Origin: Teichococcus aerophilus
GTDB lineage: Bacteria; Pseudomonadota; Alphaproteobacteria; Acetobacterales; Acetobacteraceae
Direction of reading: 5' to 3'
DNA length: 64,000 bases
NCBI RefSeq assembly: GCF_014490485.1
Contig: NZ_JACTVA010000027.1
Location: 1 to 64,000 of the forward strand
Shown here: positions 1-64,000 of the stretch, in pieces
Layout: each line of letters opens with the position of its first letter
Numbering within the stretch: the stretch's first letter is position 1
Notes under the pieces: model-generated
Told to the model about the DNA's origin: nothing
What the model saw: the letters and a program-made list of their open reading frames with translations, nothing else
The model's database searches: none
Translations under genes and position numbers: made by a program

Positions 1-362
1 GGCAGCGGCATGGGTGCCGGCGTCGGCCCGGGCGGGCCGGGCGTCGGCGGTGCGTCCGGCATCTCGGGCAGCGGCGGCGCCGGGTCCGGGTCGCCGGGGG
101 CGCTCTCCATCGGTTGCGGGTCCGGCAGCGATGGCGCGGCGCCGCTGGTCTCGAACACCACTGGCACTTCCGTGCTGGGCCCCGCCGGCTCGCCCAGCTG
201 CTTCTGCGGCATCGTCCAGAGCAGCAACGCCACCAGGATGGCGTGCAGCACGGCGGAACCGCCGATCCACCACCACAACCGCCGCCGGCGCAGCGGCGAG
301 GCCGGCCGCGGCGGACGGGCCGAGGACGGTGCGGGCTTCTGCGGGGGCGTCGGGATATGCAG
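1..362 (-). CDS. TonB-like energy transducer, N-terminal part (3' end cut by window edge)
   Basis: The minus strand reads through an arginine-rich cytoplasmic stretch, then WWW and one hydrophobic segment (IGGSAVLHAILVALLLW), then a long proline-rich region with PDP, PAPP and PPTP repeats. That order, short cytoplasmic tail, single membrane anchor and Pro-rich periplasmic spacer, is typical of TonB and TonB-like proteins, which carry proton-motive energy to outer-membrane receptors. The C-terminal TonB domain would lie outside the window, so the family call is an inference from architecture. The start is uncertain: the frame opens after a TGA near 377 and has no ATG, so a CTG near 362, or a TTG or GTG further in, must be used. 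TolA or another Pro-rich anchored protein is possible. Confidence 0.55.
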   Translation of the reverse strand, partial: MHIPTPPQKPAPSSARPPRPASPLRRRRLWWWIGGSAVLHAILVALLLWTMPQKQLGEPAGPSTEVPVVFETSGAAPSLPDPQPMESAPGDPDPAPPLPEMPDAPPTPGPPGPTPAPMPL

Positions 363-534
363 GGGTGGTGTCCGTCAGGCTGCGATCAAACCGTCATAGC
401 CCTAGCACGCCCGGCCCGCACGCGCGCCCGTACGATCGGCCTGGACCAAGGCGCAGGGCAGACCGGCGTCCCCGGCACGCTCCTGCAACATGAAGCGTTT
501 CCGCAACTGCACAATATGTTCTAAACGCTGCCGC

Positions 535-2421
535 ATGACCGTCCTCGCTATCCGTGACCTGACCATCCGCATCGCCGGCCGCCCCCTGCTGGAAGGCGCC
601 GACCTGATGGTGGACCCTGGCCGCAAGATCGGCCTGGTCGGCCGCAACGGTGCCGGCAAGTCCACCCTGCTGCGCGCCATCACCGGCCAGCTGCAGCCCG
701 ATGGCGGAGAGATCCGCTTGGCCGCGCGCGCGCGCATGACCCATGTGGCGCAGGAAGCCCCGGGCGGCCCGACCAGCCTGCTCGACACCGTCCTGGCCGC
801 CGATACCGAGCGCGCCAGTCTGATGGCCGAGATGGAGACGACGCATGACGGCGCCCGTCTGGCCGAGATCCATGAGCGGCTGATCGCCATCCAGGCGGAC
901 AGCGCGCCGGCCCGTGCCGCCATCGTGCTCTCCGGCCTCGGCTTCGATGCCGCCGCGCAGCAGCGGCCGGTCAGCGAGTATTCGGGTGGCTGGCGCATGC
1001 GCGTGGCGCTGGCCTCCGCGCTGTTCCTGGAACCCGACATCCTGCTGCTGGATGAGCCGACCAACCACCTCGACCTCGAGGCCACCATCTGGCTGGAAGG
1101 CTGGCTGGCCCGCTTCTCCGGCGCCGCGCTGGTGGTCAGCCACGATCGCGGGCTGCTGGAACGCGGCGTGGATGCCATCGCGCATCTGGACCAGCAGAAG
1201 ATCACCCTCTACCCGGGCGCCTATGACAATTTCGTGCGGGTTCGGACGGAACGCGCGGCCCAGCAGCAGGCCGCCAACGTCAAGATCTCCGCCCAGCGCG
1301 CGCACATGCAAGCCTTCGTGGACCGCTTCAAGGCGCAGGCCAGCAAGGCCCGCCAGGCGCAGTCCCGCATCAAGGCGCTGGAGAAGCTGCCGCAGATCGA
1401 ATCGGTGGTGGAAGACCATGTCACCCGCTTCTCCTTCCCCGAGCCGGCGGAGCTTTCTCCGCCCATCCTGGCGCTGGCGAAGGCGGATGTGGGCTATGAC
1501 GGCCGCACCATCCTCGGCAACCTGGACCTGCGGCTGGATCAGGAAGACCGCATCGCCCTGCTCGGCGCCAACGGCAACGGCAAGTCCACGCTGGCCAAGC
1601 TGCTGGCCGGGCGGCTGGAGCCGCAGCGCGGCAGCATCCACCGCGCGCCACGCCTGAAGGTCGGCTACTTCGCCCAGCACCAGACCGATGAGCTGGACCT
1701 GAGCGGCACGCCGCTGACCCACATGCAGGCAGCCCTGGGCAACAAGGCGACCGAAACCCAGTGCCGCGCCCAGCTGGCCCGCTTCGGCCTGGATGTGGAG
1801 CGCGCGACCACCACCATCTCCTCCCTCTCCGGCGGCGAGAAGGGGCGGCTGCTGCTGGCGCTCTGCACGCGCGAAGCACCGCAACTGCTGATCCTCGATG
1901 AGCCGACGAACCACCTGGACATCGACGCGCGCGAGGCCCTGGTGCGCGCGCTGGCCGATTACCGTGGCGCCGTCATCCTCATCACCCACGACCCGCATCT
2001 GGTGGAGTTGGCGGCGGACAAGCTGTGGCTGGTGGGCGACGGTAAGGTCACCAGCTTCGATGGCGACCTGGACGACTACCGTGGCTACCTGGCGGACCGC
2101 ACCCGCGCCGCCAAGCAGGCCAACGCCCCCGCCAAGGAACGCCCGCGCGACGAGCGCAAGGAGCGCGCCGAAGCCCGTGCCGCCAGCAAGGCCGCCCTGG
2201 CGCCGATCCGCGAACGCGTCACGCAAATCGAGACCGACATGGCCCGCATGCAGCGGGAAGCGGAGCTGATCGCCAAGAAGCTGTCGGACCCCGCCACCCA
2301 TGCGCGCTTCAAGGCGTCCGACATCGCCAAGGTAACGCAGAAGCACGGCTTCCTGATCAAGCAGGTCGCCCTGCTGGAAGAGGAATGGCTCTCCCTGCAG
2401 GAAAAGCTGGAAGCGGCGTAA
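535..2421 (+). CDS. ABC-F family ATPase (duplicated ATP-binding cassettes)
   Basis: A 628-residue soluble protein with two ABC ATPase domains and no membrane segments, as in the ABC-F family, whose members act on ribosomes or in translation rather than transport. Walker A motifs are GRNGAGKS at residues 36-43 and GANGNGKS in the second half. Signature motifs (YSGGWRMR and LSGGEKGR) and Walker B blocks ending LLLDEPTNHLDLE and LILDEPTNHLDID are intact. A charged linker separates the cassettes and a charged coiled-coil tail follows, closest in layout to YheS/Uup-type members. The start at 535 gives the usual MTVLAIRDL N-terminus; an in-frame ATG at 490 would add 15 atypical residues. Exact subfamily is not certain. 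Confidence 0.9.
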   Translation: MTVLAIRDLTIRIAGRPLLEGADLMVDPGRKIGLVGRNGAGKSTLLRAITGQLQPDGGEIRLAARARMTHVAQEAPGGPTSLLDTVLAADTERASLMAEMETTHDGARLAEIHERLIAIQADSAPARAAIVLSGLGFDAAAQQRPVSEYSGGWRMRVALASALFLEPDILLLDEPTNHLDLEATIWLEGWLARFSGAALVVSHDRGLLERGVDAIAHLDQQKITLYPGAYDNFVRVRTERAAQQQAANVKISAQRAHMQAFVDRFKAQASKARQAQSRIKALEKLPQIESVVEDHVTRFSFPEPAELSPPILALAKADVGYDGRTILGNLDLRLDQEDRIALLGANGNGKSTLAKLLAGRLEPQRGSIHRAPRLKVGYFAQHQTDELDLSGTPLTHMQAALGNKATETQCRAQLARFGLDVERATTTISSLSGGEKGRLLLALCTREAPQLLILDEPTNHLDIDAREALVRALADYRGAVILITHDPHLVELAADKLWLVGDGKVTSFDGDLDDYRGYLADRTRAAKQANAPAKERPRDERKERAEARAASKAALAPIRERVTQIETDMARMQREAELIAKKLSDPATHARFKASDIAKVTQKHGFLIKQVALLEEEWLSLQEKLEAA

Positions 2422-2469
2422 GCCTCGGGCGGGGGATACTCCGTCCGTCTGTCCTGGCTGCGGAAAGAG

Positions 2470-2895
2470 GAAGGCCGGGGAAGGAATTCCCCGGGCCCCT
2501 TCTTTCTTTTCTTCGAGTTTTTGCTGGCGTGGCTGTTGGGAAGTTTCGTCTGATTTAAAGCGGGCCGGGTGCGCCGGAGGTCAAGGACTTCCGGCGACTG
2601 AGAGCTCAGCCCGCGTGGCCCACTTTTGAGTATTTCGGGGCCTTATTCTTAGAGCATGATGCGTTCACATTCGTTCGCGCACCATGCTCTCTGTCTTTGT
2701 TGGATCGCGTGATTCAGGCTTTCCGGCGATTCCACCTCAAGCCATCACGCTCTGAAGCCTGGAGACGGCTTGCCTGGATGCGCCGCAGGCTGCCGACTCT
2801 GGTTATTCCGGCGCACCCCCCGCCCACGACGCTCCCCAAACTCCCAGAAAGACGATGGGAGTCTGGGGAAATGCCTTCCCCCAGCCTTCCCCTTC
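2470..2895. repeat. Rpt-A copy 1, carrying a nested Rpt-B
   Basis: The left end at 2470-2520 is a hairpin with an EcoRI core (CCGGGGAAGGAATTCCCCGG) followed by a pyrimidine tract; it follows the ABC-F stop and could terminate that gene. The dyad CGCCGGAGG...CTTCCGGCG lies near 2572-2600. The right end (2848-2895) is a degenerate inverted copy that has lost GAATTC. An Rpt-B unit at 2650-2754 explains much of the extra length over the usual 250 bp. Confidence 0.75.
2650..2754 (+). repeat. Rpt-B copy: two tandem hairpins inside Rpt-A copy 1
   Basis: This begins TA-GAGCATGATGCG and ends GCCATCACGCTC. The first hairpin pairs AGAGCATG with CATGCTCT. The second pairs GCGTGATTCAGGCTT with AAGCCATCACGC around a loop containing GGCGATTCCACCT. 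A TA flanks the left side; the right flank has TG, so any duplication has decayed. Related copies lie at 9855, 19207, 43079 and, in part, 44942. Confidence 0.75.
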
Positions 2896-4039
2896 AGTTC
2901 GAGGCATCGCGCCCCAGGTAGCGAAACCGCGTCTGCTGCCACCATTCGCTACGGAGCGTCGCCAGCAGTGTGACATCCAGCGCCACGCGGATAGTGTTCT
3001 CCAACGGCAGGGCGATGGCGTAGTTCTGGTTGTCCAGCGTGATGGGCAGCACTTCCAGTTCCGGGAAATCCTGTTGCACCGTCCAGGCCAGCAACGGGCG
3101 GTCGTAGACGAAGGCGTCGATCTGCCCGGCCTTCAGCGCGCGCAGGCCATCCGCCGGCAGGTTGTACGGTTGGAAGCCGATGCGCTGCATGCCGAGATAT
3201 TCCACCGTGGAAGAGCCCGCTACCGCGCCGACGCGGATGCTGCGCAGGTCGTTCGCCGTGCGCACCACGCCCTGCATCCGCTGCGTCGTCAGCGCCGAGG
3301 TGATGCCGGCGATGAACACCGCGATGGTGACGACGGACGCGATCATCCACACCACCGCCAGGATGCGGCCAGGCAGCGTGCGCGGTCCATCCTGCGCCGC
3401 GCCCGCCTGCGTCATCGCCACGGCCGACCACCACACGCCAGCGACGAAGCCGCGCATGGCGTTGCCGCCATAGGCCTCATGCTGCTTGCGCTCGAACAGC
3501 CAGATCAGCGTGCCCACCAGCAGCGCAATGGCCAGCAGCGTCAGCACGCCCTGCAAGAAACCGAAGGAGAAGAAGGTCCGCAACACCGGCAGCCACGCGG
3601 TGGCACCGCCACGGCCGACCGCGACGCCGAGCCCGGTGGAGAAGAATGGCTGGGTGAAATCCATGACCTGCCGCCGCGCGGCGGTGACCGTCAGCGCCGC
3701 CGCCGCCGCATCCACCTGCCCGTTGGACACGGCATCGACCAGCGCGGCGACCGTATCCCGCTCCTCAAACCGGTAGCGCAGGTTCAACCGCTCGGCCACA
3801 TGGCGCCACAGGTCGATGCTGATGCCTTCCCACTGCCCCTCGGCATTCTTCATCGCGAAAGGCGGCGCGGCGCGGGTGCCGACGACCAGTTCCCGCCCCG
3901 CCGCCGGTTGCGCCTGCGCCACCCAGGGCAGCAGCCACAGCCCCACCACAGTCATAACAGCAAAGATCCAGCTACGATGCCCGCCTTTGGCGTTCGACAA
4001 AGGGTGGGGCATGGCCTGAGCTCTCCGGGACTGAACCAT
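2894..4039 (-). CDS. Ionotropic-glutamate-receptor-like protein: periplasmic ligand-binding domain split by a pore domain
   Basis: 381 residues. A signal or anchor segment (about 24-43) precedes lobe 1 of a family-3 solute-binding domain, including LTVTAARRQVMDFTQPFF (116-133), which matches the Arg-containing ligand site. The fold is interrupted by a membrane helix (about 162-182), a re-entrant P-region (197-217, WWSAVAMTQAGAAQDGP) and a second helix (226-249, ending ITSALTTQRM). Lobe 2 follows with GQIDAFVYDRPLL (305-317). This is the GluR0 layout: a ligand-gated channel subunit in the inner membrane. The potassium filter TVGYG is absent and reads TQAGAAQ, so ion selectivity cannot be inferred. 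The ATG choice is open; codons 1, 10 and 29 are possible. The gene is transcribed toward an Rpt-A end. Confidence 0.75.
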   Translation of the reverse strand: MVQSRRAQAMPHPLSNAKGGHRSWIFAVMTVVGLWLLPWVAQAQPAAGRELVVGTRAAPPFAMKNAEGQWEGISIDLWRHVAERLNLRYRFEERDTVAALVDAVSNGQVDAAAAALTVTAARRQVMDFTQPFFSTGLGVAVGRGGATAWLPVLRTFFSFGFLQGVLTLLAIALLVGTLIWLFERKQHEAYGGNAMRGFVAGVWWSAVAMTQAGAAQDGPRTLPGRILAVVWMIASVVTIAVFIAGITSALTTQRMQGVVRTANDLRSIRVGAVAGSSTVEYLGMQRIGFQPYNLPADGLRALKAGQIDAFVYDRPLLAWTVQQDFPELEVLPITLDNQNYAIALPLENTIRVALDVTLLATLRSEWWQQTRFRYLGRDASN

Positions 4040-4123
4040 TTCTTTATCGGATCAGTCCGGCGTCGCGACAATCCATAAAACGCTCTGCTTGGCTGAGGGG
4101 GAGGCGCGGTACGTGACGGTTGG

Positions 4124-4371
4124 GAAGGCCGGGGAAAGAATTCCCCGGACCCCTTCTTTTCTTTGCGCGTTTGGCATCGCGCTCGAAGTGAAGGCGGACG
4201 CTGCTTGATGATTCCAAATATGGGCCGCACGGGCTGAATCGTCAGTTGCCGGAGGTCCCAGACCTCCGGCGGGAACTAGCCGGCCCAAACAACAGCGGAC
4301 ATCTCAACAGACACGCCACCAAAAACTCGAAAAAAAGAAGGAGCCCGGGGAATTCTTTCCCCGGCCTTCGC
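4124..4371. repeat. Rpt-A copy 2
   Basis: A full-length unit of about 248 bp. The plus-oriented hairpin end is at 4124-4172 and the inverted end at 4325-4371, each with GAATTC inside a CCGGGG/CCCCGG stem. The internal dyad CCGGAGGTCCCAGACCTCCGG (21 nt; halves GGAGGTC and GACCTCC) lies near 4250-4271. The unit sits between the 3' end of the helicase gene and the 5' end of the receptor-like gene, so only its right end can terminate an annotated gene. Confidence 0.85.
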
Positions 4372-4397
4372 CTCCCCTTCCTAAAGAGCCCGCCCCC

Positions 4398-6731
4398 TCA
4401 GCTGGCCAGGGCAGTCCGGCCGCGCCGCTGCTGGCGCAACACGTCCTCGATCCAGCGGTCCAGGCGCGCCGTCTCGGCTTCCGCGCGGTCCAGGTCCGGG
4501 TAGGCCTGGGGGAAGCGCAGGGCCAGCCAGCGCCAGGCGACGAGGCGCTTATGCACCTTCTCGCCCCGCTGCAGTTCCTCGCCACTGGCCTGTTCCGGCG
4601 CGGGCAGGCGCCCGGCGGAGGGCGGCACGATGGGGCGGCCGGCGGCGTGGTCCACCGCCCAGCGGGCCAGGCGGGTGATGCCGTTGTCGCGCTCGTCCAC
4701 CGGGCACATGGCGTAGGTCCAGCGATCCATCAGCGGGATGCCGACGCCATCGATGGCGGAGGCGATGGCCTGGGCCTGGGTCATGTCCGCCAGCCGGTAG
4801 TTCGGATCATCCAGTCGCAGCACGGCGCGCTTGATGCGCGCCAGCACGCCGAACAGGCTGTCCGAACCGATTTCCGCCGCCACGGCCTGGATGATATCGG
4901 CATCCGGCTGCACCTGGGGCCGCAGTTCCACCGGCGGGGCCGGCGGCGCGTTCAGCATGTGGCGGACGAAGTCGGGGCTGCCGGCGCCGGCCAGCACGGC
5001 CACCACGCCCTCCTCGAACTTGCCGTAGCGGCCGGCGCGGCCGCCGATCTGCTTGATCTCCTGCGCGTTCAGGTCCCGCCTGCCCTCGCCATCGAACTTC
5101 TTCAGCGTGGTGAAGATGACGCGGCGGATCGGCAGGTTCAGGCCCATGCCGATGGCATCCGTCGCCACCACGATATCGGCCTCGCCATTGCGGAAGCGCG
5201 CGGCCTCGGCCCGGCGCACCTCGGGGGAGAGCGCGCCGTAGATCACCGCCACGCGGCGCCCGCGCCGCACCAGCTCCGCCCGCATGTCCAGCACATCGCG
5301 GCGGGAGAAGGCGATCAGCGCATCGCCCGGGCGCAGGTCGCCCAGCCCCACCGGGTTGGTGGCGGCGCGCAACGGCCCTTTGCGCTCCAGCGAGATCTTC
5401 TCGACGTCATCGCCGCACAGCGTGGCGATGCGCTCCACCATCGGGATGCATTCCGGTGCGCCGAGAACGAACACGTCGCGCGCCGGCACGCCCATGATGG
5501 CGGCGGTCCAGGCAGCGCCGCGGTCGCGGTCGTGCAGCAGCTGCGCCTCATCGATGATGGCGACGTCGACGGGGTTGTGCAGCGGGCACATCTCCACCGT
5601 CGCGGCCAGGTGGCGGCTGCCGGGGACGTGGATGCGCTCCTCGCCCGTGGCCAGCGATGCCAGCACGCCGCGCGAAGCCAGCGCATCGCGGAACTCATGC
5701 GCCAGCAGCCGCAGGGGCGCGAGCGCGAAGCCGGTCTCGGCGGTGGCAAGCCGGTCCAGTGCCGTGTGGCTCTTGCCGCTGTTGGTCGGGCCCGTCACCA
5801 GCGTGATGCGCCGCTTCAGGGCGCGCGCGGTGGCGAAGTGGGCCGCGTAGCGGTCCAGCGCCGCCACCCGTGCCACCGCCGCGTTGCCGACACGGATGGA
5901 AGGGGCTTCCCGCCTCGATTCCTTGCGGTCGGCCGATTCGACCTCGGCACGGCGCCATTCGGCCGATTCGCGCTTGAGCGGCAGGATCTCCGCCGGGTCG
6001 AATTCCCAGCGCTCCCGACCGCCACGCTCGCGCTGCTTGCGGGCCACCGGCAGCAGGCCGGCGCCAGCCCAGCGCAACGCCTCGCGCGGCGTGCAGCCCA
6101 GCAGGGCGGGGATGCCCTCGATGCCCACCAGGCTCTTTTCCCAGGCGCGCAGCCGCGCCACTTCCTCGCGCTTGCGGGCGCGGGACGCCTGCTCGGCCGC
6201 GCGGAGCTCACCGCGGCGCCGGTCCTCGGCCCGGATGGCGGCGGAGACGAAGGCGGCCGTGGCGCCCTGGTCCAGCCCATGGGCCTGCGCCACCTGCTGC
6301 GCCAGCGTGGCGTGCCGGTCGGCGGGCAGGGCATGGCCGGTGGCATCCAGCAGCTCGGCCGCCATCGCCTCCAGTGCCGCCTCGGGCGTCGCACCGGCGC
6401 CACGCATGCGGGAGCCGACAACCTGCCGCAGCGAATCGCGCAGCGCCTCGTCGTCCGCATCCGGATCGGTCATGTGGCCGGCGGCGGCATCGGCATCGGC
6501 GCGGCGCACCCAGCTCTCGCCGAAGCGGTTGGCCAGGTCCATCAGCCGGCCGGTCCAGGCCTTGCGGCGGACCTGGCACAGTGCATCGGCTACCACATCG
6601 CGGTCCGCCGGCATGCGGCGGGAGACCAGCCGCACCAGTTGCGGCATTTCCCGCGCTTCGACCCGAAGCCCTGTGGCCGCGATGGCGGCCTCGGCCGGAT
6701 GGGCCAAGGGTTCGGTCGTGACGTCGTTCAA
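4398..6731 (-). CDS. Suv3-like DEAD/DEAH-type RNA helicase
   Basis: 777 residues with an N-terminal extension of about 300 residues rich in charged helix, then a helicase core. The Walker A motif is GPTNSGKS (314-321), the GPTNSGK signature of Suv3 helicases, followed by LAPLRLLAHE (Ia), a DEAQ box (VAIIDEAQLLHDRD), YGALSPEVRR, VATDAIGMGLNLP and the GRAGRYG motif. Mitochondrial Suv3 unwinds RNA for the degradosome; alphaproteobacterial relatives are thought to act in RNA processing, but the role here is inferred. The start at 6731 is an ATG giving MNDVTTEP. The gene ends next to the right end of Rpt-A copy 2, a likely terminator. Confidence 0.85.
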   Translation of the reverse strand: MNDVTTEPLAHPAEAAIAATGLRVEAREMPQLVRLVSRRMPADRDVVADALCQVRRKAWTGRLMDLANRFGESWVRRADADAAAGHMTDPDADDEALRDSLRQVVGSRMRGAGATPEAALEAMAAELLDATGHALPADRHATLAQQVAQAHGLDQGATAAFVSAAIRAEDRRRGELRAAEQASRARKREEVARLRAWEKSLVGIEGIPALLGCTPREALRWAGAGLLPVARKQRERGGRERWEFDPAEILPLKRESAEWRRAEVESADRKESRREAPSIRVGNAAVARVAALDRYAAHFATARALKRRITLVTGPTNSGKSHTALDRLATAETGFALAPLRLLAHEFRDALASRGVLASLATGEERIHVPGSRHLAATVEMCPLHNPVDVAIIDEAQLLHDRDRGAAWTAAIMGVPARDVFVLGAPECIPMVERIATLCGDDVEKISLERKGPLRAATNPVGLGDLRPGDALIAFSRRDVLDMRAELVRRGRRVAVIYGALSPEVRRAEAARFRNGEADIVVATDAIGMGLNLPIRRVIFTTLKKFDGEGRRDLNAQEIKQIGGRAGRYGKFEEGVVAVLAGAGSPDFVRHMLNAPPAPPVELRPQVQPDADIIQAVAAEIGSDSLFGVLARIKRAVLRLDDPNYRLADMTQAQAIASAIDGVGIPLMDRWTYAMCPVDERDNGITRLARWAVDHAAGRPIVPPSAGRLPAPEQASGEELQRGEKVHKRLVAWRWLALRFPQAYPDLDRAEAETARLDRWIEDVLRQQRRGRTALAS

Positions 6732-7034
6732 ATTCTATCCTCCAGGCGCGCGGGGAATGTCCGGCGCACCATGCGTCTCAAGCAAAAGGGGGGCCAGGGG
6801 AATGGCAGGGGTGCAGGCACCGGGCCGTCGCGAACTGGCGAAAGGCGCAGCCACATGCCGCGCGTTTGAAAGGCTTCTACAGCAAAACGACCCCAGGTCC
6901 AGAATTACCGCGCCACGGAATAGCCGGGTTGCGCACAGGTCGGAGGAGGTGGGAATGCCATGCCGTCCTGTGAAATTCTGGCGTGAGAGCAACGCCTTGA
7001 GGGTGCTCCATACTAGGTGAGGTACCGCCTGGGG
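6732..7034. other. Upstream region of the helicase gene, no gene seen
   Basis: About 300 bp. One minus-strand frame is open (6735-6992) but its predicted protein has no recognisable features and it ends against the helicase start. No tRNA-like fold or convincing promoter was found. Confidence 0.4.
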
Positions 7035-7405
7035 CTTGAGAGGGGCGCTGCCCCTCTCAAACTCTCCCCGCCAAAGGCCTGAGGCCTTTGGAAACCCTTT
7101 TGTCAGATGCCAAGGCAGGGGCTGAGATGAGCAATTATTATATTGTTATATAAAGATTTTTAAATGGATCACGAAGCTGAAATGAGGCTCCGGAGGCTGC
7201 TATTGTGCCAGGAGGATGCCAGGGAGGTGGCTCCCCTCTCGTTCCACCTCTACGGCATTTCCCACGCCCGTTCTGTCGCCATCCGGCAGAAGCCGCCATT
7301 CAGCGCTCGCAAGTACACAAACGCCACGGCCCGCCGCCCCAGCCCGCCGCAAAACTCGCAGAAAAAAGGAAGGGGTCCGGGGAATTCCTTCACCGGCCTT
7401 CCCCT
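7035..7405. repeat. Hybrid unit: Rpt-C left end, AT-rich core, Rpt-A right end
   Basis: The left end (7035-7096) is an Rpt-C double hairpin: GAGAGGGGC/GCCCCTCTC, then CCAAAGGCCT/AGGCCTTTGG. The core has an AT island at about 7131-7164, very unlike its surroundings, followed by ATTTTTAAATGGATCACGAA, which resembles the Rpt-A core of other copies. The right end (7352-7405) is a standard Rpt-A hairpin downstream of the YdcF gene on the minus strand. It indicates that ends of different families can be combined. Confidence 0.65.
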
Positions 7406-7914
7406 AACGCCAAGCGCCCGCGCAGGCGCCACCGCGCGGCCAGACCCAGGGCCGCATCCACCGGCAGGGCGGCGCCTTCGCGGGCGCGCCACCACCAACG
7501 GTCCCGCCATTCCATCGCGGCCTCCGGCGGCGGGGCGGCGCGGGCGGGCAGACCCATCAGCCGCAGCAGCATGACGCAGCGTGGCAGGTGGTAGCCGCTG
7601 CTGGCGGCCCAGACCGGACCTTCGTGCCCGGCGAGCATGGCGGCGCAGGCCACAGCGGATTCCAGGGTATCGGTCGCCGTGGCTTCCTGGCGGATCGAAC
7701 TCGCGGGGATGCCAAGGTCCTGCAGCAGCCGGGCCATGACCACCGCTTCCGGCTCGCCATGTTTTCCCTGGCCGCCGGTAGGAATGTAGAGCGGGTTGTC
7801 GAGCGTGGCGCCGAAGCGGGCGGCGGCCTGGACGCGGCGGCGCAGGGTGAGGCTGGGCCCGCCATCCGGGCGGATGGCGGCGCCGAAGATGATGATGGCG
7901 GCCCGGCCGCTCAA
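7390..7914 (-). CDS. YdcF/SanA-like family protein (DUF218)
   Basis: 174 residues. The pattern IIIFGAAIRPDGGPS near the N-terminus, TGGQGKHGEPEAVVMARLL in the middle, then ATDTLESA and a segment with SSGYHLPRC match the DUF218 fold, whose members (YdcF, SanA, ElyC) are linked to the cell envelope and bind SAM or nucleotides in a few studied cases. No membrane segment is evident. The start is TTG at 7914, overlapping the TGA of the upstream methyltransferase by 4 bp (TTGA), so the two are translationally coupled. No better start exists near the conserved N-terminus. Its substrate is unknown. Confidence 0.8.
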   Translation of the reverse strand: MSGRAAIIIFGAAIRPDGGPSLTLRRRVQAAARFGATLDNPLYIPTGGQGKHGEPEAVVMARLLQDLGIPASSIRQEATATDTLESAVACAAMLAGHEGPVWAASSGYHLPRCVMLLRLMGLPARAAPPPEAAMEWRDRWWWRAREGAALPVDAALGLAARWRLRGRLALGEGR

Positions 7915-9149
7915 GCCGGCGCGGCCAGCAGCAACCGGTTGAAGGGTTCCAGCGCCCCGCGCAGCGCGGCGAAGTCGCGCAGGAATACGTCCTGGGCAAT
8001 GCCATTGGCGGCCAGGGCGGCCCCGATGGCGCCGATGCTGCGCTGGCCGTCGACCCGGCTGAGGATGGCCGCCGCCAGGCGCGGCAGCGGCACGCCGACG
8101 CGCAGGTCGTCGAACGCCACCCGCAGCACGCCGTCGGCGGGGATGCCCCGCGCCAGGGTCGGCCCATCCAGCTCCCGCAACACGGGGATGGAAGCAGGGT
8201 CGTCCCAGGCCGGCTCCACCGCCTCGCCCAATGTGCAGTAGGCGATGTGGATGCCCATGTTGCCGGTGATGGCCTCGGCCAGCGCAGCGCGCTCCACCGG
8301 CGTCATGGCGGCGGTGCGGGCGCGCAGGCGCGGGTCGGGCAGATAGCGGTCCGGGTCGTAGCGCCCGGGCTCGACGAAGCAGCGCAGGTGCAGCCCGGCG
8401 CCCTCGATCAGCGCGGCCAGGGCCGGCACGGTGAAGGCGACGTCGCGGGGGTTCAGCAGCAGGTCGTACAGCCCGGCATCGCCGCCCTTGATGTGGTCGT
8501 CAATCCAGGGGTTGCGGCGCAGCCAGGCGGTCTCCGGCGTGTGCTTCCAAAGGCGCTTGGCCACTTCCACGCGCTCCGCCGGGGCCTCGGATGCCGGGGC
8601 CAGCAGGCGCAGCGCATCCTGCAACATGTACACGCCGGTGCGCCCGTGCGGCGCATAGACCATCAGGCCGATGCCACCACCCGGCGCCAGCGCGCCCGCC
8701 AGCGCCGCCAGCCCGGCCGCCGGGTCCGGCAGATGGTGCAGCACACCGCAGCAATCGATGTAATCGAAATGCCCCAGCCCCAGCTCCGGCAGGTCCAGCA
8801 GCGAGCCGTTGACGAAGCGGATATTGGTCAGGCCCCGGACCTTCGCCCGTTCCTCCGCCACCTTGCGCGCGGCGGTCGAGCGATCCAGCCACACCACCTC
8901 GCCTGGGCGGCCGGCCTGGGCCAGCTGCTGCGCCAGCATCATCGTGCCGTCGCCACTGCCACCGCCGGCCATCAGCGCCCGGATCGGCCGGCTGGCCGGG
9001 CGGCGCGCGCCGAAGATCCAGTGGTCGATCTCCAGCAAATGGCTGGGGCTGCCGACGATCAGCCGCTTCGCCTCCTCCCGCGGGTCGCGGGCCGGGTAAG
9101 GATAGGCTTCGTACTGGGCGGCAAGGCGGTTGTCGGTGGCATCCTGCAT
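7911..9149 (-). CDS. Class I SAM-dependent methyltransferase with C-terminal extension
   Basis: 412 residues. A Rossmann methyltransferase domain fills the first half: glycine-rich motif I (ALMAGGGSGDGT, about residues 58-69), an acidic residue after strand 2 (VVWLDRS), and motif IV/post-I text DYIDCCGVLHHLPDP. The remaining 200 residues have no clear match from reading alone; they resemble the regulatory or winged-helix-like tails of some bacterial methyltransferases. The N-terminus has YEAYPYPARDPREE, typical of this subgroup. It is the first gene of a two-gene unit with the YdcF-like gene. The substrate cannot be inferred. Confidence 0.8.
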   Translation of the reverse strand: MQDATDNRLAAQYEAYPYPARDPREEAKRLIVGSPSHLLEIDHWIFGARRPASRPIRALMAGGGSGDGTMMLAQQLAQAGRPGEVVWLDRSTAARKVAEERAKVRGLTNIRFVNGSLLDLPELGLGHFDYIDCCGVLHHLPDPAAGLAALAGALAPGGGIGLMVYAPHGRTGVYMLQDALRLLAPASEAPAERVEVAKRLWKHTPETAWLRRNPWIDDHIKGGDAGLYDLLLNPRDVAFTVPALAALIEGAGLHLRCFVEPGRYDPDRYLPDPRLRARTAAMTPVERAALAEAITGNMGIHIAYCTLGEAVEPAWDDPASIPVLRELDGPTLARGIPADGVLRVAFDDLRVGVPLPRLAAAILSRVDGQRSIGAIGAALAANGIAQDVFLRDFAALRGALEPFNRLLLAAPA

Positions 9150-9366
9150 GGCGTCGCTGGATAAAGCAGAATCCGGCGGCTGCCCACCTCTTCGCGGTCA
9201 GGCCCTGCTCTCGCCCACCGCCTCGCTTCCTTCCCCTGCGCAGCGACGGCCTTTCAACGGCGCCCTCCCCGCCTGTCAGCCGGCACGGCGGTTCCCCATA
9301 TCCCGGGCCACGACCGCCGCCAGGCCACCGGTTCAGGGCGCCCATTTTGCAAGGAGCAAAGACGCC

Positions 9367-9456
9367 ATGCCTTCCATTTCCCTTCTCTCCCGCATCGTGC
9401 TGGTGCTGCTGGTCATCAGCGCCATCATCCGCATCGCGATGTATACCAGCGGCTGA
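9367..9456 (+). CDS. Predicted 29-residue single-pass membrane protein
   Basis: A short frame, MPSISLLSRI followed by VLVLLVISAIIRIAMYTSG, that is one hydrophobic helix flanked by polar ends. An AAGGAG Shine-Dalgarno sequence at 9351-9356 stands 10 bases before the ATG. It lies alone between the methyltransferase (divergent) and the next small secreted protein. I do not recognise the family. The strong ribosome-binding site and membrane-like composition are the only support. Confidence 0.5.
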   Translation: MPSISLLSRIVLVLLVISAIIRIAMYTSG

Positions 9457-9590
9457 TCTGCCCGCGGGGGGATCGGCGCTGCGAATGGCGGGTATCGGTA
9501 GAGGCAATTGGAACAGCAGGCGGCGCGGGCCTATCTCACTCCTCGAAGAGCGGCACAGATGCCGCACCAAGGCTCAAGAGGATTGATACT

Positions 9591-9857
9591 ATGTTTCGCA
9601 CCACTGTTCTTTCTGCTCTTCTGATCTCTGGCCTGTCCGGCGCCGCGATGGCCGCGAATGGCGACGCCAATATTGAGGCTTTCGTTGCCCAGCAGCCGCA
9701 TAGCGAGGCAGTGAGCCAGGGCATGCCGCACTTCGCCGGCAACCAGGATGGCCAGCCGGTCATCCGCTACTCCGGCCAGGCGCAGGGCAACCTTTCGGCC
9801 GGCTACCCGGTGATCGTCGGCAACCAGGACGGCCAACCGGTAATCGTGTACCGCTAG
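9591..9857 (+). CDS. Small secreted protein with repeated GNQDGQPVI motif
   Basis: 88 residues. A signal peptide (MFRTTVLSALLISGLSGAAMA) is followed by about 67 mature residues. GNQDGQPVI occurs twice, at about 50-58 and 77-85, each followed by a short aromatic ending (RY or VY). The mature part is polar and glycine-rich, suggesting a periplasmic or secreted protein; no family is recognised. An AAGAGGAT-like ribosome-binding site precedes the ATG. The TAG stop (9855-9857) is formed by the first bases of an Rpt-B repeat, so the original C-terminus may have been different. Confidence 0.65.
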   Translation: MFRTTVLSALLISGLSGAAMAANGDANIEAFVAQQPHSEAVSQGMPHFAGNQDGQPVIRYSGQAQGNLSAGYPVIVGNQDGQPVIVYR

Positions 9858-9944
9858 AGCGTGATGGCTTGAGGCGGAAGCGCCGAAAGCCTGAAGGACG
9901 CGATCAAAGGCATAGAGCATCGAGTGTGAACGCATGATGTTCCA
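9855..9944 (-). repeat. Rpt-B copy overlapping the stop codon of the secreted protein
   Basis: It runs in the reverse direction to the copy at 2650. It begins TA-GAGCGTGATGGCTTGAGG and continues with AAAGCCTGAAGGACGCGATC, then AGAGCATCGAGTGTGAACGC. Positions 9855-9857 are both the TA target plus G of the element and the TAG stop of the gene. The far end is degenerate (ATGATGTTCC where ATGCTCTA would be expected). Confidence 0.7.
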
Positions 9945-10000
9945 TGCCCGGATGGGCTGAACCAGGCACCCCGCTCAGGGGGCCTGCCGATACGGTGCGC

Positions 10001-10032
10001 AACGGGCGGGGGCCTCCCTCCGCCCGTTTCGC
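10001..10032 (+). terminator. Hairpin terminator upstream of cysS
   Basis: AACGGGCGG at 10001-10009 pairs with CCGCCCGTT at 10020-10028, followed by T and TCGCC. It lies after the small secreted protein and its Rpt-B copy and before cysS, so it would isolate the two genes. The T tract is short. Confidence 0.45.
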
Positions 10033-10151
10033 CGTGTCCGCGCCGCGGGTGGGCGTTACCGGCGGGGCGTTTCATGCCTGGGCGGCGGGGATGCGGCAGG
10101 GTAGAGTGCGCCCCCTTTGCCCAAGCCGCTTTATTCGACAGGCCCGACTGG

Positions 10152-11585
10152 ATGACCGAACTCGCCTTCCACAACAGCGCCACTCGCCGGCGGGAGATCT
10201 TTGTCCCGATCGATGCGCAGCATGTGCGCCTCTATGTGTGTGGGCCCACGGTCTACGACCTGGCGCATCTGGGCAATGCACGCCCCGTCGTGGTGTTCGA
10301 CGTGCTGACCCGCCTGCTGCGCCGGCGGTTCCCGCGCGTCACCTATGTCCGCAACATCACGGACGTGGACGACAAGATCAACGCCCGCTCCCGCGAGAGC
10401 GGCGAGCCGATCGGCGCCATCACCGCCCGCACCACGGCCGATTTCCACCGGGACATGGAAGCCCTGGGCTGCCTGCCGCCGGACGAGGAGCCGCGCGCGA
10501 CCGACAACATCGCGCCGATGGTCGAGATGATCGAGAAGCTCATCGCCAACGGCAACGCCTACGCCGCCGAGGGCCATGTGCTGTTCTCCGTCCCCAGTTA
10601 TGCCGATTACGGCAAGCTCTCCGGCCGCACGCCGGATGAGATGCTGGCCGGCGCCCGCGTGGATGTCGCCCCCTACAAGCGGGACCCGGGCGACTTCGTG
10701 CTGTGGAAGCCCAGCGACGACGGCATGCCGGGCTGGGACAGTCCCTGGGGCCGCGGCCGCCCGGGCTGGCACATTGAATGCTCCGCCATGTCCTGGCGCT
10801 ATCTGGGCGCGGAATTCGACATCCATGGCGGCGGGCACGACCTGATCTTCCCGCACCACGAGAACGAGCTGGCGCAATCCGCCTGCGCCTTCCCCGGCAG
10901 CCGCTTCGCCCGCTACTGGCTGCACAACGGCATGCTGCTGGTGGATGGGGAGAAGATGTCCAAATCCGTCGGCAATTTCCTCACCGTGCGGGACATCCTC
11001 GGCCGTGGCGCCTGGGCGGGCGAGGCCTTCCGCCTGCTGCTGCTCAAGACGCACTACCGCGCCGCCATCGACTACACGGTGGAGCGGCTGGACGAGGCGC
11101 ATACCGAGCTGGACGATTTCTACGCCGTCCTGGCCCGTGACCTGCCGGAACCGGATGCGGACGACGCCCTGGTGGCCGAGATGGCCGAATGGGCGCTGGA
11201 ACCGCTGCATGACGACCTGAACACCGCCCTCGCCATCGCCCGCCTGCGGGACCTACGGACGCTGGAGAACGTGGCCACCGTCGGCGGTTCCGACACCGCC
11301 GTCCTGCACCGCATCGGCAAGGCGTGGGAACCGGAATCGGGCCAGGCCGCCGCCGCGCTGCGCCAGGCCGCCGCCGTGCTGGGCCTGCTGGGCTCCGACC
11401 CCAGGACCTGGCGCCAGGGTGGCCAAAGCGACGAAGTGGCCGCCATCGAAGCCGCCATCGCCGCCCGCCTCGCCGCCCGCGCCGCCAAGAACTGGGCGGA
11501 AGCGGACCGCATCCGTGGCGAACTCTCGGCCCAGGGGATCGTGCTGGAGGATACGGCCGGAGCGACGTCCTGGCGGCGGGTCTGA
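10152..11585 (+). CDS. cysS: Cysteinyl-tRNA synthetase
   Basis: 477 residues; charges tRNA-Cys with cysteine in the cytoplasm. The class I signature appears as [17 protein letters not shown] near the N-terminus, containing the first zinc cysteine and the HLGN form of [26 protein letters not shown] carries further zinc and active-site residues, and KMSKS is at residues 268-272. The helical anticodon-binding domain follows. The start at 10152 gives [13 protein letters not shown]; an upstream in-frame ATG at 10074 would add 26 unlikely residues. A repeat of CTGAAGA units and a solo Rpt-A end follow the stop. Confidence 0.95.
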
Positions 11586-11591
11586 CGGCAT

Positions 11592-11653
11592 CTGAAGACT
11601 GAAGACTGAAGACTGAAGACTGAAGACTGAAGACTGAAGACTGAAGACTGAAG
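11592..11653 (+). repeat. Seven-base tandem repeat, about nine copies of CTGAAGA
   Basis: The 7-base unit CTGAAGA repeats without interruption from 11592 to 11653 (62 bases, 8.9 copies). It begins six bases after the cysS stop and runs into the first bases of a solo Rpt-A end. It is a candidate variable-number locus, but lies outside any gene, so it could not switch a reading frame. Confidence 0.9.
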
Positions 11654-11705
11654 GCTGGGGGAATGAATTCCCCCAGGCCCCCTTCTTTTTTTCTGCGAGT
11701 CTTTC
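11651..11705 (+). repeat. Solo Rpt-A end downstream of cysS
   Basis: A plus-oriented hairpin (GGCTGGGGGAATGAATTCCC; stem GGGGGAAT/ATTCCCCC) followed by CCCTTCTTTTTTT. No inverted partner was found before the next gene. It is well placed as the cysS terminator. The rest of the gap up to 11955 shows no gene. Confidence 0.75.
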
Positions 11706-11955
11706 GGTCGTGGCTGTGGGTGCAGCGGTTTGTTGTGGGGGTTAGGGCGGGTTCGCGCGGAAGCGGCGTGCGCCTTCCACGAGGAACCACCTAGCGGCAC
11801 GGTTGCTGAGAATGGTTTTGGGGCAGGCCTGGTGAAAGCTCAGCTCACCTGCGTCCTGGCTAAAACCCTGCTCGGGCCATGCATCTTTTAGCAGGCTATG
11901 CGCTCGCGGCGTTCTGCGGCCGTGTCCTTGCACCGCATGAACGGCAGAGGCCGCG

Positions 11956-12423
11956 TCACATCTGGTGCGCATCCGGCCAGGTGACGAACAGGCCGACATC
12001 GCGCGGAAAACCCTCCGGCGTGAAGCTCATGATGCGAGCATCGAAGCCAAAACCGCCCAGCCGCAAATCGCTGTACCAGAAATCGTAGATGCGGCGGGCA
12101 TAGCCGGGTAGCTCGTTCTCCCAGCCTTCCAGCTGGTGGTTGATGTGGCGGCCGCCATCGGCGCAGTAGTCGCTGGGGAAGGTGGCCAGCATCGCCTCCC
12201 GCTCATGCTGCAGGAACTCGGTGCGGATGCGGCGCAGGAACAGCGCACGGTCATCCTCGGTCAGGGCGCGCTGCTCGTAATGCTTGCGCTCCATCTCGAA
12301 CTTCGCCGCCTTCTCGGCCTCCGCACGGCGGGCGGCGTCGCGCTCACGGCGTTCCTCGGCCTGCTCCTCGTTCAGCAGGTCCTGCAGGCTCAGGCTGGGG
12401 TTGGCGCCATCTTCCGCACTCAT
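11956..12423 (-). CDS. Hypothetical protein with N-terminal coiled coil
   Basis: 155 residues. The first 60 or so (EEQAEERRERDAARRAEAEK and following) are strongly charged and predicted to form a coiled coil; the rest is globular with many aromatic residues (WENELPGY, YDFWYSDLRLGGFGF). No signal peptide or membrane segment. The start is ATG at 12423 with AAGGAG about 7 bases upstream; earlier in-frame starts lie in repeat-like DNA. I do not recognise the family. It is transcribed away from the dehydrogenase gene region and has no obvious operon partner. Confidence 0.65.
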   Translation of the reverse strand: MSAEDGANPSLSLQDLLNEEQAEERRERDAARRAEAEKAAKFEMERKHYEQRALTEDDRALFLRRIRTEFLQHEREAMLATFPSDYCADGGRHINHQLEGWENELPGYARRIYDFWYSDLRLGGFGFDARIMSFTPEGFPRDVGLFVTWPDAHQM

Positions 12424-12480
12424 CGCAGCACTCCTTCTCATGCCGAGCGTGACGCATTCGCCCACTCCGCTCCAGGCTTT

Positions 12481-12662
12481 TGCGAGGGGCGCCGTCCCGC
12501 TCAAACTCTCCGCCAGAAGACTGGAGACCTTTGGAAGCCCGTTTTTGGAAACACTCCACCGAAACAGCAACGCCCCGAAGTCGCCCAGGCCGAAACCCCT
12601 GCATCGCGGTGCAGGGGATCGCATCCCCTGCCGGAGGAGTTCGAGGGGGCAGCGCCCCCTCG
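12481..12662. repeat. Rpt-C/D unit, copy 1
   Basis: One end (12481-12546) is a worn Rpt-C module with a GACTGGAGACCTTTGGAAGC remnant. The other (12611-12662) is an Rpt-D double hairpin: GCAGGGGATCGCATCCCCTG then GAGGGGGCAGCGCCCCCTC. The Rpt-D end sits just past the dehydrogenase stop and, read on the minus strand, is a plausible terminator. Confidence 0.65.
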
Positions 12663-12676
12663 ATCAACCGCGCCCC

Positions 12677-13633
12677 TCAGCCCGGCGGCGCAGTCGCGTC
12701 CAACCCAGCCTGGATGGCATCGCGCAGCAGCCCGGCGCTGTGCCGCAACGCCGCCGCCTCCGCCTCATCCAACGGCGGCGTCAGCGGGCGGGACGCTCCG
12801 CGCGCACCCAGCACATGCGGCAAGGACACACAGGTCTCCCGCACCCCCAGCAACTCCTCCATGAAGGTGGAGACGCTGAACACCACGTGCTCGTCATTGA
12901 CGATGGCGCGCGTCAGCCGCGCGATGCAGCCGCCGATGCCGAAATTGGAAACCCCCTTCCCTTCCTTGATCCGGTAGGCGGAGGTGCGGACTTCCTGCGC
13001 AATCGTGGCCTGCAACTCGGGCGGCAGGGGCTGGCCGATCTCCTCGGCGAAGCGGGTCAGCGGCATGCCGGCGATCTGTGCGCCGGACCAGTGCATCACT
13101 TCCGAATCGCCGTGCTCGCCCAGGACGTTGGCGTGCACCGACCCGGCCGAGACGCCCAGGTGGCGGGCCAGCCGGTCCCGGAACCGGGCGGAATCCAGCG
13201 CGCAGCCAGTACCGATGGCGCGGCCTGGCGGCACCGCGAAGCGGCGCACCGCCACGGCGGGCATCACGTCCACCGGGTTGGTGGCGAATAGCAGCGCCGT
13301 CTCCGGCGCCACCGCCAGCACGCTCTCCAGCACCTTGGAGACGACGTGGATATTCGCCGCCAGCAGGTCCAGCCGCGTCTGCCCCGGCTTCAGGCTGGTG
13401 CCGGCGGTGATGACGACGACATCCGCACCCGCCAGGTCGGCATAGTCGCCGGCGCAGATCTGCGCGGCGCCGCCGAACGCCGCGGCATGCGCGATGTCCG
13501 AGGCCTCGGACCGTGCGCGGGCGTGGTCCAGGTCCACCAGCACGATGTCGCTGACCCCCTGGGCCTGCGCCAGCAGGAAGCCCGCGGCGGCGCCGACCTG
13601 CCCGGCGCCGATGATCCCGACTTTGCCGCCCAT
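12677..13633 (-). CDS. NAD-dependent L-lactate/malate-type 2-hydroxyacid dehydrogenase
   Basis: 318 residues of the LDH/MDH superfamily, interconverting a 2-hydroxyacid and a 2-oxoacid with NAD(H). GAGQVG at 9-14 binds NAD and Asp34 favours NAD over NADP. The catalytic histidine is in GEHGDSE, and the substrate arginine is Arg87 in KPGQTRLDLL. The discriminating position just before KPG (Gln in lactate, Arg in malate dehydrogenases) is Leu81, so substrate is undecided; a bulkier or apolar 2-hydroxyacid is possible. It lies 1 bp after the stop of the transporter gene, suggesting a transport-and-use operon. Confidence 0.85.
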   Translation of the reverse strand: MGGKVGIIGAGQVGAAAGFLLAQAQGVSDIVLVDLDHARARSEASDIAHAAAFGGAAQICAGDYADLAGADVVVITAGTSLKPGQTRLDLLAANIHVVSKVLESVLAVAPETALLFATNPVDVMPAVAVRRFAVPPGRAIGTGCALDSARFRDRLARHLGVSAGSVHANVLGEHGDSEVMHWSGAQIAGMPLTRFAEEIGQPLPPELQATIAQEVRTSAYRIKEGKGVSNFGIGGCIARLTRAIVNDEHVVFSVSTFMEELLGVRETCVSLPHVLGARGASRPLTPPLDEAEAAALRHSAGLLRDAIQAGLDATAPPG

Positions 13634-13634
13634 C

Positions 13635-15188
13635 TCACAACACTCCCATCATCGGCCACACGGTGGCGGAGAACAGCAGCAGCAACAGCAGGCCGGCGAC
13701 GGTCATAAGGATGCCGACCTTGGCGAATTGCAGCGTGCTGAAGGCGCCGGTGCCGTAGCACAGCATGTTCTGCGGTGCGTTGGTCGGCAAAATGAAGCCG
13801 AAGGAGACGACGAAGCTCTGGATCATGACGATGCCGAAGGCGGTCTCCGCGCCGAAGGGCAGCGTCTGGCTGAAGGCGATCATGATCGGGATCAGCGTAC
13901 TGGCCAGCCCGGTGGCTGAGGCGAAGCCCAGATGCAGCACGATGCTGAACAGGGACAGCGCCCCCACCACGGCCACGACCGAAAGCCCCTCCAGCCCCAG
14001 CTGCCCCAGCGTGACGCCCGCCAGCCAGGACGCCGCCCCGGTGCGGGAGAGCAGGATGCCCAGCGCGATGCCGGCGGCGAACAGCACGATCGTGCCCCAC
14101 GGCACCTGCTTCTCCGCCTGCGCCCAGGTCATGACGCCGATCCGCGGCATCAGCAGCAGCGCGATGCCGAGCTGCGTGGTGGTGGTGGTATCCAGCGGGT
14201 GCAGCCAGCCCTCGGTGGACCACAGCACCAGCAGCAGCAGCGCCACCAGCATCAGCCGCTTCTCCGGCAGCGTGACGGGGCCGAGCGTCGCCACCTCCTC
14301 CGCCAGCCGCCGCTTGGCTTCCTCCGCCGGCGGCACATGCGGGCGCAGCACCATCAGGGAGACGAAGAACAACACCACGGTCATGGACAGCGTGAAGGGC
14401 AGCGCGGTGATGAACCATTCGCCCCAGGTCACGGTGCGCTCGAACGCGCCCTGCATGAAGTTCAGGCTTATCAGGTTCTGCGCCGCGCCGGTCTTCACCG
14501 CCATGTTGAAGATGGAGCAGGCCTGCGCCGTCACGATCATCAGCGTGGCGCCCAGGCTGCTCGTCACCGGCAGCCCCAGCGCGGTGACGACGCCGACCAT
14601 GATGGGAATCACCGCGCCGACACGCGCGGTGGCGGAAGGAATGAACAGCGCCAGCACGAAGCCGACGATCATCGCCCCCACCGTCAGCCGCGCCGGGGAG
14701 ATGCCGACCTTGCTCATCACCAGAAGCGCCACGCGGCGGTCCAGCCCCGTCAGCTTCAGCGCCACCGCCAGGAACAACGCCCCGGCCACCAGCAGCACGG
14801 CGGAGGACGAATAGCCCCCCAGCATCACCTGCAGCGCATCGGCCGAGCTCATCGGCCTGGCGCCCTCGGTCAGCGGCTTGCCCATCAGCCCCAGCACGGC
14901 CATGCCGGTCAGGATGATGGCGCTGGCGGCGGGCGAGACGCACTCGCTGATCCACAGGATGATGACCAGCGCCAGCAGCCCCAGCGCGACCTGGCCGGAG
15001 GCCGTCAGCCCCGCCGGCGTCGGCAGCATCAGCACGGCCACGTAGACGGCCAGCGCGATGCCCAACCAGGCCAGCTTGCGGTTGGATGTGGGTTCCCCCG
15101 GTGACATCAGTAGCATCGCCATCACTCCCGGATTGCGGCGGGGCATGCTGACTCGCTTCCAGGTTGCACGAAAGCCTTGGCTTGGCAT
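13635..15188 (-). CDS. SLC13/DASS-family anion:sodium symporter (dicarboxylate-type)
   Basis: About 517 residues with many hydrophobic helices across the whole length, an inner-membrane transporter of the divalent anion:Na+ symporter family. Family text includes SECVSPAASAIILTGMAVLG, FIPSATARVGAVIPIM (the SNT-like substrate loop) and a second such loop, FGFILPTNAPQNMLCYGTG. The start is uncertain: the frame opens at 15188, but codons at 15146 or later ATGs just before SNRKLAWLGIAL may be used. It is upstream of and coupled to the hydroxyacid dehydrogenase, so its substrate may be the same acid. Succinate, malate, lactate-like acids or sulfate are possible. Confidence 0.85.
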   Translation of the reverse strand: MPSQGFRATWKRVSMPRRNPGVMAMLLMSPGEPTSNRKLAWLGIALAVYVAVLMLPTPAGLTASGQVALGLLALVIILWISECVSPAASAIILTGMAVLGLMGKPLTEGARPMSSADALQVMLGGYSSSAVLLVAGALFLAVALKLTGLDRRVALLVMSKVGISPARLTVGAMIVGFVLALFIPSATARVGAVIPIMVGVVTALGLPVTSSLGATLMIVTAQACSIFNMAVKTGAAQNLISLNFMQGAFERTVTWGEWFITALPFTLSMTVVLFFVSLMVLRPHVPPAEEAKRRLAEEVATLGPVTLPEKRLMLVALLLLVLWSTEGWLHPLDTTTTTQLGIALLLMPRIGVMTWAQAEKQVPWGTIVLFAAGIALGILLSRTGAASWLAGVTLGQLGLEGLSVVAVVGALSLFSIVLHLGFASATGLASTLIPIMIAFSQTLPFGAETAFGIVMIQSFVVSFGFILPTNAPQNMLCYGTGAFSTLQFAKVGILMTVAGLLLLLLFSATVWPMMGVL

Positions 15189-15423
15189 GCCAGCCCGGCC
15201 GGCCGGAATTGATCCAGATCATGGCGAAACCGGCCTGGAAGCCCGATTCTGAAGGCGCCGGCGCCGTGAAGTGATGCCACCTCTGCCCCGTCCCAAGGCA
15301 TCGCGGCGCGGGAAACGCCGGAACACAGTTGCGAGACCGCAATCACGCCGGGGATCGTTGCCGGCCTGGCTCCAGGTTCCGTGGCCCTGCGTTGGCTGCG
15401 TCTTCTACGGAAATTCATTGGGT

Positions 15424-15632
15424 CTTGAGAGGAGCTCTGCCCCTCTCAAACTCTCCCCGCCAAAGGCCTGAGGCCTTTGGAAACCACGGTTATGTCCGGT
15501 TCGTGGATAAGAGCGACGGACTTTTGGGTGATCGTGCTGGTGGATCAGCCGGAGTTCGATCTCTTCCACCTCGCGGGTGCAGGGGATCGAATCCCCTGCC
15601 AGGGGAGCTTGAGGGGGCGGCGCCCCCTCAAC
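15424..15632. repeat. Rpt-C/D unit, copy 2 (intact)
   Basis: The Rpt-C end (15424-15485) has GAGAGGAGC/GCCCCTCTC and CCAAAGGCCTGAGGCCTTTGG-type stems (halves of 10). The Rpt-D end (15579-15632) has GCAGGGGATCGAATCCCCTG and GAGGGGGCGGCGCCCCCTC. About 90 bp of unrelated DNA lies between. The unit fills the gap between msrQ (3' end at 15656) and the transporter start. The remaining 15189-15423 stretch shows no gene. Confidence 0.75.
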
Positions 15633-15655
15633 CCTCGCCAACCGAGAGAGTCTCC

Positions 15656-16567
15656 TCAGGCCGAGCGTGTCGCCGACGCCCTGCGCCCCCGTACCGGCTG
15701 CCGGCCCTGCTGCCACTTCCCGTACAGCGCCGGCAGCAGCATGGCGGCGGAGACGATGCCCACCCACAGCGCCGGCCGCAGCCCGAATTCAGTGTCCAGG
15801 TTGGCTTCCAGCACCGGCCAGAAGGGCACGCCGGTGCCCAGCCCGTACCAAGCGGCTTCCAGCAGTGCGGTGCCGATGGCGGCGATGGGTACCAGCAGGG
15901 CCAGCCGCCACAGGGCTGGCGCGCCGCCCTTGGGCGCCAGCAGGCGGTAGCCCATCAGCCACAGGAACAGCCCGGCAGTCAGCATCGCCTCGGTCACGTC
16001 CAGCTTGGTTTGCAGCACGAAATGCACCAGCGCCAGCACGCCGATGGCGTAGACGGCGCGATGCAGCGCCTGCCAGCGCCGGCCGCCCAGCCGCTTCACC
16101 CAGCCATCGGTGGAGGTGATGCCCAGCGCCACCAGCCCCACCAGCGCCACGAAGCCGATGGTCAGGTAGAAGCGCAGGACGATCTCGGACACCACCTTGC
16201 CCAGGTCGAAGCCCTGGTCGGCGATGTACAGCGCCAGGTGGGCCAGGATGTAGGCCATGGCCGCCACGCCCACCATGCGCCGCACCAGCATGACGCGCGG
16301 CTGGCGCACCAATTGCCGCAGCGGCGTCACCAGCAGCGACACCAGCAGGATGCGTACGCCCCACAGGCCGGTCTGGTGGATAGCCTCGTTCAGCGGGCGC
16401 GGGCCCAGCATTCCGTTGGCGGCCTGCCAGGCCAGCCACAGTGCCGGCAGCATCAGCGCCACCAGCACCGCCAGCTTGAAGGCAGAAAACGCGCCCTGGC
16501 GGTCCCGCCAGGGAACCCCGATGCCGCTTCTGGGCCCGGGGGGCGAGGGGATGGCGCGCGCGGTCAT
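15656..16567 (-). CDS. msrQ: MsrQ-like heme membrane subunit of the periplasmic methionine sulfoxide reductase
   Basis: 303 residues with about eight membrane helices, matching the ferric-reductase-like YedZ/MsrQ family that passes electrons to the molybdoprotein MsrP. Text such as ALHRAVYAIGVLALVHFVLQ and AAMAYILAHLALYIADQ holds the conserved heme-ligand histidines. A second short domain at the C-terminus (ALWRLALLVPIAAIG onward) is less typical. The ATG at 16567 gives the usual length; an earlier in-frame start would add about 90 Gly/Arg/Pro-rich residues. No msrP gene is adjacent, although msrP and msrQ are usually neighbours. Confidence 0.8.
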   Translation of the reverse strand: MTARAIPSPPGPRSGIGVPWRDRQGAFSAFKLAVLVALMLPALWLAWQAANGMLGPRPLNEAIHQTGLWGVRILLVSLLVTPLRQLVRQPRVMLVRRMVGVAAMAYILAHLALYIADQGFDLGKVVSEIVLRFYLTIGFVALVGLVALGITSTDGWVKRLGGRRWQALHRAVYAIGVLALVHFVLQTKLDVTEAMLTAGLFLWLMGYRLLAPKGGAPALWRLALLVPIAAIGTALLEAAWYGLGTGVPFWPVLEANLDTEFGLRPALWVGIVSAAMLLPALYGKWQQGRQPVRGRRASATRSA

Positions 16568-16648
16568 GCAGGCAGGGTCCTTCGAAAGGCTTCGCAGCAT
16601 GTGGGACGCCGCACCCGCCGCGCCAGGGCTACCTGATTCACGGTGCCC

Positions 16649-16672
16649 CCTTGCCTTACCATAAGGGGAAGG
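16649..16672. promoter_or_regulatory. Imperfect dyad in the msrQ/DUF305 divergent promoter region
   Basis: CCTTGCCTTA at 16649-16658 and TAAGGGGAAGG at 16662-16672 form an imperfect inverted repeat between divergent genes. CCTT-type half-sites resemble operators of CueR-like MerR regulators, and DUF305 proteins are often copper-linked. The spacing is longer than a standard CueR site, so this is a suggestion only. Confidence 0.3.
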
Positions 16673-16716
16673 CTCCATCTGCTGTTCCGGCCACCCAACC
16701 TGCCGGAGACTGACGC

Positions 16717-17106
16717 ATGAAGCACCGTACAGCCCTCGCCGCCGCCCTGGCCGTCTCGCTGGGCCTCGGTAGCGGGGCAGCCCTCGCCCAGCATGCTGGC
16801 CACGGCAGCGCCCCCGCCGCATCCGCCCCAGCCCAGCCACAGGCCCAGGCTTCAGGTGCTGCTACGCAGGCGTATCGGGACGCCATGGCACGGATGCACC
16901 GGAATATGGACATCCCCTACACCGGCAATGCCGACCGGGATTTCGCCGCCGGCATGATCCCGCACCACCAGGGCGCGATCGACATGGCGCGCATCGAGCT
17001 GCAGCACGGCACCGACCCGGAAATGCGCAAGCTGGCCGAAGCCGTCATCGCCGCCCAGGAACAGGAGATCGCCCAGCTGCGCGCCTATCTGGCCCGCCCG
17101 CGCTGA
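16717..17106 (+). CDS. DUF305 (CopM-like) secreted protein
   Basis: 129 residues. A signal peptide ([20 protein letters not shown], cleaved near ALAQ-HAGHG) precedes a short Ala/Pro/Gln-rich linker and one DUF305 domain. The hallmark is [20 protein letters not shown], whose Met and His residues bind metal in copper-binding CopM-type relatives; additional histidines (HAGHG) follow the signal peptide. Expected location is the periplasm. It is divergent from msrQ with a 149-bp gap that holds an imperfect dyad. A role in copper handling is an inference from the family. Confidence 0.85.
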
Positions 17107-17135
17107 GGGGACCGCACGAGCTTCAAGGGAATTTC

Positions 17136-17168
17136 GGGCGACGGCGAGGCAGCGCCTCGCCGTCGCCC
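17136..17168 (+). terminator. GC-rich hairpin after the DUF305 gene
   Basis: GGGCGACGGCGAGGC pairs perfectly with GCCTCGCCGTCGCCC around AGC, 30 bases past the stop. There is no following T tract, so it may act in a Rho-assisted way or as an mRNA stabiliser. Confidence 0.5.
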
Positions 17169-17293
17169 GGACCCGAGACCCAAGCCATCGGGAAAGCCCG
17201 TTCCAGGCCGCGCTAGTTGAACCAACCTCTGCAATCTGACCCATCATCGCGCCGGCCCGCCGATGTCTGGCCCGCCGTTGCCGAATCGCCGGT

Positions 17294-17336
17294 GCAGGGG
17301 ATCGCATCCCTTGCCAGTGGCGCCCGAAGGGGCAGA
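17294..17336. repeat. Solo Rpt-D module (degenerate)
   Basis: GCAGGGGATCGCATCCCTTG followed by GAAGGGGCAGAGCCCTCTC, matching the Rpt-D ends at 12611 and 15579 but with mismatches in both stems and no Rpt-C partner. The rest of the 17169-17514 gap shows no gene. Confidence 0.55.
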
Positions 17337-17514
17337 GCCCTCTCGGTCCACACTCCAAGCCAGCGCTCCCTACAACGCCCCCGTCGACAGGCGCCCGCCG
17401 CACCGGCAGCGTTGACCCTCCCGACCCCAGGTCACGCGGCCCTGCCCTTCCATCGCCGCCCCTTCCCCCCGCCTCCGGTGGCGGCTATCCGGGCGGCCTG
17501 ATGTTTCCACCGAG

Positions 17515-18375
17515 ATGACCGAGGACCGACCCAGCATGACCGGCCGCGATGGCGGCGCCGATCTGGCGCCCCTGCCGGGCGAAAGCCCCATCATCGTCCT
17601 GGTGCGCCCGCAGCTAGCCGAGAATGTCGGCACCGCCGCGCGCGCCATGGCCAATGGCGGGTTGTTCCACCTGCGCCTCGTCGCCCCGCGGGATGGCTGG
17701 CCGCAGGAGCGGGCGTGGTACGCCTCCTCCGGCGCCGATCGCATCCTGGATGCGGCGACGGTGCACCCCACGGTCGCGGACGCCGTGGCCGATTGCCACC
17801 GCGTGCTCGCCACCTGCCCCCGCCCGCGCCACGTGGTCATTCCCGTCCACACCGCCCGCGGCGCCGCGGACGAGCTGGTGAAGATCTGCCGGGGGGACGG
17901 CCACCGCGCCGCCATCCTGTTCGGGCCGGAGCGCGCGGGGCTGGAGGCGGAGGATCTCTCCCACGCCGATACGCTGGTGCGCTACCCGCTGAACCCGGCC
18001 CATATGTCGCTCAACCTGGCCCAGGCGGTGATGATCCTGGCCTATGAGTGGTGGAACGCCGCCGAGGACAACACGCCCCCCCGCCGGCTGATGACCAACG
18101 AGACCGGCGTCGCCACCAAGGGCGAGCTGGACAACTTCCTGGAGCGCCTGGTGCGGGAGCTGGACGCCAGCGGCTTCCTGGACAACCACCCGAAGCGCTC
18201 CGGCATGGTGCGCAACCTGCGCCACTGGTTCAACCGGGGCGAGGTGACGACGCAGGAGCTGCGCACACTGCACGGCGTGGTCAGCGAGCTCTCCAAGGGC
18301 CGCATGCTGCGCGGCCGTCCGGCGGAGGAAGACCCGCCACCGCCCTGGCTGGAAGCCATCCTGAACGAGCGCTGA
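17515..18375 (+). CDS. trmJ: tRNA (cytidine/uridine-2'-O)-methyltransferase TrmJ-like, SpoU/SPOUT family
   Basis: About 286 residues. The SPOUT knot motifs are clear: IIVLVRPQLAENVGTAARAM (motif 1), AAILFGPERAGLEAEDL (motif 2) and LNPAHMSLNLAQAVMILAYE (motif 3). Family members methylate the 2'-O of position 32 of tRNA using SAM. The C-terminal 100 residues, with RSGMVRNLRHWFNRGEVTTQ, match the helical TrmJ extension. The ATG at 17515 or the one at 17536 may be used; both precede the conserved domain. It is a lone gene. Confidence 0.88.
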   Translation: MTEDRPSMTGRDGGADLAPLPGESPIIVLVRPQLAENVGTAARAMANGGLFHLRLVAPRDGWPQERAWYASSGADRILDAATVHPTVADAVADCHRVLATCPRPRHVVIPVHTARGAADELVKICRGDGHRAAILFGPERAGLEAEDLSHADTLVRYPLNPAHMSLNLAQAVMILAYEWWNAAEDNTPPRRLMTNETGVATKGELDNFLERLVRELDASGFLDNHPKRSGMVRNLRHWFNRGEVTTQELRTLHGVVSELSKGRMLRGRPAEEDPPPPWLEAILNER

Positions 18376-18492
18376 AGCCGCGCTGGCCAACGGATGATCA
18401 GCCGGCGTTGACCGGCCGCTGACTGGTCCGCAGATCGCGGCCCGGCAGCTGGCTCGGCCACTGAACCCGGCGGCAGATCGCCGCTGGGCCGG

Positions 18493-19071
18493 CTACCGCA
18501 TCTTCGACGGCGCCGTCTGCCGCGCCACGCCCAGGGCGAACGCCTCGTCGCCGGCGATAGCCCGGATATGCGCCTCGCAGCGCGCGGCCAGCTCCGCCGG
18601 GGCCAGGCCGGCCGTATCCAGCGACAGATGCTCATCGTCGCGCGGCTCATACTCATGCCGCAGCACGGCCTCCCAATCCGGCAGGACGTGGCCCGGGATA
18701 TCCGCCACCCGGCCCTCCACCCGCCGCCGGTGCTCGGCCGCATCGGAACAGACGAGTTGGATATCGACCAGCCGCGCTGATTCCTGCCCGGCGACCAGCC
18801 GCCACGCCTGCCGGCTCTCCCGCACCGGATTGACCCCATCGGCCACCACCGGGAGGCCCAGCCGCAGGTTGCCCGCCGCTACCGCACGGGCCACCGCATA
18901 GCCCGCCGGGCCAATCCGCTCCGCCCCCGCCGCCCGCATCGCCTGCTCGATCGTGTCGATCCGCAGATAGACGGCGCCAAGCCGGGCCGCGAGCAGGCGC
19001 GACAGCGTCGTCTTTCCCGTGCCGGGCAATCCACCGAATACCAGCAGCAAGGGGGAGGGAGGCTGGCTCAT
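18493..19071 (-). CDS. P-loop kinase-like protein (AAA_33 type)
   Basis: 192 residues. The N-terminus has FGGLPGTGKTTLSRLLAARL (Walker A) followed by YLRIDTIEQAMR, the DxI pattern of small gluconate-kinase- or zeta-toxin-like P-loop kinases. ARLVDIQLVCSDAAEHRRRVEGR resembles the lid region with its basic residues. No antitoxin-like gene is adjacent, and nothing identifies the substrate. Expected in the cytoplasm. It shares a divergent gap, filled by Rpt-A copy 5, with the peptide-type binding protein gene. Confidence 0.75.
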   Translation of the reverse strand: MSQPPSPLLLVFGGLPGTGKTTLSRLLAARLGAVYLRIDTIEQAMRAAGAERIGPAGYAVARAVAAGNLRLGLPVVADGVNPVRESRQAWRLVAGQESARLVDIQLVCSDAAEHRRRVEGRVADIPGHVLPDWEAVLRHEYEPRDDEHLSLDTAGLAPAELAARCEAHIRAIAGDEAFALGVARQTAPSKMR

Positions 19072-19097
19072 CGGGTCATCCTGAATCTTGGTGGGGT

Positions 19098-19450
19098 AGC
19101 GAAGGCCGGGGAAAGAATTCCCCGGACCCCATCTTTTCTTTTTTCGAGTTTTTCTGGCGGGGCTGTTGAGGTTGGGTATGAGAGACAGCTGGGTGCGCCG
19201 GAGGTCTAGAGCATTTCCGTTCGCACAGGCTCACTTCGAATGCTCTAGCTTGTTGTTTTGAAGAGCATCTTCACGCCATCGGGTGATTCCACCTGATGGT
19301 GATCTGCTCTAGGATCTCCGGCGACTGACCGTCCAGCCTGCATCGCCCATTTATAAAATCATCAAGCAGCGTCAGCTCTCAGTCCCGAAGCGCTTCGCCA
19401 AACTCACAAAAATGAAGATGGGGCCCGGGGAATTCCTTCCCCGGCCTTGC
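19098..19450. repeat. Rpt-A copy in a divergent promoter gap, interrupted by Rpt-B
   Basis: The left hairpin end is at 19098-19156 and the inverted right end at 19400-19450, both with GAATTC. The central dyad reads GCGCCGGAGGT before 19206 and GATCTCCGGCG after 19312; between them lies a complete Rpt-B. Without the insert the unit is about 250 bp, as elsewhere. It lies between two gene starts, so neither end follows an annotated gene, which argues that the unit is not merely a terminator pair. Confidence 0.9.
19207..19311 (+). repeat. Rpt-B copy inserted in the CTAG centre of Rpt-A
   Basis: The first hairpin pairs AGAGCATT with AATGCTCT; the second pairs TCACGCCATC with GATGGTGA around GGGTGATTCCACCT. 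The element begins GAGCATTTCC at 19209 and ends GATCTGCTC at 19309. TA flanks it on both sides (19207-19208 and 19310-19311), within CTAG at 19206-19209 and 19309-19312. The uninterrupted Rpt-A copy at 48254-48504 has a single CTAG at the same place (48363-48366). Confidence 0.88.
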
Positions 19451-19563
19451 TTTCCCCCAACCAGCGGCGGCAACGGTGAGGCCGAGGTCCCTTCCCCCTT
19501 CCGGCCATCCCGTCCTAGTCTCCCCTCAAAGCCCCGTCACAAGGGGTCTGGGAGGATCACATC

Positions 19564-21153
19564 ATGCATCGTCGCACCCTGTTGCAGGGGGGCGCCGCGT
19601 TGGGCGGCATCGCCCTCGCCCGTCCGTCGCTGGCCCAGCCGGCCCGTTCCGCCGCGTTGCGCTTCGTGCCGCAGGCCAACCTGACGGCGCTGGACCCGAT
19701 CTGGACCTCCGCCATCGTCACGCAGATGCATGGCTACCACGTCTATGACACGCTCTACGGCGTGGACGCGCAGCAGAAGCCGCATCCCCAGATGGCCGAG
19801 GGCCACACCGTCTCGGACGACAAGCGCACCTGGCGCATCACGCTGCGCCCCGGCCTGCGCTTCCATGATGGGGAGCCGGTGCGGGCCAAGGATGCCGCCG
19901 CCAGCCTGGAGCGCTGGTCCAAGCGCGACCCCTTCGGCCAGATCCTGGCCAAGGTGGTGGAGAGCTGGGGCGCGCCGGATGACCGCACCATCGAGATCAA
20001 GCTGACGCGTCCCTTCCCGCTGCTGCTGGATGCCATCGCCAAGCCGGACGCCAATGTCGCCTTCATCATGCCGGAGCGGCTGGCGCGCACCGATGCCAAC
20101 ACGCAGGTGTCGGAGGTCGTCGGATCCGGACCGTACCGCTTCATGAAGGATGAGTTCGTCGCCGGCAGCCGCAGCGTCTATGCCAAGTTCGATGGCTACA
20201 CGCCGCGGGATGGCGTGGCGGACTGGACCAGCGGCGGCAAGGTCGCGCATTTCAACCGCATCGAGTGGAACATCCTGCCGGACCCGGCCACCGCCGTCGC
20301 CGCACTCTCCAACGGCGAGGTCGACTGGGTGGACCAGCCGCTGTCCGACCTCATCCCGCTGCTGTCGCGCAACCGCAACGTGAAGGTGGATACGCTGGCG
20401 ACAGCCGGCTTCCTCAGCATCATGCGGCTGAACCACCTGCAGGCGCCCTTCAACAACCCGAAGGTCCGCCGCGCCGTGGCGCTGGCCATCAACCAATCCG
20501 ACTACATGGGCGCGACTTTGGGGGAGGACCGCTCCGTCTGGCGCGAATGCCACAGCCTGTTCCCCTGCGGCACGCCCTACGGCACCGAGGACCTCTCCCC
20601 CCTCAACGCCCCGCCGCGCGGCCTGGACCGCGCCAAGGCCGCTCTGGCGGAGTCTGGCTACAATGGAGAGAAGGTGGTGATCATCAACCCCACCGACTTC
20701 CCGCTGATCGGCCCGCACGGCCAGCTGACCGCCGACCTGCTGACCCGGCTGGGCATGAACGTGGACCTGATGGACAGCGACTGGGGCACCGTCGTCCAGC
20801 GCCGCGCCTCCCGCGAGGGCACCGATAAGGGCGGCTGGAGCATCTTCCACACCTATGGCTCCGCCATGGCCTATATCAACCCGGCCGTCTCCTCCCTGGT
20901 GAAGGGCCCGGGCGCCAATGGCTGGTTCGGCTGGTACACCAGCCATGAGCAGGAGGAGATGATCCAGACCTGGCTGGACGCGCCGGACGAGGCCGCGCAG
21001 AAGCGCATCGCCGATGCGGTCAACAAGAAGGCGCAGGACGACGTGGCGACCATCCCGCTCGGCCAGTTCTTCATCCGCACCGCGTATCGCAGCAACCTGA
21101 CCGGCTTCGTGAAGGGCAGCATGCCGTATCCGTGGGGCGTGCGGCTGGCCTAG
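19564..21153 (+). CDS. ABC transporter substrate-binding protein, family 5 (peptide/nickel type)
   Basis: 529 residues. The N-terminus MHRRTLLQGGAALGGIALARPSLAQ has a twin-arginine-like export signal with a hydrophobic core. The SBP_bac_5 pattern runs throughout: LDPIWTSAIVTQMHGYHVYDTLYG, WRITLRPGLRFHDGEPVRAKDAAAS and VVGSGPYRFMKDE. Such periplasmic lipoprotein-like or soluble proteins deliver peptides, opines or metals to a Dpp/Opp-type permease. No permease or ATPase genes are beside it, so it is an orphan binding protein whose partner lies elsewhere. Ligand is not determinable here. The upstream gap is mostly Rpt-A. Confidence 0.88.
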   Translation: MHRRTLLQGGAALGGIALARPSLAQPARSAALRFVPQANLTALDPIWTSAIVTQMHGYHVYDTLYGVDAQQKPHPQMAEGHTVSDDKRTWRITLRPGLRFHDGEPVRAKDAAASLERWSKRDPFGQILAKVVESWGAPDDRTIEIKLTRPFPLLLDAIAKPDANVAFIMPERLARTDANTQVSEVVGSGPYRFMKDEFVAGSRSVYAKFDGYTPRDGVADWTSGGKVAHFNRIEWNILPDPATAVAALSNGEVDWVDQPLSDLIPLLSRNRNVKVDTLATAGFLSIMRLNHLQAPFNNPKVRRAVALAINQSDYMGATLGEDRSVWRECHSLFPCGTPYGTEDLSPLNAPPRGLDRAKAALAESGYNGEKVVIINPTDFPLIGPHGQLTADLLTRLGMNVDLMDSDWGTVVQRRASREGTDKGGWSIFHTYGSAMAYINPAVSSLVKGPGANGWFGWYTSHEQEEMIQTWLDAPDEAAQKRIADAVNKKAQDDVATIPLGQFFIRTAYRSNLTGFVKGSMPYPWGVRLA

Positions 21154-21178
21154 GAGCACGCCTTCAGCGGGCTGGAGA

Positions 21179-21422
21179 AGGGAAGGTCAGGGGAATGAAT
21201 TCCCCTGAAACCCCATCTTTTTTCTACGCGTTTGGCCTTGGGCTTGGGGACTGGCGGGCGCCAGCATTGATGACTATCACGAGCAAGCGCCAGCCCGCAG
21301 TCATTGTAGGTCATGAATCTCCGGCGTCACCCGACCAAGGCTTGAGACTGACGCTCCCGCAGCCAAGCCCGGAAAACTCGCAAACAAAAGATGGGGTCCG
21401 GGGAATTCCTTCCCCGGCCTTT
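21179..21422. repeat. Rpt-A copy 6, diverged core
   Basis: The left end (21179-21234) has the stem CAGGGGAATGAATTCCCCTG with CATCTTTTTT after it. The inverted right end (21370-21422) is near-consensus. The core between differs from other copies, although CTCCGGCG near 21320 may be a remnant of the dyad. The left end could terminate the binding-protein gene. Confidence 0.75.
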
Positions 21423-21503
21423 TCCCTAAGGGTCCGGCGTGGCGCTGCGGCACCCGAGACGGCCCATCCTCACGCCCCCCAGGCAAAGGCCCACTTCCAC
21501 CGC

Positions 21504-21562
21504 CCAACTCGAAAAAGCAAAAGAAGGGGGCCTGGGGGGGGAATCCCTTCCCCCAGCCTTCC
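21504..21562 (-). repeat. Solo Rpt-A end upstream of glk
   Basis: AACTCGAAAAAGCAAAAGAA followed by a degenerate stem GGGGGGAATCCCTTCCCCC and CAGCCTTCC. GAATTC has become GAATCC. No partner in the direct orientation lies between it and the previous copy. Confidence 0.65.
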
Positions 21563-21659
21563 TCCCCCAGCGCCGCCCCGCGGATGTTGACACCCCTTGC
21601 CACCCCATGGCGTTCCAGTACCGCGATGCGCCTATAAGGGCGGAGGGACAGGAGGAAGC

Positions 21660-22607
21660 ATGAGCCTACGTCTGATCGGCGACATCGGGGGCACCCATGC
21701 CCGCTTCGCGCTATGCGAGCCTGGCAGCCCGCCGCAGGACCCCCAGAAGCTGGTGGTGGCGGAGCATGCCGGCGTGGCTGAGGCAGCGCAGGCCTACCTG
21801 GCCAGCCGCCCGGTGGCGGAGGCGGTGTTCGCCGTGGCCTGCCCGGTGGTGGGCGACGAGGTGGCCTTCACCAACAGCCCCTGGCACTTCAATATCCCCA
21901 CGGTGCGGGACCAGCTGGGCCTGCGGCACCTGTCGGTGATCAACGACTTCGCCGCGCAGGCCCAGGCCATCCCCAACCTGGAAACCGCCGATCTGCGTCC
22001 GCTGAAGCCGGGCACGGCCCGGCCCGGCGCACCCATCGTCGTGCTGGGGCCAGGTACCGGGCTGGGCGTGGCCTTCCTGGTGCGCAACGGCCGTGGCATG
22101 CGCGTGCTGCCCAGCGAGGGCGGCCATGCTTCCTTCTCCCCGCAGGATGACCTGCAGGCGGAGATCCTGCGGCTGCTGCGGCGGGAATACGGCCATGTCT
22201 CGGCCGAGCGGCTGCTCTCTGGCCCCGGCCTGCTGCACATCGCCAATGCGCTGGCGGAGATCCGCGGCGACGCACTGCGCCTGGGGGAGCCGAAGCAGGT
22301 CTCGGAACGCGCCGCCGCCGGGCAATGCACGATCAGCCAGGAGGCGCTGAAGCTCTTCGCCGCCATCCTCGGCGCTACGGCGGGCAACCTGGCGCTGACG
22401 GTGCTGGCGGAAGGCGGGGTGTACGTGGCGGGCGGGCTGTGCCGGAACCTTGGGCCGCTGCTGGATGTCGCGGCACTGACCCATAGCTTCCAGGCGAAGG
22501 GCCGCTTCGCCGCCTATCTGTCCGGCGTGCCTATCTTCCAGGTGATGCGGCCGCATACCGGCCTGCTGGGCGCGGCGCATTTCCAGCACGATGTGGCGGA
22601 GGTCTGA
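21660..22607 (+). CDS. glk: Glucokinase (ROK-unrelated bacterial Glk type)
   Basis: 315 residues; phosphorylates glucose with ATP to glucose-6-phosphate in the cytoplasm. LIGDIGGTHARFALCE at the N-terminus is the phosphate-1 motif, NDFAAQAQAIP carries the catalytic Asp, VVLGPGTGLGVAFLV is the phosphate-2 motif, and PSEGGHASFSPQDD is the conserved Glk segment. The ATG at 21660 follows GGAGGAAGC, a strong ribosome-binding site; an in-frame ATG at 21597 lacks one and would add 21 odd residues. It converges with the MgtC-like gene across Rpt-A copy 8. Confidence 0.93.
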   Translation: MSLRLIGDIGGTHARFALCEPGSPPQDPQKLVVAEHAGVAEAAQAYLASRPVAEAVFAVACPVVGDEVAFTNSPWHFNIPTVRDQLGLRHLSVINDFAAQAQAIPNLETADLRPLKPGTARPGAPIVVLGPGTGLGVAFLVRNGRGMRVLPSEGGHASFSPQDDLQAEILRLLRREYGHVSAERLLSGPGLLHIANALAEIRGDALRLGEPKQVSERAAAGQCTISQEALKLFAAILGATAGNLALTVLAEGGVYVAGGLCRNLGPLLDVAALTHSFQAKGRFAAYLSGVPIFQVMRPHTGLLGAAHFQHDVAEV

Positions 22608-22613
22608 CGGGGG

Positions 22614-22845
22614 AGGAAGGCCGGGGAAGGAATTCCCCAGGCCCTTCTTTTTTCCTGCGCGTTGAGGTTGGGCTGGCGGATCGGCGGGTGCGGCTTGGTA
22701 AGGGCGGCGTAAGCCGGTGCCGAAGGCCAGAGACTTCCGACCTGCCCGCCAGGCCGGCACCCTTTCGGCAGCACACCCATAACCCCGAAAAGAAGAGAAG
22801 GATCAAACCTGGAGGTTTGATAGGGAATTCCTTCCCCGGCCTTCT
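22614..22845. repeat. Rpt-A copy 8 between convergent glk and mgtC-like genes
   Basis: The left end (22614-22665) is GGCCGGGGAAGGAATTCCCC-type with CCCTTCTTTTTT. The right end (22783-22845) has an extra stem, CAAACCTGGAGGTTTG, in place of the usual GGGTCCGGGG arm, then AGGGAATTCCTTCCCC. Each end is correctly oriented to terminate the neighbouring gene. Confidence 0.85.
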
Positions 22846-22851
22846 CCTGGC

Positions 22852-23550
22852 CTAAAGAGGCGTCGCCGCCGAAATCCAGCGCGTGGAGAAGATCCGCGGC
22901 GAGAGGCTGAGTTCACCCACCAGCTGCTCCACCAGCGAGTCCTCCTGCCGGGCGCTGTAGACCACCGCCTCCACCTGCACTTCGCCCTTGCCGGCGATGG
23001 CGTGGCTCTCCAGGCCGTGCAGGCGCAGTTTCCGTACGTTCATCGCCTGTAGCAGCTTGGTGCGGACCACAGCCTCGTCCTGCGCATCGCAGCGTAGCTC
23101 GATGGTGTAGAAGCGCTCCGTCTGTTCCCGCTCGGGCGCCGTGGCGTCGATCAGGCGGCCCAGCCGGGGCAGGACCAGATTGGCCACCATGATCAGCACG
23201 GTGGTCTCGGCCGCTTCCAGCAGCAGGCCATAGCCGGCCAGCGCGCCGATGGCCCCGGTGGCCCAGACGGACGCCGCGGCACTGAGCCCGCGGACATTGA
23301 AGCCGTCCCGCATGATCAGCCCGGCCCCCAGGAAGCCGATGCCGGTGATGACCTGGCCGCCCAGCCGCGTGGCGTCCGACACCGGCGAGACCAGGCCTGC
23401 GATCGAGGTGAAAGCCGCCGCGCCGACCGCGACCAGCGTATGGGTGGCGAGCCCGGTGTAGCGCTGATGCCACTGCCGCTCCGCCCCCACGATGGCACCC
23501 AGCAGGAAGGCCACCAGCAGGCCGGGCGCGATGGAAAGCGCGCCCTGCAT
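22852..23550 (-). CDS. MgtC/SapB family membrane protein
   Basis: 232 residues. The N-terminal half has four to five membrane helices with family hallmarks GAIVGAERQWHQRYTGLATH, LGGQVITGIGFLGAGLIM and GLSAAASVWATGAIGALAG. The C-terminal half is an ACT-like soluble domain (FYTIELRCDAQDEAVVRTKL). MgtC proteins act in the inner membrane, affecting magnesium-limited growth and intracellular survival in pathogens. The ATG at 23550 gives the usual start; in-frame codons further up, to 23823, translate into Arg/Ala-rich sequence unlike the family. It is divergent from the receiver-GGDEF gene. Confidence 0.87.
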   Translation of the reverse strand: MQGALSIAPGLLVAFLLGAIVGAERQWHQRYTGLATHTLVAVGAAAFTSIAGLVSPVSDATRLGGQVITGIGFLGAGLIMRDGFNVRGLSAAASVWATGAIGALAGYGLLLEAAETTVLIMVANLVLPRLGRLIDATAPEREQTERFYTIELRCDAQDEAVVRTKLLQAMNVRKLRLHGLESHAIAGKGEVQVEAVVYSARQEDSLVEQLVGELSLSPRIFSTRWISAATPL

Positions 23551-24077
23551 CACGGTGCCCCTGCGCCAAATCGGCGGGAAACATGCGGCATGGGAACACG
23601 CATCGCGTCGTGGCCTCCGGCTGATCGATGCGCCGGGCGGGCGCCCGACGGCCTGGCCCCAGGCAACCACGCTGGCAGCCGCCCCGCAACTCAGGTGCTG
23701 GCCGCATCGTACGGCTTGGGCTTGGGCAAACGGACGACCGTTACAAGACGCCAGAAGCATCATCCGGCGCCATGCCGAACTGTCTGGCCACAGCCTCGCC
23801 AGCTTGTATTGGCATAACGCCAACTCAACTGTTAGTTGTCAGCTGGACATTAACGATCTGTGAGGCCGCTCTACCGGGGCAATCAGCACAGCCCCTGGAG
23901 CCCAGACATGGAGGGCCGCCGCCCCGTGCTGATGGAGTTGGAGCCGCAGTTGCCCCGCGCCCGCCCGCTGGCGGCGCTTCTCGCCCGGCCGGGGCTCGCC
24001 ATGCCGCCCCGCCCCGCTCCTCCACGCCCTACTGGCCTGCTACCCCCGCCCCATCACCCAACGGCGTCGTCCCCGGC
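23551..24077. promoter_or_regulatory. Divergent gap with two adjacent short dyads
   Basis: No gene is evident. TTGGCATAACGCCAA (23809-23823) and CAACTGTTAGTTG (23826-23838) are adjacent inverted repeats in a locally less GC-rich stretch between mgtC-like and GGDEF-like genes, which fits operator sites. The GGDEF frame stays open upstream to 23628, but its translation there is compositionally unlike protein. Confidence 0.35.
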
Positions 24078-25013
24078 ATGACGAAGACCGGCCCGCCGAC
24101 CGTGCTGATCGCCAGCGCCGACCCTACCCAGCGCGCAGCGCTGGCCGGGCTGCTCCCGGAAGGCTTCCACGCCCGGATGGCAGCCGATGCCGAGAGCACC
24201 CTGGCTGCCCTGGCCGAGTCCGACTTCACCCTGGTCCTGCTCGCCACCGCGCTGCCCTCTCTTCATGGGCAACTCCTGCTGCAACAACTGAAGGCGCATC
24301 CACGCGCTGCGGACACGCCGGTCATCCTCGTCGTCGCGGCGGGGGAGGAAGCGGCGGAAGAGGCCGGGCTGTGTCTCGGAGCGCTGGATTCCCTACCCTG
24401 GCCGCTCCGCCCCCCGGTGGCACGCGCCCGGCTGCGGGCGCACCTGCAGGCGGCGTTGCTGACGCGCCAACTGGCCTCCCTCACCACACGGGATGCACTG
24501 ACCGGCCTCGGCAACCGCCGGCATTTCGAGGACGCGTTGGACCGCGCCTGCCGCCTCGCCGCCCGCACGGGCGAGACGATGGGCGTCGCCCTGGTCGATA
24601 TCGACCACTTCAACGCCTACGCGGCCCATCACGGCACCAGCACCGGCGAGGCCGCGCTCCGCCAGATCGCCGCCCTGCTGCAAGGCATCGCCCGCCGGCC
24701 ACAGGACGTCACCTCCCACCACGGCAGCGGCGCCTTCGCCCTGCTGATGCAGCAGACCGGCCACTTCGCCCGCCGGCTGGACCAGGTTCGGCACGATATC
24801 GCCGCCCTGGCCCTGCCCCACGCCCCCACCGCCCCGGCCCCCACCCTGACCGTCAGCGCCGGCGGCGTGGTGGCCCGCATCCCGCGCGACGCCTTCGCCT
24901 CCGCCGCGCCGCTGCTGCTTGGGCACGCGGCGAACCTGCTGCAACGGGCGCGCGATGCCGGGCGTAACAAGGTAGTCACGGAGGCTCTGTTGGTTCGTCC
25001 TGACACGGGCTGA
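24078..25013 (+). CDS. Receiver-GGDEF domain protein, both domains degenerate
   Basis: 311 residues. Residues 8-125 resemble a response-regulator receiver, but the phospho-acceptor Asp is Ala56 (VLLATALP) and the Lys of the active site is missing (LDSLPWPL). Residues 135-305 are a GGDEF domain: LTGLGNRRHF, LVDIDHFNAYAAHHG are kept, but the catalytic motif is GSGAF (216-220) instead of GGDEF, which should abolish diguanylate cyclase activity. The protein may bind c-di-GMP or a partner rather than make it. It is cytoplasmic and lacks membrane segments. The ATG at 24078 gives a receiver-like N-terminus. Confidence 0.8.
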   Translation: MTKTGPPTVLIASADPTQRAALAGLLPEGFHARMAADAESTLAALAESDFTLVLLATALPSLHGQLLLQQLKAHPRAADTPVILVVAAGEEAAEEAGLCLGALDSLPWPLRPPVARARLRAHLQAALLTRQLASLTTRDALTGLGNRRHFEDALDRACRLAARTGETMGVALVDIDHFNAYAAHHGTSTGEAALRQIAALLQGIARRPQDVTSHHGSGAFALLMQQTGHFARRLDQVRHDIAALALPHAPTAPAPTLTVSAGGVVARIPRDAFASAAPLLLGHAANLLQRARDAGRNKVVTEALLVRPDTG

Positions 25014-25021
25014 ATGAGCGA

Positions 25022-25277
25022 AGGAAGGCCGCGGAAAGAATTCCCCGGCCCCTTTTTTCTGCGGGTTTGGCGCAGTGCCTCGGGACTGAGAGCGGACGCT
25101 CTTCGAGAATTTCAACATGGCCAAGAGGCTGAACCGTTAGGCACGGGAGGTCCCTGGACCTCTGCCGCACTCGCCAGCTCTCAGCCCACACTCCCGACGG
25201 CTCGCCCGGCAAAACTTGGAAAAGAATGAAGGGTCAAACCCATAAGTTTGATGGGGAATCCTTCCCCGGCCTTCTCC
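25022..25277. repeat. Rpt-A copy 9
   Basis: Left end 25022-25070 (GGCCGCGGAAAGAATTCCCC, then CCCCTTTTTTCTGCGGGTTT) directly follows the GGDEF-like stop. The right end (25210-25277) carries the extra CAAACCCATAAGTTTG stem also seen at 22783 and has GAATCC for GAATTC. The core GGACTGAGAGCGGACGCT to CACGGGAGGTCCCTGGACCT (near 25141-25160) is in the same orientation as copy 2. Confidence 0.8.
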
Positions 25278-25491
25278 GGCCCTGCATCCGACGCTCTTGG
25301 ACACACGTCTGCTTGAGCCGCCCTCCCCGCATGGAGCGTGCCACACCGTCCGGCTGGCCAGGAGGGCCGCCTGCCTGTACCCAAGCCGCCTCGTTGCGCG
25401 CGGCAGCGCGTGCATCAATGACAGGCCAGGGCCGGGCTGCCGTCTGTGTTGGCGGCGTCCTGGCCGTGACGGACGAAGGCAGGCGGCAGGC

Positions 25492-27642
25492 ATGGCGAAA
25501 CAGGACGGCAGCACCCCCCCTCGCAGGTTTCGCCTGCTGACCATTCCGCGCGTCCTGGCGGTGCTGGGCGGCGGCTTCGCGGCGGTGGTGCTGTTCCTGG
25601 GCTGGTGCCTGTTGCAGGTCCCGGTCGGCGGGGGGCTCGAACCGACGGCGACCCCGGCCACGCTGATCCTGGAGAACCGCGACGGCACCGGCTTCGCCAC
25701 GCGCGGCGTGCTGCGCGGCCAGCCGGTCACGGCCGACGCCCTGCCGCATCCGCTGTCCGAGGCCATCATCGCCATCGAGGACCGCCGCTTCTACAGCCAC
25801 CCCGGCGTCGATGCCCGCGGCATCGTCCGCGCCCTGGCGCGCGCCGTCACCCGCGGCCAGGTGCGGGAAGGCGCCAGCACCATCACCCAGCAGCTGGCCC
25901 GGCTGACCTTCCTGTCTCAGGAGAAAACCCTGACCCGCAAGGTGCAGGAGGCGATGCTGGCCATCTGGATGGAGCGCAGCCTCTCCAAGGAAGAGATCCT
26001 CGCCCGCTACATGAACGCGGCCTATTTCGGTGCCGGCGCCGTGGGTGCTGATGCAGCGGCGCGGCGCTACTTCGGCAAGCCTGCGGGCGAGCTGACGCTG
26101 CCGGAGGCCGCGATGATCGCCGGCCTGCTGCGCGCGCCCTCCGCCCTCTCCCCCATCCGCAACCTGGAGGGGGCGCAGGCCCGCGCCAACGTGGTGCTCT
26201 CCGTGATGCAGGAGACGGGCGCGGCGACGCCGGAACAGGTGGCCGCCGCCCGCGCCGCCCCCGTGGCGCTGCAGGCGCCGCCGGAGCCGATGGTCGGCCG
26301 CGGCTATTTCTCCGACTGGGCAGATGCCGAAGCCAGGCGCCTGGTCGGCCCGCTGCCGCTCGACCTTTCCGTCCGCACCACACTGGACCCCAGCCTGCAG
26401 GACCTGGCGGAACGCGTCGTCGCCAACGTCATCGGAAAGGAAGGGGAGCGCCACCACGCCACCCAGGCCGCACTGCTGGCCCTGGCGCCGGATGGCGCGG
26501 TGCTGGCCGCCGTCGGCGGGGTCGATTACGCCAGCAGTCAGTTCAACCGCGTCACCCAGGCGCGGCGCCAACCCGGCTCGCTGTTCAAGCTGTTCGTCTA
26601 CGCGGCGGCGATGGATGCTGGCTGGCGCCCGGACCAGACGATCCAGGACGCGCCGCTGACCATCGGCAACTGGTCCCCCGGCAATGCCAATGGCCGCTTC
26701 GCCGGCACGGTGACGCTGCGGGAGGCCTTCGCACGCTCCATCAACACCGCTGCCGTGCGGGTGCAGGAAGCCGTGGGGCGGGACAAGGTGGCGGCCATGG
26801 CCAGGCGGCTCGGCGTGACCGCCGACCTGCCATTGAACCCTAGCATGGCCTTGGGCACGACGGAGACGACGCTGGCCGAGATGGTCGGCGCCTTCGGCAG
26901 CGTCGGCTACGGCCACCAGGTGCGGCCGTACCTGGTGCAGGAAGTCCGGGCGCGGGACCGCGCGCTGTACACGCGGCCGGAACGCGCGCCGGCGGCCAGC
27001 GTCTCCCCCGCCGTGCAGCAGGCGATGCTGGACCTGATGCAGGCAGCGGTGCGCGACGGCACCGCCCGCGCCGCGCGGCTGGACCGCCCGGTAGCCGGCA
27101 AGACGGGTACGACGCAGGACAGCCGCGACGCCTGGTTCATCGGCATGACCGCCGATGCCGTCGTCGGCGTCTGGGTCGGCAATGACGACAACAGCCCGAT
27201 GAACAATGTCGGCGGCGGCGGCCTGCCCGCACGCATCTGGCAGGCCTTCATGCAGGAAGCCGATCGCGTGCGCACCGCAGCCGCCCCCAGCGGCGCCCCC
27301 AACGCCGCGCCCGCCCCGGCCGCCAGCCAGACCCTGCGCGGCGTGCCGCGCGTGGTGGATACCGCGACCCTGCTGGTGGATGGCCGCGAGGTGCGTCTGG
27401 CCGGCATCGTCGGCGTCGGCGGGGAATTCGTCGGGCCGATGGCGGAATGGATCGGCAACCGGGAAGCCGTCTGCGAAGCCAACGACGCCGCCACCTGGCG
27501 CTGCAAGGTGGGCGGGCGGGACCTGTCCGAACTGGTGCTGACCAATGGCGGCGGCCGCGCCACCACCGACGCGGCGCCCGACCTGCGGCAGGCGGAAAGC
27601 TCCGCCCGCACGGAACGGCTGGGCATCTGGGCGGGGGGCTGA
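25492..27642 (+). CDS. Class A penicillin-binding protein fused to an SNase-like domain
   Basis: 716 residues, one N-terminal anchor (about 21-43). Glycosyltransferase-51 domain: AIIAIEDRRFYSHPGVD (91-107, catalytic Glu96) and EGASTITQQLAR (126-137). Transpeptidase domain: SLFK (363-366), SIN (416-418) and KTGT (537-540). It polymerises and crosslinks peptidoglycan in the periplasm. After a Pro/Ala linker (595-612), residues 616-716 match a staphylococcal-nuclease fold: RVVDTATLLVDGREVRLAGI, then AESSARTERLGIWAGG. Asp and Glu residues of the nuclease site are replaced (TAT for GDT, GIVGVG for GIDAPE), so it is probably non-catalytic. The ATG at 25492 starts the cytoplasmic tail. Confidence 0.9.
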   Translation: MAKQDGSTPPRRFRLLTIPRVLAVLGGGFAAVVLFLGWCLLQVPVGGGLEPTATPATLILENRDGTGFATRGVLRGQPVTADALPHPLSEAIIAIEDRRFYSHPGVDARGIVRALARAVTRGQVREGASTITQQLARLTFLSQEKTLTRKVQEAMLAIWMERSLSKEEILARYMNAAYFGAGAVGADAAARRYFGKPAGELTLPEAAMIAGLLRAPSALSPIRNLEGAQARANVVLSVMQETGAATPEQVAAARAAPVALQAPPEPMVGRGYFSDWADAEARRLVGPLPLDLSVRTTLDPSLQDLAERVVANVIGKEGERHHATQAALLALAPDGAVLAAVGGVDYASSQFNRVTQARRQPGSLFKLFVYAAAMDAGWRPDQTIQDAPLTIGNWSPGNANGRFAGTVTLREAFARSINTAAVRVQEAVGRDKVAAMARRLGVTADLPLNPSMALGTTETTLAEMVGAFGSVGYGHQVRPYLVQEVRARDRALYTRPERAPAASVSPAVQQAMLDLMQAAVRDGTARAARLDRPVAGKTGTTQDSRDAWFIGMTADAVVGVWVGNDDNSPMNNVGGGGLPARIWQAFMQEADRVRTAAAPSGAPNAAPAPAASQTLRGVPRVVDTATLLVDGREVRLAGIVGVGGEFVGPMAEWIGNREAVCEANDAATWRCKVGGRDLSELVLTNGGGRATTDAAPDLRQAESSARTERLGIWAGG

Positions 27643-27669
27643 GGCGGGGCCTTCGGCTTATGGCGGAGA

Positions 27670-27975
27670 GGAAGGCTGGGGGAAGGAATTCCCCCAGGCT
27701 CCCATCTTCTTTCTGCGCGTTTCTGGTTGTCCCGGTGCCGATGCATGGGGCGAAATAAACGGGCGAGTTCTCGACCATGGCGGGGGCCGGAAACGCCGGT
27801 TTTCAGGCGCTTTCGGGCCGATAGCCACGGGCTTGGCCCAGGATACAACCGTGAGGCAGGCCAGATGCCTTCGGCATAGCCGCTGACTTCGCAGCGGACC
27901 CAGCCCCACACAGCGCACGCGGCAAAATGGAAAAGAAGGAAGGGGCCCGGGGAACTCCTTCCCCGGGCCCCTTCC
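27670..27975. repeat. Rpt-A copy 10
   Basis: Left end 27670-27722 (GGCTGGGGGAAGGAATTCCC with CCATCTTCTTTCTGCGCGTT). The right end (27922-27975) has GAACTC for GAATTC but keeps the CCGGGG/CCCCGG stem. The core is diverged. It follows the penicillin-binding protein gene. Confidence 0.75.
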
Positions 27976-28071
27976 TGCTTGGCCCGGCACGATGGAAACA
28001 GGGATCGAACAGGCCAAGCAGCATAACCCCACCATCTTCATGGCAGCAGTCGCCCGGCCGTTGGTCAGGAC

Positions 28072-28103
28072 AGGAAAAAGGCCGGGGATCGGTCCCCGGC
28101 CTG
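28072..28103 (-). terminator. Rho-independent terminator of the Met/Pro-rich exported protein
   Basis: On the minus strand GGCCGGGGA pairs with TCCCCGGCC around CCGA, followed directly by TTTTTCC. It starts about 15 bases beyond the stop of the gene ending at 28118. This is the clearest classical terminator in the window and is not an Rpt-A end. Confidence 0.8.
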
Positions 28104-28117
28104 CTCCACGGCTGACT

Positions 28118-28594
28118 TTACTGCTGGACGACGCGGCGGGTGCCGTCCGGCAGGTATTCCAGCACCAGGCCACCGCCGCCATAGGCGCCGTCACCCACGG
28201 CCTGGCGCGGCAGTTCCAGGTTGCTGAAGGGCTGCGCCGGAGTCGGCACCACCGGGCGGCCATCGGCAGTGTAGGACCCACCCATCGGGCGGGCGCCCAT
28301 GGGTGCGGCCCCCATGGGGGCACGGGCCATCGGCGGCGCGCCCATCGGCGTCCCGGCCATAGGTGGCGCGCCCATCGGGGCGCCGGCCATCGGGGGCGCA
28401 CCCATCGGGACCGGCGGCGGCGCGGCATAGGTGCCCATCGGGGCCTGCATCGGCGTGGGCGGCGGCGGGGCGGACTGGTAGGCCGGCGGGGCCTGGGTAC
28501 CGTAGGCCGGCATCTGCGCCTGGGCGGAATGGATGCCGAAGGTGGCCGTTGCCGTCACCGCGGCGGCGGCCAGGGCCAAGGAAATACGGGCCAT
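28118..28594 (-). CDS. Exported Pro/Met/Gly-rich repeat protein
   Basis: 158 residues. A signal peptide (MARISLALAAAAVTATATFG, cleaved near SAQAQ) is followed by low-complexity sequence with imperfect copies of PMGAPPMAG between about residues 50 and 105. The last 40 residues are more ordered (LELPRQAVGDGAYGGGGLVL, then a tail ending RRVVQQ). AGAAGGAGCC before the ATG at 28594 is a strong ribosome-binding site, while upstream in-frame starts have none. No family is recognised; the repeats could be structural or metal-binding through Met, but that is speculation. Expected periplasmic or surface location. Confidence 0.72.
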   Translation of the reverse strand: MARISLALAAAAVTATATFGIHSAQAQMPAYGTQAPPAYQSAPPPPTPMQAPMGTYAAPPPVPMGAPPMAGAPMGAPPMAGTPMGAPPMARAPMGAAPMGARPMGGSYTADGRPVVPTPAQPFSNLELPRQAVGDGAYGGGGLVLEYLPDGTRRVVQQ

Positions 28595-28785
28595 TGCGCT
28601 GGCTCCTTCTCTGTTGCTGCGGCCTTCCAGCGCCACGCACCAGCTGGGGCGTGGGCGGAAGCCGACAGGTTGCCAACGCCGTCCCCCCGCCCGGGTTGCC
28701 TGCATCGCCAAACGTAAGGCAAACGGCCCCTCCCGGTTCGCGGCTGGGGCTGGTACCCTTGGCTTGGTAGAGAGGGAGAACAGCG

Positions 28786-29127
28786 ATGGGACGTGGTCGT
28801 CCGAAACGCGCCATGGAGCGTCGCCGCGCGGGCATTCCGCCGGCCATGGATCCGGGCGCCGAGATCTCCCGCCTGCGGCGGGAGCTGGAGGAAGCGCGGG
28901 CGCTGCTGAAACAGGTGGAACTGGGCGGCAGCGATGCCGGCCAGCTGGTGCTGGCCAAGCGCATGGCCTCGCTGGAGGAAGACCGCCAGGTGGCGCGCGG
29001 CCACGCCGTCGAGGCCTCGCTCGCGCGTTCCAAAGCCGAGGCGGAGCTGAAGGCGCTGCGGCAGTCCATCAAGCAGGCGCCCGGCCTGCGCGGCTGGCTG
29101 CTGCGGAAGGCCAGCAAGGGGCTCTAG
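28786..29127 (+). CDS. Small basic coiled-coil protein, function unknown
   Basis: 113 residues. A very basic N-terminus (MGRGRPKRAMERRRAG) leads into a long predicted coiled coil from about residue 25 to 95 (ISRLRRELEEARALLKQVEL, ASLEEDRQVA) and a basic tail (GWLLRKASKGL). AGAGGGAGAACAGCG precedes the ATG. No signal peptide or membrane segment. DNA- or RNA-binding is possible from charge alone. It is divergent from the exported Pro/Met-rich gene and followed by Rpt-A copy 11. Confidence 0.65.
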   Translation: MGRGRPKRAMERRRAGIPPAMDPGAEISRLRRELEEARALLKQVELGGSDAGQLVLAKRMASLEEDRQVARGHAVEASLARSKAEAELKALRQSIKQAPGLRGWLLRKASKGL

Positions 29128-29149
29128 GCGCCCGGGGCTGTCGGGGAAG

Positions 29150-29392
29150 TAAAGGCCGGGGAAGGAATTCCCCGGACCCCATCTTTTTCCGGGAGACTTT
29201 CAGATGGGGTTGTCGGAGCGTTAGCCTTCTTAATCTCGGCCGGTGTCGCGCCGAAGGTCCATGACATCCGGCTGCTGCGGGTTCCGCTCACCTCGGCCTT
29301 CATCCAGGCGCTACCCGCCGTCCCAAAGCCTAACGTCAAACTCGTAGAAAGAAGATGCGGTCTCAGGGGAATTCATTCCCCTGACCTTTTCT
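29150..29392. repeat. Rpt-A copy 11
   Basis: Left end 29150-29200 (GGCCGGGGAAGGAATTCCCC, CCATCTTTTTCC). Right end 29335-29392, whose stem is AGGGGAATTCATTCCCCT as in the left end of copy 6. The core holds TGACATCCGGCTGCTGCGGG, a worn version of the shared dyad region. Confidence 0.8.
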
Positions 29393-29466
29393 ATAGAGAC
29401 CGAATGTCGATGAGGCTGGGGGACCCCCTCCGCCTCAACCGACCGTCCAAGCCAAGGCGCGGCCGC

Positions 29467-29595
29467 TTACGAAGGCCGGGCGCCCTGGGTGGTGTAGGCG
29501 TCCCTCGCGCTTTGCTGGACGGTGGTGTCCAGCACCGCGGCGGCAGCGACGGCCAGGACAATGGCGGCCAGCACGCCGCTCACAAATGCTTTCAT
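29467..29595 (-). CDS. 42-residue single-pass membrane or exported protein
   Basis: MKAFVSGVLAAIVLAVAAAA is one hydrophobic helix, followed by VLDTTVQQSARDAYTTQGA and a short tail. The ATG at 29595 has AGGAT about 8 bases upstream. Small proteins of this layout (MKAF-hydrophobic-VLDxxVQxS) are, from memory, widespread in alphaproteobacteria without known function. It lies just downstream of mobA on the same strand, and may share its transcript. Confidence 0.6.
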   Translation of the reverse strand: MKAFVSGVLAAIVLAVAAAAVLDTTVQQSARDAYTTQGARPS

Positions 29596-29625
29596 CGCGA
29601 AGATCCTCAGGCAGGTTGTTGGAGG

Positions 29626-30279
29626 CTATGGGGCCGGGGCATGGCTCTGCAAGAGCGCTTCCGCCTCGGCCAGTTCCCCAGGCGTGTTGGCGTTGAAGAA
29701 GGGGTCGAATGGCAAATCCGGCCATTCGGCGCTGGCACAGCCGAAGCGGGCGGTCCAGCGGTCGATCTTGCGTTCGCCGCTTTCCAGCGCGTCGCGCAGC
29801 TCGTGCCGCAATGCCACCGGCCACAGCGCCACCGGCGGGTGGGACCAGCCGCCGGAGCGGGCGCAGGCCATCGTCACCCCCGCCGCCCGCCGTGCCGCAT
29901 GCAACCGCGCCACCAGGTCGGCCGGAATGAACGGCGAATCGCCGGGCACGGAGACGATCCATTCCGGCGCAGGCCCTGCCGAATGCGCCGCCTCCGCCGC
30001 CCGGTCCAGCCCCGCCAGGATGCCGGCCAGCGGGCCGGGGTAATCCGGCAGGCCGTCGGCAATGACGGGCAGGCCGAAGGCCGCGAAGCGGGCCGCGTCG
30101 CCATTGGCATTCAGCAGCAGGGACGAGACCTGTGGGCGCAGCCGCTCCACCACATGCGCCAGCAGCGGCCGGCCAGCCAGCAGGCGCAACGGCTTGTCGC
30201 CACCGCCCATCCGCCGTGCCAGCCCCCCGGCCAGCACCACGCCCCAGGTGGTGGGGAAGGCGCTGTCAGCCTCAGGCAT
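29626..30279 (-). CDS. mobA: Molybdenum cofactor guanylyltransferase MobA
   Basis: 217 residues; transfers GMP from GTP to molybdopterin to make the guanine dinucleotide form of the cofactor. [27 protein letters not shown] is the nucleotide-binding signature (LAGGxxxRMGxxxK), [15 protein letters not shown] carries the metal-binding Asp, and [17 protein letters not shown] is the conserved C-terminal NxNTPxD-like motif, here NANTPGEL. The start overlaps fdhD by 8 bp, so the two are co-transcribed. No molybdoenzyme structural gene is in the window. Confidence 0.9.
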
Positions 30280-31201
30280 CGGGGGCCTCCGTCGCCTCGC
30301 GCGAGTTCTTGCGCCAGTGCCGGGCGCTCTCCTCCTCGACGTAATTCAGGTCGGCGTCGAAGACGATGCGGTGCTCCCCCGCCAGCGCGGTGAAGCGGCG
30401 GCCCTTGCAGCGGCCGATCAGCGTCAGCCCCACTTCCCGCGCCAGTTCCACCCCCCAGGCGGTGAAGCCGGAGCGCGAGACCAGGATGGGGATGCCCATC
30501 CGCACCGTCTTGATGACCATCTCCGACGTCAGGCGGCCGGTGGTGTAGAAGATCTTGTCGCCGCCCGTCACGCCTTCCCGGAACATCCAGCCGGCGATCT
30601 TGTCCACCGCGTTATGGCGGCCGACGTCTTCCATATAGACCACCGGCTGGTCCTCCTGGCACAGCGCGCAGCCATGGATGGCGCCGGCTTCCAGGTACAG
30701 CGTCGGCAGCGTGTTGATCCGGTGCAGCAGGCGGTACAGCCAGGATGTGCGCAGCTCGGCCGCCTCCGGCAGCCGGACCTGAGAGAAATTCTCCATCAGG
30801 TCGCCGAAGGCGGTGCCCTGGGCGCAGCCGCTGGTCAGCGTCTTCTTCTTCAGCTTCTGCTCGAAATCCGTCCGCCGCGCCGTCCGCACCACAACCACGC
30901 CAAGGTCCTCGTCGTGGTCGATGGCCGTCACCTCATCATCCATCCGCAGCATGTTCTGGTTGAGCAGGTAGCCCAGCGCCAGGTCTTCCGGCCGGTCGGC
31001 GATCGTCATCATCGTCACGATCTCCTGCCCGTTCAGGTACAGCGTCAGCGGCCGTTCCACCGTCACGCTGGCCTCGATGGCCGCGCCGGTCTGGTCGATG
31101 CCGGAGACGCGGCGCGTCAGCCGTGGGTCGGAGGGATCGGGGCGGACGCGGAGGGCGGGGAGGTCATCGGGCATGGCTGCCCCAGCAGATGCGCTGCCCA
31201 A
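30272..31201 (-). CDS. fdhD: FdhD, formate dehydrogenase sulfurtransferase/accessory protein
   Basis: About 309 residues; FdhD passes sulfur to the molybdenum cofactor of formate dehydrogenases. Conserved text includes [49 protein letters not shown] and [15 protein letters not shown]. The flexible cysteine loop has a single Cys126 (GCAQG) instead of the CxxC of the E. coli protein; another pair, Cys178 and Cys181 (GCALCQ), is present further on. An alternative ATG at residue 10 (31174) is as likely as the first. It is the first gene of the fdhD-mobA unit, divergent from the RNA methyltransferase. Confidence 0.9.
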
Positions 31202-31263
31202 CGCCCCGGCTCAAGGGCCGAAAGCGCTTGGCGAAACCGGCGCGGGGCGGCACAGACGGGCGC

Positions 31264-32082
31264 ATGAGCCTGCCCCCCCGCCCCCACGCCCCTGCCGAGA
31301 CCGCTCCCCCGGCCAAGTTCATCCCCGGCCCCGTCCGTCCCCGCGCCCCGGAACCGGACCGGATCTGCGGCGCTATCGCCGTCGCCGCCGTGTTCGCCCA
31401 CCGGCCGGAAGCGGTGCTGCGGCTGTTCTACCTGCCGACGCGGCGGCAGGAAGCCGGGCGCTTCTGCGCCATCCTGGCACGCGAGAAGAAGCCCTACCGC
31501 GAAGTGCCGGCCGAGGAGCTGGCCCGCATCGCCGGCACCGCCCACCATGGCGGCATCGTCGCCATCGCCGCGCCGCGCCTGGTGCCGGCCGTGACGGCGC
31601 TGGACCAGCTTCCGGCCGGGCTGCTGCCGGTGCTGGATGGCGTCGGAAACCCGCACAACCTCGGCGCCGTGGCCCGCTCGGCCGCCTTCTTCGGCTCCCG
31701 CGCCCTGCTGCTCTCAGGCGATCCGCGCCAGGCCAGCCTGTCCGACTCGGCCTGGCGCACCAGTGAGGGCGGCCTGGAAGCCCTGTCCGTCTTCCGCACC
31801 AGCAACCTGCCGATGGCCCTGGACGCGCTCGCCCCGCGCTTCCTGACCATCGCCGCCGTGGCGCGGGGCGGGGAGACGCCGGATGCCATCCTGGCAAGCC
31901 TGGGCGAGGAGACGCGCGATATCGCCCTGGTGCTGGGTAACGAGGAACAGGGCCTGGCCGAACCCACCATCGCCGCCTGCGCCCGGCAGGTGACGCTGCC
32001 CGGCTCCGGCCTGGTGGAGAGCCTGAACGTCTCGGTGGCGGCGGCGGTGCTCATGCACGCGCTGGGGCGGAAGCGCGGGTAG
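31264..32082 (+). CDS. TrmH/RlmB-type (SpoU) RNA 2'-O-methyltransferase
   Basis: 272 residues. An N-terminal substrate-binding domain (ICGAIAVAAVFAHRPEAVLR, HHGGIVAIAAP) precedes the SPOUT domain with PVLDGVGNPHNLGAVARSA, IALVLGNEEQGLAEPT and LPGSGLVESLNVSVAAAVLMHAL. It uses SAM to methylate ribose in rRNA or tRNA; RlmB and TrmH cannot be told apart here. The ATG at 31264 is chosen because earlier in-frame codons give Gly/Arg-rich text. Its end is followed by Rpt-A copy 12. Confidence 0.87.
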   Translation: MSLPPRPHAPAETAPPAKFIPGPVRPRAPEPDRICGAIAVAAVFAHRPEAVLRLFYLPTRRQEAGRFCAILAREKKPYREVPAEELARIAGTAHHGGIVAIAAPRLVPAVTALDQLPAGLLPVLDGVGNPHNLGAVARSAAFFGSRALLLSGDPRQASLSDSAWRTSEGGLEALSVFRTSNLPMALDALAPRFLTIAAVARGGETPDAILASLGEETRDIALVLGNEEQGLAEPTIAACARQVTLPGSGLVESLNVSVAAAVLMHALGRKRG

Positions 32083-32116
32083 GCGCTTTCCGCTGGCGGA
32101 GGTCTCGGGAGAATAG

Positions 32117-32338
32117 GGAAGGCCGGGGAAGGAATTCCCCGGGCCCCTTCTTTTCTTTTCGAGTTTGGCCGGGTGCTGATCAGGGCCCGGTCCGGCCCTG
32201 TGGCTTCGGAGCCCGCGGGTTCAGCCCGCATGGCGCATTCTTAATCCCCTTGAGAGGCACCCCTCCCTTCGAAGGGCCAACGCCAAACTCGCAGAAAAAA
32301 GAAGGGGGTCCTGGGGAATTCATTCCCCCGGCCGTCCT
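32117..32338. repeat. Rpt-A copy 12
   Basis: Left end 32117-32167 (GGCCGGGGAAGGAATTCCCC, CCCCTTCTTTTCTTTTCGAG) and right end 32284-32338 (GGGGAATTCATTCCCCCGG). The core keeps GCGGGTTCAGCCCGCATGGC but has lost part of the CTAG dyad, giving a shorter unit of 222 bp. Confidence 0.82.
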
Positions 32339-32438
32339 CTTCCCCGGCCCGCAGCCACGGGAAGGTGACGGACCCCGTACTTGCCCGGAAGCGTGGGCGG
32401 CGCCTGCAATGCGCGGCCATCCAGATCCCGAGTGTGCC

Positions 32439-32891
32439 ATGACAACCCGCTTCCCCATGCTCCTGTTGCTGCCCTTGCTCCTGGCCGCCGTGCCTGCCGA
32501 GGCCAAGAGCCCGGCGGGCGCCAGCCGGGCCGAGCCGCAGTCCCGCGCGCTGGCCGCCTGCCTGGCGGAGGGCAGTTCCAGCCTCGATTCCGCCCATTGC
32601 TATGGCGAGGAACTGCAGCGGCTGCAGACCGAGCGGGATGGCCTGCTGCGCGAGATCCGCGCCAAGCTGGCCAGCCCCGGGGCCGATGGCACCAACCATG
32701 ACAGCGCCGCCGGCTGGCTGGAGGAGGCTCAGAAATCCTGGGAGAGCTACGCGGCCTCGGATTGCCGCCTGCTGGAGGATGTCTTCGGCGCCGGCTCGGC
32801 GGCCGGCCTGGCGAGCGCCGATTGCGAGATCCGGCACAGCGCCGCCCGGAACCAGGAGCTGTCCCGGCTGCTGCGGGATTTCCTGAACTGA
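32439..32891 (+). CDS. LprI-like (DUF1311) secreted protein
   Basis: 150 residues. A signal peptide (MTTRFPMLLLLPLLLAAVPAEA) leads to a helical domain with QSRALAACLAEG, SAHCYGEELQRLQTERDGLL and AQKSWESYAASDCRLLEDVF, the spaced cysteines and W-x-x-Y-x-x-x-D/A-C pattern of the LprI lysozyme-inhibitor-like family. Expected periplasmic. Function within the family is known for few members, so lysozyme inhibition here is only a possibility. It stands alone between Rpt-A copy 12 and the TctC-like gene. Confidence 0.72.
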   Translation: MTTRFPMLLLLPLLLAAVPAEAKSPAGASRAEPQSRALAACLAEGSSSLDSAHCYGEELQRLQTERDGLLREIRAKLASPGADGTNHDSAAGWLEEAQKSWESYAASDCRLLEDVFGAGSAAGLASADCEIRHSAARNQELSRLLRDFLN

Positions 32892-33167
32892 TGGGCCTTG
32901 GGACGAACCATGGCGGCACGGCTGGCCAAGGCGAGGCCGCCTGGCACATGGAAGCACCGGCGGTGTGAACCGCGCGATGGAGCGGCGGCTGGACGTCCTG
33001 CGCGGGCGCAAGGCCAATAGGACGCACCCCGGGCCATGGCGGCCATGGCATCGCGCGCATATCCGGCCCGGGCCACGCCAGATGACGGCCATGACACAAA
33101 CGCCCTTGTCGTAGCCCCCTTGGCAGAGGCACACCCCGCACCGGATCCTTCCGGAGCTCCCAAAACC

Positions 33168-34178
33168 ATGACCATCAGCCGTCGTGCCCTGCTGGGCGCC
33201 GCAGCCACCTCGGGCATCGCGCCCACCCTGTTCGCGCCGGGCATCGCCCGTGCCCAGGGTTCGTTCCCCTCCCGCACCGTGCGGATCGTCGTGCCCTACG
33301 CGCCCGGCGGCTCCGTCGACCTGACCGGCCGCCTGATGGCGGAGCGGCTGCAATCCGTGCTCGGCCAGACCGTGGTCGTCGACAATCGCGGCGGCGCCGG
33401 CGGCAATCTCGGCGCCTCCGAAGTGGCGCGCTCGGAGAAGGATGGGCACACCCTGCTGCTCAGCTCCGCCTCCATCATGGCCGCCAACAAGTTCCTCTAC
33501 CGCCGTTCCATGCCGCTGGACCCGGTGAAGGACCTGGCGCCCGTCACCCGCGTCACCACCGGCACGGTGTTCATGACCGTGCGGTCGGAAAGCCCCTACA
33601 AGACCTTCCAGGACGTCATCGAGGCGGCGAAGAAGGACCCGGGCAAGCTGACCATGGGCTCCTCCGGCACCGGCACCATCAGCCACCTGACCATCTCCAA
33701 GGTCTGCAAGGTGACGGGCACGGACATCACCCACGTGCCGTATCGCGGCGGCGCGCCGGCCCTGCAGGACCTGCTCTCCGGTAACATCGACATGATGTTC
33801 GACGTCATTCCGCTGTCGATGGCGCATGTGCGCGAAGGCCGCCTGCGCGTCCTGGCCGCCGCCAGCGCCGAGCGCGTGACCTACTCGGCCGACCTGAAGG
33901 ACGTGCCGAGCATGAAGGAGTTGCTGCCGGGCAGCGGCATCGACATGCAGTCCTGGTACGGCGTGAACGTGCCGGCCGGCGTGGCGGCGGACCGCATCGC
34001 GGTGCTGCACAAGGCCATCTTGCAGGTAGTCGATACCGACGAGTTCCGCGGCAAGATGGAGCCGAACGGCTTCACCACCATCGTCGACGCCACCCCGGCC
34101 GCCTACGGCGCCTATACCGAGGCCCAGCAGGCCGTGTGGCGCCAGCTGGTCGAGGAATCCGGCGCCAGCCTGGACTGA
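33168..34178 (+). CDS. Bug/TctC-family tripartite tricarboxylate transporter binding protein
   Basis: 336 residues. The signal MTISRRALLGAAATSGIAPT contains a twin-arginine-like SRR motif. The mature part has VRIVVPYAPGGSVDLTGRLMAERL, VVVDNRGGAGGNLGASEVARS, YKTFQDVIEAAK, HVPYRGGAPALQDLLSGNIDMMFD and WYGVNVPAGV, all Bug signatures. These periplasmic proteins bind carboxylates and other small acids. No TctA or TctB genes are adjacent, as is common for the large orphan Bug sets of Acetobacteraceae and Burkholderiales. The ligand is unknown. A clean palindromic terminator follows. Confidence 0.9.
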   Translation: MTISRRALLGAAATSGIAPTLFAPGIARAQGSFPSRTVRIVVPYAPGGSVDLTGRLMAERLQSVLGQTVVVDNRGGAGGNLGASEVARSEKDGHTLLLSSASIMAANKFLYRRSMPLDPVKDLAPVTRVTTGTVFMTVRSESPYKTFQDVIEAAKKDPGKLTMGSSGTGTISHLTISKVCKVTGTDITHVPYRGGAPALQDLLSGNIDMMFDVIPLSMAHVREGRLRVLAAASAERVTYSADLKDVPSMKELLPGSGIDMQSWYGVNVPAGVAADRIAVLHKAILQVVDTDEFRGKMEPNGFTTIVDATPAAYGAYTEAQQAVWRQLVEESGASLD

Positions 34179-34205
34179 GACGGGGCTTTCGCGCAGGCAG
34201 GGGGG

Positions 34206-34231
34206 AAAGGTGGGGGAATTCCCCCACCTTT
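34206..34231 (+). terminator. Palindromic terminator after the Bug-type gene
   Basis: AAAGGTGGGGGAA pairs with TTCCCCCACCTTT, a perfect 26-base palindrome centred on GAATTC. It resembles an Rpt-A stem but lacks the flanking pyrimidine tract and inverted partner. Confidence 0.6.
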
Positions 34232-34295
34232 CTGCCATGCTGCTGTGCGATGACAATCCGGCCAACCGCTCATCCCGCCCCTGGCGGCGGGGGGG

Positions 34296-34982
34296 ATGAT
34301 CTGTTACCGCTCCTCCATGTTGGAAGACTGGACGACAGCCTTCGAGGCCTGGGTGCGTGCGAACGCCTTCTGGGCCGCGCCGGTGACGTTTCTCATCGCC
34401 TTTCTGGAATCCTTCCCGATCGTCAGCATCCTGGTGCCGTCCACGGCGCTGTTGCTGGCCGTGGGCGCGCTGGTGGGTGGCGACATGCTGTCCCCCGGCC
34501 CGGTGATCCTGGCCTGTATCGCCGGCGGCATCCTGGGCGATGCGGCGGGCTACTGGCTGGCGCGCTATATCGGCCCTTATGCGGTACGCCGCCGCCTGCC
34601 GAAATCCTGCCGCCGCATCTATGCCTGGTCCGTGGTGGTGTTCCGCCGCTGGGGCTGGTGGGCGGTGTTCATCGGCCGCTTCCTCGGCCCCATGCGGGCG
34701 GTGACGCCGCTGGCGGCCGGCGTGGTCGGCATGAAGAACTGGCCGTTCCAGACCGCCAACATCCTCTCCGCCATCGTCTGGGCGCCGCTGGTGCTGATGC
34801 CCGGCACGATTGGCGGCTGGCTGGCGCGGCAGCTGGGCGAGAACCCGGACCCGATCGCGATCGGCGCCGTGATGGCCGGCGTGCTGGTGCTGTGGGTCAG
34901 CTACCAGCGGCTTCGCCCGGTGGTGCAGGCGGCGGTGAAGGCTCGGTTGGAAGCCGGCGCCCTGCGCCGTGACCGCGCCTGA
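34296..34982 (+). CDS. DedA/SNARE-associated family membrane protein
   Basis: 228 residues. Four to six membrane segments with family marks FLIAFLESFPIVSILVPST, GGILGDAAGYWLARYIG and VFIGRFLGPMRAVTPLAAGV, where the Gly-Arg-Phe-x-Gly-Pro-x-Arg pattern is the DedA hallmark. DedA proteins sit in the inner membrane and are needed for lipid-carrier recycling and membrane homeostasis. The first ATG (34296) or residue 8 (34317) may be used. The next gene start is 334 bp on. Confidence 0.87.
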   Translation: MICYRSSMLEDWTTAFEAWVRANAFWAAPVTFLIAFLESFPIVSILVPSTALLLAVGALVGGDMLSPGPVILACIAGGILGDAAGYWLARYIGPYAVRRRLPKSCRRIYAWSVVVFRRWGWWAVFIGRFLGPMRAVTPLAAGVVGMKNWPFQTANILSAIVWAPLVLMPGTIGGWLARQLGENPDPIAIGAVMAGVLVLWVSYQRLRPVVQAAVKARLEAGALRRDRA

Positions 34983-36867
<1,885 letters not shown>

Positions 36868-36897
36868 GCAACATTCGCCCGAAGAACGCCCGCTTAG

Positions 36898-36945
36898 GCA
36901 GCGTCCGTCTGGGCAGCGTCCGTCTGGGCGCTGCCTGTTCTGGTG
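36898..36945 (+). repeat. Short tandem repeat and hairpin after the TerC-CBS gene
   Basis: GGCAGCGTCCGTCTG is repeated twice in tandem, then GGCGCTGCC pairs back with GGCAGCG. It may act as a terminator. The rest of the gap to 37225 shows no gene. Confidence 0.55.
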
Positions 36946-37225
36946 CCGTCGATATAGGGGCGGTGCATCGGGGCGCCACCTTTCTTGGCATCGGTCGCCT
37001 GGAAACCGTCTATTCAGGCACTGCCAGCACGGGCATCGCTGGCGCTGGCGGAAGAGGCCCCCGCGCGCACGTCGCAGGATCCGCGAAGTCGGGCGGATGG
37101 GCGTCGGGACAGAAGCTGCAGGTCATGACCATGGCCCGCCCTCTGGCTTCGGACTGCCCCGATCCCGCCGATGGTGGCGGACGCTCCGCCCCCGCCGCGC
37201 CTGATACGCCCCCGGCGCCAGCCAC

Positions 37226-37657
37226 ATGAGCGTGCTGGCAGCCTGCGCCGGCCTGTTCCTCGCCGCCTTCCTCGCCGCCACGCTGCTGCCGGCGCAATCC
37301 GAAGCCGTGCTGGCCGGGCTGCTGCTGTCAACCGATACCTCCCCGGTGCTGCTGGTGGCCGTGGCCAGCGCCGGCAACGTCACCGGCTCCCTGGTCAACT
37401 ACGCGCTCGGCCGCGGTATCGAGCGCTTCCGCGACCGAAGCTGGTTCCCCGTCCCCGGCCGCGCCCTGGCCCACGCCCAGCACTGGTACGCACGCGGCGG
37501 CCGCTGGGTGCTGCTGCTGAGCTGGCTGCCGGTGGTGGGCGACCCGCTGACCTTCGTCGCCGGCGTCATGAAGGAAAAATGGTGGGTGTTCCTGCTGCTG
37601 GTCAGCCTTGGCAAAACCAGCCGCTATGCCGTCCTGGCCTGGGCAGTGGCGGGGTGA
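37226..37657 (+). CDS. YqaA-type DedA-superfamily membrane protein
   Basis: 143 residues and about four membrane segments. LAATLLPAQSEAVLAGLLLS, VAVASAGNVTGSLVNYALGR and LLLSWLPVVGDPLTFVAGVM match the small YqaA branch of the DedA/SNARE-associated superfamily. It is half the length of the DedA protein encoded at 34296-34982. Inner membrane; function unknown. RBS is not obvious but the ATG opens directly on the first helix. Rpt-A copy 13 follows. Confidence 0.82.
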   Translation: MSVLAACAGLFLAAFLAATLLPAQSEAVLAGLLLSTDTSPVLLVAVASAGNVTGSLVNYALGRGIERFRDRSWFPVPGRALAHAQHWYARGGRWVLLLSWLPVVGDPLTFVAGVMKEKWWVFLLLVSLGKTSRYAVLAWAVAG

Positions 37658-37687
37658 CGGGTGCCTGGGACAGGGCGGTTCGGGGGA

Positions 37688-38064
37688 GGGAAGGCTGGGG
37701 AAAGAATTCCCCAGACCCCTTCCTTTTTCTGCGAGTTGGCGTCTCGCTTTAGGAGGTCTGGCCAACTCTTTTGAGTGAGCGTGGAAATGGGATTTTGTCT
37801 GCCAGCGCGGAACGATGGTCCGGCCTGTTGCGCAAGCCTTGGCCAAGCCGGCGCGCGGATGACCGCCCACCTCAAAACACCCAAACGAACCCGCTCCATT
37901 CGGGGCTGCCGCCATGATGACATCTAAAACAGGTCACGAGGGCTGAACCGCCAGTCGTGGAAAGTCCCAACCTCGCCCAGACCGACCGCTCCATACCAAA
38001 ACCGAAAACTCGCAGAAAAAAGAAGGGGTCCGGGGAATTCCTTCCTCGGCCTTACTTCCACCCC
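37688..38064. repeat. Rpt-A copy 13, with about 120 bp of extra internal DNA
   Basis: Left end 37688-37740 (GGCTGGGGAAAGAATTCCCC, CCCCTTCCTTTTTCTGCGAG) and right end 38003-38064 (near-consensus). The core module CACGAGGGCTGAACCGCCAG is close to the right end, as in copies 2 and 17, and about 120 bp of unrelated sequence lies before it. The unit separates convergent genes. Confidence 0.8.
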
Positions 38065-38071
38065 CCAACCA

Positions 38072-39502
38072 TCACGCCCCCGCCATGGCCGCAGACCGCA
38101 GGAACACCCCTTGGCCGCGCAACGCCGCCTGCAATTCCGGAACCGGCACCGCGCGGGGCGCCACCCCGGCCGTGGCGGCCAGGGCGGCGGCGACGCCAGC
38201 GGCCTGGCCGGTCAGCCAGCATTGCGGGATCTCGCGCAGGAAGGAGTGGCTGGTGGCGTCACAGGCCAGGTGGCGGCCAGGGGTCAACAGCCCATCCACC
38301 GCCACCGGCACCAGCGCGCCATAGGGCACCGACACATTGGCGAATTTGGGCGCCAGGCTGGGCGAGACGCCGATCTCGTCCGGCGCCACCCGGCCGTCCC
38401 AGTGCTCCCGCAGCACGGGCGAGACGCCGGCCACCCGGCGGGCATGGCGCACGCCGATCTGCGGGGCGGAGAGCATCAGGTAGGCGTTGGCGAAGCCGGG
38501 CGCGTGGGCGCGGTAGAATTCCAGGTGCCGCGTCATCAGCCGGTGGGAGGTGATCTCGACTTCGGAGAGATCCTCGACATTCACGGCGGAGTAGCCGGCC
38601 AGGCGCGGACCCATGAACAGCGCGACATCGTCCCGCCAGGACACGAAGGCCTTGTCGAAGAACCCCACCGCTGCCTTGCCGCGCGACATGAAGTCGGCGA
38701 ATTCCGCCGGCTGCTCGGCCCGCCAGCGCAGGTAGGCGGGCATGTCGGCGCCGCCGAACATCCAACTGGTGTTCATGGCGTGATGGATGTCCCGCTCATC
38801 CGCATCGCTGTCGAACGCGGCGCCGGCACGGGCGAACAGGTCGCCATCGCCGGTGGCGTCGATGGTCACGTTGGCCAGGATGGCACGGCGGCCCTGCTTG
38901 CTCTCGAACAGCACGCCGCGCACCGCCTGGCCCTCCATCACCGGTTCCGCCCCCCAGGCGTGGAAGATCGGGTGGGCGCCTGCTTCCAGCAGCATCTCCA
39001 GGCTGGTGGCCTTCAGCCATTCCGGGTCGCAGGTGGGGGAGTGGGTGACGACGCCGTGGAAGGCCGCCGTGCGCGCCTGCCACCACGCCGCCGTGGCCGA
39101 GTCGCGTGAGCCCCAGGACTCGCGCGGTGGCCCGGCCACCGCCCCCGGTGGCAGGCGGGCAAGCAGTTCCTCGGCGAAGCCGCGGATGACCAACTCGCCT
39201 GACCAGTCGGTCATGCGATCGATCCAGATGACCAGCCCGCCGGTGGAAAGCCCGCCCAGGTGGTTGTGGCGTTCCAGCAGGATGGTGCGGGCGCCCATGC
39301 GGGCGGCGGCCACGGCGGCGGCGGTGCCGGCGGGGCCACCGCCGACCACCAGCACGTCGCACACCGCGTGCACCGGGGTGCGGCGCGCCGCTTCCTCCAC
39401 CATCGCGCCCTCAGGCGGGGCGAAGCGCTGCGGCCGGCGCTGCCGCCGGGCGCCGAACACCTCGCTTTGGAAGAAAAGCCGGCCGCCATCCTGGGTTCCC
39501 AT
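38072..39502 (-). CDS. FAD-dependent oxidoreductase (FAD_oxidored family)
   Basis: 476 residues. The FAD-binding motif is DVLVVGGGPAGTAAAVAAARMGARTILLE-like (DVLVVGGGPAGTAAAVAAAR shown), followed by NHLGGLSTGGLVIWIDRM. A second conserved block is VTIDATGDGDLFARAGAAFD, and the C-terminus has LACDATSHSFLREIPQCWLTGQ with the ribose-contacting region. No signal peptide, so cytoplasmic. This family includes enzymes beside polysaccharide or secondary-metabolite genes; the substrate is unknown. The gene is divergent from the large hypothetical gene with a 165-bp gap, suggesting joint regulation. The first ATG lies 33 residues before the next, MVEEAARR. Confidence 0.85.
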   Translation of the reverse strand: MGTQDGGRLFFQSEVFGARRQRRPQRFAPPEGAMVEEAARRTPVHAVCDVLVVGGGPAGTAAAVAAARMGARTILLERHNHLGGLSTGGLVIWIDRMTDWSGELVIRGFAEELLARLPPGAVAGPPRESWGSRDSATAAWWQARTAAFHGVVTHSPTCDPEWLKATSLEMLLEAGAHPIFHAWGAEPVMEGQAVRGVLFESKQGRRAILANVTIDATGDGDLFARAGAAFDSDADERDIHHAMNTSWMFGGADMPAYLRWRAEQPAEFADFMSRGKAAVGFFDKAFVSWRDDVALFMGPRLAGYSAVNVEDLSEVEITSHRLMTRHLEFYRAHAPGFANAYLMLSAPQIGVRHARRVAGVSPVLREHWDGRVAPDEIGVSPSLAPKFANVSVPYGALVPVAVDGLLTPGRHLACDATSHSFLREIPQCWLTGQAAGVAAALAATAGVAPRAVPVPELQAALRGQGVFLRSAAMAGA

Positions 39503-39667
39503 GCAGGCAGGTTAGGCCGGAACGCGGTGGCGGAGGAGGGGGTGGCGGATGCCACCGTCACGCGGTTCTGCCTTGCCGCGCCTCGCGGCTGGCGGCGTGC
39601 GGGCGAGGGCTGCACAATAACGTGTGGCGGGCTATGCTGGCGCGCCGCCACCTGACCGGACTCGCCC

Positions 39668-41641
39668 ATGCCCGAGATGCTGCGTCCGCCCGAGCGGGAT
39701 TCGCTGATCGCCTTCCTGGAGCGCAACCTGCTGCAGGACGTGCGGCTGGGCGACCAGGACCACCAGGCATTGCGCGAAACGCTGGCGGACCGTCCCACCG
39801 CCGGCGCGGCCTGGACGGAGGCGGCGGCGCGCGCGGTGGAGCTGCTGGCGCTGCCGAAGCTTCGCCACCGCTGGTCCGCGCTGGCGGACAGGCTGACCGA
39901 CTTCCTGCTGGCCATGGGCGAAGGCCCCATCCTGCACCGCCAGGCCGCCACGCCCGGCTGCCGCATCGACAGTACGGACCCACAGGATTTCCGCGTCTCG
40001 ACCGCCGCCTATGAGTTCACCGGCGACCTCACCCGCGGCCTGCTCCGCCAGCGGCCGGCGGCCGGGGTGGAAGGGGCCGAGGTGGTGCATACCGGCCATC
40101 TGGTCGAATTCACCAGCGGCGGCGCCAACCACTGCCTGGATGTGGAGGACAGCACCAGCCATGCCGGCGTTTCCCCCCAGCCGGATGGCAGCGTGGTGCT
40201 GTTCCACGAAAGCCTGTTCTCCGCCCGCGCCGGCCTGATGCGGCGGACGCGCTTCGTCGCCCGGCTGCGCTACGAATACACGGTGCGGCCGGACGATCCC
40301 CGCGTGCAGCTGCGGGTAATGCTGAAGACCGCCCCCAAGGTCGCGCTGCGCGACATTCGCCTGACCACCGCGCTCGATGAGATGTCCGCCGCCACCACGC
40401 CTTTCGGGCATCTGGTGCTGAGCGCCGGCGGCCGTACCCTGCCGCTCTCCCAGCCGCAGGACGAGCTGACGACGCTGCATCTCGGCCGTGCCGACGCGCT
40501 CAGCCTGACCGAGACAGCCGCGGCGCCCCTGGCGACCGGGGTGCATCTCGGCTTCCCTTCCGCCGACCGGCTGATGAGCATCAAGCTGGTCTCCAAGGCC
40601 GGCGATGCCGGGTCCACCCGCCGGCCGCACTGGCTGCTGACGCGCTACCGCATCCCGCAGCTCGGCCCTGGCCAATCGGCGACAGTGGAGGAGGAGCGGC
40701 TGGTGACCTTCGGCACCCTGCAAGGCGCCGAGGCCACCTATGCCAGCCTGTTGCGGGACCCCGCGCCGCTGCGTGGGCGGGACCCAGGCCTGGCGCGCGA
40801 TATCGGCGCCGCGCTGAACGGCATGGCGACGCAGATCCTGTTCTCCACCACCAGCGGCCATGGCGGCGAGGCCCGGCTGGCGCAGATGCGGCAATGGTAC
40901 GACCGCCACGCGCCAGCCTTCCTGGCCGCGCCCCCGCCCCGGCCGCGCGAGCTGGCCTTCGCGCTGCTGTCGCTGGACGCCATGCGGCGGCTTCCCGCAG
41001 CCGCCGGGCCGGATTACGCCGCGCTGCTGGCCAGCGGCCTGAACGCCCTGCTGGCCTGCCAGGATGCCGGTGGCACCTTCATCGAACCCGGCGGGGCGCC
41101 GGACCTCGGCGGTCATGCTGCGGCGATTCTGCTGCTGTCCCGCCTCGCCATCGCTCAGCACGCCATCGCCCAGCACGGCGATTCCCAGGGCAGCCCCGAC
41201 CCCCGGCTGGCAGCCGCGCTGCGCCGGGCGCTGCTGCCCCTGCAGCTGGGCAGCATGTGGGCAGGCCAGGGCGAAGCGGCGCGCGAGCTGCCAAGCCCCA
41301 TCCTGCACGCCGCCACCACCGAGGGCGGCACCACGGATGACGGCCGCCTCTCCTCCCGCCTCGGCCTGGCGATGCGGGGCCTCGGCGTGCTGATCCTTGC
41401 CACCCGCGCCGGCGCCGTGCCGCTGGAACCGGCCGAGCGCAGCCATCTGGAAACCCTGTACGACAGCTGCTTCCGCCTGCTGCGCGGCCGCCTGCGCTCC
41501 TCCCCCGAGCAACTGGAAGTCCTGGCGGACAGCGACCGCGCCGACGGCGATGCCATCACCCAGTCCGTGGTGGCCCTGGCCCTGCTGGCACCGGACGAGG
41601 CGGTGCTGGCCCTGCCGCTGGCTGTGCCACAACCGGCCTGA
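39668..41641 (+). CDS. Large conserved-type protein of unknown function (657 residues)
   Basis: A 657-residue protein with no membrane segment or signal peptide. Residues 1-90 are helical. Residues 95-380 look beta-rich and sandwich-like (STAAYEFTGDLTRG, RYEYTVRPDDPRVQLRVML). Residues 390-650 are helical with repeating pairs (LAFALLSLDAMRRLP, DLGGHAAAILLLSRLAIAQH, ITQSVVALALLAPDEAVLAL), resembling an alpha-toroid. A beta-sandwich plus alpha-toroid is seen in polysaccharide lyases and glycosidases, but I cannot assign a family, and order differs. It is divergent from a FAD oxidoreductase and not in an operon. Confidence 0.7.
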   Translation: MPEMLRPPERDSLIAFLERNLLQDVRLGDQDHQALRETLADRPTAGAAWTEAAARAVELLALPKLRHRWSALADRLTDFLLAMGEGPILHRQAATPGCRIDSTDPQDFRVSTAAYEFTGDLTRGLLRQRPAAGVEGAEVVHTGHLVEFTSGGANHCLDVEDSTSHAGVSPQPDGSVVLFHESLFSARAGLMRRTRFVARLRYEYTVRPDDPRVQLRVMLKTAPKVALRDIRLTTALDEMSAATTPFGHLVLSAGGRTLPLSQPQDELTTLHLGRADALSLTETAAAPLATGVHLGFPSADRLMSIKLVSKAGDAGSTRRPHWLLTRYRIPQLGPGQSATVEEERLVTFGTLQGAEATYASLLRDPAPLRGRDPGLARDIGAALNGMATQILFSTTSGHGGEARLAQMRQWYDRHAPAFLAAPPPRPRELAFALLSLDAMRRLPAAAGPDYAALLASGLNALLACQDAGGTFIEPGGAPDLGGHAAAILLLSRLAIAQHAIAQHGDSQGSPDPRLAAALRRALLPLQLGSMWAGQGEAARELPSPILHAATTEGGTTDDGRLSSRLGLAMRGLGVLILATRAGAVPLEPAERSHLETLYDSCFRLLRGRLRSSPEQLEVLADSDRADGDAITQSVVALALLAPDEAVLALPLAVPQPA

Positions 41642-41651
41642 AGGCGGAGGG

Positions 41652-41905
41652 CGAAGGCCGGGGAAGGAATTCCCCGGACCATTTTTTCTGTTTTCGAATC
41701 TTCCCAGCGTGCCTGTTGAGAGGCGTATCCTGGCGTCCGACTGGTGCGCCGGAGGGTCTTAGACCTCCGGCTACTGAGGGTTCAGCCCGCGTGGCCCATT
41801 TTTAATACCATCACGAAGCGCCGCCTCGACCCTGACGCGCGACGCCAAACTGCCAAAAAGAAGATGGGGTCCGGGGAATTCCCTCCCCGGCCTTCCTCCA
41901 TTTCG
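41652..41905. repeat. Rpt-A copy 14
   Basis: 254 bp. The left end (41652-41700) is GGCCGGGGAAGGAATTCCCC with CATTTTTTCTG; the right end (41846-41905) has GGGGAATTCCCTCCCCGG. The dyad GCCGGAGGGTCTTAGACCTC (near 41749-41768) and GGGTTCAGCCCGCGTGGCCC are near-consensus, in the same orientation as copy 16. Confidence 0.88.
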
Positions 41906-42109
41906 ACACTGGACCTTTGCCCGTCGGCCACCTCAGGAAACGGCGCCTCCGGCAGCCGTTCCGGCTCACGCCCGCGTGGTGCCCCATCCCTGTGCTTGAA
42001 TCGAAACAAGCCGGAAGCACGCAACACATTCGCGTTGCGCGCCCTGGCCGGTCAGGCGCCAGCGGGCGATAAGGCCCGCCCTGTCCAGCCCCTGGGGGAT
42101 GCCGACACC

Positions 42110-43081
42110 ATGCTGATTGCCGCCCGCCTGCCGCGTTCCCGCCCCGCCCCTGCCGCCCCGCGCGAAGCTTGCGTGCCACCCGCGAAGGCGCCCGGCGCCG
42201 GGGCCCGCGCGTTGCGCCGGGTTGCCGCCTGGCTGGGGGCCAGCCTGTTGCTGGCGGGCTGCGCCACGCAGGCGCCGCCGGTGGCCACGCTGGCGCCGCC
42301 CTTGCCCTATCCGTCCTCGACGCGGGAGCGGGCCATCCGCATCGCGCTGGAGGAATGGCGGGAGTGGGGCAGCGTGGTGGTGGACGATGCCCGGCCCCGC
42401 CCGCGTTCCACCGGCCCCGGGCTGGAATCCAGCCTGACCAACTTCCCCCGCGTCCTCGCCTACTGGCGCGCGGTGGAGGGGGAGACCGGCGCCCGCGCCG
42501 CGATCGACCGCAACCGCAACCGCTACGCCACCATCCTGGCCCAGCCCGGCGCCCCGGGCGAGCTGTGGGGCGAGCCCGCCTGGTCGGCGGCGTTCATCAG
42601 CTACGTGTTGCGCAATGCGGGCGTGGACCAGCGGGAATTCCCCTCTTCCGCCGCGCATGCCTTCTACATCGACGGCATGCTGGCGGATGCCGCGGCCTTC
42701 CCGGCCCAGGCCTCCTTCATCCCGCATGATGTCGGCGCCTATGCCCCGGTGCCGGGGGACCTGGTCTGCGCCGACCGCTCCCGCCGGCCGCTGGCGAACT
42801 GGCGGGACCGGCTGGCCGAGCGTGGCGAGTTCCGGCCCATGCATTGCGACATTGTCGTCGCCGCCTCGCCCGGGGTGGTGCAGGCGGTGGGCGGCAACGT
42901 GGCCGATTCGGTCACGCTCTCCCGCTTCCCGGCGGATGCGTCGGGCCGGTTGCTGGCGCGGCCGGCGGGCCACGCCGCCTGGTTCGCGGTGTTCGAGAAC
43001 CGGCTGGGCCGCCTGCCGCCCTTCGGCCAGGCGCCGGGCGTGCCGGTGGCAGGGCTGCGCACGGGGCGCGCGCGGTCTTAG
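42110..43081 (+). CDS. DUF2272 domain lipoprotein
   Basis: 323 residues. A basic N-terminus leads to a lipobox LLLAGC near residue 48, so the mature protein is probably membrane-anchored in the periplasm. The DUF2272 region has EEWREWGSVVVDDA, EPAWSAAFISYVLRNAGVDQ, SSAAHAFYIDGML and PGDLVCADRSRRP, patterns shared with CHAP-like fold enzymes (possible Cys, His and Asp catalytic residues). Function is unknown; cell-wall activity is an inference. The ATG at 42110 is chosen; the long upstream open frame holds repeat DNA. The TAG stop (43079-43081) is formed by an Rpt-B repeat. Confidence 0.75.
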   Translation: MLIAARLPRSRPAPAAPREACVPPAKAPGAGARALRRVAAWLGASLLLAGCATQAPPVATLAPPLPYPSSTRERAIRIALEEWREWGSVVVDDARPRPRSTGPGLESSLTNFPRVLAYWRAVEGETGARAAIDRNRNRYATILAQPGAPGELWGEPAWSAAFISYVLRNAGVDQREFPSSAAHAFYIDGMLADAAAFPAQASFIPHDVGAYAPVPGDLVCADRSRRPLANWRDRLAERGEFRPMHCDIVVAASPGVVQAVGGNVADSVTLSRFPADASGRLLARPAGHAAWFAVFENRLGRLPPFGQAPGVPVAGLRTGRARS

Positions 43082-43182
43082 AGCAGGATGCGTCCACACT
43101 CGCTTCCACACTATGCCATTGTTTGGTCGTGTGATTCAGGCTTTCGGTGGTTCCACCTCGGGCCATCGCGCTTTCACCGCCG
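43079..43182 (+). repeat. Rpt-B copy overlapping the stop codon of the DUF2272 gene
   Basis: It starts TA-GAGCAGGATGCGTCC and ends near GGCCATCGCGCTTTC. The second hairpin (GTGTGATTCAGGCTTTCGG... GTTCCACCTCGGGCCATCGC) is conserved relative to 2650. The TA plus G give the TAG of the upstream gene. The right end is worn; a second worn end (TTCACGCTCTAG) lies near 43408-43419. Confidence 0.7.
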
Positions 43183-43558
43183 GGGGCGCGGCGGGGCTTT
43201 TCCGGCGCGCCTTCGGCTCGGCGGCAGACGCGGCGGTGACGGGGGTTCTCCGGCATGTCCCCGCGCGGCCTCGGGCTTCGCGGGCACTGCCCGGAAGCCA
43301 CGGGCCCGCGTGGGAAAAAAGCGCGCCCCTGCATATTCTTCCCCGGCCTTTCCCGTCTCCGGGCGTTCACCTCCGGGCCCATCCTTTTGGGTGATTTCCC
43401 CTGGAGCCTTCACGCTCTAGGCTGGCGTTGATCGGCGTGATCCACGCCGCCGGCTACTCGGGCCGGCGCGTTTCACGCTCCATGTTCTGGTTGATATGCG
43501 TGATGCACGACGCTGGCTGCGTCAGCCGTGCCGTCATGCCCTAGGAGAGTCCTGAGCC
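43183..43558. other. Gap before the OYE-type gene, no gene seen
   Basis: About 375 bp. It holds a possible extra Rpt-B right end near 43408-43419 and two similar stretches, GTTGATCGGCGTGATCCACG (43428-) and GTTGATATGCGTGATGCACG (43490-), whose role is unknown. Confidence 0.35.
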
Positions 43559-44692
43559 TTGACCGACCTCTTCTCCCCCCTGTCGCTCCGCGGCGTCACC
43601 ATCCGCAACCGGATCGGCGTGGCGCCGATGTGCCAGTATTGCTGCGCCCCCAGCGGCCCGGATGCCGGCAAGCCGACCGACTGGCACCTGGCCCACCTGC
43701 ATGCCCGCGCCATCGGCGGCGCCGGGCTGGTCATCACCGAAGCGACGTCGGTGACGCCGGAAGGCCGCATCTCGCCGCAGGATCTCGGCCTGTGGGACGA
43801 TTCGCAGATCGCCGGCCACGCCCGGCTGGCGCGGCTGATCGCCGCCGCCGGCGCGGTGCCGGGCACGCAGATCGCCCATGCCGGCCGCAAGGCCAGCACC
43901 AACCCGCCCTGGCATGGCGGCGTCGCCGGCGATGACGCGCATGGCTGGACGCCGGTGGCCCCCAGCGCCGTCGCCTTCCCCGGCCTGCGGGACCCGCGCG
44001 CGATGACGGAAGAGGACATCCTCTCCACCATCGCCGCCTTCGCCGCCACCGCCCGCCGCGCCATCACCGCCGGCTACCGGTTCATCGAGCTGCATGCGGC
44101 GCATGGCTATCTGATGCACCAGTTCCTCTCCCCGCTCTCCAACCAGCGCAACGATGCCTGGGGCGGCGACTTCGCCGGCCGTACCCGCTTCGTGCTGGAA
44201 GGCGTCAAGGCCGTGCGCGCCGCCATGCCGGACGACGTGCCGCTGGGCATCCGCTTCTCCCACACCGACTGGCTGGAAGGCGGCTGGACGACGGAGGAGA
44301 CGGTCGAGCTCTCCCGCCTGGTGAAGGCGCTGGGCGTCGACCTGGTCGACGTCTCCTCCGGCGCGCTGCTGCCGGCGAAGATCCCGCTCTCCCCCGGCTA
44401 CCAGGTCCCGGGCGCCTCGGCCGTGCGCAACGGCGCGCAGGTGCCGGTGGCGGCTGTCGGCCTGATCACGGAGCCGCAGCAGGCGCAGGACATCCTGACC
44501 GAGGGCCATGCCGACATGGTGTTCCTGGCCCGCGAGCTACTGCGCGACCCGTTCTGGCCGCTGCATGCCGCCGCCGCGCTGGGCCGCGTGGAAGCGCTGA
44601 GCGCCCCGGCGCAGTACGACCGCGCCTGGGGCAGCCTGGGCAAGATGCCTGTGCATTTCGAATCGGCCGATCCGCTGCCGGCGCTGGCCTGA
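43559..44692 (+). CDS. Old-yellow-enzyme-type NADH:flavin oxidoreductase (YqjM/XenA class)
   Basis: 377 residues beginning with TTG at 43559, preceded by CTAGGAGAGTCC about 10 bases upstream; no ATG or GTG lies near. The FMN barrel has IGVAPMCQYCC, with Cys25 at the position of the redox-tuning Cys26 of YqjM, and ELHAAHGYLMHQFLSPLSNQ with the substrate-anion-binding His residues. Later VDVSSGALLPAK and VPVAAVGLITEPQQAQ match the FMN-phosphate region. Such enzymes reduce activated alkenes, nitro compounds or similar, using NAD(P)H. Substrate in vivo is unknown. Confidence 0.88.
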   Translation: MTDLFSPLSLRGVTIRNRIGVAPMCQYCCAPSGPDAGKPTDWHLAHLHARAIGGAGLVITEATSVTPEGRISPQDLGLWDDSQIAGHARLARLIAAAGAVPGTQIAHAGRKASTNPPWHGGVAGDDAHGWTPVAPSAVAFPGLRDPRAMTEEDILSTIAAFAATARRAITAGYRFIELHAAHGYLMHQFLSPLSNQRNDAWGGDFAGRTRFVLEGVKAVRAAMPDDVPLGIRFSHTDWLEGGWTTEETVELSRLVKALGVDLVDVSSGALLPAKIPLSPGYQVPGASAVRNGAQVPVAAVGLITEPQQAQDILTEGHADMVFLARELLRDPFWPLHAAAALGRVEALSAPAQYDRAWGSLGKMPVHFESADPLPALA

Positions 44693-44702
44693 GGCATAGC
44701 TA

Positions 44703-45070
44703 GGAAGGCTGGGGGAAGGAATTCCCCCAGACCCCCCATCTTTTTCTAAGTGTTTTCGGGGCGTGAGTGTGAAGGTGATGACCTTCGATTGAGGCTGCAG
44801 ATCGCTGGAAGGTTGTTACCTCCGGCGGCCGTTGCAACGCTGCGCGCAGCCATAATATTTCTTCTAGATCCAGCAAATCGAGCAGAGCTCCATCCAGTGA
44901 ATCACTTGAAGGAGGGAAGATACGCTTCAAAACGACAAGCCAGAGCATTTGATTGGTGAGCTTGTGCGAACGGCAAATGCTGTAGCGCTGCCCTTTGGCG
45001 CCAGAACCGCCCATCTAAACTCCACAGAAAAAAGTTGGGGGTTCGGGGGAATTCCTTCCCCCGGCCTTTC
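44703..45070. repeat. Rpt-A copy 15 with Rpt-B-like insert
   Basis: Left end 44703-44757 (GGCTGGGGGAAGGAATTCCC, CCATCTTTTTC) and right end 45016-45070 (GGGGGAATTCCTTCCCCCGG). An Rpt-B-like hairpin lies at 44942-44984: AGAGCATTTG pairs with CAAATGCTGT, and TGTGCGAACGG matches the reverse of the copy at 19207. The rest of the core is diverged. Confidence 0.78.
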
Positions 45071-45268
45071 CCACCTTCAACCTGCCATGACGATACCGTT
45101 ACGCAAACGACGCCCCGAAGCCTAGGGCTTGGCCGGTCATATTCGCGGACGTCCCTTTCCCCCACGGTGGCTTCATCGATGACAAATCCTCACCTGCGCG
45201 GCCCGCGCGCAGCCGATGGGCCGATTGCGCGGTTGCGGCACGCCCCCGGCACACCTTATTTGAGGGCC

Positions 45269-45811
45269 ATGACAAGGCTCCTTCCCCTTCTTCTGTTGCT
45301 GGGTGCTGCCGGCGGTTCGCTGGTTGGCGCGTCCGGCATGGCACTGGCACAGCAGCGGGGGGCGGCATCCGCTGCGCCGCGCGCCCTGGGTAGCTTCCAG
45401 GACTGGACGGCGGCGACGCATATGGAGGCCGGCAAGAAGGTTTGCTACGCCTTCACCCGCGCCAGCCGCAGCGAGGGCGCCGGCAACCGCCAGAACGTCA
45501 TCCTCACCGTAACGCACCGGCAGCAGGGGCGGGACCAGGTGGCGCTGCGCGCCGGCTACACCTACGCCCGCAATGCCGAGGTCGAGGTGAAGGTCGGCAG
45601 CAACGACCTGCCCTTCTACACCGCGCAGGACAATGCCTTCGCCCGCGAGGGTGGCAAGGCCGTCGCCGCCTTCCGCAACGGTGCCTCCGCCGTGGCCACG
45701 GGCCCGGGCCCGCAGGGCCGTGGCACCGCCACCGATACCTTCTCCCTCTCCGGCTTCAGCGCGGCCTATGATGCGATCAGCCGTGAGTGCCCGCCCGCCG
45801 GCCGTCGCTGA
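45269..45811 (+). CDS. IalB-like exported protein
   Basis: 180 residues. A signal peptide (MTRLLPLLLLLGAAGGSLVG, cleavage near MALAQ-QRG) precedes a domain with LGSFQDWTAATHMEAGKKVC, the W...C pattern of the invasion-associated locus B family, and VILTVTHRQQGRDQVALRAG. IalB proteins are periplasmic or outer-membrane linked; in most free-living alphaproteobacteria their job is unknown. The ATG at 45269 is chosen because the upstream open frame is repeat DNA. It is followed 36 bp later by rlmN, possibly sharing a transcript. Confidence 0.75.
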   Translation: MTRLLPLLLLLGAAGGSLVGASGMALAQQRGAASAAPRALGSFQDWTAATHMEAGKKVCYAFTRASRSEGAGNRQNVILTVTHRQQGRDQVALRAGYTYARNAEVEVKVGSNDLPFYTAQDNAFAREGGKAVAAFRNGASAVATGPGPQGRGTATDTFSLSGFSAAYDAISRECPPAGRR

Positions 45812-45847
45812 GCCGGGCGGACCGTCATACTGGGAATACCCGCAACC

Positions 45848-47059
45848 ATGACCGACACCGCCGCCAACGCCGCCGAACTGAGCGCGGCGGAGCGCGACCG
45901 CATTATGGCCAAGGCCGCCCTGTTCTCCCCGCCCAGCGCCACGCTGGCGGATGGGCGGCGCGACCTCGTCGGCCTGTCGCGCGACGAGCTGGCGGCGGAG
46001 ATGGTCGCGATCGGCGAGAAGCCGTTCCGCGCCAAGCAGCTCTGGCACTGGATGTATCACCAGGGCGTCACCGACTTCTCCAAGATGCCTTCCATCGCCA
46101 AGACCATGCAGGCAAAGCTGGCGGAGAAGTTCGTCGTCGGCCGCCCGGGCGTGACGCTGGAGCAGACCAGCGAGGACGGCACCCGCAAGTGGCTGTTCGG
46201 CTTCCGCGACGGCCAGCAGGTCGAGACCGTCTATATTCCGGATGAGGACCGCGGCGCCGTCTGCGTCTCCACCCAGGTCGGCTGCACCCTCTCCTGCAAG
46301 TTCTGCCACACCGGCACGCAGAAGCTGGTCCGCAACCTCGGCGCGGCCGAGATCGTCGGCCAGTTCATGGCGGCGCGCGACTCGTACAACGAGTGGCCGA
46401 CGCCGGTGGACGGCACGCCGCGCATGCTGTCCAACATCGTCATCATGGGCATGGGCGAGCCGCTCTATAACTATGAGAACGTCGCCAAGGCGATGCGGAT
46501 CATCATGGACAATGAGGGCATCGCCCTCTCCCGCCGCCGCATCACCCTCTCCACCAGCGGCGTCGTGCCGATGATGGACAAGTGCGGCGCCGAGCTGAAT
46601 GTCGGCCTCGCCGTGTCGCTGCACGCCGTGCGCAACGACATCCGCGACGAGATCGTGCCGCTGAACCGCAAATACCCGATCGAGGAACTGATGGCCGCCT
46701 GCCGCCGCTACCCGGCGGCCAGCAACGCGCGCCGCATCACCTTCGAATACGTCATGCTCAAGGGCATCAACGATTCGGAGGCCGATGCGCGGGAGCTGGT
46801 GCGGCTGCTGGACGGTATCCCGGCCAAGGTGAACCTGATCCCGTTCAATCCCTGGCCCGGCAGCCCGTACGAAACGTCGTCCAACAACGCCATCCATCGC
46901 TTCGCCAAGGTGGTGTCGGATGCCGGCTACTCCTCCCCCATCCGCACGCCGCGTGGGCGGGACATCCTGGCTGCCTGCGGCCAGTTGAAGACCGAGAGCG
47001 AGCGCAAGCGCCCTGCCCGGGCCGCCGCCGCCGCCCCCATGTCCCCCGCCGCCGCGTGA
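45848..47059 (+). CDS. rlmN: 23S rRNA/tRNA adenine-C2 methyltransferase RlmN
   Basis: 403 residues; a radical-SAM enzyme that methylates A2503 of 23S rRNA and A37 of some tRNAs. The cluster motif CTLSCKFC gives Cys146, Cys150 and Cys153. [12 protein letters not shown] and [15 protein letters not shown] follow, and the C-terminal catalytic cysteine lies in [11 protein letters not shown]. Its TGA overlaps the GTG start of the next gene by 4 bp, indicating translational coupling to a transporter. Confidence 0.95.
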
Positions 47060-48240
47060 GCGCGCAGCCGGCGGCCAAGCCGCCGCTGGCCATCCTGCCC
47101 CTTCTCGCCGCCGCGGCCTTCGCCTCGGGCTGCGGCGCGCGCATGCTGGACCCGCTGCTGCCGCTGCTAGCGCGGGATTTCCACGTCACGGTGGCCGAGA
47201 CGGCCGTCGTCATCTCGGCCTTCACCCTGCCCTACGGCCTCTCCCAGATTGTGCTGGGCCCGTTGGGGGACCGCTTCGGCAAGCTGCGTGTGCTGGTGCT
47301 GGGCCTGCTGCTCTACGGCCTGGCCATGGCCGCCTGCGCCACCGCCGGCGCGCTGGACCGGCTGGTATTGCTGCGCGCCCTCTCCGGCGGGTTGGGCGGC
47401 GCCATCATCCCGCTGGCCATGGCCTGGATCGGCGACAACGTCCCCTATTCCGAGCGGCAGGCGACCCTGGGCCGCTTTCTGACCGGCATGGTCATGGCGC
47501 AGCTGCTGGCCGGGCCCATCGCCGGCAGCGTCGGGCAGTTGCTGGGCTGGGAAGCGGTGTTCCTGCTGGTCGGCGTGCTGGCGGTGCTGATGGCCTTCGG
47601 CATCATGGCCACGCTCGGCCGCGGGCTGTGGCGCCCGGTGCCGTCCCCGGCCGGTGGCAGCGGCTTCAGCCGCTACATCACCCTGCTGAAGCGCCCCGCC
47701 GGCCGGCTGCTGCTGATCGCCGCGTTCCTGGACGGCATGCTGCTGTTCGGCGGCGCCTTCCCCTTCATCGGCTCCTACCTCATCCAGATCTTCCACCTGG
47801 AGCCCTGGCAGGCCGGCCTCGTCGTCGCCGTGTTTGGCCTCGGCTCCTTCGCCTATACGCGGCTGGCGCGGCGGCTGGTGAACGGGCTGGGCGAAGGGCG
47901 CGTGCTGCTGCTGGGCGGCCTGGTGCTGGCGGTGGGCCTCGCCGGCCTGTCCATCGTCACCACCTGGTGGGGCGTGGCGCTGTGCCAGGTGCTGCTGGGG
48001 CTGGCCTTCTTCATGTACCACGGCACCCTGCAGGCCCGCAGCACGGAGGTCATGCCGGAGGCCCGCGCCACCGCCGTCTCCGCCTTCGCCATGGCGCTGT
48101 TCCTGGGCCAGGGCCTGGGCTCGGTCGGCTTCGGCATCACGCTGGCCCAACTGGGCTACCCGGGCGCCTTCCTGCTGGCAGGGGTCGGCATGGCGGCCCT
48201 GGCGGTATGGACGCGGGTAGCGGTGCTGGCGCCGCGATAG
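47056..48240 (+). CDS. Major facilitator superfamily transporter (arabinose-efflux-like)
   Basis: 394 residues with twelve predicted helices; inner-membrane secondary transporter. [20 protein letters not shown] is the loop 2-3 MFS signature, and [20 protein letters not shown] is characteristic of small-drug or sugar efflux members. The start is GTG at 47056 in a GTGA overlap with rlmN. Substrate is unknown; pairing with rlmN does not reveal it. Rpt-A copy 16 follows the stop. Confidence 0.85.
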
Positions 48241-48253
48241 CGGGCGGTCGTGA

Positions 48254-48504
48254 AGGAAGGCTGGGGAAAGAATTCCCCGGACCCCTTCTTTTACTTTTTC
48301 GAATTTTTCGGGTGTGGCTGTCGATGGGTTGAACCTGCGAGACGGCTCGGTGCGCTGGAGGTCTAGGACCTCCGGCGACTGCGGGTTCAGCCCGCACGGC
48401 CCATGATTAAAATCATCAGAAGCGTCCAGCTCTCAGCCCTGAAGCGCAGTGCCAAACTCGCAGAAAAAAGAAGGGGTCCGGGGAATTCGTTCCCGGCCTT
48501 CCTC
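48254..48504. repeat. Rpt-A copy 16, uninterrupted reference copy
   Basis: 251 bp. Left end 48254-48310 and inverted right end 48454-48504. The core GGTGCGCTGGAGG then T-CTAG-GACCTCCGGCG (CTAG at 48363-48366) is the empty-site counterpart of the interrupted copy at 19098-19450. Core continues with GGGTTCAGCCCGCACGGCCC and AAAATCATCAGAAGCGTCCA. Confidence 0.9.
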
Positions 48505-48648
48505 TGCCGTTTACCGCCCTGACACACCCGTCATTCCGACTTACAAGTGAAGCACGATCGAAGCCTGGGTATGGCCTACCAGCTTACTGGCGGGTGGCCG
48601 CACCCCGGTGACCAACAAGAAGCGACACACGGCGGATAACGGATCAGC

Positions 48649-49896
48649 ATGACGGACCGGCAGAATGGGGTGGCCTTCGTGGCGCCCCTGATGGTGCTGG
48701 CGCTTGGCCACATGATTTCCAACATGGTCCGCACCATGCCGGCCATCGCGGCCGATGTGATGGCGCCCGACCTCGGCGTGACGGCGGAGGGGCTGGCGTC
48801 GTTGACCGGCGCCTACCACTTCGCCTTCGCCGCAGGGCAGATCCCGCTGGGCGTGGCGCTGGACCGATTCGGGGTGCGCCCGGTGTCCCTGGCACTGCTG
48901 CTGACCACGGCGCTGGGCGGGCTGATCGCCGCCATGGTCGGCGGCAGCGGCGGCTTCCTGCTGGCGCAGGTGGTGCTGGGGCTGGGGTGCTCCGGCATGT
49001 TGCTCTGCCCCATTACCTTGGCGGCGAAGACGCTCACCCCGGCCCGGTTCGGCCTGTGGTCGGGGTTGATCCAGGGCACTGGCAATGTCGGCATGCTGCT
49101 TTCCGCCAGCCCGATGGCCTGGCTGGTGGACCATTCCGGCTGGCGCGCCGGCTTCTGGAGCTCGGCCGTGCTGGCGGTGATCGTGGCGGCGCTGGTGCTG
49201 GCGGTGGTACCGGGGCCGCCGCCGCGCGCCATGCCGCCGGGCCCGCGCCCCTCCCTCGCCGCCGAGGCGAAGCAGGTGGTGCGGCTGGGTCTGTCCCGCC
49301 CGCTGCGGGGGATGATGGTCATCGCCTTTGTCTCCTTCGCCGCCATCATTGGCCTGCGTGGGCTGTGGGGCGGGCCGTGGCTGATGGAGGTGAAGGGCCT
49401 GCCGCGCATCGAGGCGGGCAATATCCTGCTGCTGTTCACGCTGCTGCTGATTCTGGGCCCGGCCCTGGGTGGCTTGCTGGACCGGCTGCTGCCGGGGCGC
49501 CGGCGGCCGATGCTGGCGCTGGGCCACCTGATTGCCGCGCTTTCCCTGCTGGCCGTGGTGGCGGGCGGTCCGGGGGGGTGGCTGTCCACCGGGCTGGGGC
49601 TGCCGATGCTGCCGGCCAGCTACGATGCGGCGGTGTTCGTGCTGTTCGGCCTGGCATTGGTGCCGCACCCGCTGATCTTCGCCATGACGCGGGCGGTGGT
49701 GCCGCCGGAACAGGTGGGCAAGGCGCTGTCCGCGGTGAACCTGTCGTTCTTCCTGGGCGCGGCGGTGCTGCAGGCTGCCACCGGGCCAGTGGCCACGCTG
49801 GGCGGCATCGGTGCGGCCCTGGCCTTCCTGGCGGTGGCGGTACTGGTGGCGACAGCGCTGTTCGTCCGCTTCACCCGGGGGCAGCGGACAAGTTGA
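48649..49896 (+). CDS. Major facilitator superfamily transporter
   Basis: 415 residues with about twelve membrane helices. LDRFGVRPVSLALLLTTALG fits the loop 2-3 motif region, and LVLGHMISNMVRTMPAIAAD at the N-terminus resembles MFS members in the NNP/glycerol-phosphate-like groups. Inner-membrane transporter with undetermined substrate. It is not in an operon with the previous MFS gene, from which an Rpt-A unit separates it. Confidence 0.82.
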   Translation: MTDRQNGVAFVAPLMVLALGHMISNMVRTMPAIAADVMAPDLGVTAEGLASLTGAYHFAFAAGQIPLGVALDRFGVRPVSLALLLTTALGGLIAAMVGGSGGFLLAQVVLGLGCSGMLLCPITLAAKTLTPARFGLWSGLIQGTGNVGMLLSASPMAWLVDHSGWRAGFWSSAVLAVIVAALVLAVVPGPPPRAMPPGPRPSLAAEAKQVVRLGLSRPLRGMMVIAFVSFAAIIGLRGLWGGPWLMEVKGLPRIEAGNILLLFTLLLILGPALGGLLDRLLPGRRRPMLALGHLIAALSLLAVVAGGPGGWLSTGLGLPMLPASYDAAVFVLFGLALVPHPLIFAMTRAVVPPEQVGKALSAVNLSFFLGAAVLQAATGPVATLGGIGAALAFLAVAVLVATALFVRFTRGQRTS

Positions 49897-50072
49897 GGCG
49901 GGGGAGCTCCCCCACCCGACCGTTATGCCGGACAACACGGCCACGCCATGCGGGGGAGAGCCGCCGCCCGTTCTGCCGCCCACGCGGCTGCGCCACGCGG
50001 CGCCCAATGCGCCCACTCCGCCTGCGGCGGACACGCCGCAGGCAAGCGCGACCCTCAGGCATCAGTCAGACA

Positions 50073-50099
50073 CCCTGGGGGCAACCTTGCCCCCAGGGT
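50073..50099 (-). terminator. Hairpin after the duplicated-domain exported protein
   Basis: CCCTGGGGGCAA pairs with TTGCCCCCAGGG in an almost perfect stem just past the stop on the minus strand. The A/T tract is short. The convergent MFS gene has its own small stem, GCGGGGGAGCTCCCCCAC (49898-49915). Confidence 0.55.
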
Positions 50100-50110
50100 T
50101 CCGCCCGGGC

Positions 50111-50899
50111 TTAGCGGACGGTCAGTTCCCGCGTGTCGCACAGGTTCACGTCTCGCCGCTCCTCGGACCGGCCATCCTGCCAGACCACGCGCAGGTCGTA
50201 CTGGCACTCGCCACGCGGCAGGCGGATGTTCTGGCGGCCGCGGGCGCGGACGATGTTCTGGCCCAGGCGGTCCTGGCCCCAGTTGTCGTCGCTGGTCGGG
50301 CTGGCATAGAGCTCGTTGATCGGGCTGGCGGCCTGGTTGACGATCACGAAGCTCGGGTCGCCCTGCTCCGCACCGCCGCCGCTGCGGGGATTGGCGCCGG
50401 TGATGCTGCCGCCGGCACCGCCGGAGCTGCCGCCAGCACCACCACCCGAGCCACCGCCCACGCTGCCACCGGCACCGCCGCTGCTGCCACCGCTGTCGCC
50501 ATCGCCGCCACGGCCGGTGCGGGCCGGCGTGCCTATCACCACGTCACGGTCGACGCAGGTGTCGATGTCCCGCCGCTCCTCCGTCACGCCGCCGGCGAAG
50601 CCGATGCGCAGGTCGGTGCGGCAGCCGCCATCGGCGGGCATGCGCACGGCGAAGTTGGCGCCATTGGCAATGGTTGCGCCCCGGGCCAGGCGGTTTTCAC
50701 CCCACTGGTTGGTATCGACCGGCGAGGCATACAGGCGCTCGATCACCCGGTTGCTCTGATTGACCAGGTTGAAGGAGCCGTCCTCCTGCGCCTGGGCGGC
50801 CCCGGTGCCGGCCAGCAAGGCAACGGTCAGGAAGCCAGCGGAACCCAGCACGCGGCGCAGGCCGGGCGAGGCGAAAGCAAGAATGGCGGGGCGCGACAT
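50111..50899 (-). CDS. Exported protein with two copies of one domain and a Gly/Ser linker
   Basis: 262 residues. Signal peptide to about residue 38 (VALLAGTGAAQAQ). Residues 43-122 and 184-262 are homologous: FNLVNQ/FVIVNQ, YASPVDTNQWGENRL/YASPTSDDNWGQDRL, and CRTDLRIGF...TEERRDIDTC / CQYDLRVVW...SEERRDVNLC, including a conserved Cys pair that could form a disulfide. Residues 130-180 are almost all Gly and Ser. The domain occurs, in my recollection, in other alphaproteobacterial exported proteins without a function. The ATG at 50899 gives a normal signal peptide; one 33 bases earlier is possible. Confidence 0.75.
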   Translation of the reverse strand: MSRPAILAFASPGLRRVLGSAGFLTVALLAGTGAAQAQEDGSFNLVNQSNRVIERLYASPVDTNQWGENRLARGATIANGANFAVRMPADGGCRTDLRIGFAGGVTEERRDIDTCVDRDVVIGTPARTGRGGDGDSGGSSGGAGGSVGGGSGGGAGGSSGGAGGSITGANPRSGGGAEQGDPSFVIVNQAASPINELYASPTSDDNWGQDRLGQNIVRARGRQNIRLPRGECQYDLRVVWQDGRSEERRDVNLCDTRELTVR

Positions 50900-51127
50900 G
50901 CGGCGTGTTCCCTTGTCTCTGTGTCTCGTCATGCCCACGCCCCGGATACGGCCCCAGCCACCCGGCGTGACCATGGAACCCAACCCCAGGGTGAAAATCA
51001 GGGGCAACCAACAGAACGACACGTCAGGGAACTCCGTTTCCAAAGCAAGAGCGCACATGCACAAGATGGCGGGAGTAAAGGGCTTGTGCTGTAGCGCAGC
51101 GTAACGCGGGGTGCTTGGGCCGCGCGA

Positions 51128-51538
51128 AGCAAGGCTGGGGAAAGAATTCCCCGGGCCTCTTTTTTCTTCTCGCGAGTGGGCGTCACGCCTCAGGACTGAG
51201 CGCGGACGCTGCCTGGTAATTTCAACAAGGCCACGCGGGCGAACCCCCGGTCGCTGGAGGCTATCGACCTCCACCGCACCAAGCTGTCCTTCGGCGACTG
51301 TTTCAGAAGCCTGCCGGCTCAGGCACGGCCGGAAGTTTTCGTACCGGCGCGGAGGCGGCTTGGCCCAATGCGGGAATAGTGGGCCATGCCGCCGGGAAAG
51401 CCGGCGCGGAAAAGGCTGCCCCGCCCGACCCAACAGGCTTTGGAAACGGTCTCCCAAGACCGCCCTCTCAACAGCCACGCCCGGAAAACTCGAAAGAAAA
51501 AGAAGGGGGTCCGGGGAATTCCCTCCCCGGCCTTCCTA
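51128..51538. repeat. Rpt-A copy 17, with about 150 bp of extra DNA
   Basis: Left end 51128-51180 (GGCTGGGGAAAGAATTCCCC, CCTCTTTTTTCTTC) and right end 51484-51538 (consensus). The core module near the left end is GGACTGAGCGCGGACGCTGC to GGTCGCTGGAGG, as in copies 2 and 18, followed by unrelated DNA from about 51300 to 51440. The rest of the gap 50900-51127 shows no gene. Confidence 0.8.
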
Positions 51539-51581
51539 CTCCCCCCAGGCACACCAGCCCAGGAGGGGAACCCAGCGCCCT

Positions 51582-52991
51582 TTACTTCTGCAGGGCCTGG
51601 ACGATCTGCTGCGTCACCTTCTTGGCGTCGCCGAACAGCATCATGGTGTTGTCGCGGAAGAACAGTTCGTTCTCCACGCCGGCATAGCCGGAGGCCATGC
51701 CGCGCTTGATGAAGAAGACGGTCTTGGCCTTCTCCACATCCAGGATCGGCATTCCGTAGATGGCGGAGGATTTGTCGGTCTTCGCCGCCGGGTTGGTCAC
51801 GTCATTGGCGCCGATGACGAAGGCGACATCGGCTTCCGCGAACTCGGGGTTGATCTCCTCCAGCTCGTGGACCTCCTCGTAGGGGACGTTCGCCTCGGCC
51901 AGCAGCACGTTCATGTGGCCGGGCATGCGGCCCGCGACGGGGTGGATGGCGTAGGAGACCTCGGCGCCTTCCTTCTTCAGCAGGTCGCCCATCTCGCGCA
52001 GCACCTGCTGCGCCTGGGCCACCGCCATGCCGTAGCCAGGCACGATGATGATCTTGCCGGCGTTGCGCATGATGTAGGCGGCGTCCTCCGGGCTGCCGGA
52101 CTTCACTGGACGCGCGGGCTGGCCGCTGCCATCGGCCTTGGCCGCACCGCCGGCCTCGGCTCCGAAGCCACCCAGCAGCACGTTGAAGATGCTGCGGTTC
52201 ATGCCCTTGCACATGATGTAGGACAGGATGGCACCCGAGGCGCCAACGAGGGCACCCGTCACCACCAGCAGCAGGTTCTGCAGCGTAAAACCGATGCCCG
52301 CCGCCGCCCAGCCGGAATAGCTGTTCAGCATGGACACCACGACCGGCATGTCCGCGCCGCCGATCGGGATGATCAGCAGGAAGCCCAGCGCCAGCGCCAC
52401 GATGGCGATCAGCCAGAACAGCACGCCGCTGCCGGTGGCGACGAAGGCGATGACCAGCACCACCAGCAGGATGCCGATGCCGAGGTTCAGCCAGTGCTGG
52501 CCCTTGAAGGTGATCGGCGCGCCGGACATCAGCGCCTGCAGCTTGGCGAAGGCGATGACGGAGCCGGAGAAGGTGATGGCGCCGATCGCGACGCCGAGAG
52601 ACATCTCGACCAGCGAGCCGCCATGGATGGCGCCCGCGTGGCCGATGCCGAAGCTCTCCGGGTTGTAGAAGGCGGCGGCGGCCACGAACACGGCGGCCAG
52701 GCCGACCAGTGAGTGGAAGGCGGCCACCAGCTGCGGCAGCGAGGTCATCTGGATGCGGCTGGCGAGGTAGGTGCCGATGCCGCCGCCGATGACCAGGCCC
52801 GCCAGCACGATGACGATGCCGGAGAATTCCATCCCCGGCCGCAGCAGCGTCGCCACGATGGCGATGCCCATGCCGACCATGCCGTACAGGTTGCCCCGGC
52901 GGCTGGTGGTGGGGTGGGAAAGGCCGCGCAGCGCCAGGATGAACAGGACGGAGGCAATGAGGTAGGCGAAGGTGGTCAAGCTCTGGGCCAT
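51582..52991 (-). CDS. pntB: NAD(P) transhydrogenase subunit beta
   Basis: 469 residues with eight or nine membrane helices then a soluble NADP-binding domain III (IIVPGYGMAVAQAQQVLREM, HPVAGRMPGHMNVLLAEA, VIGANDVTNPAAKTDKSSAI). With the two alpha subunits it couples proton entry to hydride transfer from NADH to NADP+ in the inner membrane. The ATG is 4 bp after the stop of pntAB. It ends 43 bp from Rpt-A copy 17, whose right end may terminate the operon. Confidence 0.95.
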   Translation of the reverse strand: MAQSLTTFAYLIASVLFILALRGLSHPTTSRRGNLYGMVGMGIAIVATLLRPGMEFSGIVIVLAGLVIGGGIGTYLASRIQMTSLPQLVAAFHSLVGLAAVFVAAAAFYNPESFGIGHAGAIHGGSLVEMSLGVAIGAITFSGSVIAFAKLQALMSGAPITFKGQHWLNLGIGILLVVLVIAFVATGSGVLFWLIAIVALALGFLLIIPIGGADMPVVVSMLNSYSGWAAAGIGFTLQNLLLVVTGALVGASGAILSYIMCKGMNRSIFNVLLGGFGAEAGGAAKADGSGQPARPVKSGSPEDAAYIMRNAGKIIIVPGYGMAVAQAQQVLREMGDLLKKEGAEVSYAIHPVAGRMPGHMNVLLAEANVPYEEVHELEEINPEFAEADVAFVIGANDVTNPAAKTDKSSAIYGMPILDVEKAKTVFFIKRGMASGYAGVENELFFRDNTMMLFGDAKKVTQQIVQALQK

Positions 52992-52995
52992 CGCC

Positions 52996-53406
52996 TCAGC
53001 CCTTCTTCTTGCCGGCGAACATCGCCAGCATCCGCCGGGTTACCAGGAACCCGCCGAAGATGTTCACCGCCGCCAGGGTGGCGCCCAGGAAGCCGAAGAA
53101 CTTGGCGATCCAGCTATCCCCCAGGCCGGTGGCCAGGATGGCACCGACGATGATGACGGAGGAGATGGCGTTGGTGACGCCCATCAGCGGCGAGTGCAGC
53201 GCCGGCGTCACGTTCCACACCACGTAGTAGCCGACGAAGCAGGCCAGCAGGAAAATCGTCAGCAGCATCAGGAACGGCTCGGCCGCGGCGGCGATGGGCG
53301 CCACCGGGGCCAGGGTGGTCTCGGCCATCATGCGCGCCTGCGCGGCCATGGCCAGCGCCCGCTCGGCGGTGGCCTGCGCCTGGTTGGCGAGGTCGGTCGG
53401 GTTCAT
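52996..53406 (-). CDS. pntAB: NAD(P) transhydrogenase subunit alpha part 2 (membrane)
   Basis: 136 residues with three or four membrane helices ([54 protein letters not shown]), equal to the membrane part of the alpha subunit that is a separate protein in alphaproteobacteria. It sits between pntA part 1 and pntB with gaps of 13 and 4 bp, typical of one transcript. An Ala-rich N-terminal tail precedes the first helix. Confidence 0.93.
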
Positions 53407-53419
53407 CGTCTCTCTCCCC

Positions 53420-54580
53420 TCAGGCGGCCGGCGTCAGTTGCGGGTGGACCACGGCGCCCGCGCGCGTCAGCTGCACGCCGTGGACGATCTCGTCCTCCTC
53501 CGGCAGCCTGGGCGCCTTGGCGTCCTTGTCCCAGAAGGTAGTCAGGAAGGTCAGCAGGTTGCGGGCGTACAATGCGCTGGCGGCGCCGCAGATCCGGCCC
53601 GGCCAGTTACGGTAGCCGAGGATCTTGACCCCGTTCTCCGTGACGATGCTCTCGCCCGGCTGGGTCAGCGCGCAATTGCCGCCCGCATCCGCCGCGATGT
53701 CCACGATCACGCTGCCCGGCTTCATGCTGGCGACCATGGCGGCGGTGACGAGCGTCGGTGCCTTGCGGCCCTGCACCAGCGCCGTGGTCACCACCACGTC
53801 CTGCTTGGCGATGTGGGCCGCGACGACCTCCGCCTGCCGGGCGTAAAAATCGGCGGAGAGCTGCTTGGCGTAGCCGCCGGCCGTCTGGGCCGCCTTGCTC
53901 TCCTCATCCTCGTAGCCGACGAAGCTGGCGCCGAGGGACTTGATCTCCTCCTTCGCCGCCGGCCGCACGTCGGTCGCGGACACGCGGCCGCCAAGCCGCC
54001 GCCCGGTGGCGATGGCCTGCAGCCCCGCCACGCCGGCGCCCATGACGAAGACGTTCGCGGCCGGGATGGTCCCAGCCGCCGTCATCAACATCGGGAAGCC
54101 CTTGTCGAAGGCAGTCGCGCCCTCGATCACGGCGCGGTAGCCGGCCAGGTTCGCCTGGGAGGACAGCACGTCCATGCTCTGCGCCCGGGTGATGCGCGGC
54201 AGCAGCTCCATGCTGGCGGCATCGATCCCCAGGCTGGCATAGGTGGCGGCGCGCGACGGCTCCGCCAGACCCTCCAGCGTGCCGATCAGCAGGGCGCCGC
54301 GCGGGATGAAGGACAGCTCGTCCACCTCTCCCTCGCCCGTGCCCAGCGGCGCACGCACCTTGAGCACGATATTCGCCCCGGCCAGCGCGGCGCCGGCATC
54401 GGCGGCGATCTCCGCCCCGGCTTCCTGGTAGGCGGCATCGGTGAAGCCGGAGGCAACGCCCGCGCCCGCTTCAACCGCCACGGTGGTAATGCCCAGCCCG
54501 ATCAGTTTCTTGACCGTCTCCGGCGTGGCGGCAACGCGGGTTTCCCCCGCGCGCCGTTCCTTGAGCACCGTCAGGCGCAT
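53420..54580 (-). CDS. pntAA: NAD(P) transhydrogenase subunit alpha part 1 (NAD-binding)
   Basis: 386 residues. The start [20 protein letters not shown] is the alanine-dehydrogenase/PNT N-terminus, and [23 protein letters not shown] is the NAD-binding Rossmann motif. Domain I is soluble and faces the cytoplasm. The ATG at 54580 has GAGGAGAAG upstream; the open frame further up to 54667 has no such site. It is the first gene of the pnt operon. Confidence 0.94.
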
Positions 54581-54679
54581 CGGCTTCTCCTCGGCCCTTG
54601 AAACTCGGGACGCGGAGGATGGCGGGGGCTCTGCCATCCGGCAAGAAGCACTTCGCCGGCGCAGCACCGGAATAGGTGA

Positions 54680-55321
54680 TTATCTGCCCGAAACAGCCGC
54701 CAGACGCTCCGGCAACGGCCGGTCCTGCCCGCGGTAGCATACCAGGGGGCGATCCGCGCGCTCCGCCACCGGCAATGCCATCAGCGTGGAGAACTGCGCC
54801 AGCACGCAGCCGGTGATCGGCGCCAGCGGCGCGTTCTGCGCTTCCTCCAGGCTGAACCAGCCCAGCCCCTCCAGCTCCCCGCAGCCGCCCAGCACGCCCC
54901 GCGCCGCCTCGGCCGGGGCGGCCAGGAAGCGGGCATTGAAGCGGATGGGGCTGTAGGCCGGCGTCACCGCGCGGCAGACATAATCCAGAACCCCCAGCGC
55001 CGGAGCCTCTCCGCCGGCTGGGGCCAGGGTCAGCCCGGTCTCCTCCTCCAGCTCCCGCGCCGCCGCCACCGCCAGGGCACGGGCCAGGCGCGGCGGCGCT
55101 GCCCGCTCCAGCGCCCGCCGCGTTTCCTCGGCGAGTTCGCTGGCTGCGGGGCTGGCCCGGTCGGCGAAATCCACGCGGCCACCGGGGAAGACCAGCCGCC
55201 CCGGCATGAACCGGTGCCCGGCGGCCCGAACGCCCATCAACACCTCCACCACGCCGCCCACCCGGGCGCGCCACAGGATGAGGCTGGCAGCATGGCGGGG
55301 GAACGCAGCGGGCTTGGGCAT
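54680..55321 (-). CDS. Nudix hydrolase
   Basis: 213 residues. RLVFPGGRVD leads the Nudix region and AARELEEETGL gives the REXXEEXG helix, with a longer insert than usual between them (about 35 residues), as in NUDT7/NUDT19-like or acyl-CoA-diphosphatase-related Nudix enzymes. YVCRAVTPAYSPIRFNARFLAAP suits that group. It cleaves a nucleoside diphosphate linked to another group; CoA derivatives are one guess. It lies upstream of pntAA, 99 bp apart, on the same strand. Confidence 0.82.
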   Translation of the reverse strand: MPKPAAFPRHAASLILWRARVGGVVEVLMGVRAAGHRFMPGRLVFPGGRVDFADRASPAASELAEETRRALERAAPPRLARALAVAAARELEEETGLTLAPAGGEAPALGVLDYVCRAVTPAYSPIRFNARFLAAPAEAARGVLGGCGELEGLGWFSLEEAQNAPLAPITGCVLAQFSTLMALPVAERADRPLVCYRGQDRPLPERLAAVSGR

Positions 55322-55381
55322 GGGTGGAAACTGCCACCCGGCCGCCGGGGGTGCAAATTGTGGCGCTGGTGGGGGGGGTTG

Positions 55382-55634
55382 CTGAAGGCCGGGGAAAGAA
55401 TTCCCCGGACCCCTTCTTTCCTTTCTGCGAGTTTGCGGATGGCGCTGCAGGACTGAGGGCGGACGCTGCCTGATGATATTTAAAATGTGCAGCGAGTTCT
55501 GAACCCTCAGTTGCCAGAGGTCCCAGACCTCGGCCGCACCCAGCCGTCCTCAAGACCGGCCCTTCCCACAGACACGCCCGGAAACTCGAAAAAAAGAAAG
55601 AAGGGGCCCGGGGAATTCCTTCCCCGGCCTTCCT
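55382..55634. repeat. Rpt-A copy 18
   Basis: 253 bp. Left end 55382-55434 (GGCCGGGGAAAGAATTCCCC, CCCCTTCTTTCCTTTCTGCG) and right end 55580-55634 (consensus). Core GGACTGAGGGCGGACGCTGC, then CCAGAGGTCCCAGACCTCGG near 55515-55534. It lies between divergent nudix and suf genes, so neither end follows an annotated gene. Confidence 0.87.
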
Positions 55635-55751
55635 CTCCACCTTAACCACGGCAGATAGCGCCGCAGACCCCACCATTGAGTGAATCGCTGAAATCGGCCC
55701 GTTTCACCGGGCCAACCGATGGAAAGCGAAGGCCAAATCAGCCCCGAATCC

Positions 55752-55780
55752 TTGACATTGGGGGTCTGCAAGCGCATCTG
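55752..55780 (+). promoter_or_regulatory. Possible promoter ahead of the SUF regulator
   Basis: TTGACA at 55752-55757 is a perfect -35 hexamer; 17 bases later CATCTG (55775-55780) is a poor -10. It is about 50-75 bases before the TTG start of the Rrf2-type gene. No clear IscR-like palindrome is seen. Confidence 0.35.
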
Positions 55781-55825
55781 CCCGAAACTGGACAAACGAG
55801 GTCCGCTTTCGAGGAGAGGCCGCTT

Positions 55826-56311
55826 TTGCTGCGGTTGTCGAAGCTCACAGACTACGCCGTCGTCGTGCTGGCCCGGCTGGATGCCGAGGGCGGGGTGCAG
55901 ACCGCGCCTTGCCTGGCGCAGTGCACCGGCATTGCCGAGCCGACGGTGGCGAAGGTGCTGAAGGTCCTGGCGCATGCCGGGCTGGTAGAGGGCCTGCGCG
56001 GTGCGCGGGGCGGCTACCGGCTGGGGCGTCCGCTCTCGGCCATGACGCTGTCCGACGTCATCCTGGCGGTGGACGGGCCGATCGCGCTGACCGCTTGTGT
56101 CGATGGCGCGTCCGGCGGTTGCGAGACGGAGGCCACCTGCCCCGTGCGCGGCCGCTGGGACCCTGTGAATGAGGCGGTGCGCGGTGCGCTCTCCGCCATC
56201 AGCCTTGCCGACCTCGCCGGCCCGGCCTCGCGAACCTGCCATTCGCAAGGCCACCAGAGGGCCAAGATCACATCCTTGCCGGCCATGCCGGCGCCGCTGC
56301 CTGCCGAGTAG
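55826..56311 (+). CDS. Rrf2-family SUF operon regulator
   Basis: 161 residues from a TTG start at 55826, with GAGGAG just upstream; this gives LLRLSKLTDYAVVVLARL, the normal Rrf2 N-terminus. The winged helix (IAEPTVAKVLKVLAHAGLVE, GARGGYRLGRP) is followed by cysteines at CVDGASGGCETEATC that can hold an iron-sulfur cluster as in IscR-like sensors. It probably represses or activates the suf operon according to cluster supply. The gene stands 9 bp ahead of sufB. In-frame sequence upstream to 55676 has no ribosome-binding site. Confidence 0.88.
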   Translation: MLRLSKLTDYAVVVLARLDAEGGVQTAPCLAQCTGIAEPTVAKVLKVLAHAGLVEGLRGARGGYRLGRPLSAMTLSDVILAVDGPIALTACVDGASGGCETEATCPVRGRWDPVNEAVRGALSAISLADLAGPASRTCHSQGHQRAKITSLPAMPAPLPAE

Positions 56312-56320
56312 GGACCCCAT

Positions 56321-57820
56321 ATGCCCGCCGTCACCGAAACCATCGACGCTGTCGCCTCCGTCACCGAGGGCCCTTACAAGTATGGGTTCGAGACGGATAT
56401 CGAGATGGAGTTCGCCCCGAAGGGGTTGAGCGAAGATATCGTCCGCTTCATCAGCGCCAAGAAGAATGAGCCGGAGTGGCTGCTCGAGTGGCGGCTGAAG
56501 GCCTATGCGATGTGGCTGAAGATGGAGGAGCCGCGTTGGCCCGCGGTGAAGTACCCCGCCATCGACTACCAGGACGCCTATTACTACGCGGCGCCGAAGA
56601 ACAAGCCGGGCCCGAAGTCGCTCGACGAGGTCGACCCCGAGCTGCTGAAGACCTATGCCAAGCTGGGCATCCCGCTGAAGGAGCAGGCCATCCTGGCCGG
56701 TGTCGAGGGCGCGGGTGACAGCCCGTCCGAAGGCGGCCGCCTGCCGGTGGCCGTGGATGCGGTGTTCGACAGCGTCAGCGTCGCCACCACCTTCAAGCAC
56801 CGGCTGGAGAAGGAAGGCATCATCTTCTGTGCCATCTCCGAGGCCGTGCAGAAGCATCCAGAACTGGTGAAGCAGTATCTCGGCAGCGTGGTGCCGCAGG
56901 CGGACAATTTCTTCGCCGCGCTGAACAGCGCCGTCTTCACCGACGGGTCCTTCGTGTACATCCCGAAGGGCGTGCGCTGCCCGATGGAGCTGTCCACCTA
57001 TTTCCGCATCAACGCCAAGAGCACCGGGCAGTTCGAGCGTACGCTGATCATCGCCGATGCGGGCAGCCACGTCTCCTACCTGGAAGGCTGCACGGCGCCG
57101 ATGCGCGACGAGAACCAGCTGCACGCCGCGGTGGTGGAGCTGGTGGCGATGGACGATGCCACCATCAAGTACAGCACGGTGCAGAACTGGTACCCGGGCG
57201 ACGAGAACGGCAAGGGCGGCATCTATAACTTCGTGACGAAGCGCGGCGCCTGCCGTGGCGACCGGTCCAAGATTTCGTGGACGCAGGTGGAGACGGGTTC
57301 CGCCATCACCTGGAAGTATCCGTCCTGCATCCTGCAGGGTGCGGACAGCGTCGGCGAATTCTATAGCGTCGCCATCACCAACAATTACCAACAGGCCGAT
57401 ACCGGAACAAAAATGTTCCATATCGGGCCGCGCACGCGCTCGACCATCGTGTCCAAGGGCATCAGCGCCGGGCATGGGCAGAACACCTATCGCGGCCAGG
57501 TGAAGATCAGCCCGAAGGCTACGGGCGCGCGCAACTTCACCCAGTGCGACAGCTTGCTGATCGGCGACCAGTGCGGTGCCCACACGGTGCCCTACATCGA
57601 GAGCCGCTGCATGAGCGCCAAGGTGGAGCACGAGGCGACGACCAGCCGCATCGCCGAGGACCAGCTGTTCTATTGCCGCCAGCGCGGCCTGAGCCAGGAA
57701 GACGCTGTCGGCCTGATCGTCAACGGCTTCTGCCGGGAGGTCCTGAAGGAGCTGCCGATGGAATTCGCGGTCGAGGCGCAGAAGCTGCTGCAGATCAGCC
57801 TCGAAGGCTCGGTCGGCTAA
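56321..57820 (+). CDS. sufB: Fe-S assembly scaffold subunit SufB
   Basis: 499 residues, the usual SufB length. Conserved blocks include [20 protein letters not shown]-like text ([20 protein letters not shown]), [40 protein letters not shown] and [20 protein letters not shown]. With SufC and SufD it forms the BC2D complex that builds Fe-S clusters in the cytoplasm. Start at the ATG 9 bp after the regulator stop. Followed by sufC after 69 bp. Confidence 0.95.
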
Positions 57821-57889
57821 TTGCCTGATGGGCGGCGGCGCCCCCTGGCGCCCCGCTCTCGGCCAGAGATTTTGGGACGGACCATTAGT

Positions 57890-58633
57890 ATGTTGAAGAT
57901 CGAAGGCCTGACGGCCGAAATCGATGGCAAGCAGATCCTCAAGGGGATCGACCTGGAAGTGCCGACCGGCGAGATCCATGCCATCATGGGCCCGAACGGT
58001 TCGGGCAAGTCCACGCTCTCCTACGTCCTCGCGGGGCGTGAGGGTTACGAGATCACCGGCGGCACCGCCACCTTCAACGGCCTCGACCTGCTGTCGATGG
58101 AGCCGGAGGAGCGGGCGGCGGCTGGCGTGTTCCTGGCCTTCCAGTACCCGGTGGAGCTGCCGGGCGTCGGTAACGCCAACTTCCTGCGCACCGCGCTGAA
58201 CGCCATCCGCCGCAGCAAGGGTGAGCCCGAAGTGGACGCCATGCAGTTCCTGAAGCTGGCCCGCGCCCGCATGAAGGAACTGTCGATGCCGGAGGACATG
58301 CTGAAGCGCGGCGTCAATGTCGGCTTCTCCGGCGGCGAGAAGAAGCGCAATGAGGTGCTGCAGATGGCCCTGCTGCAGCCGGGCCTGGCCATCCTGGACG
58401 AAACCGATTCCGGCCTGGATATCGACGCGCTGAAGATTGCGGCCGATGGCGTCAACGCCATGCGCGGCCCGAACTTTTCCTCGTTGGTCATCACCCACTA
58501 CCAGCGGCTGCTGAACTACATCGTTCCCGACCGGGTCCATGTGCTGATGAACGGGCGCATCGTCCAGTCCGGCGGGCCTGAGCTGGCGAAGCAGCTGGAG
58601 GAGAGCGGCTACACGGCCGTTCAGGCAGCATGA
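57890..58633 (+). CDS. sufC: SUF ATPase SufC
   Basis: 247 residues. MLKIEGLTAEIDGKQILKGI starts an ABC ATPase with Walker A GPNGSGKST, signature VGFSGGEKKRNEV and Walker B PGLAILDETDSGLDIDALK; the DETDSGLD variant is typical of SufC. It powers scaffold remodelling in SufBCD. The ATG at 57890 is used although the frame opens 23 codons earlier. Its TGA overlaps the ATG of sufD by 4 bp. Confidence 0.95.
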   Translation: MLKIEGLTAEIDGKQILKGIDLEVPTGEIHAIMGPNGSGKSTLSYVLAGREGYEITGGTATFNGLDLLSMEPEERAAAGVFLAFQYPVELPGVGNANFLRTALNAIRRSKGEPEVDAMQFLKLARARMKELSMPEDMLKRGVNVGFSGGEKKRNEVLQMALLQPGLAILDETDSGLDIDALKIAADGVNAMRGPNFSSLVITHYQRLLNYIVPDRVHVLMNGRIVQSGGPELAKQLEESGYTAVQAA

Positions 58634-59919
58634 GCGTCCTGTTCGAACCTGGCCCCGAGGGCTTTCTCCGCCGCTACGAGGGCCTGAACGCCCGCCTGCC
58701 CGGCCACCGCACCCCGTGGGTGACGGCGCTGCGCGAGCAGGCCGCCAAGGCCTTCCGCGAGCAGGGCTTCCCGACCCGCAAGATCGAGGCCTGGCACTAC
58801 ACCGACCTCAACCTGCTGGCCCGCAGCGGCTTCGCCGAGGCGCTGACGCCGGTCGATGAGGACGTGGCGCTGCCGGAGGCCACCGCGCCGCAGCGCGTGG
58901 TGTTCCTCGATGGCCGCTTCCGCGCCGACCTGGCCGAGACGCCCGATTCCGGCATCCCGGTGCGTAGCCTCGGCGCCAACCTCTCCGCCGCCGAAGGGCT
59001 GCTGGGCGGCGTGGCGAAGCTGGACGAGGTGCCGATGGCGGCGCTGAACACCATGCTGTTCGAAGATGGCGCGCTGATCGACCTGCCCGCCGAGACCAAT
59101 GGTGGCGCGATTGAGCTGCTCTCCATCATCCAGTCGGGCGAGCGGCCGGTGGCGGTGCATCCGCGCCACGTGATCCGCCTGGGCAAGGGCGCCTCCCTGG
59201 TGCTGATCGAACGTGCCATCGGGCGCGGCGATGGCCGCTACCTGCACAACCCGGTCGTCGAGATCGTGCTGGAGGAGGGCGCGCACCTGACGCATGCCCG
59301 CATCCAGCAGGAAGGCCCGGCTGGCCTCTTCCTCTCGACGGTGTTCGCCAAGGCGGCCGCCGGGGCCACCTATGACAGCTTCCTGCTGCATGCCGGTGCC
59401 AAGCTCTCCCGCAGCGAGGCCTATGTGTCGCTGGATGGGCCGAAGGCGATGGCGCATCTGAACGGCGCGCAGCTGCTCTCGGATGGCCAGCATGGCGACT
59501 GCACCACCTTCCTGGACCACGCGGCGCCCGATTGCGCCAGCCGCCAGACGGTGAAGACGGTGCTGGCCGGCAAGTCGCGCGGTGTGTTCCAGGGCAAGAT
59601 CCACGTCCACCAGATCGCGCAGCGCACCGACGGCTACCAGATGAACCAGGCGCTGCTGCTGTCCGACCAGGCCGAGATCGACAGCAAGCCGCAGCTGGAG
59701 ATCTACGCCGACGACGTGAAGTGCAGCCACGGCGCCACGGTGGGCGAGCTGGATGAAGACCAGCTGTTCTACCTGCGCGCCCGCGGCATCCCTGCGGCCA
59801 CCGCGCGCTCCATGCTGATCGAGGCCTTCCTGCAGGAAGCCGTCGATGCGGTGGAGGAAGAGACCGCCCGCAACGCCCTGGCCACCGCCGTCGCCGGCTG
59901 GTGGGAAAAGGTTGCGTGA
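58630..59919 (+). CDS. sufD: Fe-S assembly scaffold subunit SufD
   Basis: 429 residues related to SufB but shorter: RKIEAWHYTDLNLLARSGF near the N-terminus is the typical SufD opening, HLNGAQLLSDGQHGDCTTFL and KSRGVFQGKIHVHQIAQRTD form the beta-helix core, and SHGATVGELDEDQLFYLRAR carries the conserved C-terminal helix region. It pairs with SufB and binds SufC. The start is the ATG in ATGA shared with sufC; the stop shares an A with the sufS ATG (TGATG). Confidence 0.94.
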   Translation: MSVLFEPGPEGFLRRYEGLNARLPGHRTPWVTALREQAAKAFREQGFPTRKIEAWHYTDLNLLARSGFAEALTPVDEDVALPEATAPQRVVFLDGRFRADLAETPDSGIPVRSLGANLSAAEGLLGGVAKLDEVPMAALNTMLFEDGALIDLPAETNGGAIELLSIIQSGERPVAVHPRHVIRLGKGASLVLIERAIGRGDGRYLHNPVVEIVLEEGAHLTHARIQQEGPAGLFLSTVFAKAAAGATYDSFLLHAGAKLSRSEAYVSLDGPKAMAHLNGAQLLSDGQHGDCTTFLDHAAPDCASRQTVKTVLAGKSRGVFQGKIHVHQIAQRTDGYQMNQALLLSDQAEIDSKPQLEIYADDVKCSHGATVGELDEDQLFYLRARGIPAATARSMLIEAFLQEAVDAVEEETARNALATAVAGWWEKVA

Positions 59920-61163
59920 TGGACGGCGCGGTGGTGGCAACCGGCTTCGACGTCGCTCGCGTGCGGCAGGATTTCCCGATCCTGTCGCAGACGGTGCGGG
60001 GCAAGACGCTGGTCTTCCTGGATTCCGGCGCCTCGGCGCAGAAGCCGCGTGCGGTGATCGACACGATGGTGCGCACGATGGAGACGGCTTACGCCAACGT
60101 CCATCGCGGCGCCTATAACCTGTCGGAAAAGGCCACTGCCGCCTACGAAGCTGCCCGCGCCGCCGTCGCCCGCTTCCTGAACGCGGCGGATGAGCGGGAG
60201 ATCGTGTTCACCAGCTCCTCCACCGCCGCCATCAACCTCGTCGCCCATTCCTATGGGCGCGGGGTGCTGAAGGCCGGCGATGCCGTGCTGATCAGCGAGA
60301 TGGAGCACCACGCCAACCTCGTCCCCTGGCAGATGCTGCGGGACGCGCATGGCGTGGAGCTGCGCGTCGCCCGCGTGACCGATGCGGGCGAGCTGGACAT
60401 GGCCGACGTCGAGGCCAAGCTGGAAGATGGCCGCGTAAAGCTGGTCGCCGTCACCCACATGTCCAACGTGCTGGGTACCGTCACGCCGGCCGAGCGGCTG
60501 GCGACGCTGGCCCATGCCCATGGCGCCAAGCTGCTGCTGGATGGCTCCCAGGCCGCCGTGCACCGGCGCGTGGACATGCAGGCCATCGGCTGCGATTTCT
60601 ACGTCTTCACCGGCCACAAGCTCTACGGCCCCACCGGCATCGGCGTGCTGTGGGGACGGATGGAGCTGCTGGAGCGGATGCCGCCCTTCCTGGGTGGTGG
60701 CGACATGATCGCCGAGGTGTCGCTGGAGCGCTTCCTCCCCGCCTCCGTCCCCGCCAAGTTCGAGGCCGGCACGCCGCCGATCATCGAGGCGATCGGCCTG
60801 CACGCCGCCATCGACTATGTCGAGAGCATCGGCATGACGGCCATCGAGGCGCATGAGCGCACGCTGGTGGACCGTGCCACCACGAAGCTGAGTGCCATCG
60901 AGGGCCTGACCCTGATGGGCCGGGCGCAGGACCGTGGCGGCGTGTTCGCCTTCGCGCTGGACGTGGCGCATGCCCACGATCTCGCAACCCTGCTCGACCG
61001 TACCGGCATCGCCGTCCGCTCCGGCCGCCATTGCGCGGAGCCGCTGCACGCACGATTTAACGTGGAGAGCACCTGCCGCGCCTCCTTCGGCCTCTACACC
61101 ACGGTGGAAGAGATCGACTACCTCGCCGAGGCGCTGGTCAAGGCCAGGGAATTCTTCAGCTGA
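59919..61163 (+). CDS. sufS: Cysteine desulfurase SufS
   Basis: 414 residues; a PLP enzyme that removes sulfur from cysteine for cluster building. The PLP lysine is Lys234 in FTGHKLYGPTG, and the catalytic cysteine is Cys372 in SGRHCAEPLHARF. EMEHHANLVPWQ and SNVLGTVTP are group II desulfurase motifs. It overlaps sufD by one base and sufU by one base, so the three are tightly coupled. Confidence 0.95.
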   Translation: MDGAVVATGFDVARVRQDFPILSQTVRGKTLVFLDSGASAQKPRAVIDTMVRTMETAYANVHRGAYNLSEKATAAYEAARAAVARFLNAADEREIVFTSSSTAAINLVAHSYGRGVLKAGDAVLISEMEHHANLVPWQMLRDAHGVELRVARVTDAGELDMADVEAKLEDGRVKLVAVTHMSNVLGTVTPAERLATLAHAHGAKLLLDGSQAAVHRRVDMQAIGCDFYVFTGHKLYGPTGIGVLWGRMELLERMPPFLGGGDMIAEVSLERFLPASVPAKFEAGTPPIIEAIGLHAAIDYVESIGMTAIEAHERTLVDRATTKLSAIEGLTLMGRAQDRGGVFAFALDVAHAHDLATLLDRTGIAVRSGRHCAEPLHARFNVESTCRASFGLYTTVEEIDYLAEALVKAREFFS

Positions 61164-61630
61164 TGTTCGATGACCTGCGCGATCTCTACCAGGAAGTGAT
61201 CCTGGACCACGGCCGCAAGCCCCGGAACTTCCGGCGGCTGGAGGATGCCGACCGCCATGCCCGCGGCGACAACCCGATGTGCGGCGACCGGATGGAGCTG
61301 TGGGTCAAGCTGGAAGCCGACGGCCGCATCGCCGACGCCGCCTTCCAGGGCAAGGGCTGCGCCATCTCCATGGCCAGCGCCAGCCTGATGACCGAGACGG
61401 TGCGCGGCAAGACGCCGGCCGAAGCCCACGCACTGGGCGATACGTTCCGCGCCCTGGCCATGACCGGCACCTGCCCCGATTGCGGCGCCGAGCTGGCGGA
61501 CGACATGGAGCGGCTGCAGGTGCTGGGCGGCGTGTCCGAGTACCCGAGCCGGGTGAAGTGCGCGACGCTGGCCTGGCACACGCTGAACAACGCGCTGGAC
61601 GACAAGCAGGAGGCGGCAAGCAGTGAGTGA
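61163..61630 (+). CDS. sufU: SufU-type IscU-like sulfur acceptor
   Basis: 155 residues. DNPMCGDRMELWVKLEADGR, GKGCAISMASASLM and YPSRVKCATLAWHTLNNAL give the three conserved cysteines, and the stretch between the second and third is longer than in IscU, a mark of SufU. SufU takes sulfur from SufS (zinc-dependent in Bacillus). TGTCPDCGAEL adds an unusual CxxC inside the long insert. Its TGA overlaps the next start by 8 bp. Confidence 0.9.
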   Translation: MFDDLRDLYQEVILDHGRKPRNFRRLEDADRHARGDNPMCGDRMELWVKLEADGRIADAAFQGKGCAISMASASLMTETVRGKTPAEAHALGDTFRALAMTGTCPDCGAELADDMERLQVLGGVSEYPSRVKCATLAWHTLNNALDDKQEAASSE

Positions 61631-62066
61631 CGACGCCACCACGACACCGCAGCGCCCCATGGCCCCCGGCCCCGCCGACTTCGCGCGGGAGGAGCGCGAG
61701 GCCGCCGTGGCCGCCGCGCGCACCACCTGGACCCCGGATGGCGAGCAGGCGGCACCGCCCGCCCCCGTCTCCGAAGGCGCGGTGATCGACATGATCGGCA
61801 CCGTCTTCGACCCCGAGATCCCGGTGAACATCTACGAACTGGGCCTGATCTACTCGGTCGAGATCGCCGATGACGGCAAGGTGGCGGTGGAGATGACGCT
61901 GACCGCGCCCTCCTGCCCATCCGCCCAGGAATTGCCGCAGCAGGTGGAGGAGGCCATCCGCCTCGTCCCCGGCGTCAGCGACGTCACGGTCGAGGTGGTG
62001 TGGGACCCGCCCTGGGACCCGTCGCGGATGAGCGAGGATGCCCGCCTCGCCCTGAACATGTACTGA
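61623..62066 (+). CDS. sufT: SufT-like Fe-S maturation factor (DUF59/MIP18)
   Basis: 147 residues starting with GTG at 61623, inside the sufU gene. The first 50 residues are low-complexity and acidic; the DUF59 domain runs from about residue 50 with GTVFDPEIPVNIYELGLIYS and LTAPSCPSAQELPQQVEEAI, the DPEIP and SCP signatures, and ends with WDPPWDPSRMSEDARLALNM. SufT proteins help mature Fe-S proteins when demand is high. Confidence 0.88.
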   Translation: MSDDATTTPQRPMAPGPADFAREEREAAVAAARTTWTPDGEQAAPPAPVSEGAVIDMIGTVFDPEIPVNIYELGLIYSVEIADDGKVAVEMTLTAPSCPSAQELPQQVEEAIRLVPGVSDVTVEVVWDPPWDPSRMSEDARLALNMY

Positions 62067-62085
62067 GAGAAGGGGAGACCAGCCG

Positions 62086-62451
62086 ATGAGCACGACCACC
62101 ACCCCCCGCCCCGTTCGCACCCTGCCGCCGCTGATGCAGCTTTCCGACGCCGCGGCCGAGCGCCTGCGCGCCCTCTATGCCGGTGGGCAGGACGGCAAGC
62201 TTCTGCGCATTGCCGTCAGCACCAAGGGCTGCTCCGGCATGTCCTACGACCTGACCTGGGCCGACGCGCCCACGGCCGGCGACGAAGTGGTGACCGACAA
62301 GGGCGTGACCGTGCTGGTGGACCGCAAGGCCACGCTGTTCCTGCTGGGCACGACCATGGATTACGAGGTGAAGGCCATGTCCGCCGGCTTCACCTTCGTG
62401 AACCCGAATGAAAAGGGCCGCTGCGGCTGCGGGGAAAGCTTCCACGTGTGA
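62086..62451 (+). CDS. sufA: A-type Fe-S carrier protein (SufA/IscA-like)
   Basis: 121 residues. The HesB-like domain has STKGCSGMSYDLTWAD and the C-terminal NPNEKGRCGCGESFHV; the three cysteines (one early, two in CGC) ligate the cluster. It carries Fe-S clusters from the SUF scaffold to targets. An AAGGGGAGACC-type site precedes the ATG. It is the last gene of the SUF run. Confidence 0.93.
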   Translation: MSTTTTPRPVRTLPPLMQLSDAAAERLRALYAGGQDGKLLRIAVSTKGCSGMSYDLTWADAPTAGDEVVTDKGVTVLVDRKATLFLLGTTMDYEVKAMSAGFTFVNPNEKGRCGCGESFHV

Positions 62452-62456
62452 CGTCC

Positions 62457-62735
62457 AGGCTGGGGGCCCTGCCCCCAGGCCCCCGCCGGGGCGGAAAGTC
62501 CGCCCCGGACCCCGCTGCGAGTTTTCAGCGGAGCAGGCGCAGCGCATCAGTCCGCAGCGTCCGCCACGAACCAGCACATTCCCATAGATTTTTAAAAGGC
62601 CACGAGAGCTGAGGCGTCAGTCGCCAAGGGTCCAAGACCCTTGGCGGACCAACCGTGCCGCCAGCACAAAACGAGTGGCGGGGTCTGGGGGGTCCTGTCC
62701 CCCAGCGGGGGTCCAGGGGGCAGCGCCCCCTGGCC
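62457..62735. repeat. Divergent relative of Rpt-A with different ends
   Basis: The core CGCAGCGTCCGCCACGAACC and CGTCAGTCGCCAAGGGTCCA-GACCC matches the Rpt-A core in the orientation of copy 2. The ends are not EcoRI hairpins: left GGGGGCC/GCCCCCA and CCGGGGCGG/CCGCCCCGG stems, right GTCCCCCAGCGGGGGTCC and GGGGGCAGCGCCCCC. The right end can terminate ahcY on the minus strand. Confidence 0.65.
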
Positions 62736-62741
62736 AGTCTC

Positions 62742-64000
62742 TTAGTAGCGGTACTCTTCGTGCTTGAACGGACCGGCCGGCGGCACGCCGATATACTCGG
62801 CCTGTGCCGGCGTCATCTTCGTCAGCACCGCGCCGACCTTGGCGAGGTGCAGCGCCGCGACCTTCTCGTCCAGCTTCTTCGGCAGGGTGTACACCTTGCA
62901 CTCATAAGCCTTGGCGTTGGTCCACAGCTCGATCTGCGCCAGCACCTGGTTGGAGAAGCTGGCGGACATGACGAAGGACGGGTGGCCGGTAGCGTTGCCC
63001 AGGTTCACCAGGCGGCCTTCGGACAGCACGATCAGGCGCTTGCCGTCCGGGAACACGACCTCGTCGACCTGCGGCTTGATGTTGTCCCAGACGTAGTTGC
63101 GCAGGGCGCCGATCTGGATCTCGCTGTCGAAGTGGCCGATGTTGCAGACGATGGCGCGGTTCTTCATCGCGCGCATGTGGTCCAGCGTGATGACGTCGAT
63201 ATTGCCCGTGGCGGTGACGAAGATGTCGCCGCGCGGCGCGGCGTTCTCCATGGTCACGACCTCATAGCCTTCCATCGCGGCCTGCAGGGCGCAGATGGGG
63301 TCGGCCTCGGTCACCAGCACGCGGCAGCCGGCGTTGCGCAGCGACGCCGCCGAGCCTTTGCCCACATCGCCGAAGCCGGCGACGACGGCGATCTTGCCGG
63401 CCATCATCACATCCGTGCCCCGGCGGATGGCGTCCACCAGGCTCTCGCGGCAACCATACAGGTTATCGAACTTGGACTTGGTGACGCTGTCGTTCACGTT
63501 GATGGCCGGAACCTTCAGCGTGCCCTTGCGCGCCATGTCCCACAGGCGGTGCACGCCGGTGGTGGTCTCCTCGGACAGGCCGCGGATGGCGGGCAGCAGC
63601 TCGGGGAACTTCTCGTGCACGACGGTGGTGAGGTCACCGCCATCGTCCAGGATCATGTTGATGGCCCAGCCATCCGGGCCACGGACGGTCTGGTCGATGC
63701 ACCACCAGAACTCTTCCTCGGTCAGGCCCTTCCAGGCGAAGACCGGGATGCCGGCGGCGGCGATGGCGGCCGCGGCGTGGTCCTGGGTGGAGAAGATGTT
63801 GCAGGAGGACCAGCGGACCTCGGCGCCGAGCGCGGTCAGCGTCTCGATCAGCACGGCGGTCTGGATGGTCATGTGCAGGCTGCCGGCGATGCGGGCGCCC
63901 TTCAGCGGCTGGGACGCGCCGTACTCAGCGCGCAGCGCCATCAGGCCGGGCATCTCGTCCTCGGCCATCGAGATCTCCTTGCGGCCCCATTCGGCCAGGG
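62742..64000 (-). CDS. ahcY: Adenosylhomocysteinase (5' end beyond window)
   Basis: Hydrolyses S-adenosylhomocysteine to adenosine and homocysteine, using bound NAD. The reading frame has no stop up to position 64000 and reads [20 protein letters not shown] at its upstream end, so the true start is outside; the ATG at 63968 is internal. NAD-binding [33 protein letters not shown] and the C-terminal FKHEEYRY are diagnostic. Only the first dozen or so residues should be missing from the window. Confidence 0.95.

Follow-up and report, generated by a model that had tools for sequence, protein, structure and literature searches.

The window, a stretch of 64,000 nucleotides, is from contig C61 of a Roseomonas-like draft genome (5.66 Mb in 140 contigs), which we refer to as its own genome, or G000. 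A split copy of a repeat, Rpt-A, sits at 19098-19450 between a small gene that resembles an ATP-binding gene (19071-18493) and another gene at 19564-21153. The protein from the latter gene is 90% identical to a protein of Acetobacteraceae bacterium AT-5844 and 83-84% identical to its counterparts in two Pseudoroseomonas species. A second repeat, Rpt-B, splits the Rpt-A copy, which is the older of the two. The features that we will discuss are:

19071-18493, minus strand: small gene with the look of an ATP-binding gene (named by eye)
19098-19450, plus strand: Rpt-A copy that hosts the insertion, about 250 bp without the insert
19207-19208: left TA of the target duplication, within CTAG at 19206-19209 (from the letters and the flank statistics)
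19209-19309, plus strand: Rpt-B, 101 bp, ends GAGCA...TGCTC, probably a non-autonomous IS630-type element (from the sequence and the comparison of copies)
19209-19245, plus strand: hairpin 1 of Rpt-B, GAGCATT...AATGCTC (from the fold; helix 1 is paired in 80.7% of cells)
19263-19309, plus strand: hairpin 2 of Rpt-B, with outer arms GAGCA/TGCTC, long inner arms, and GATTC at the loop (from the fold and compensatory changes)
19310-19311: right TA of the target duplication (from the letters)
44880-44985, minus strand: second Rpt-B of the window, decayed, in a divergent Rpt-A (about 44702-45071) and off the dyad
48254-48504, plus strand: uninterrupted Rpt-A, a paralogous empty site, with the dyad GGAGGTCTAGGACCTCC at 48357-48373 and CTAG at 48363-48366

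At the split copy, the window reads CCGGAGGTCTA (19198-19208), then Rpt-B, then TAGGATCTCCGG. At 48254-48504, where Rpt-A is uninterrupted, the sequence is GGAGGTCTAGGACCTCCGG and CTAG occurs once. If the insert and one TA are removed, the split copy is 81% identical to this uninterrupted copy over 248 aligned columns. An earlier note on this DNA had described Rpt-B as inserted in the middle of the Rpt-A dyad. The note's coordinates and letters are exact, and the filled and empty sites that it paired within the window do form such a pair. A scan of the window against Rfam gave nothing that reached the gathering scores.

Rpt-A, a repeat of 250 bp, is highly abundant and has hairpins at its ends (GGGGAA-GAATTCCCC) and a dyad in its middle. 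There are 18 clusters of Rpt-A matches in the window, some of them fragments (for instance, 4123-4369, 41653-41896, 48255-48502, and 55384-55633). A first look at the whole genome gave 573 candidates, of which 40 were scored. Across the other genomes of the genus, we found 27 matches in G010 and one to three in G006, G007, and G016; the other 12 genomes had none at E <= 1e-20 among the 40 or fewer candidates scored in each. By eye, there is no obvious target duplication around Rpt-A.

Rpt-B is short, lacks a transposase gene, and is bounded by the terminal inverted repeats GAGCA...TGCTC. We found 26 matches in its own genome and, across the genus, at least 150 (E <= 1e-10), spread over 10 of the 17 genomes. 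(The genus count is a lower bound, with 40 candidates scored in each of G004, G013, and G014.) The richest genomes are G004 (at least 41) and G014 (at least 39). For comparison of copies, we took the first 23 matches from the own genome, leaving out three short ones, and 97 of the 126 from other genomes. Of these 120 copies, 116 were parsed (L007, L032, L041, and L052 were dropped). The parsed copies are 96-103 bp long, with 101-103 bp in 112 and exactly 102 bp in 96. By eye, the copies in the own genome are more decayed, while those in G004 and G014 are more alike and hence younger. Beyond the genus, plasmids were searched with two consensus queries (blastn, E 1e-5): Rhodovastum matched at 77% identity over as much as 83% of the query length, two records from Komagataeibacter matched over 44% of it, and rhizobial plasmids had no matches. 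We found no description of Rpt-B in the open-licence literature, and the main text of a review of MITEs (PMC10969869) has no occurrences of IS630, CTAG, TA dinucleotide, stop codon, nested, or RIME. At one locus in G004 (L122, G004:C45:194915-195330), two Rpt-B copies lie in tandem with one common junction (CTGG), as if one had entered the other's end.

If Rpt-B inserts at TA, then its copies should be flanked by TA, and the earlier note proposed to check this. Most copies are: 107 of the 116 parsed copies have TA on at least one side and 58 have it on both. Among the 60 copies from G014 and G004, these numbers rise to 60 and 41. Reading outwards from GAGCA, the left flank of these 60 copies has A in 55, T in 52, and C in 55; reading outwards from TGCTC, the right flank has T in 54, A in 57, and G in 50 (with A in 9 and T in 1). 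The edge is sharp at GAGCA/TGCTC, and base composition is ordinary one step beyond the flanking C and G.

The flanking sequences also distinguish the duplicated unit from the preferred target. Among the 58 copies that TA flanks on either side, 47 have the full CTAG at both flanks. Eight of the other 11 fit a TA duplication at another site (CTAG/CTAA in three, TTAG/CTAG in two, TTAG/CTAA in two, and CTAG/CTAT in one), and in the remaining three, the element's own end base has changed. None of the 11 repeats the same 4-mer. The duplicated unit is TA, and CTAG is a target preference: CTAG is seen twice because its outer C and G come from the preferred target and its inner G and C come from the element. 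The earlier note had allowed a duplication of either TA or CTAG; TA is correct and CTAG is not. If one transition is allowed on each side (TA, TG, or CA), 100 of the 116 copies are flanked on both sides, and the altered TAs are mostly TG/CA. Perhaps this reflects mismatch repair at CTAG, which is a guess.

Orthologous empty sites also carry a single TA. We compared two sister species, with G014 as the filled allele and G004 as the empty one, and obtained three clean pairs, each with a single C-TA-G in the empty allele. At C29:37781, the filled allele reads GAAGAACTACTAG-element and the empty allele reads GAAGAACTACTAGGCGC (AACTACTAGGCGC), and the TAG ends a gene in frame. At C1:436709, which is upstream of an ATG, the empty allele reads CGCTAGAGGACAAGAATCATG and the left TA of the filled allele is CA. 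At C4:226525, the empty allele reads GCCAGCCTAGCCCGCC and the right TA of the filled allele is TG. At a fourth site (C4:228878), G004 lacks Rpt-B and the junction is too diverged to read. At C29:38947, G004 could be aligned along the left flank only, and for C1:441661 we obtained no flank from G004. So the orthologous empty sites that the earlier note proposed to look for do exist, in these sister species rather than at the window locus. At the window locus, the neighbouring gene has a match in one other genome of the genus (E <= 1e-8, 71% identity), where the gene alone matches and the flank does not; in the named relatives, what is common is the downstream gene plus at most about 50 bp before it.

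We then considered which transposase might move Rpt-B. The earlier note proposed to compare the ends with those of an IS630 element in the same genome. The own genome has no matches to DDE_3 (PF13358, IS630) at E <= 0.001; matching ends are found elsewhere in the genus. (The own genome has one weak match to the N-terminal frame of one IS630, at 31% identity and E 0.0018.) The DDE_3 domain of IS630 is present in 9 of the 17 genomes, and the genus contains IS630 elements of about 1.05 kb whose TA-flanked, GAGC-type ends (CTA-GAGC...) resemble those of Rpt-B: GAGCGGTTTCCG, GAGCATTTCCCG, and GAGCATGATCTG. In an automatic test for end pairs, 5 of 28 IS630 loci passed with a GAGC-type pair (L135, L137, L143, L150, and L154). 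Further IS630 loci have one or both GAGC-type ends by eye or are truncated at contig ends. Of the two frames of L150, frame 2 matches the NCBIfam model for IS630 above its cut-off (E 6e-36) and frame 1 matches below it (E 1e-15); the frames also match DDE_3 and HTH_Tnp_IS630 from Pfam.

The ends of Rpt-B match the ends of these IS630 elements. The left end is within one mismatch of one of four IS630 end 12-mers in 59 of the 116 copies. The right end is a weaker match, with 2 of 116 within one mismatch and 70 of 116 within two. As a control, we used 535 other 12-mers that follow TA: one was within one mismatch and two were within two, and the 12-mer that matched exactly may come from an Rpt-B copy that escaped masking.

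A second group of IS630 elements has unrelated ends (GTGTCCTGATCG or near). Members of this group directly abut Rpt-B, with one TA in common, in G004, G008, and G009, which is expected if both use CTAG. Also abutting an Rpt-B copy is a palindrome of about 43 bp (L323:3838-3880, in G014:C4) whose ends (TGCCCTGATCG...CGATCAGGGCA) are like those of the second group; perhaps this is a still smaller MITE.

Since the own genome shows no IS630 DDE domain at this threshold, its decayed Rpt-B copies look stranded. We infer that the genome no longer carries the transposase, though it is conceivable that a copy was missed in a draft of 140 contigs. Because no partner was found, movement of Rpt-B in its own genome is probably over.

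Given the TA rule, the empty sites, and the IS630-like ends in the genus, which all favour the IS630/Tc1-mariner-type insertion proposed in the earlier note, we are confident, from comparison of sequences, that Rpt-B is a gene-free MITE that is moved in trans by an IS630-family transposase (DDE, Tc1/mariner superfamily). The transposase would recognise the GAGC-type terminal inverted repeats of Rpt-B, excise the element, and insert it at a TA, preferably within CTAG, which would leave TA on both sides. In the window, one such insertion went into the CTAG in the middle of an Rpt-A dyad. These cut-and-paste steps are established for the IS630 family.

A transposase of the IS5/IS427 type is an improbable alternative mover. 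Such transposases can also use YTAR targets and duplicate either TA or 4 bp, as for IS711, which belongs to the IS5/IS427 family, and for MITEPsy1. For IS711 of Brucella, PMC2266754 reports duplication of TA within YTAR and insertion in both orientations at one site, and it names palindromic repeats (Bru-RS) as insertion hot spots. Rpt-B resembles IS711 in that TA is duplicated in a YTAR-type target, both orientations are found at one site, and a palindromic repeat is hit. However, IS711 is a full IS rather than a MITE, and Rpt-B shows no preference for dyads in G014 and G004 (see below). MITEPsy1 of Pseudomonas syringae, a 100-nt MITE, appears in PMC3189936 under “IS5?”, with CTAG or YTAA as the duplicated sequence. 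It has the CTAG target in common with Rpt-B, but its duplication is of 4 nt and its terminal repeats are different. IS5-type genes (PF13340) are also abundant, with 203 matches across all 17 genomes and 15 in the own genome. But none of the 30 IS5-type loci that we examined (of the 203) has GAGCA or GAGCGG ends (one has TA-flanked GGGCCTG ends), and the lack of any repeated 4-mer around the copies whose flanks are not both CTAG also argues against this type of mover.

The earlier note took the nested copy as direct evidence that Rpt-B moves. By itself, a lone nested copy does not show this, as a single insertion could have been copied along with Rpt-A, and the window copy would then be silent on independent movement. 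Rpt-A is numerous enough for this, and of the 23 Rpt-B copies in the own genome, four are flush within Rpt-A, three are less clear, and two are beside it. The flush copies are the window copy (L001), which lies in the dyad and has the orientation of Rpt-A itself; L002 and L013, which lie in the dyad in reverse, with L013 one base out of register; and L017, which is at another TA of Rpt-A. Among the less clear copies, L008 also reaches the dyad and has some 130 bp of other sequence next to it, and L004 and L018 are within incomplete or divergent Rpt-A. L003 and L007 adjoin Rpt-A. Because the three dyad copies differ in orientation or register, the Rpt-A dyad was hit repeatedly, by at least three separate insertions, and this supplies what the lone copy could not. 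Furthermore, no match to Rpt-A lies within roughly 200 bp of 14 of the 23 copies. G004 and G014 contain many copies of Rpt-B, and in neither did any of the 40 scored candidates for Rpt-A reach E <= 1e-20. Copying along with Rpt-A is already contradicted for the Rpt-B family, and we consider it very improbable.

The dyad contains CTAG in 14 of 30 aligned copies of Rpt-A. This share may be too high, since the query itself contained CTAG and the copies aligned were its 30 closest matches. We also considered whether a dyad is itself a target signal. For the 41 copies from G014 and G004 with TA on both sides, the flanks had 130 symmetry matches, while shuffled flank pairs had a mean of 125.8 (standard deviation 9.1), and a fraction 0.33 of 2,000 shuffles scored as high. 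We rejected this idea.

The window's Rpt-B folds as two hairpins (z = -4.2; none of 200 shuffles was as stable). We aligned 30 copies, taken from 8 genomes. Pairs are formed in 88.9% of the pair cells of this alignment, as compared to 36-40% when it is slid. Both sides have changed in 54 cells, which none of 500 shuffles reached; 41 of these are in the inner arm of hairpin 2 and 13 are in hairpin 1, where about 19% of cells are broken. These scores for compensatory change are inflated by the relatedness of the copies, and two other counts are not extreme: that of doubly changed pairs (9, reached by 35 of 500 shuffles) and that of pair types (27, reached by 112 of 500). Given the counts of changed and broken cells, the inner arm of hairpin 2 is well supported and hairpin 1 is less so. 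With the same alignment, RNAalifold preferably pairs the outermost bases of the element's two ends with each other. The arms may persist through transposase contact, an RNA function, or arm-to-arm conversion.

Two hairpins next to a tetranucleotide might also suggest a REPIN-like unit that is moved by a Y1 (HUH) transposase without any duplication, with one CTAG as the target and the other as a cleavage site borne by the element, and the CTAG/CTAG arrangement alone would be compatible with this, but the right tetranucleotide is not fixed (CTAA and CTAT occur) and varies apart from the left one, the ends match IS630, and the empty sites carry one TA, so this is the least credible explanation of all.

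As a MITE of the IS630 family, Rpt-B is best read as working like RUP with IS630-Spn1, given its short length, its TA duplication, and its IS630-like ends. RUP of Streptococcus pneumoniae is described in PMC2229807 as gene-free and about 107 bp, with terminal repeats like those of IS630-Spn1, a TA target, and an association with ISs. On that description, Rpt-B is similar in size, lack of genes, ends, target, and association with IS elements. We liken the two by description, and they differ in that Rpt-B has two separate hairpins and its IS630 partner is missing from its own genome.

The anatomy of Rpt-B recalls CIR, from Caulobacter and Brucella. The description of CIR in PMC2229807 gives about 110 bp, TA ends, two long inverted repeats with a linker, and GANTC at the loop; it lists no terminal repeats and leaves the mobility of CIR unexplained. 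Judging from that description, Rpt-B is likewise alphaproteobacterial, with two stem-loop arms and a linker, TA ends, and a similar size. Unlike in CIR, GANTC in the loop is not kept across the genus: it is present in the loop segment of 24 of the 116 copies, with 15 of 22 in G000, 3 of 3 in G008, 0 of 32 in G014, and 0 of 9 in G001. We compare Rpt-B to CIR by description only and do not claim that it is a member. Another such repeat is RIME1 of Rhizobium, reportedly described by Osteras in 1995 as about 108 bp, intergenic, and made up of two large palindromes.

Many Rpt-B copies are at the ends of genes. In G014 and G004, the flanking TAG is an in-frame gene end for 25 of 40 copies, versus 1 of 160 out-of-frame tests (the sole case, L119, has its edge parsed one base off). 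The corresponding numbers are 5 of 22 copies in G000 and 10 of 14 copies in five other genomes, versus 2 of 56 out-of-frame tests there. In a cruder first test, 117 of 164 flanks were in the stop phase. At these gene-end insertions, the copied TA restores the stop codon. However, CTAGs without Rpt-B are often stop codons as well. This holds for 5 of 11 beside the copies in G014 and G004 and for 9 of 22 from a set of eleven IS loci; in the window, it holds for 2 of 19. (These controls are small, and the IS-locus set includes CTAGs at IS ends and overlaps one flank locus.) We therefore rejected stop codons as a special target. The siting at stop codons may mostly reflect the scarcity of CTAG in genes, plus selection; the window has 22 CTAGs where 53 are expected.

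We tentatively suggest that Rpt-B may belong with two-arm repeats of the CIR and RIME1 kind, that these are carried by IS630 transposases, and that their hairpins are kept by selection for transposase contact or an RNA function, though this is rather more doubtful than the IS630 origin of Rpt-B itself. Insertion into CTAG at a TAG stop would then cost the host almost nothing, since the duplication of TA restores the codon.

The kind of event seen here is well understood, and the element is newly described. As an IS630-type MITE, Rpt-B would be a documented one for Acetobacteraceae: its boundaries and target rule are defined, its empty sites are known, and it has a plausible partner. It offers a route to explaining other two-hairpin repeats from alphaproteobacteria. 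It also illustrates how CTAG, which is scarce in the window and frequently serves as a stop codon in this genus, may influence the sites at which elements of this type persist.

The window contains other repeats as well. Another family of 62 bp, with the palindrome GCAGGGGATCGCATCCCCTGC, is found at 12607-12668, 15575-15636, and 17290-17351, and a pair of 67-bp repeats with 96% identity is found at 7030-7096 and 15419-15485.
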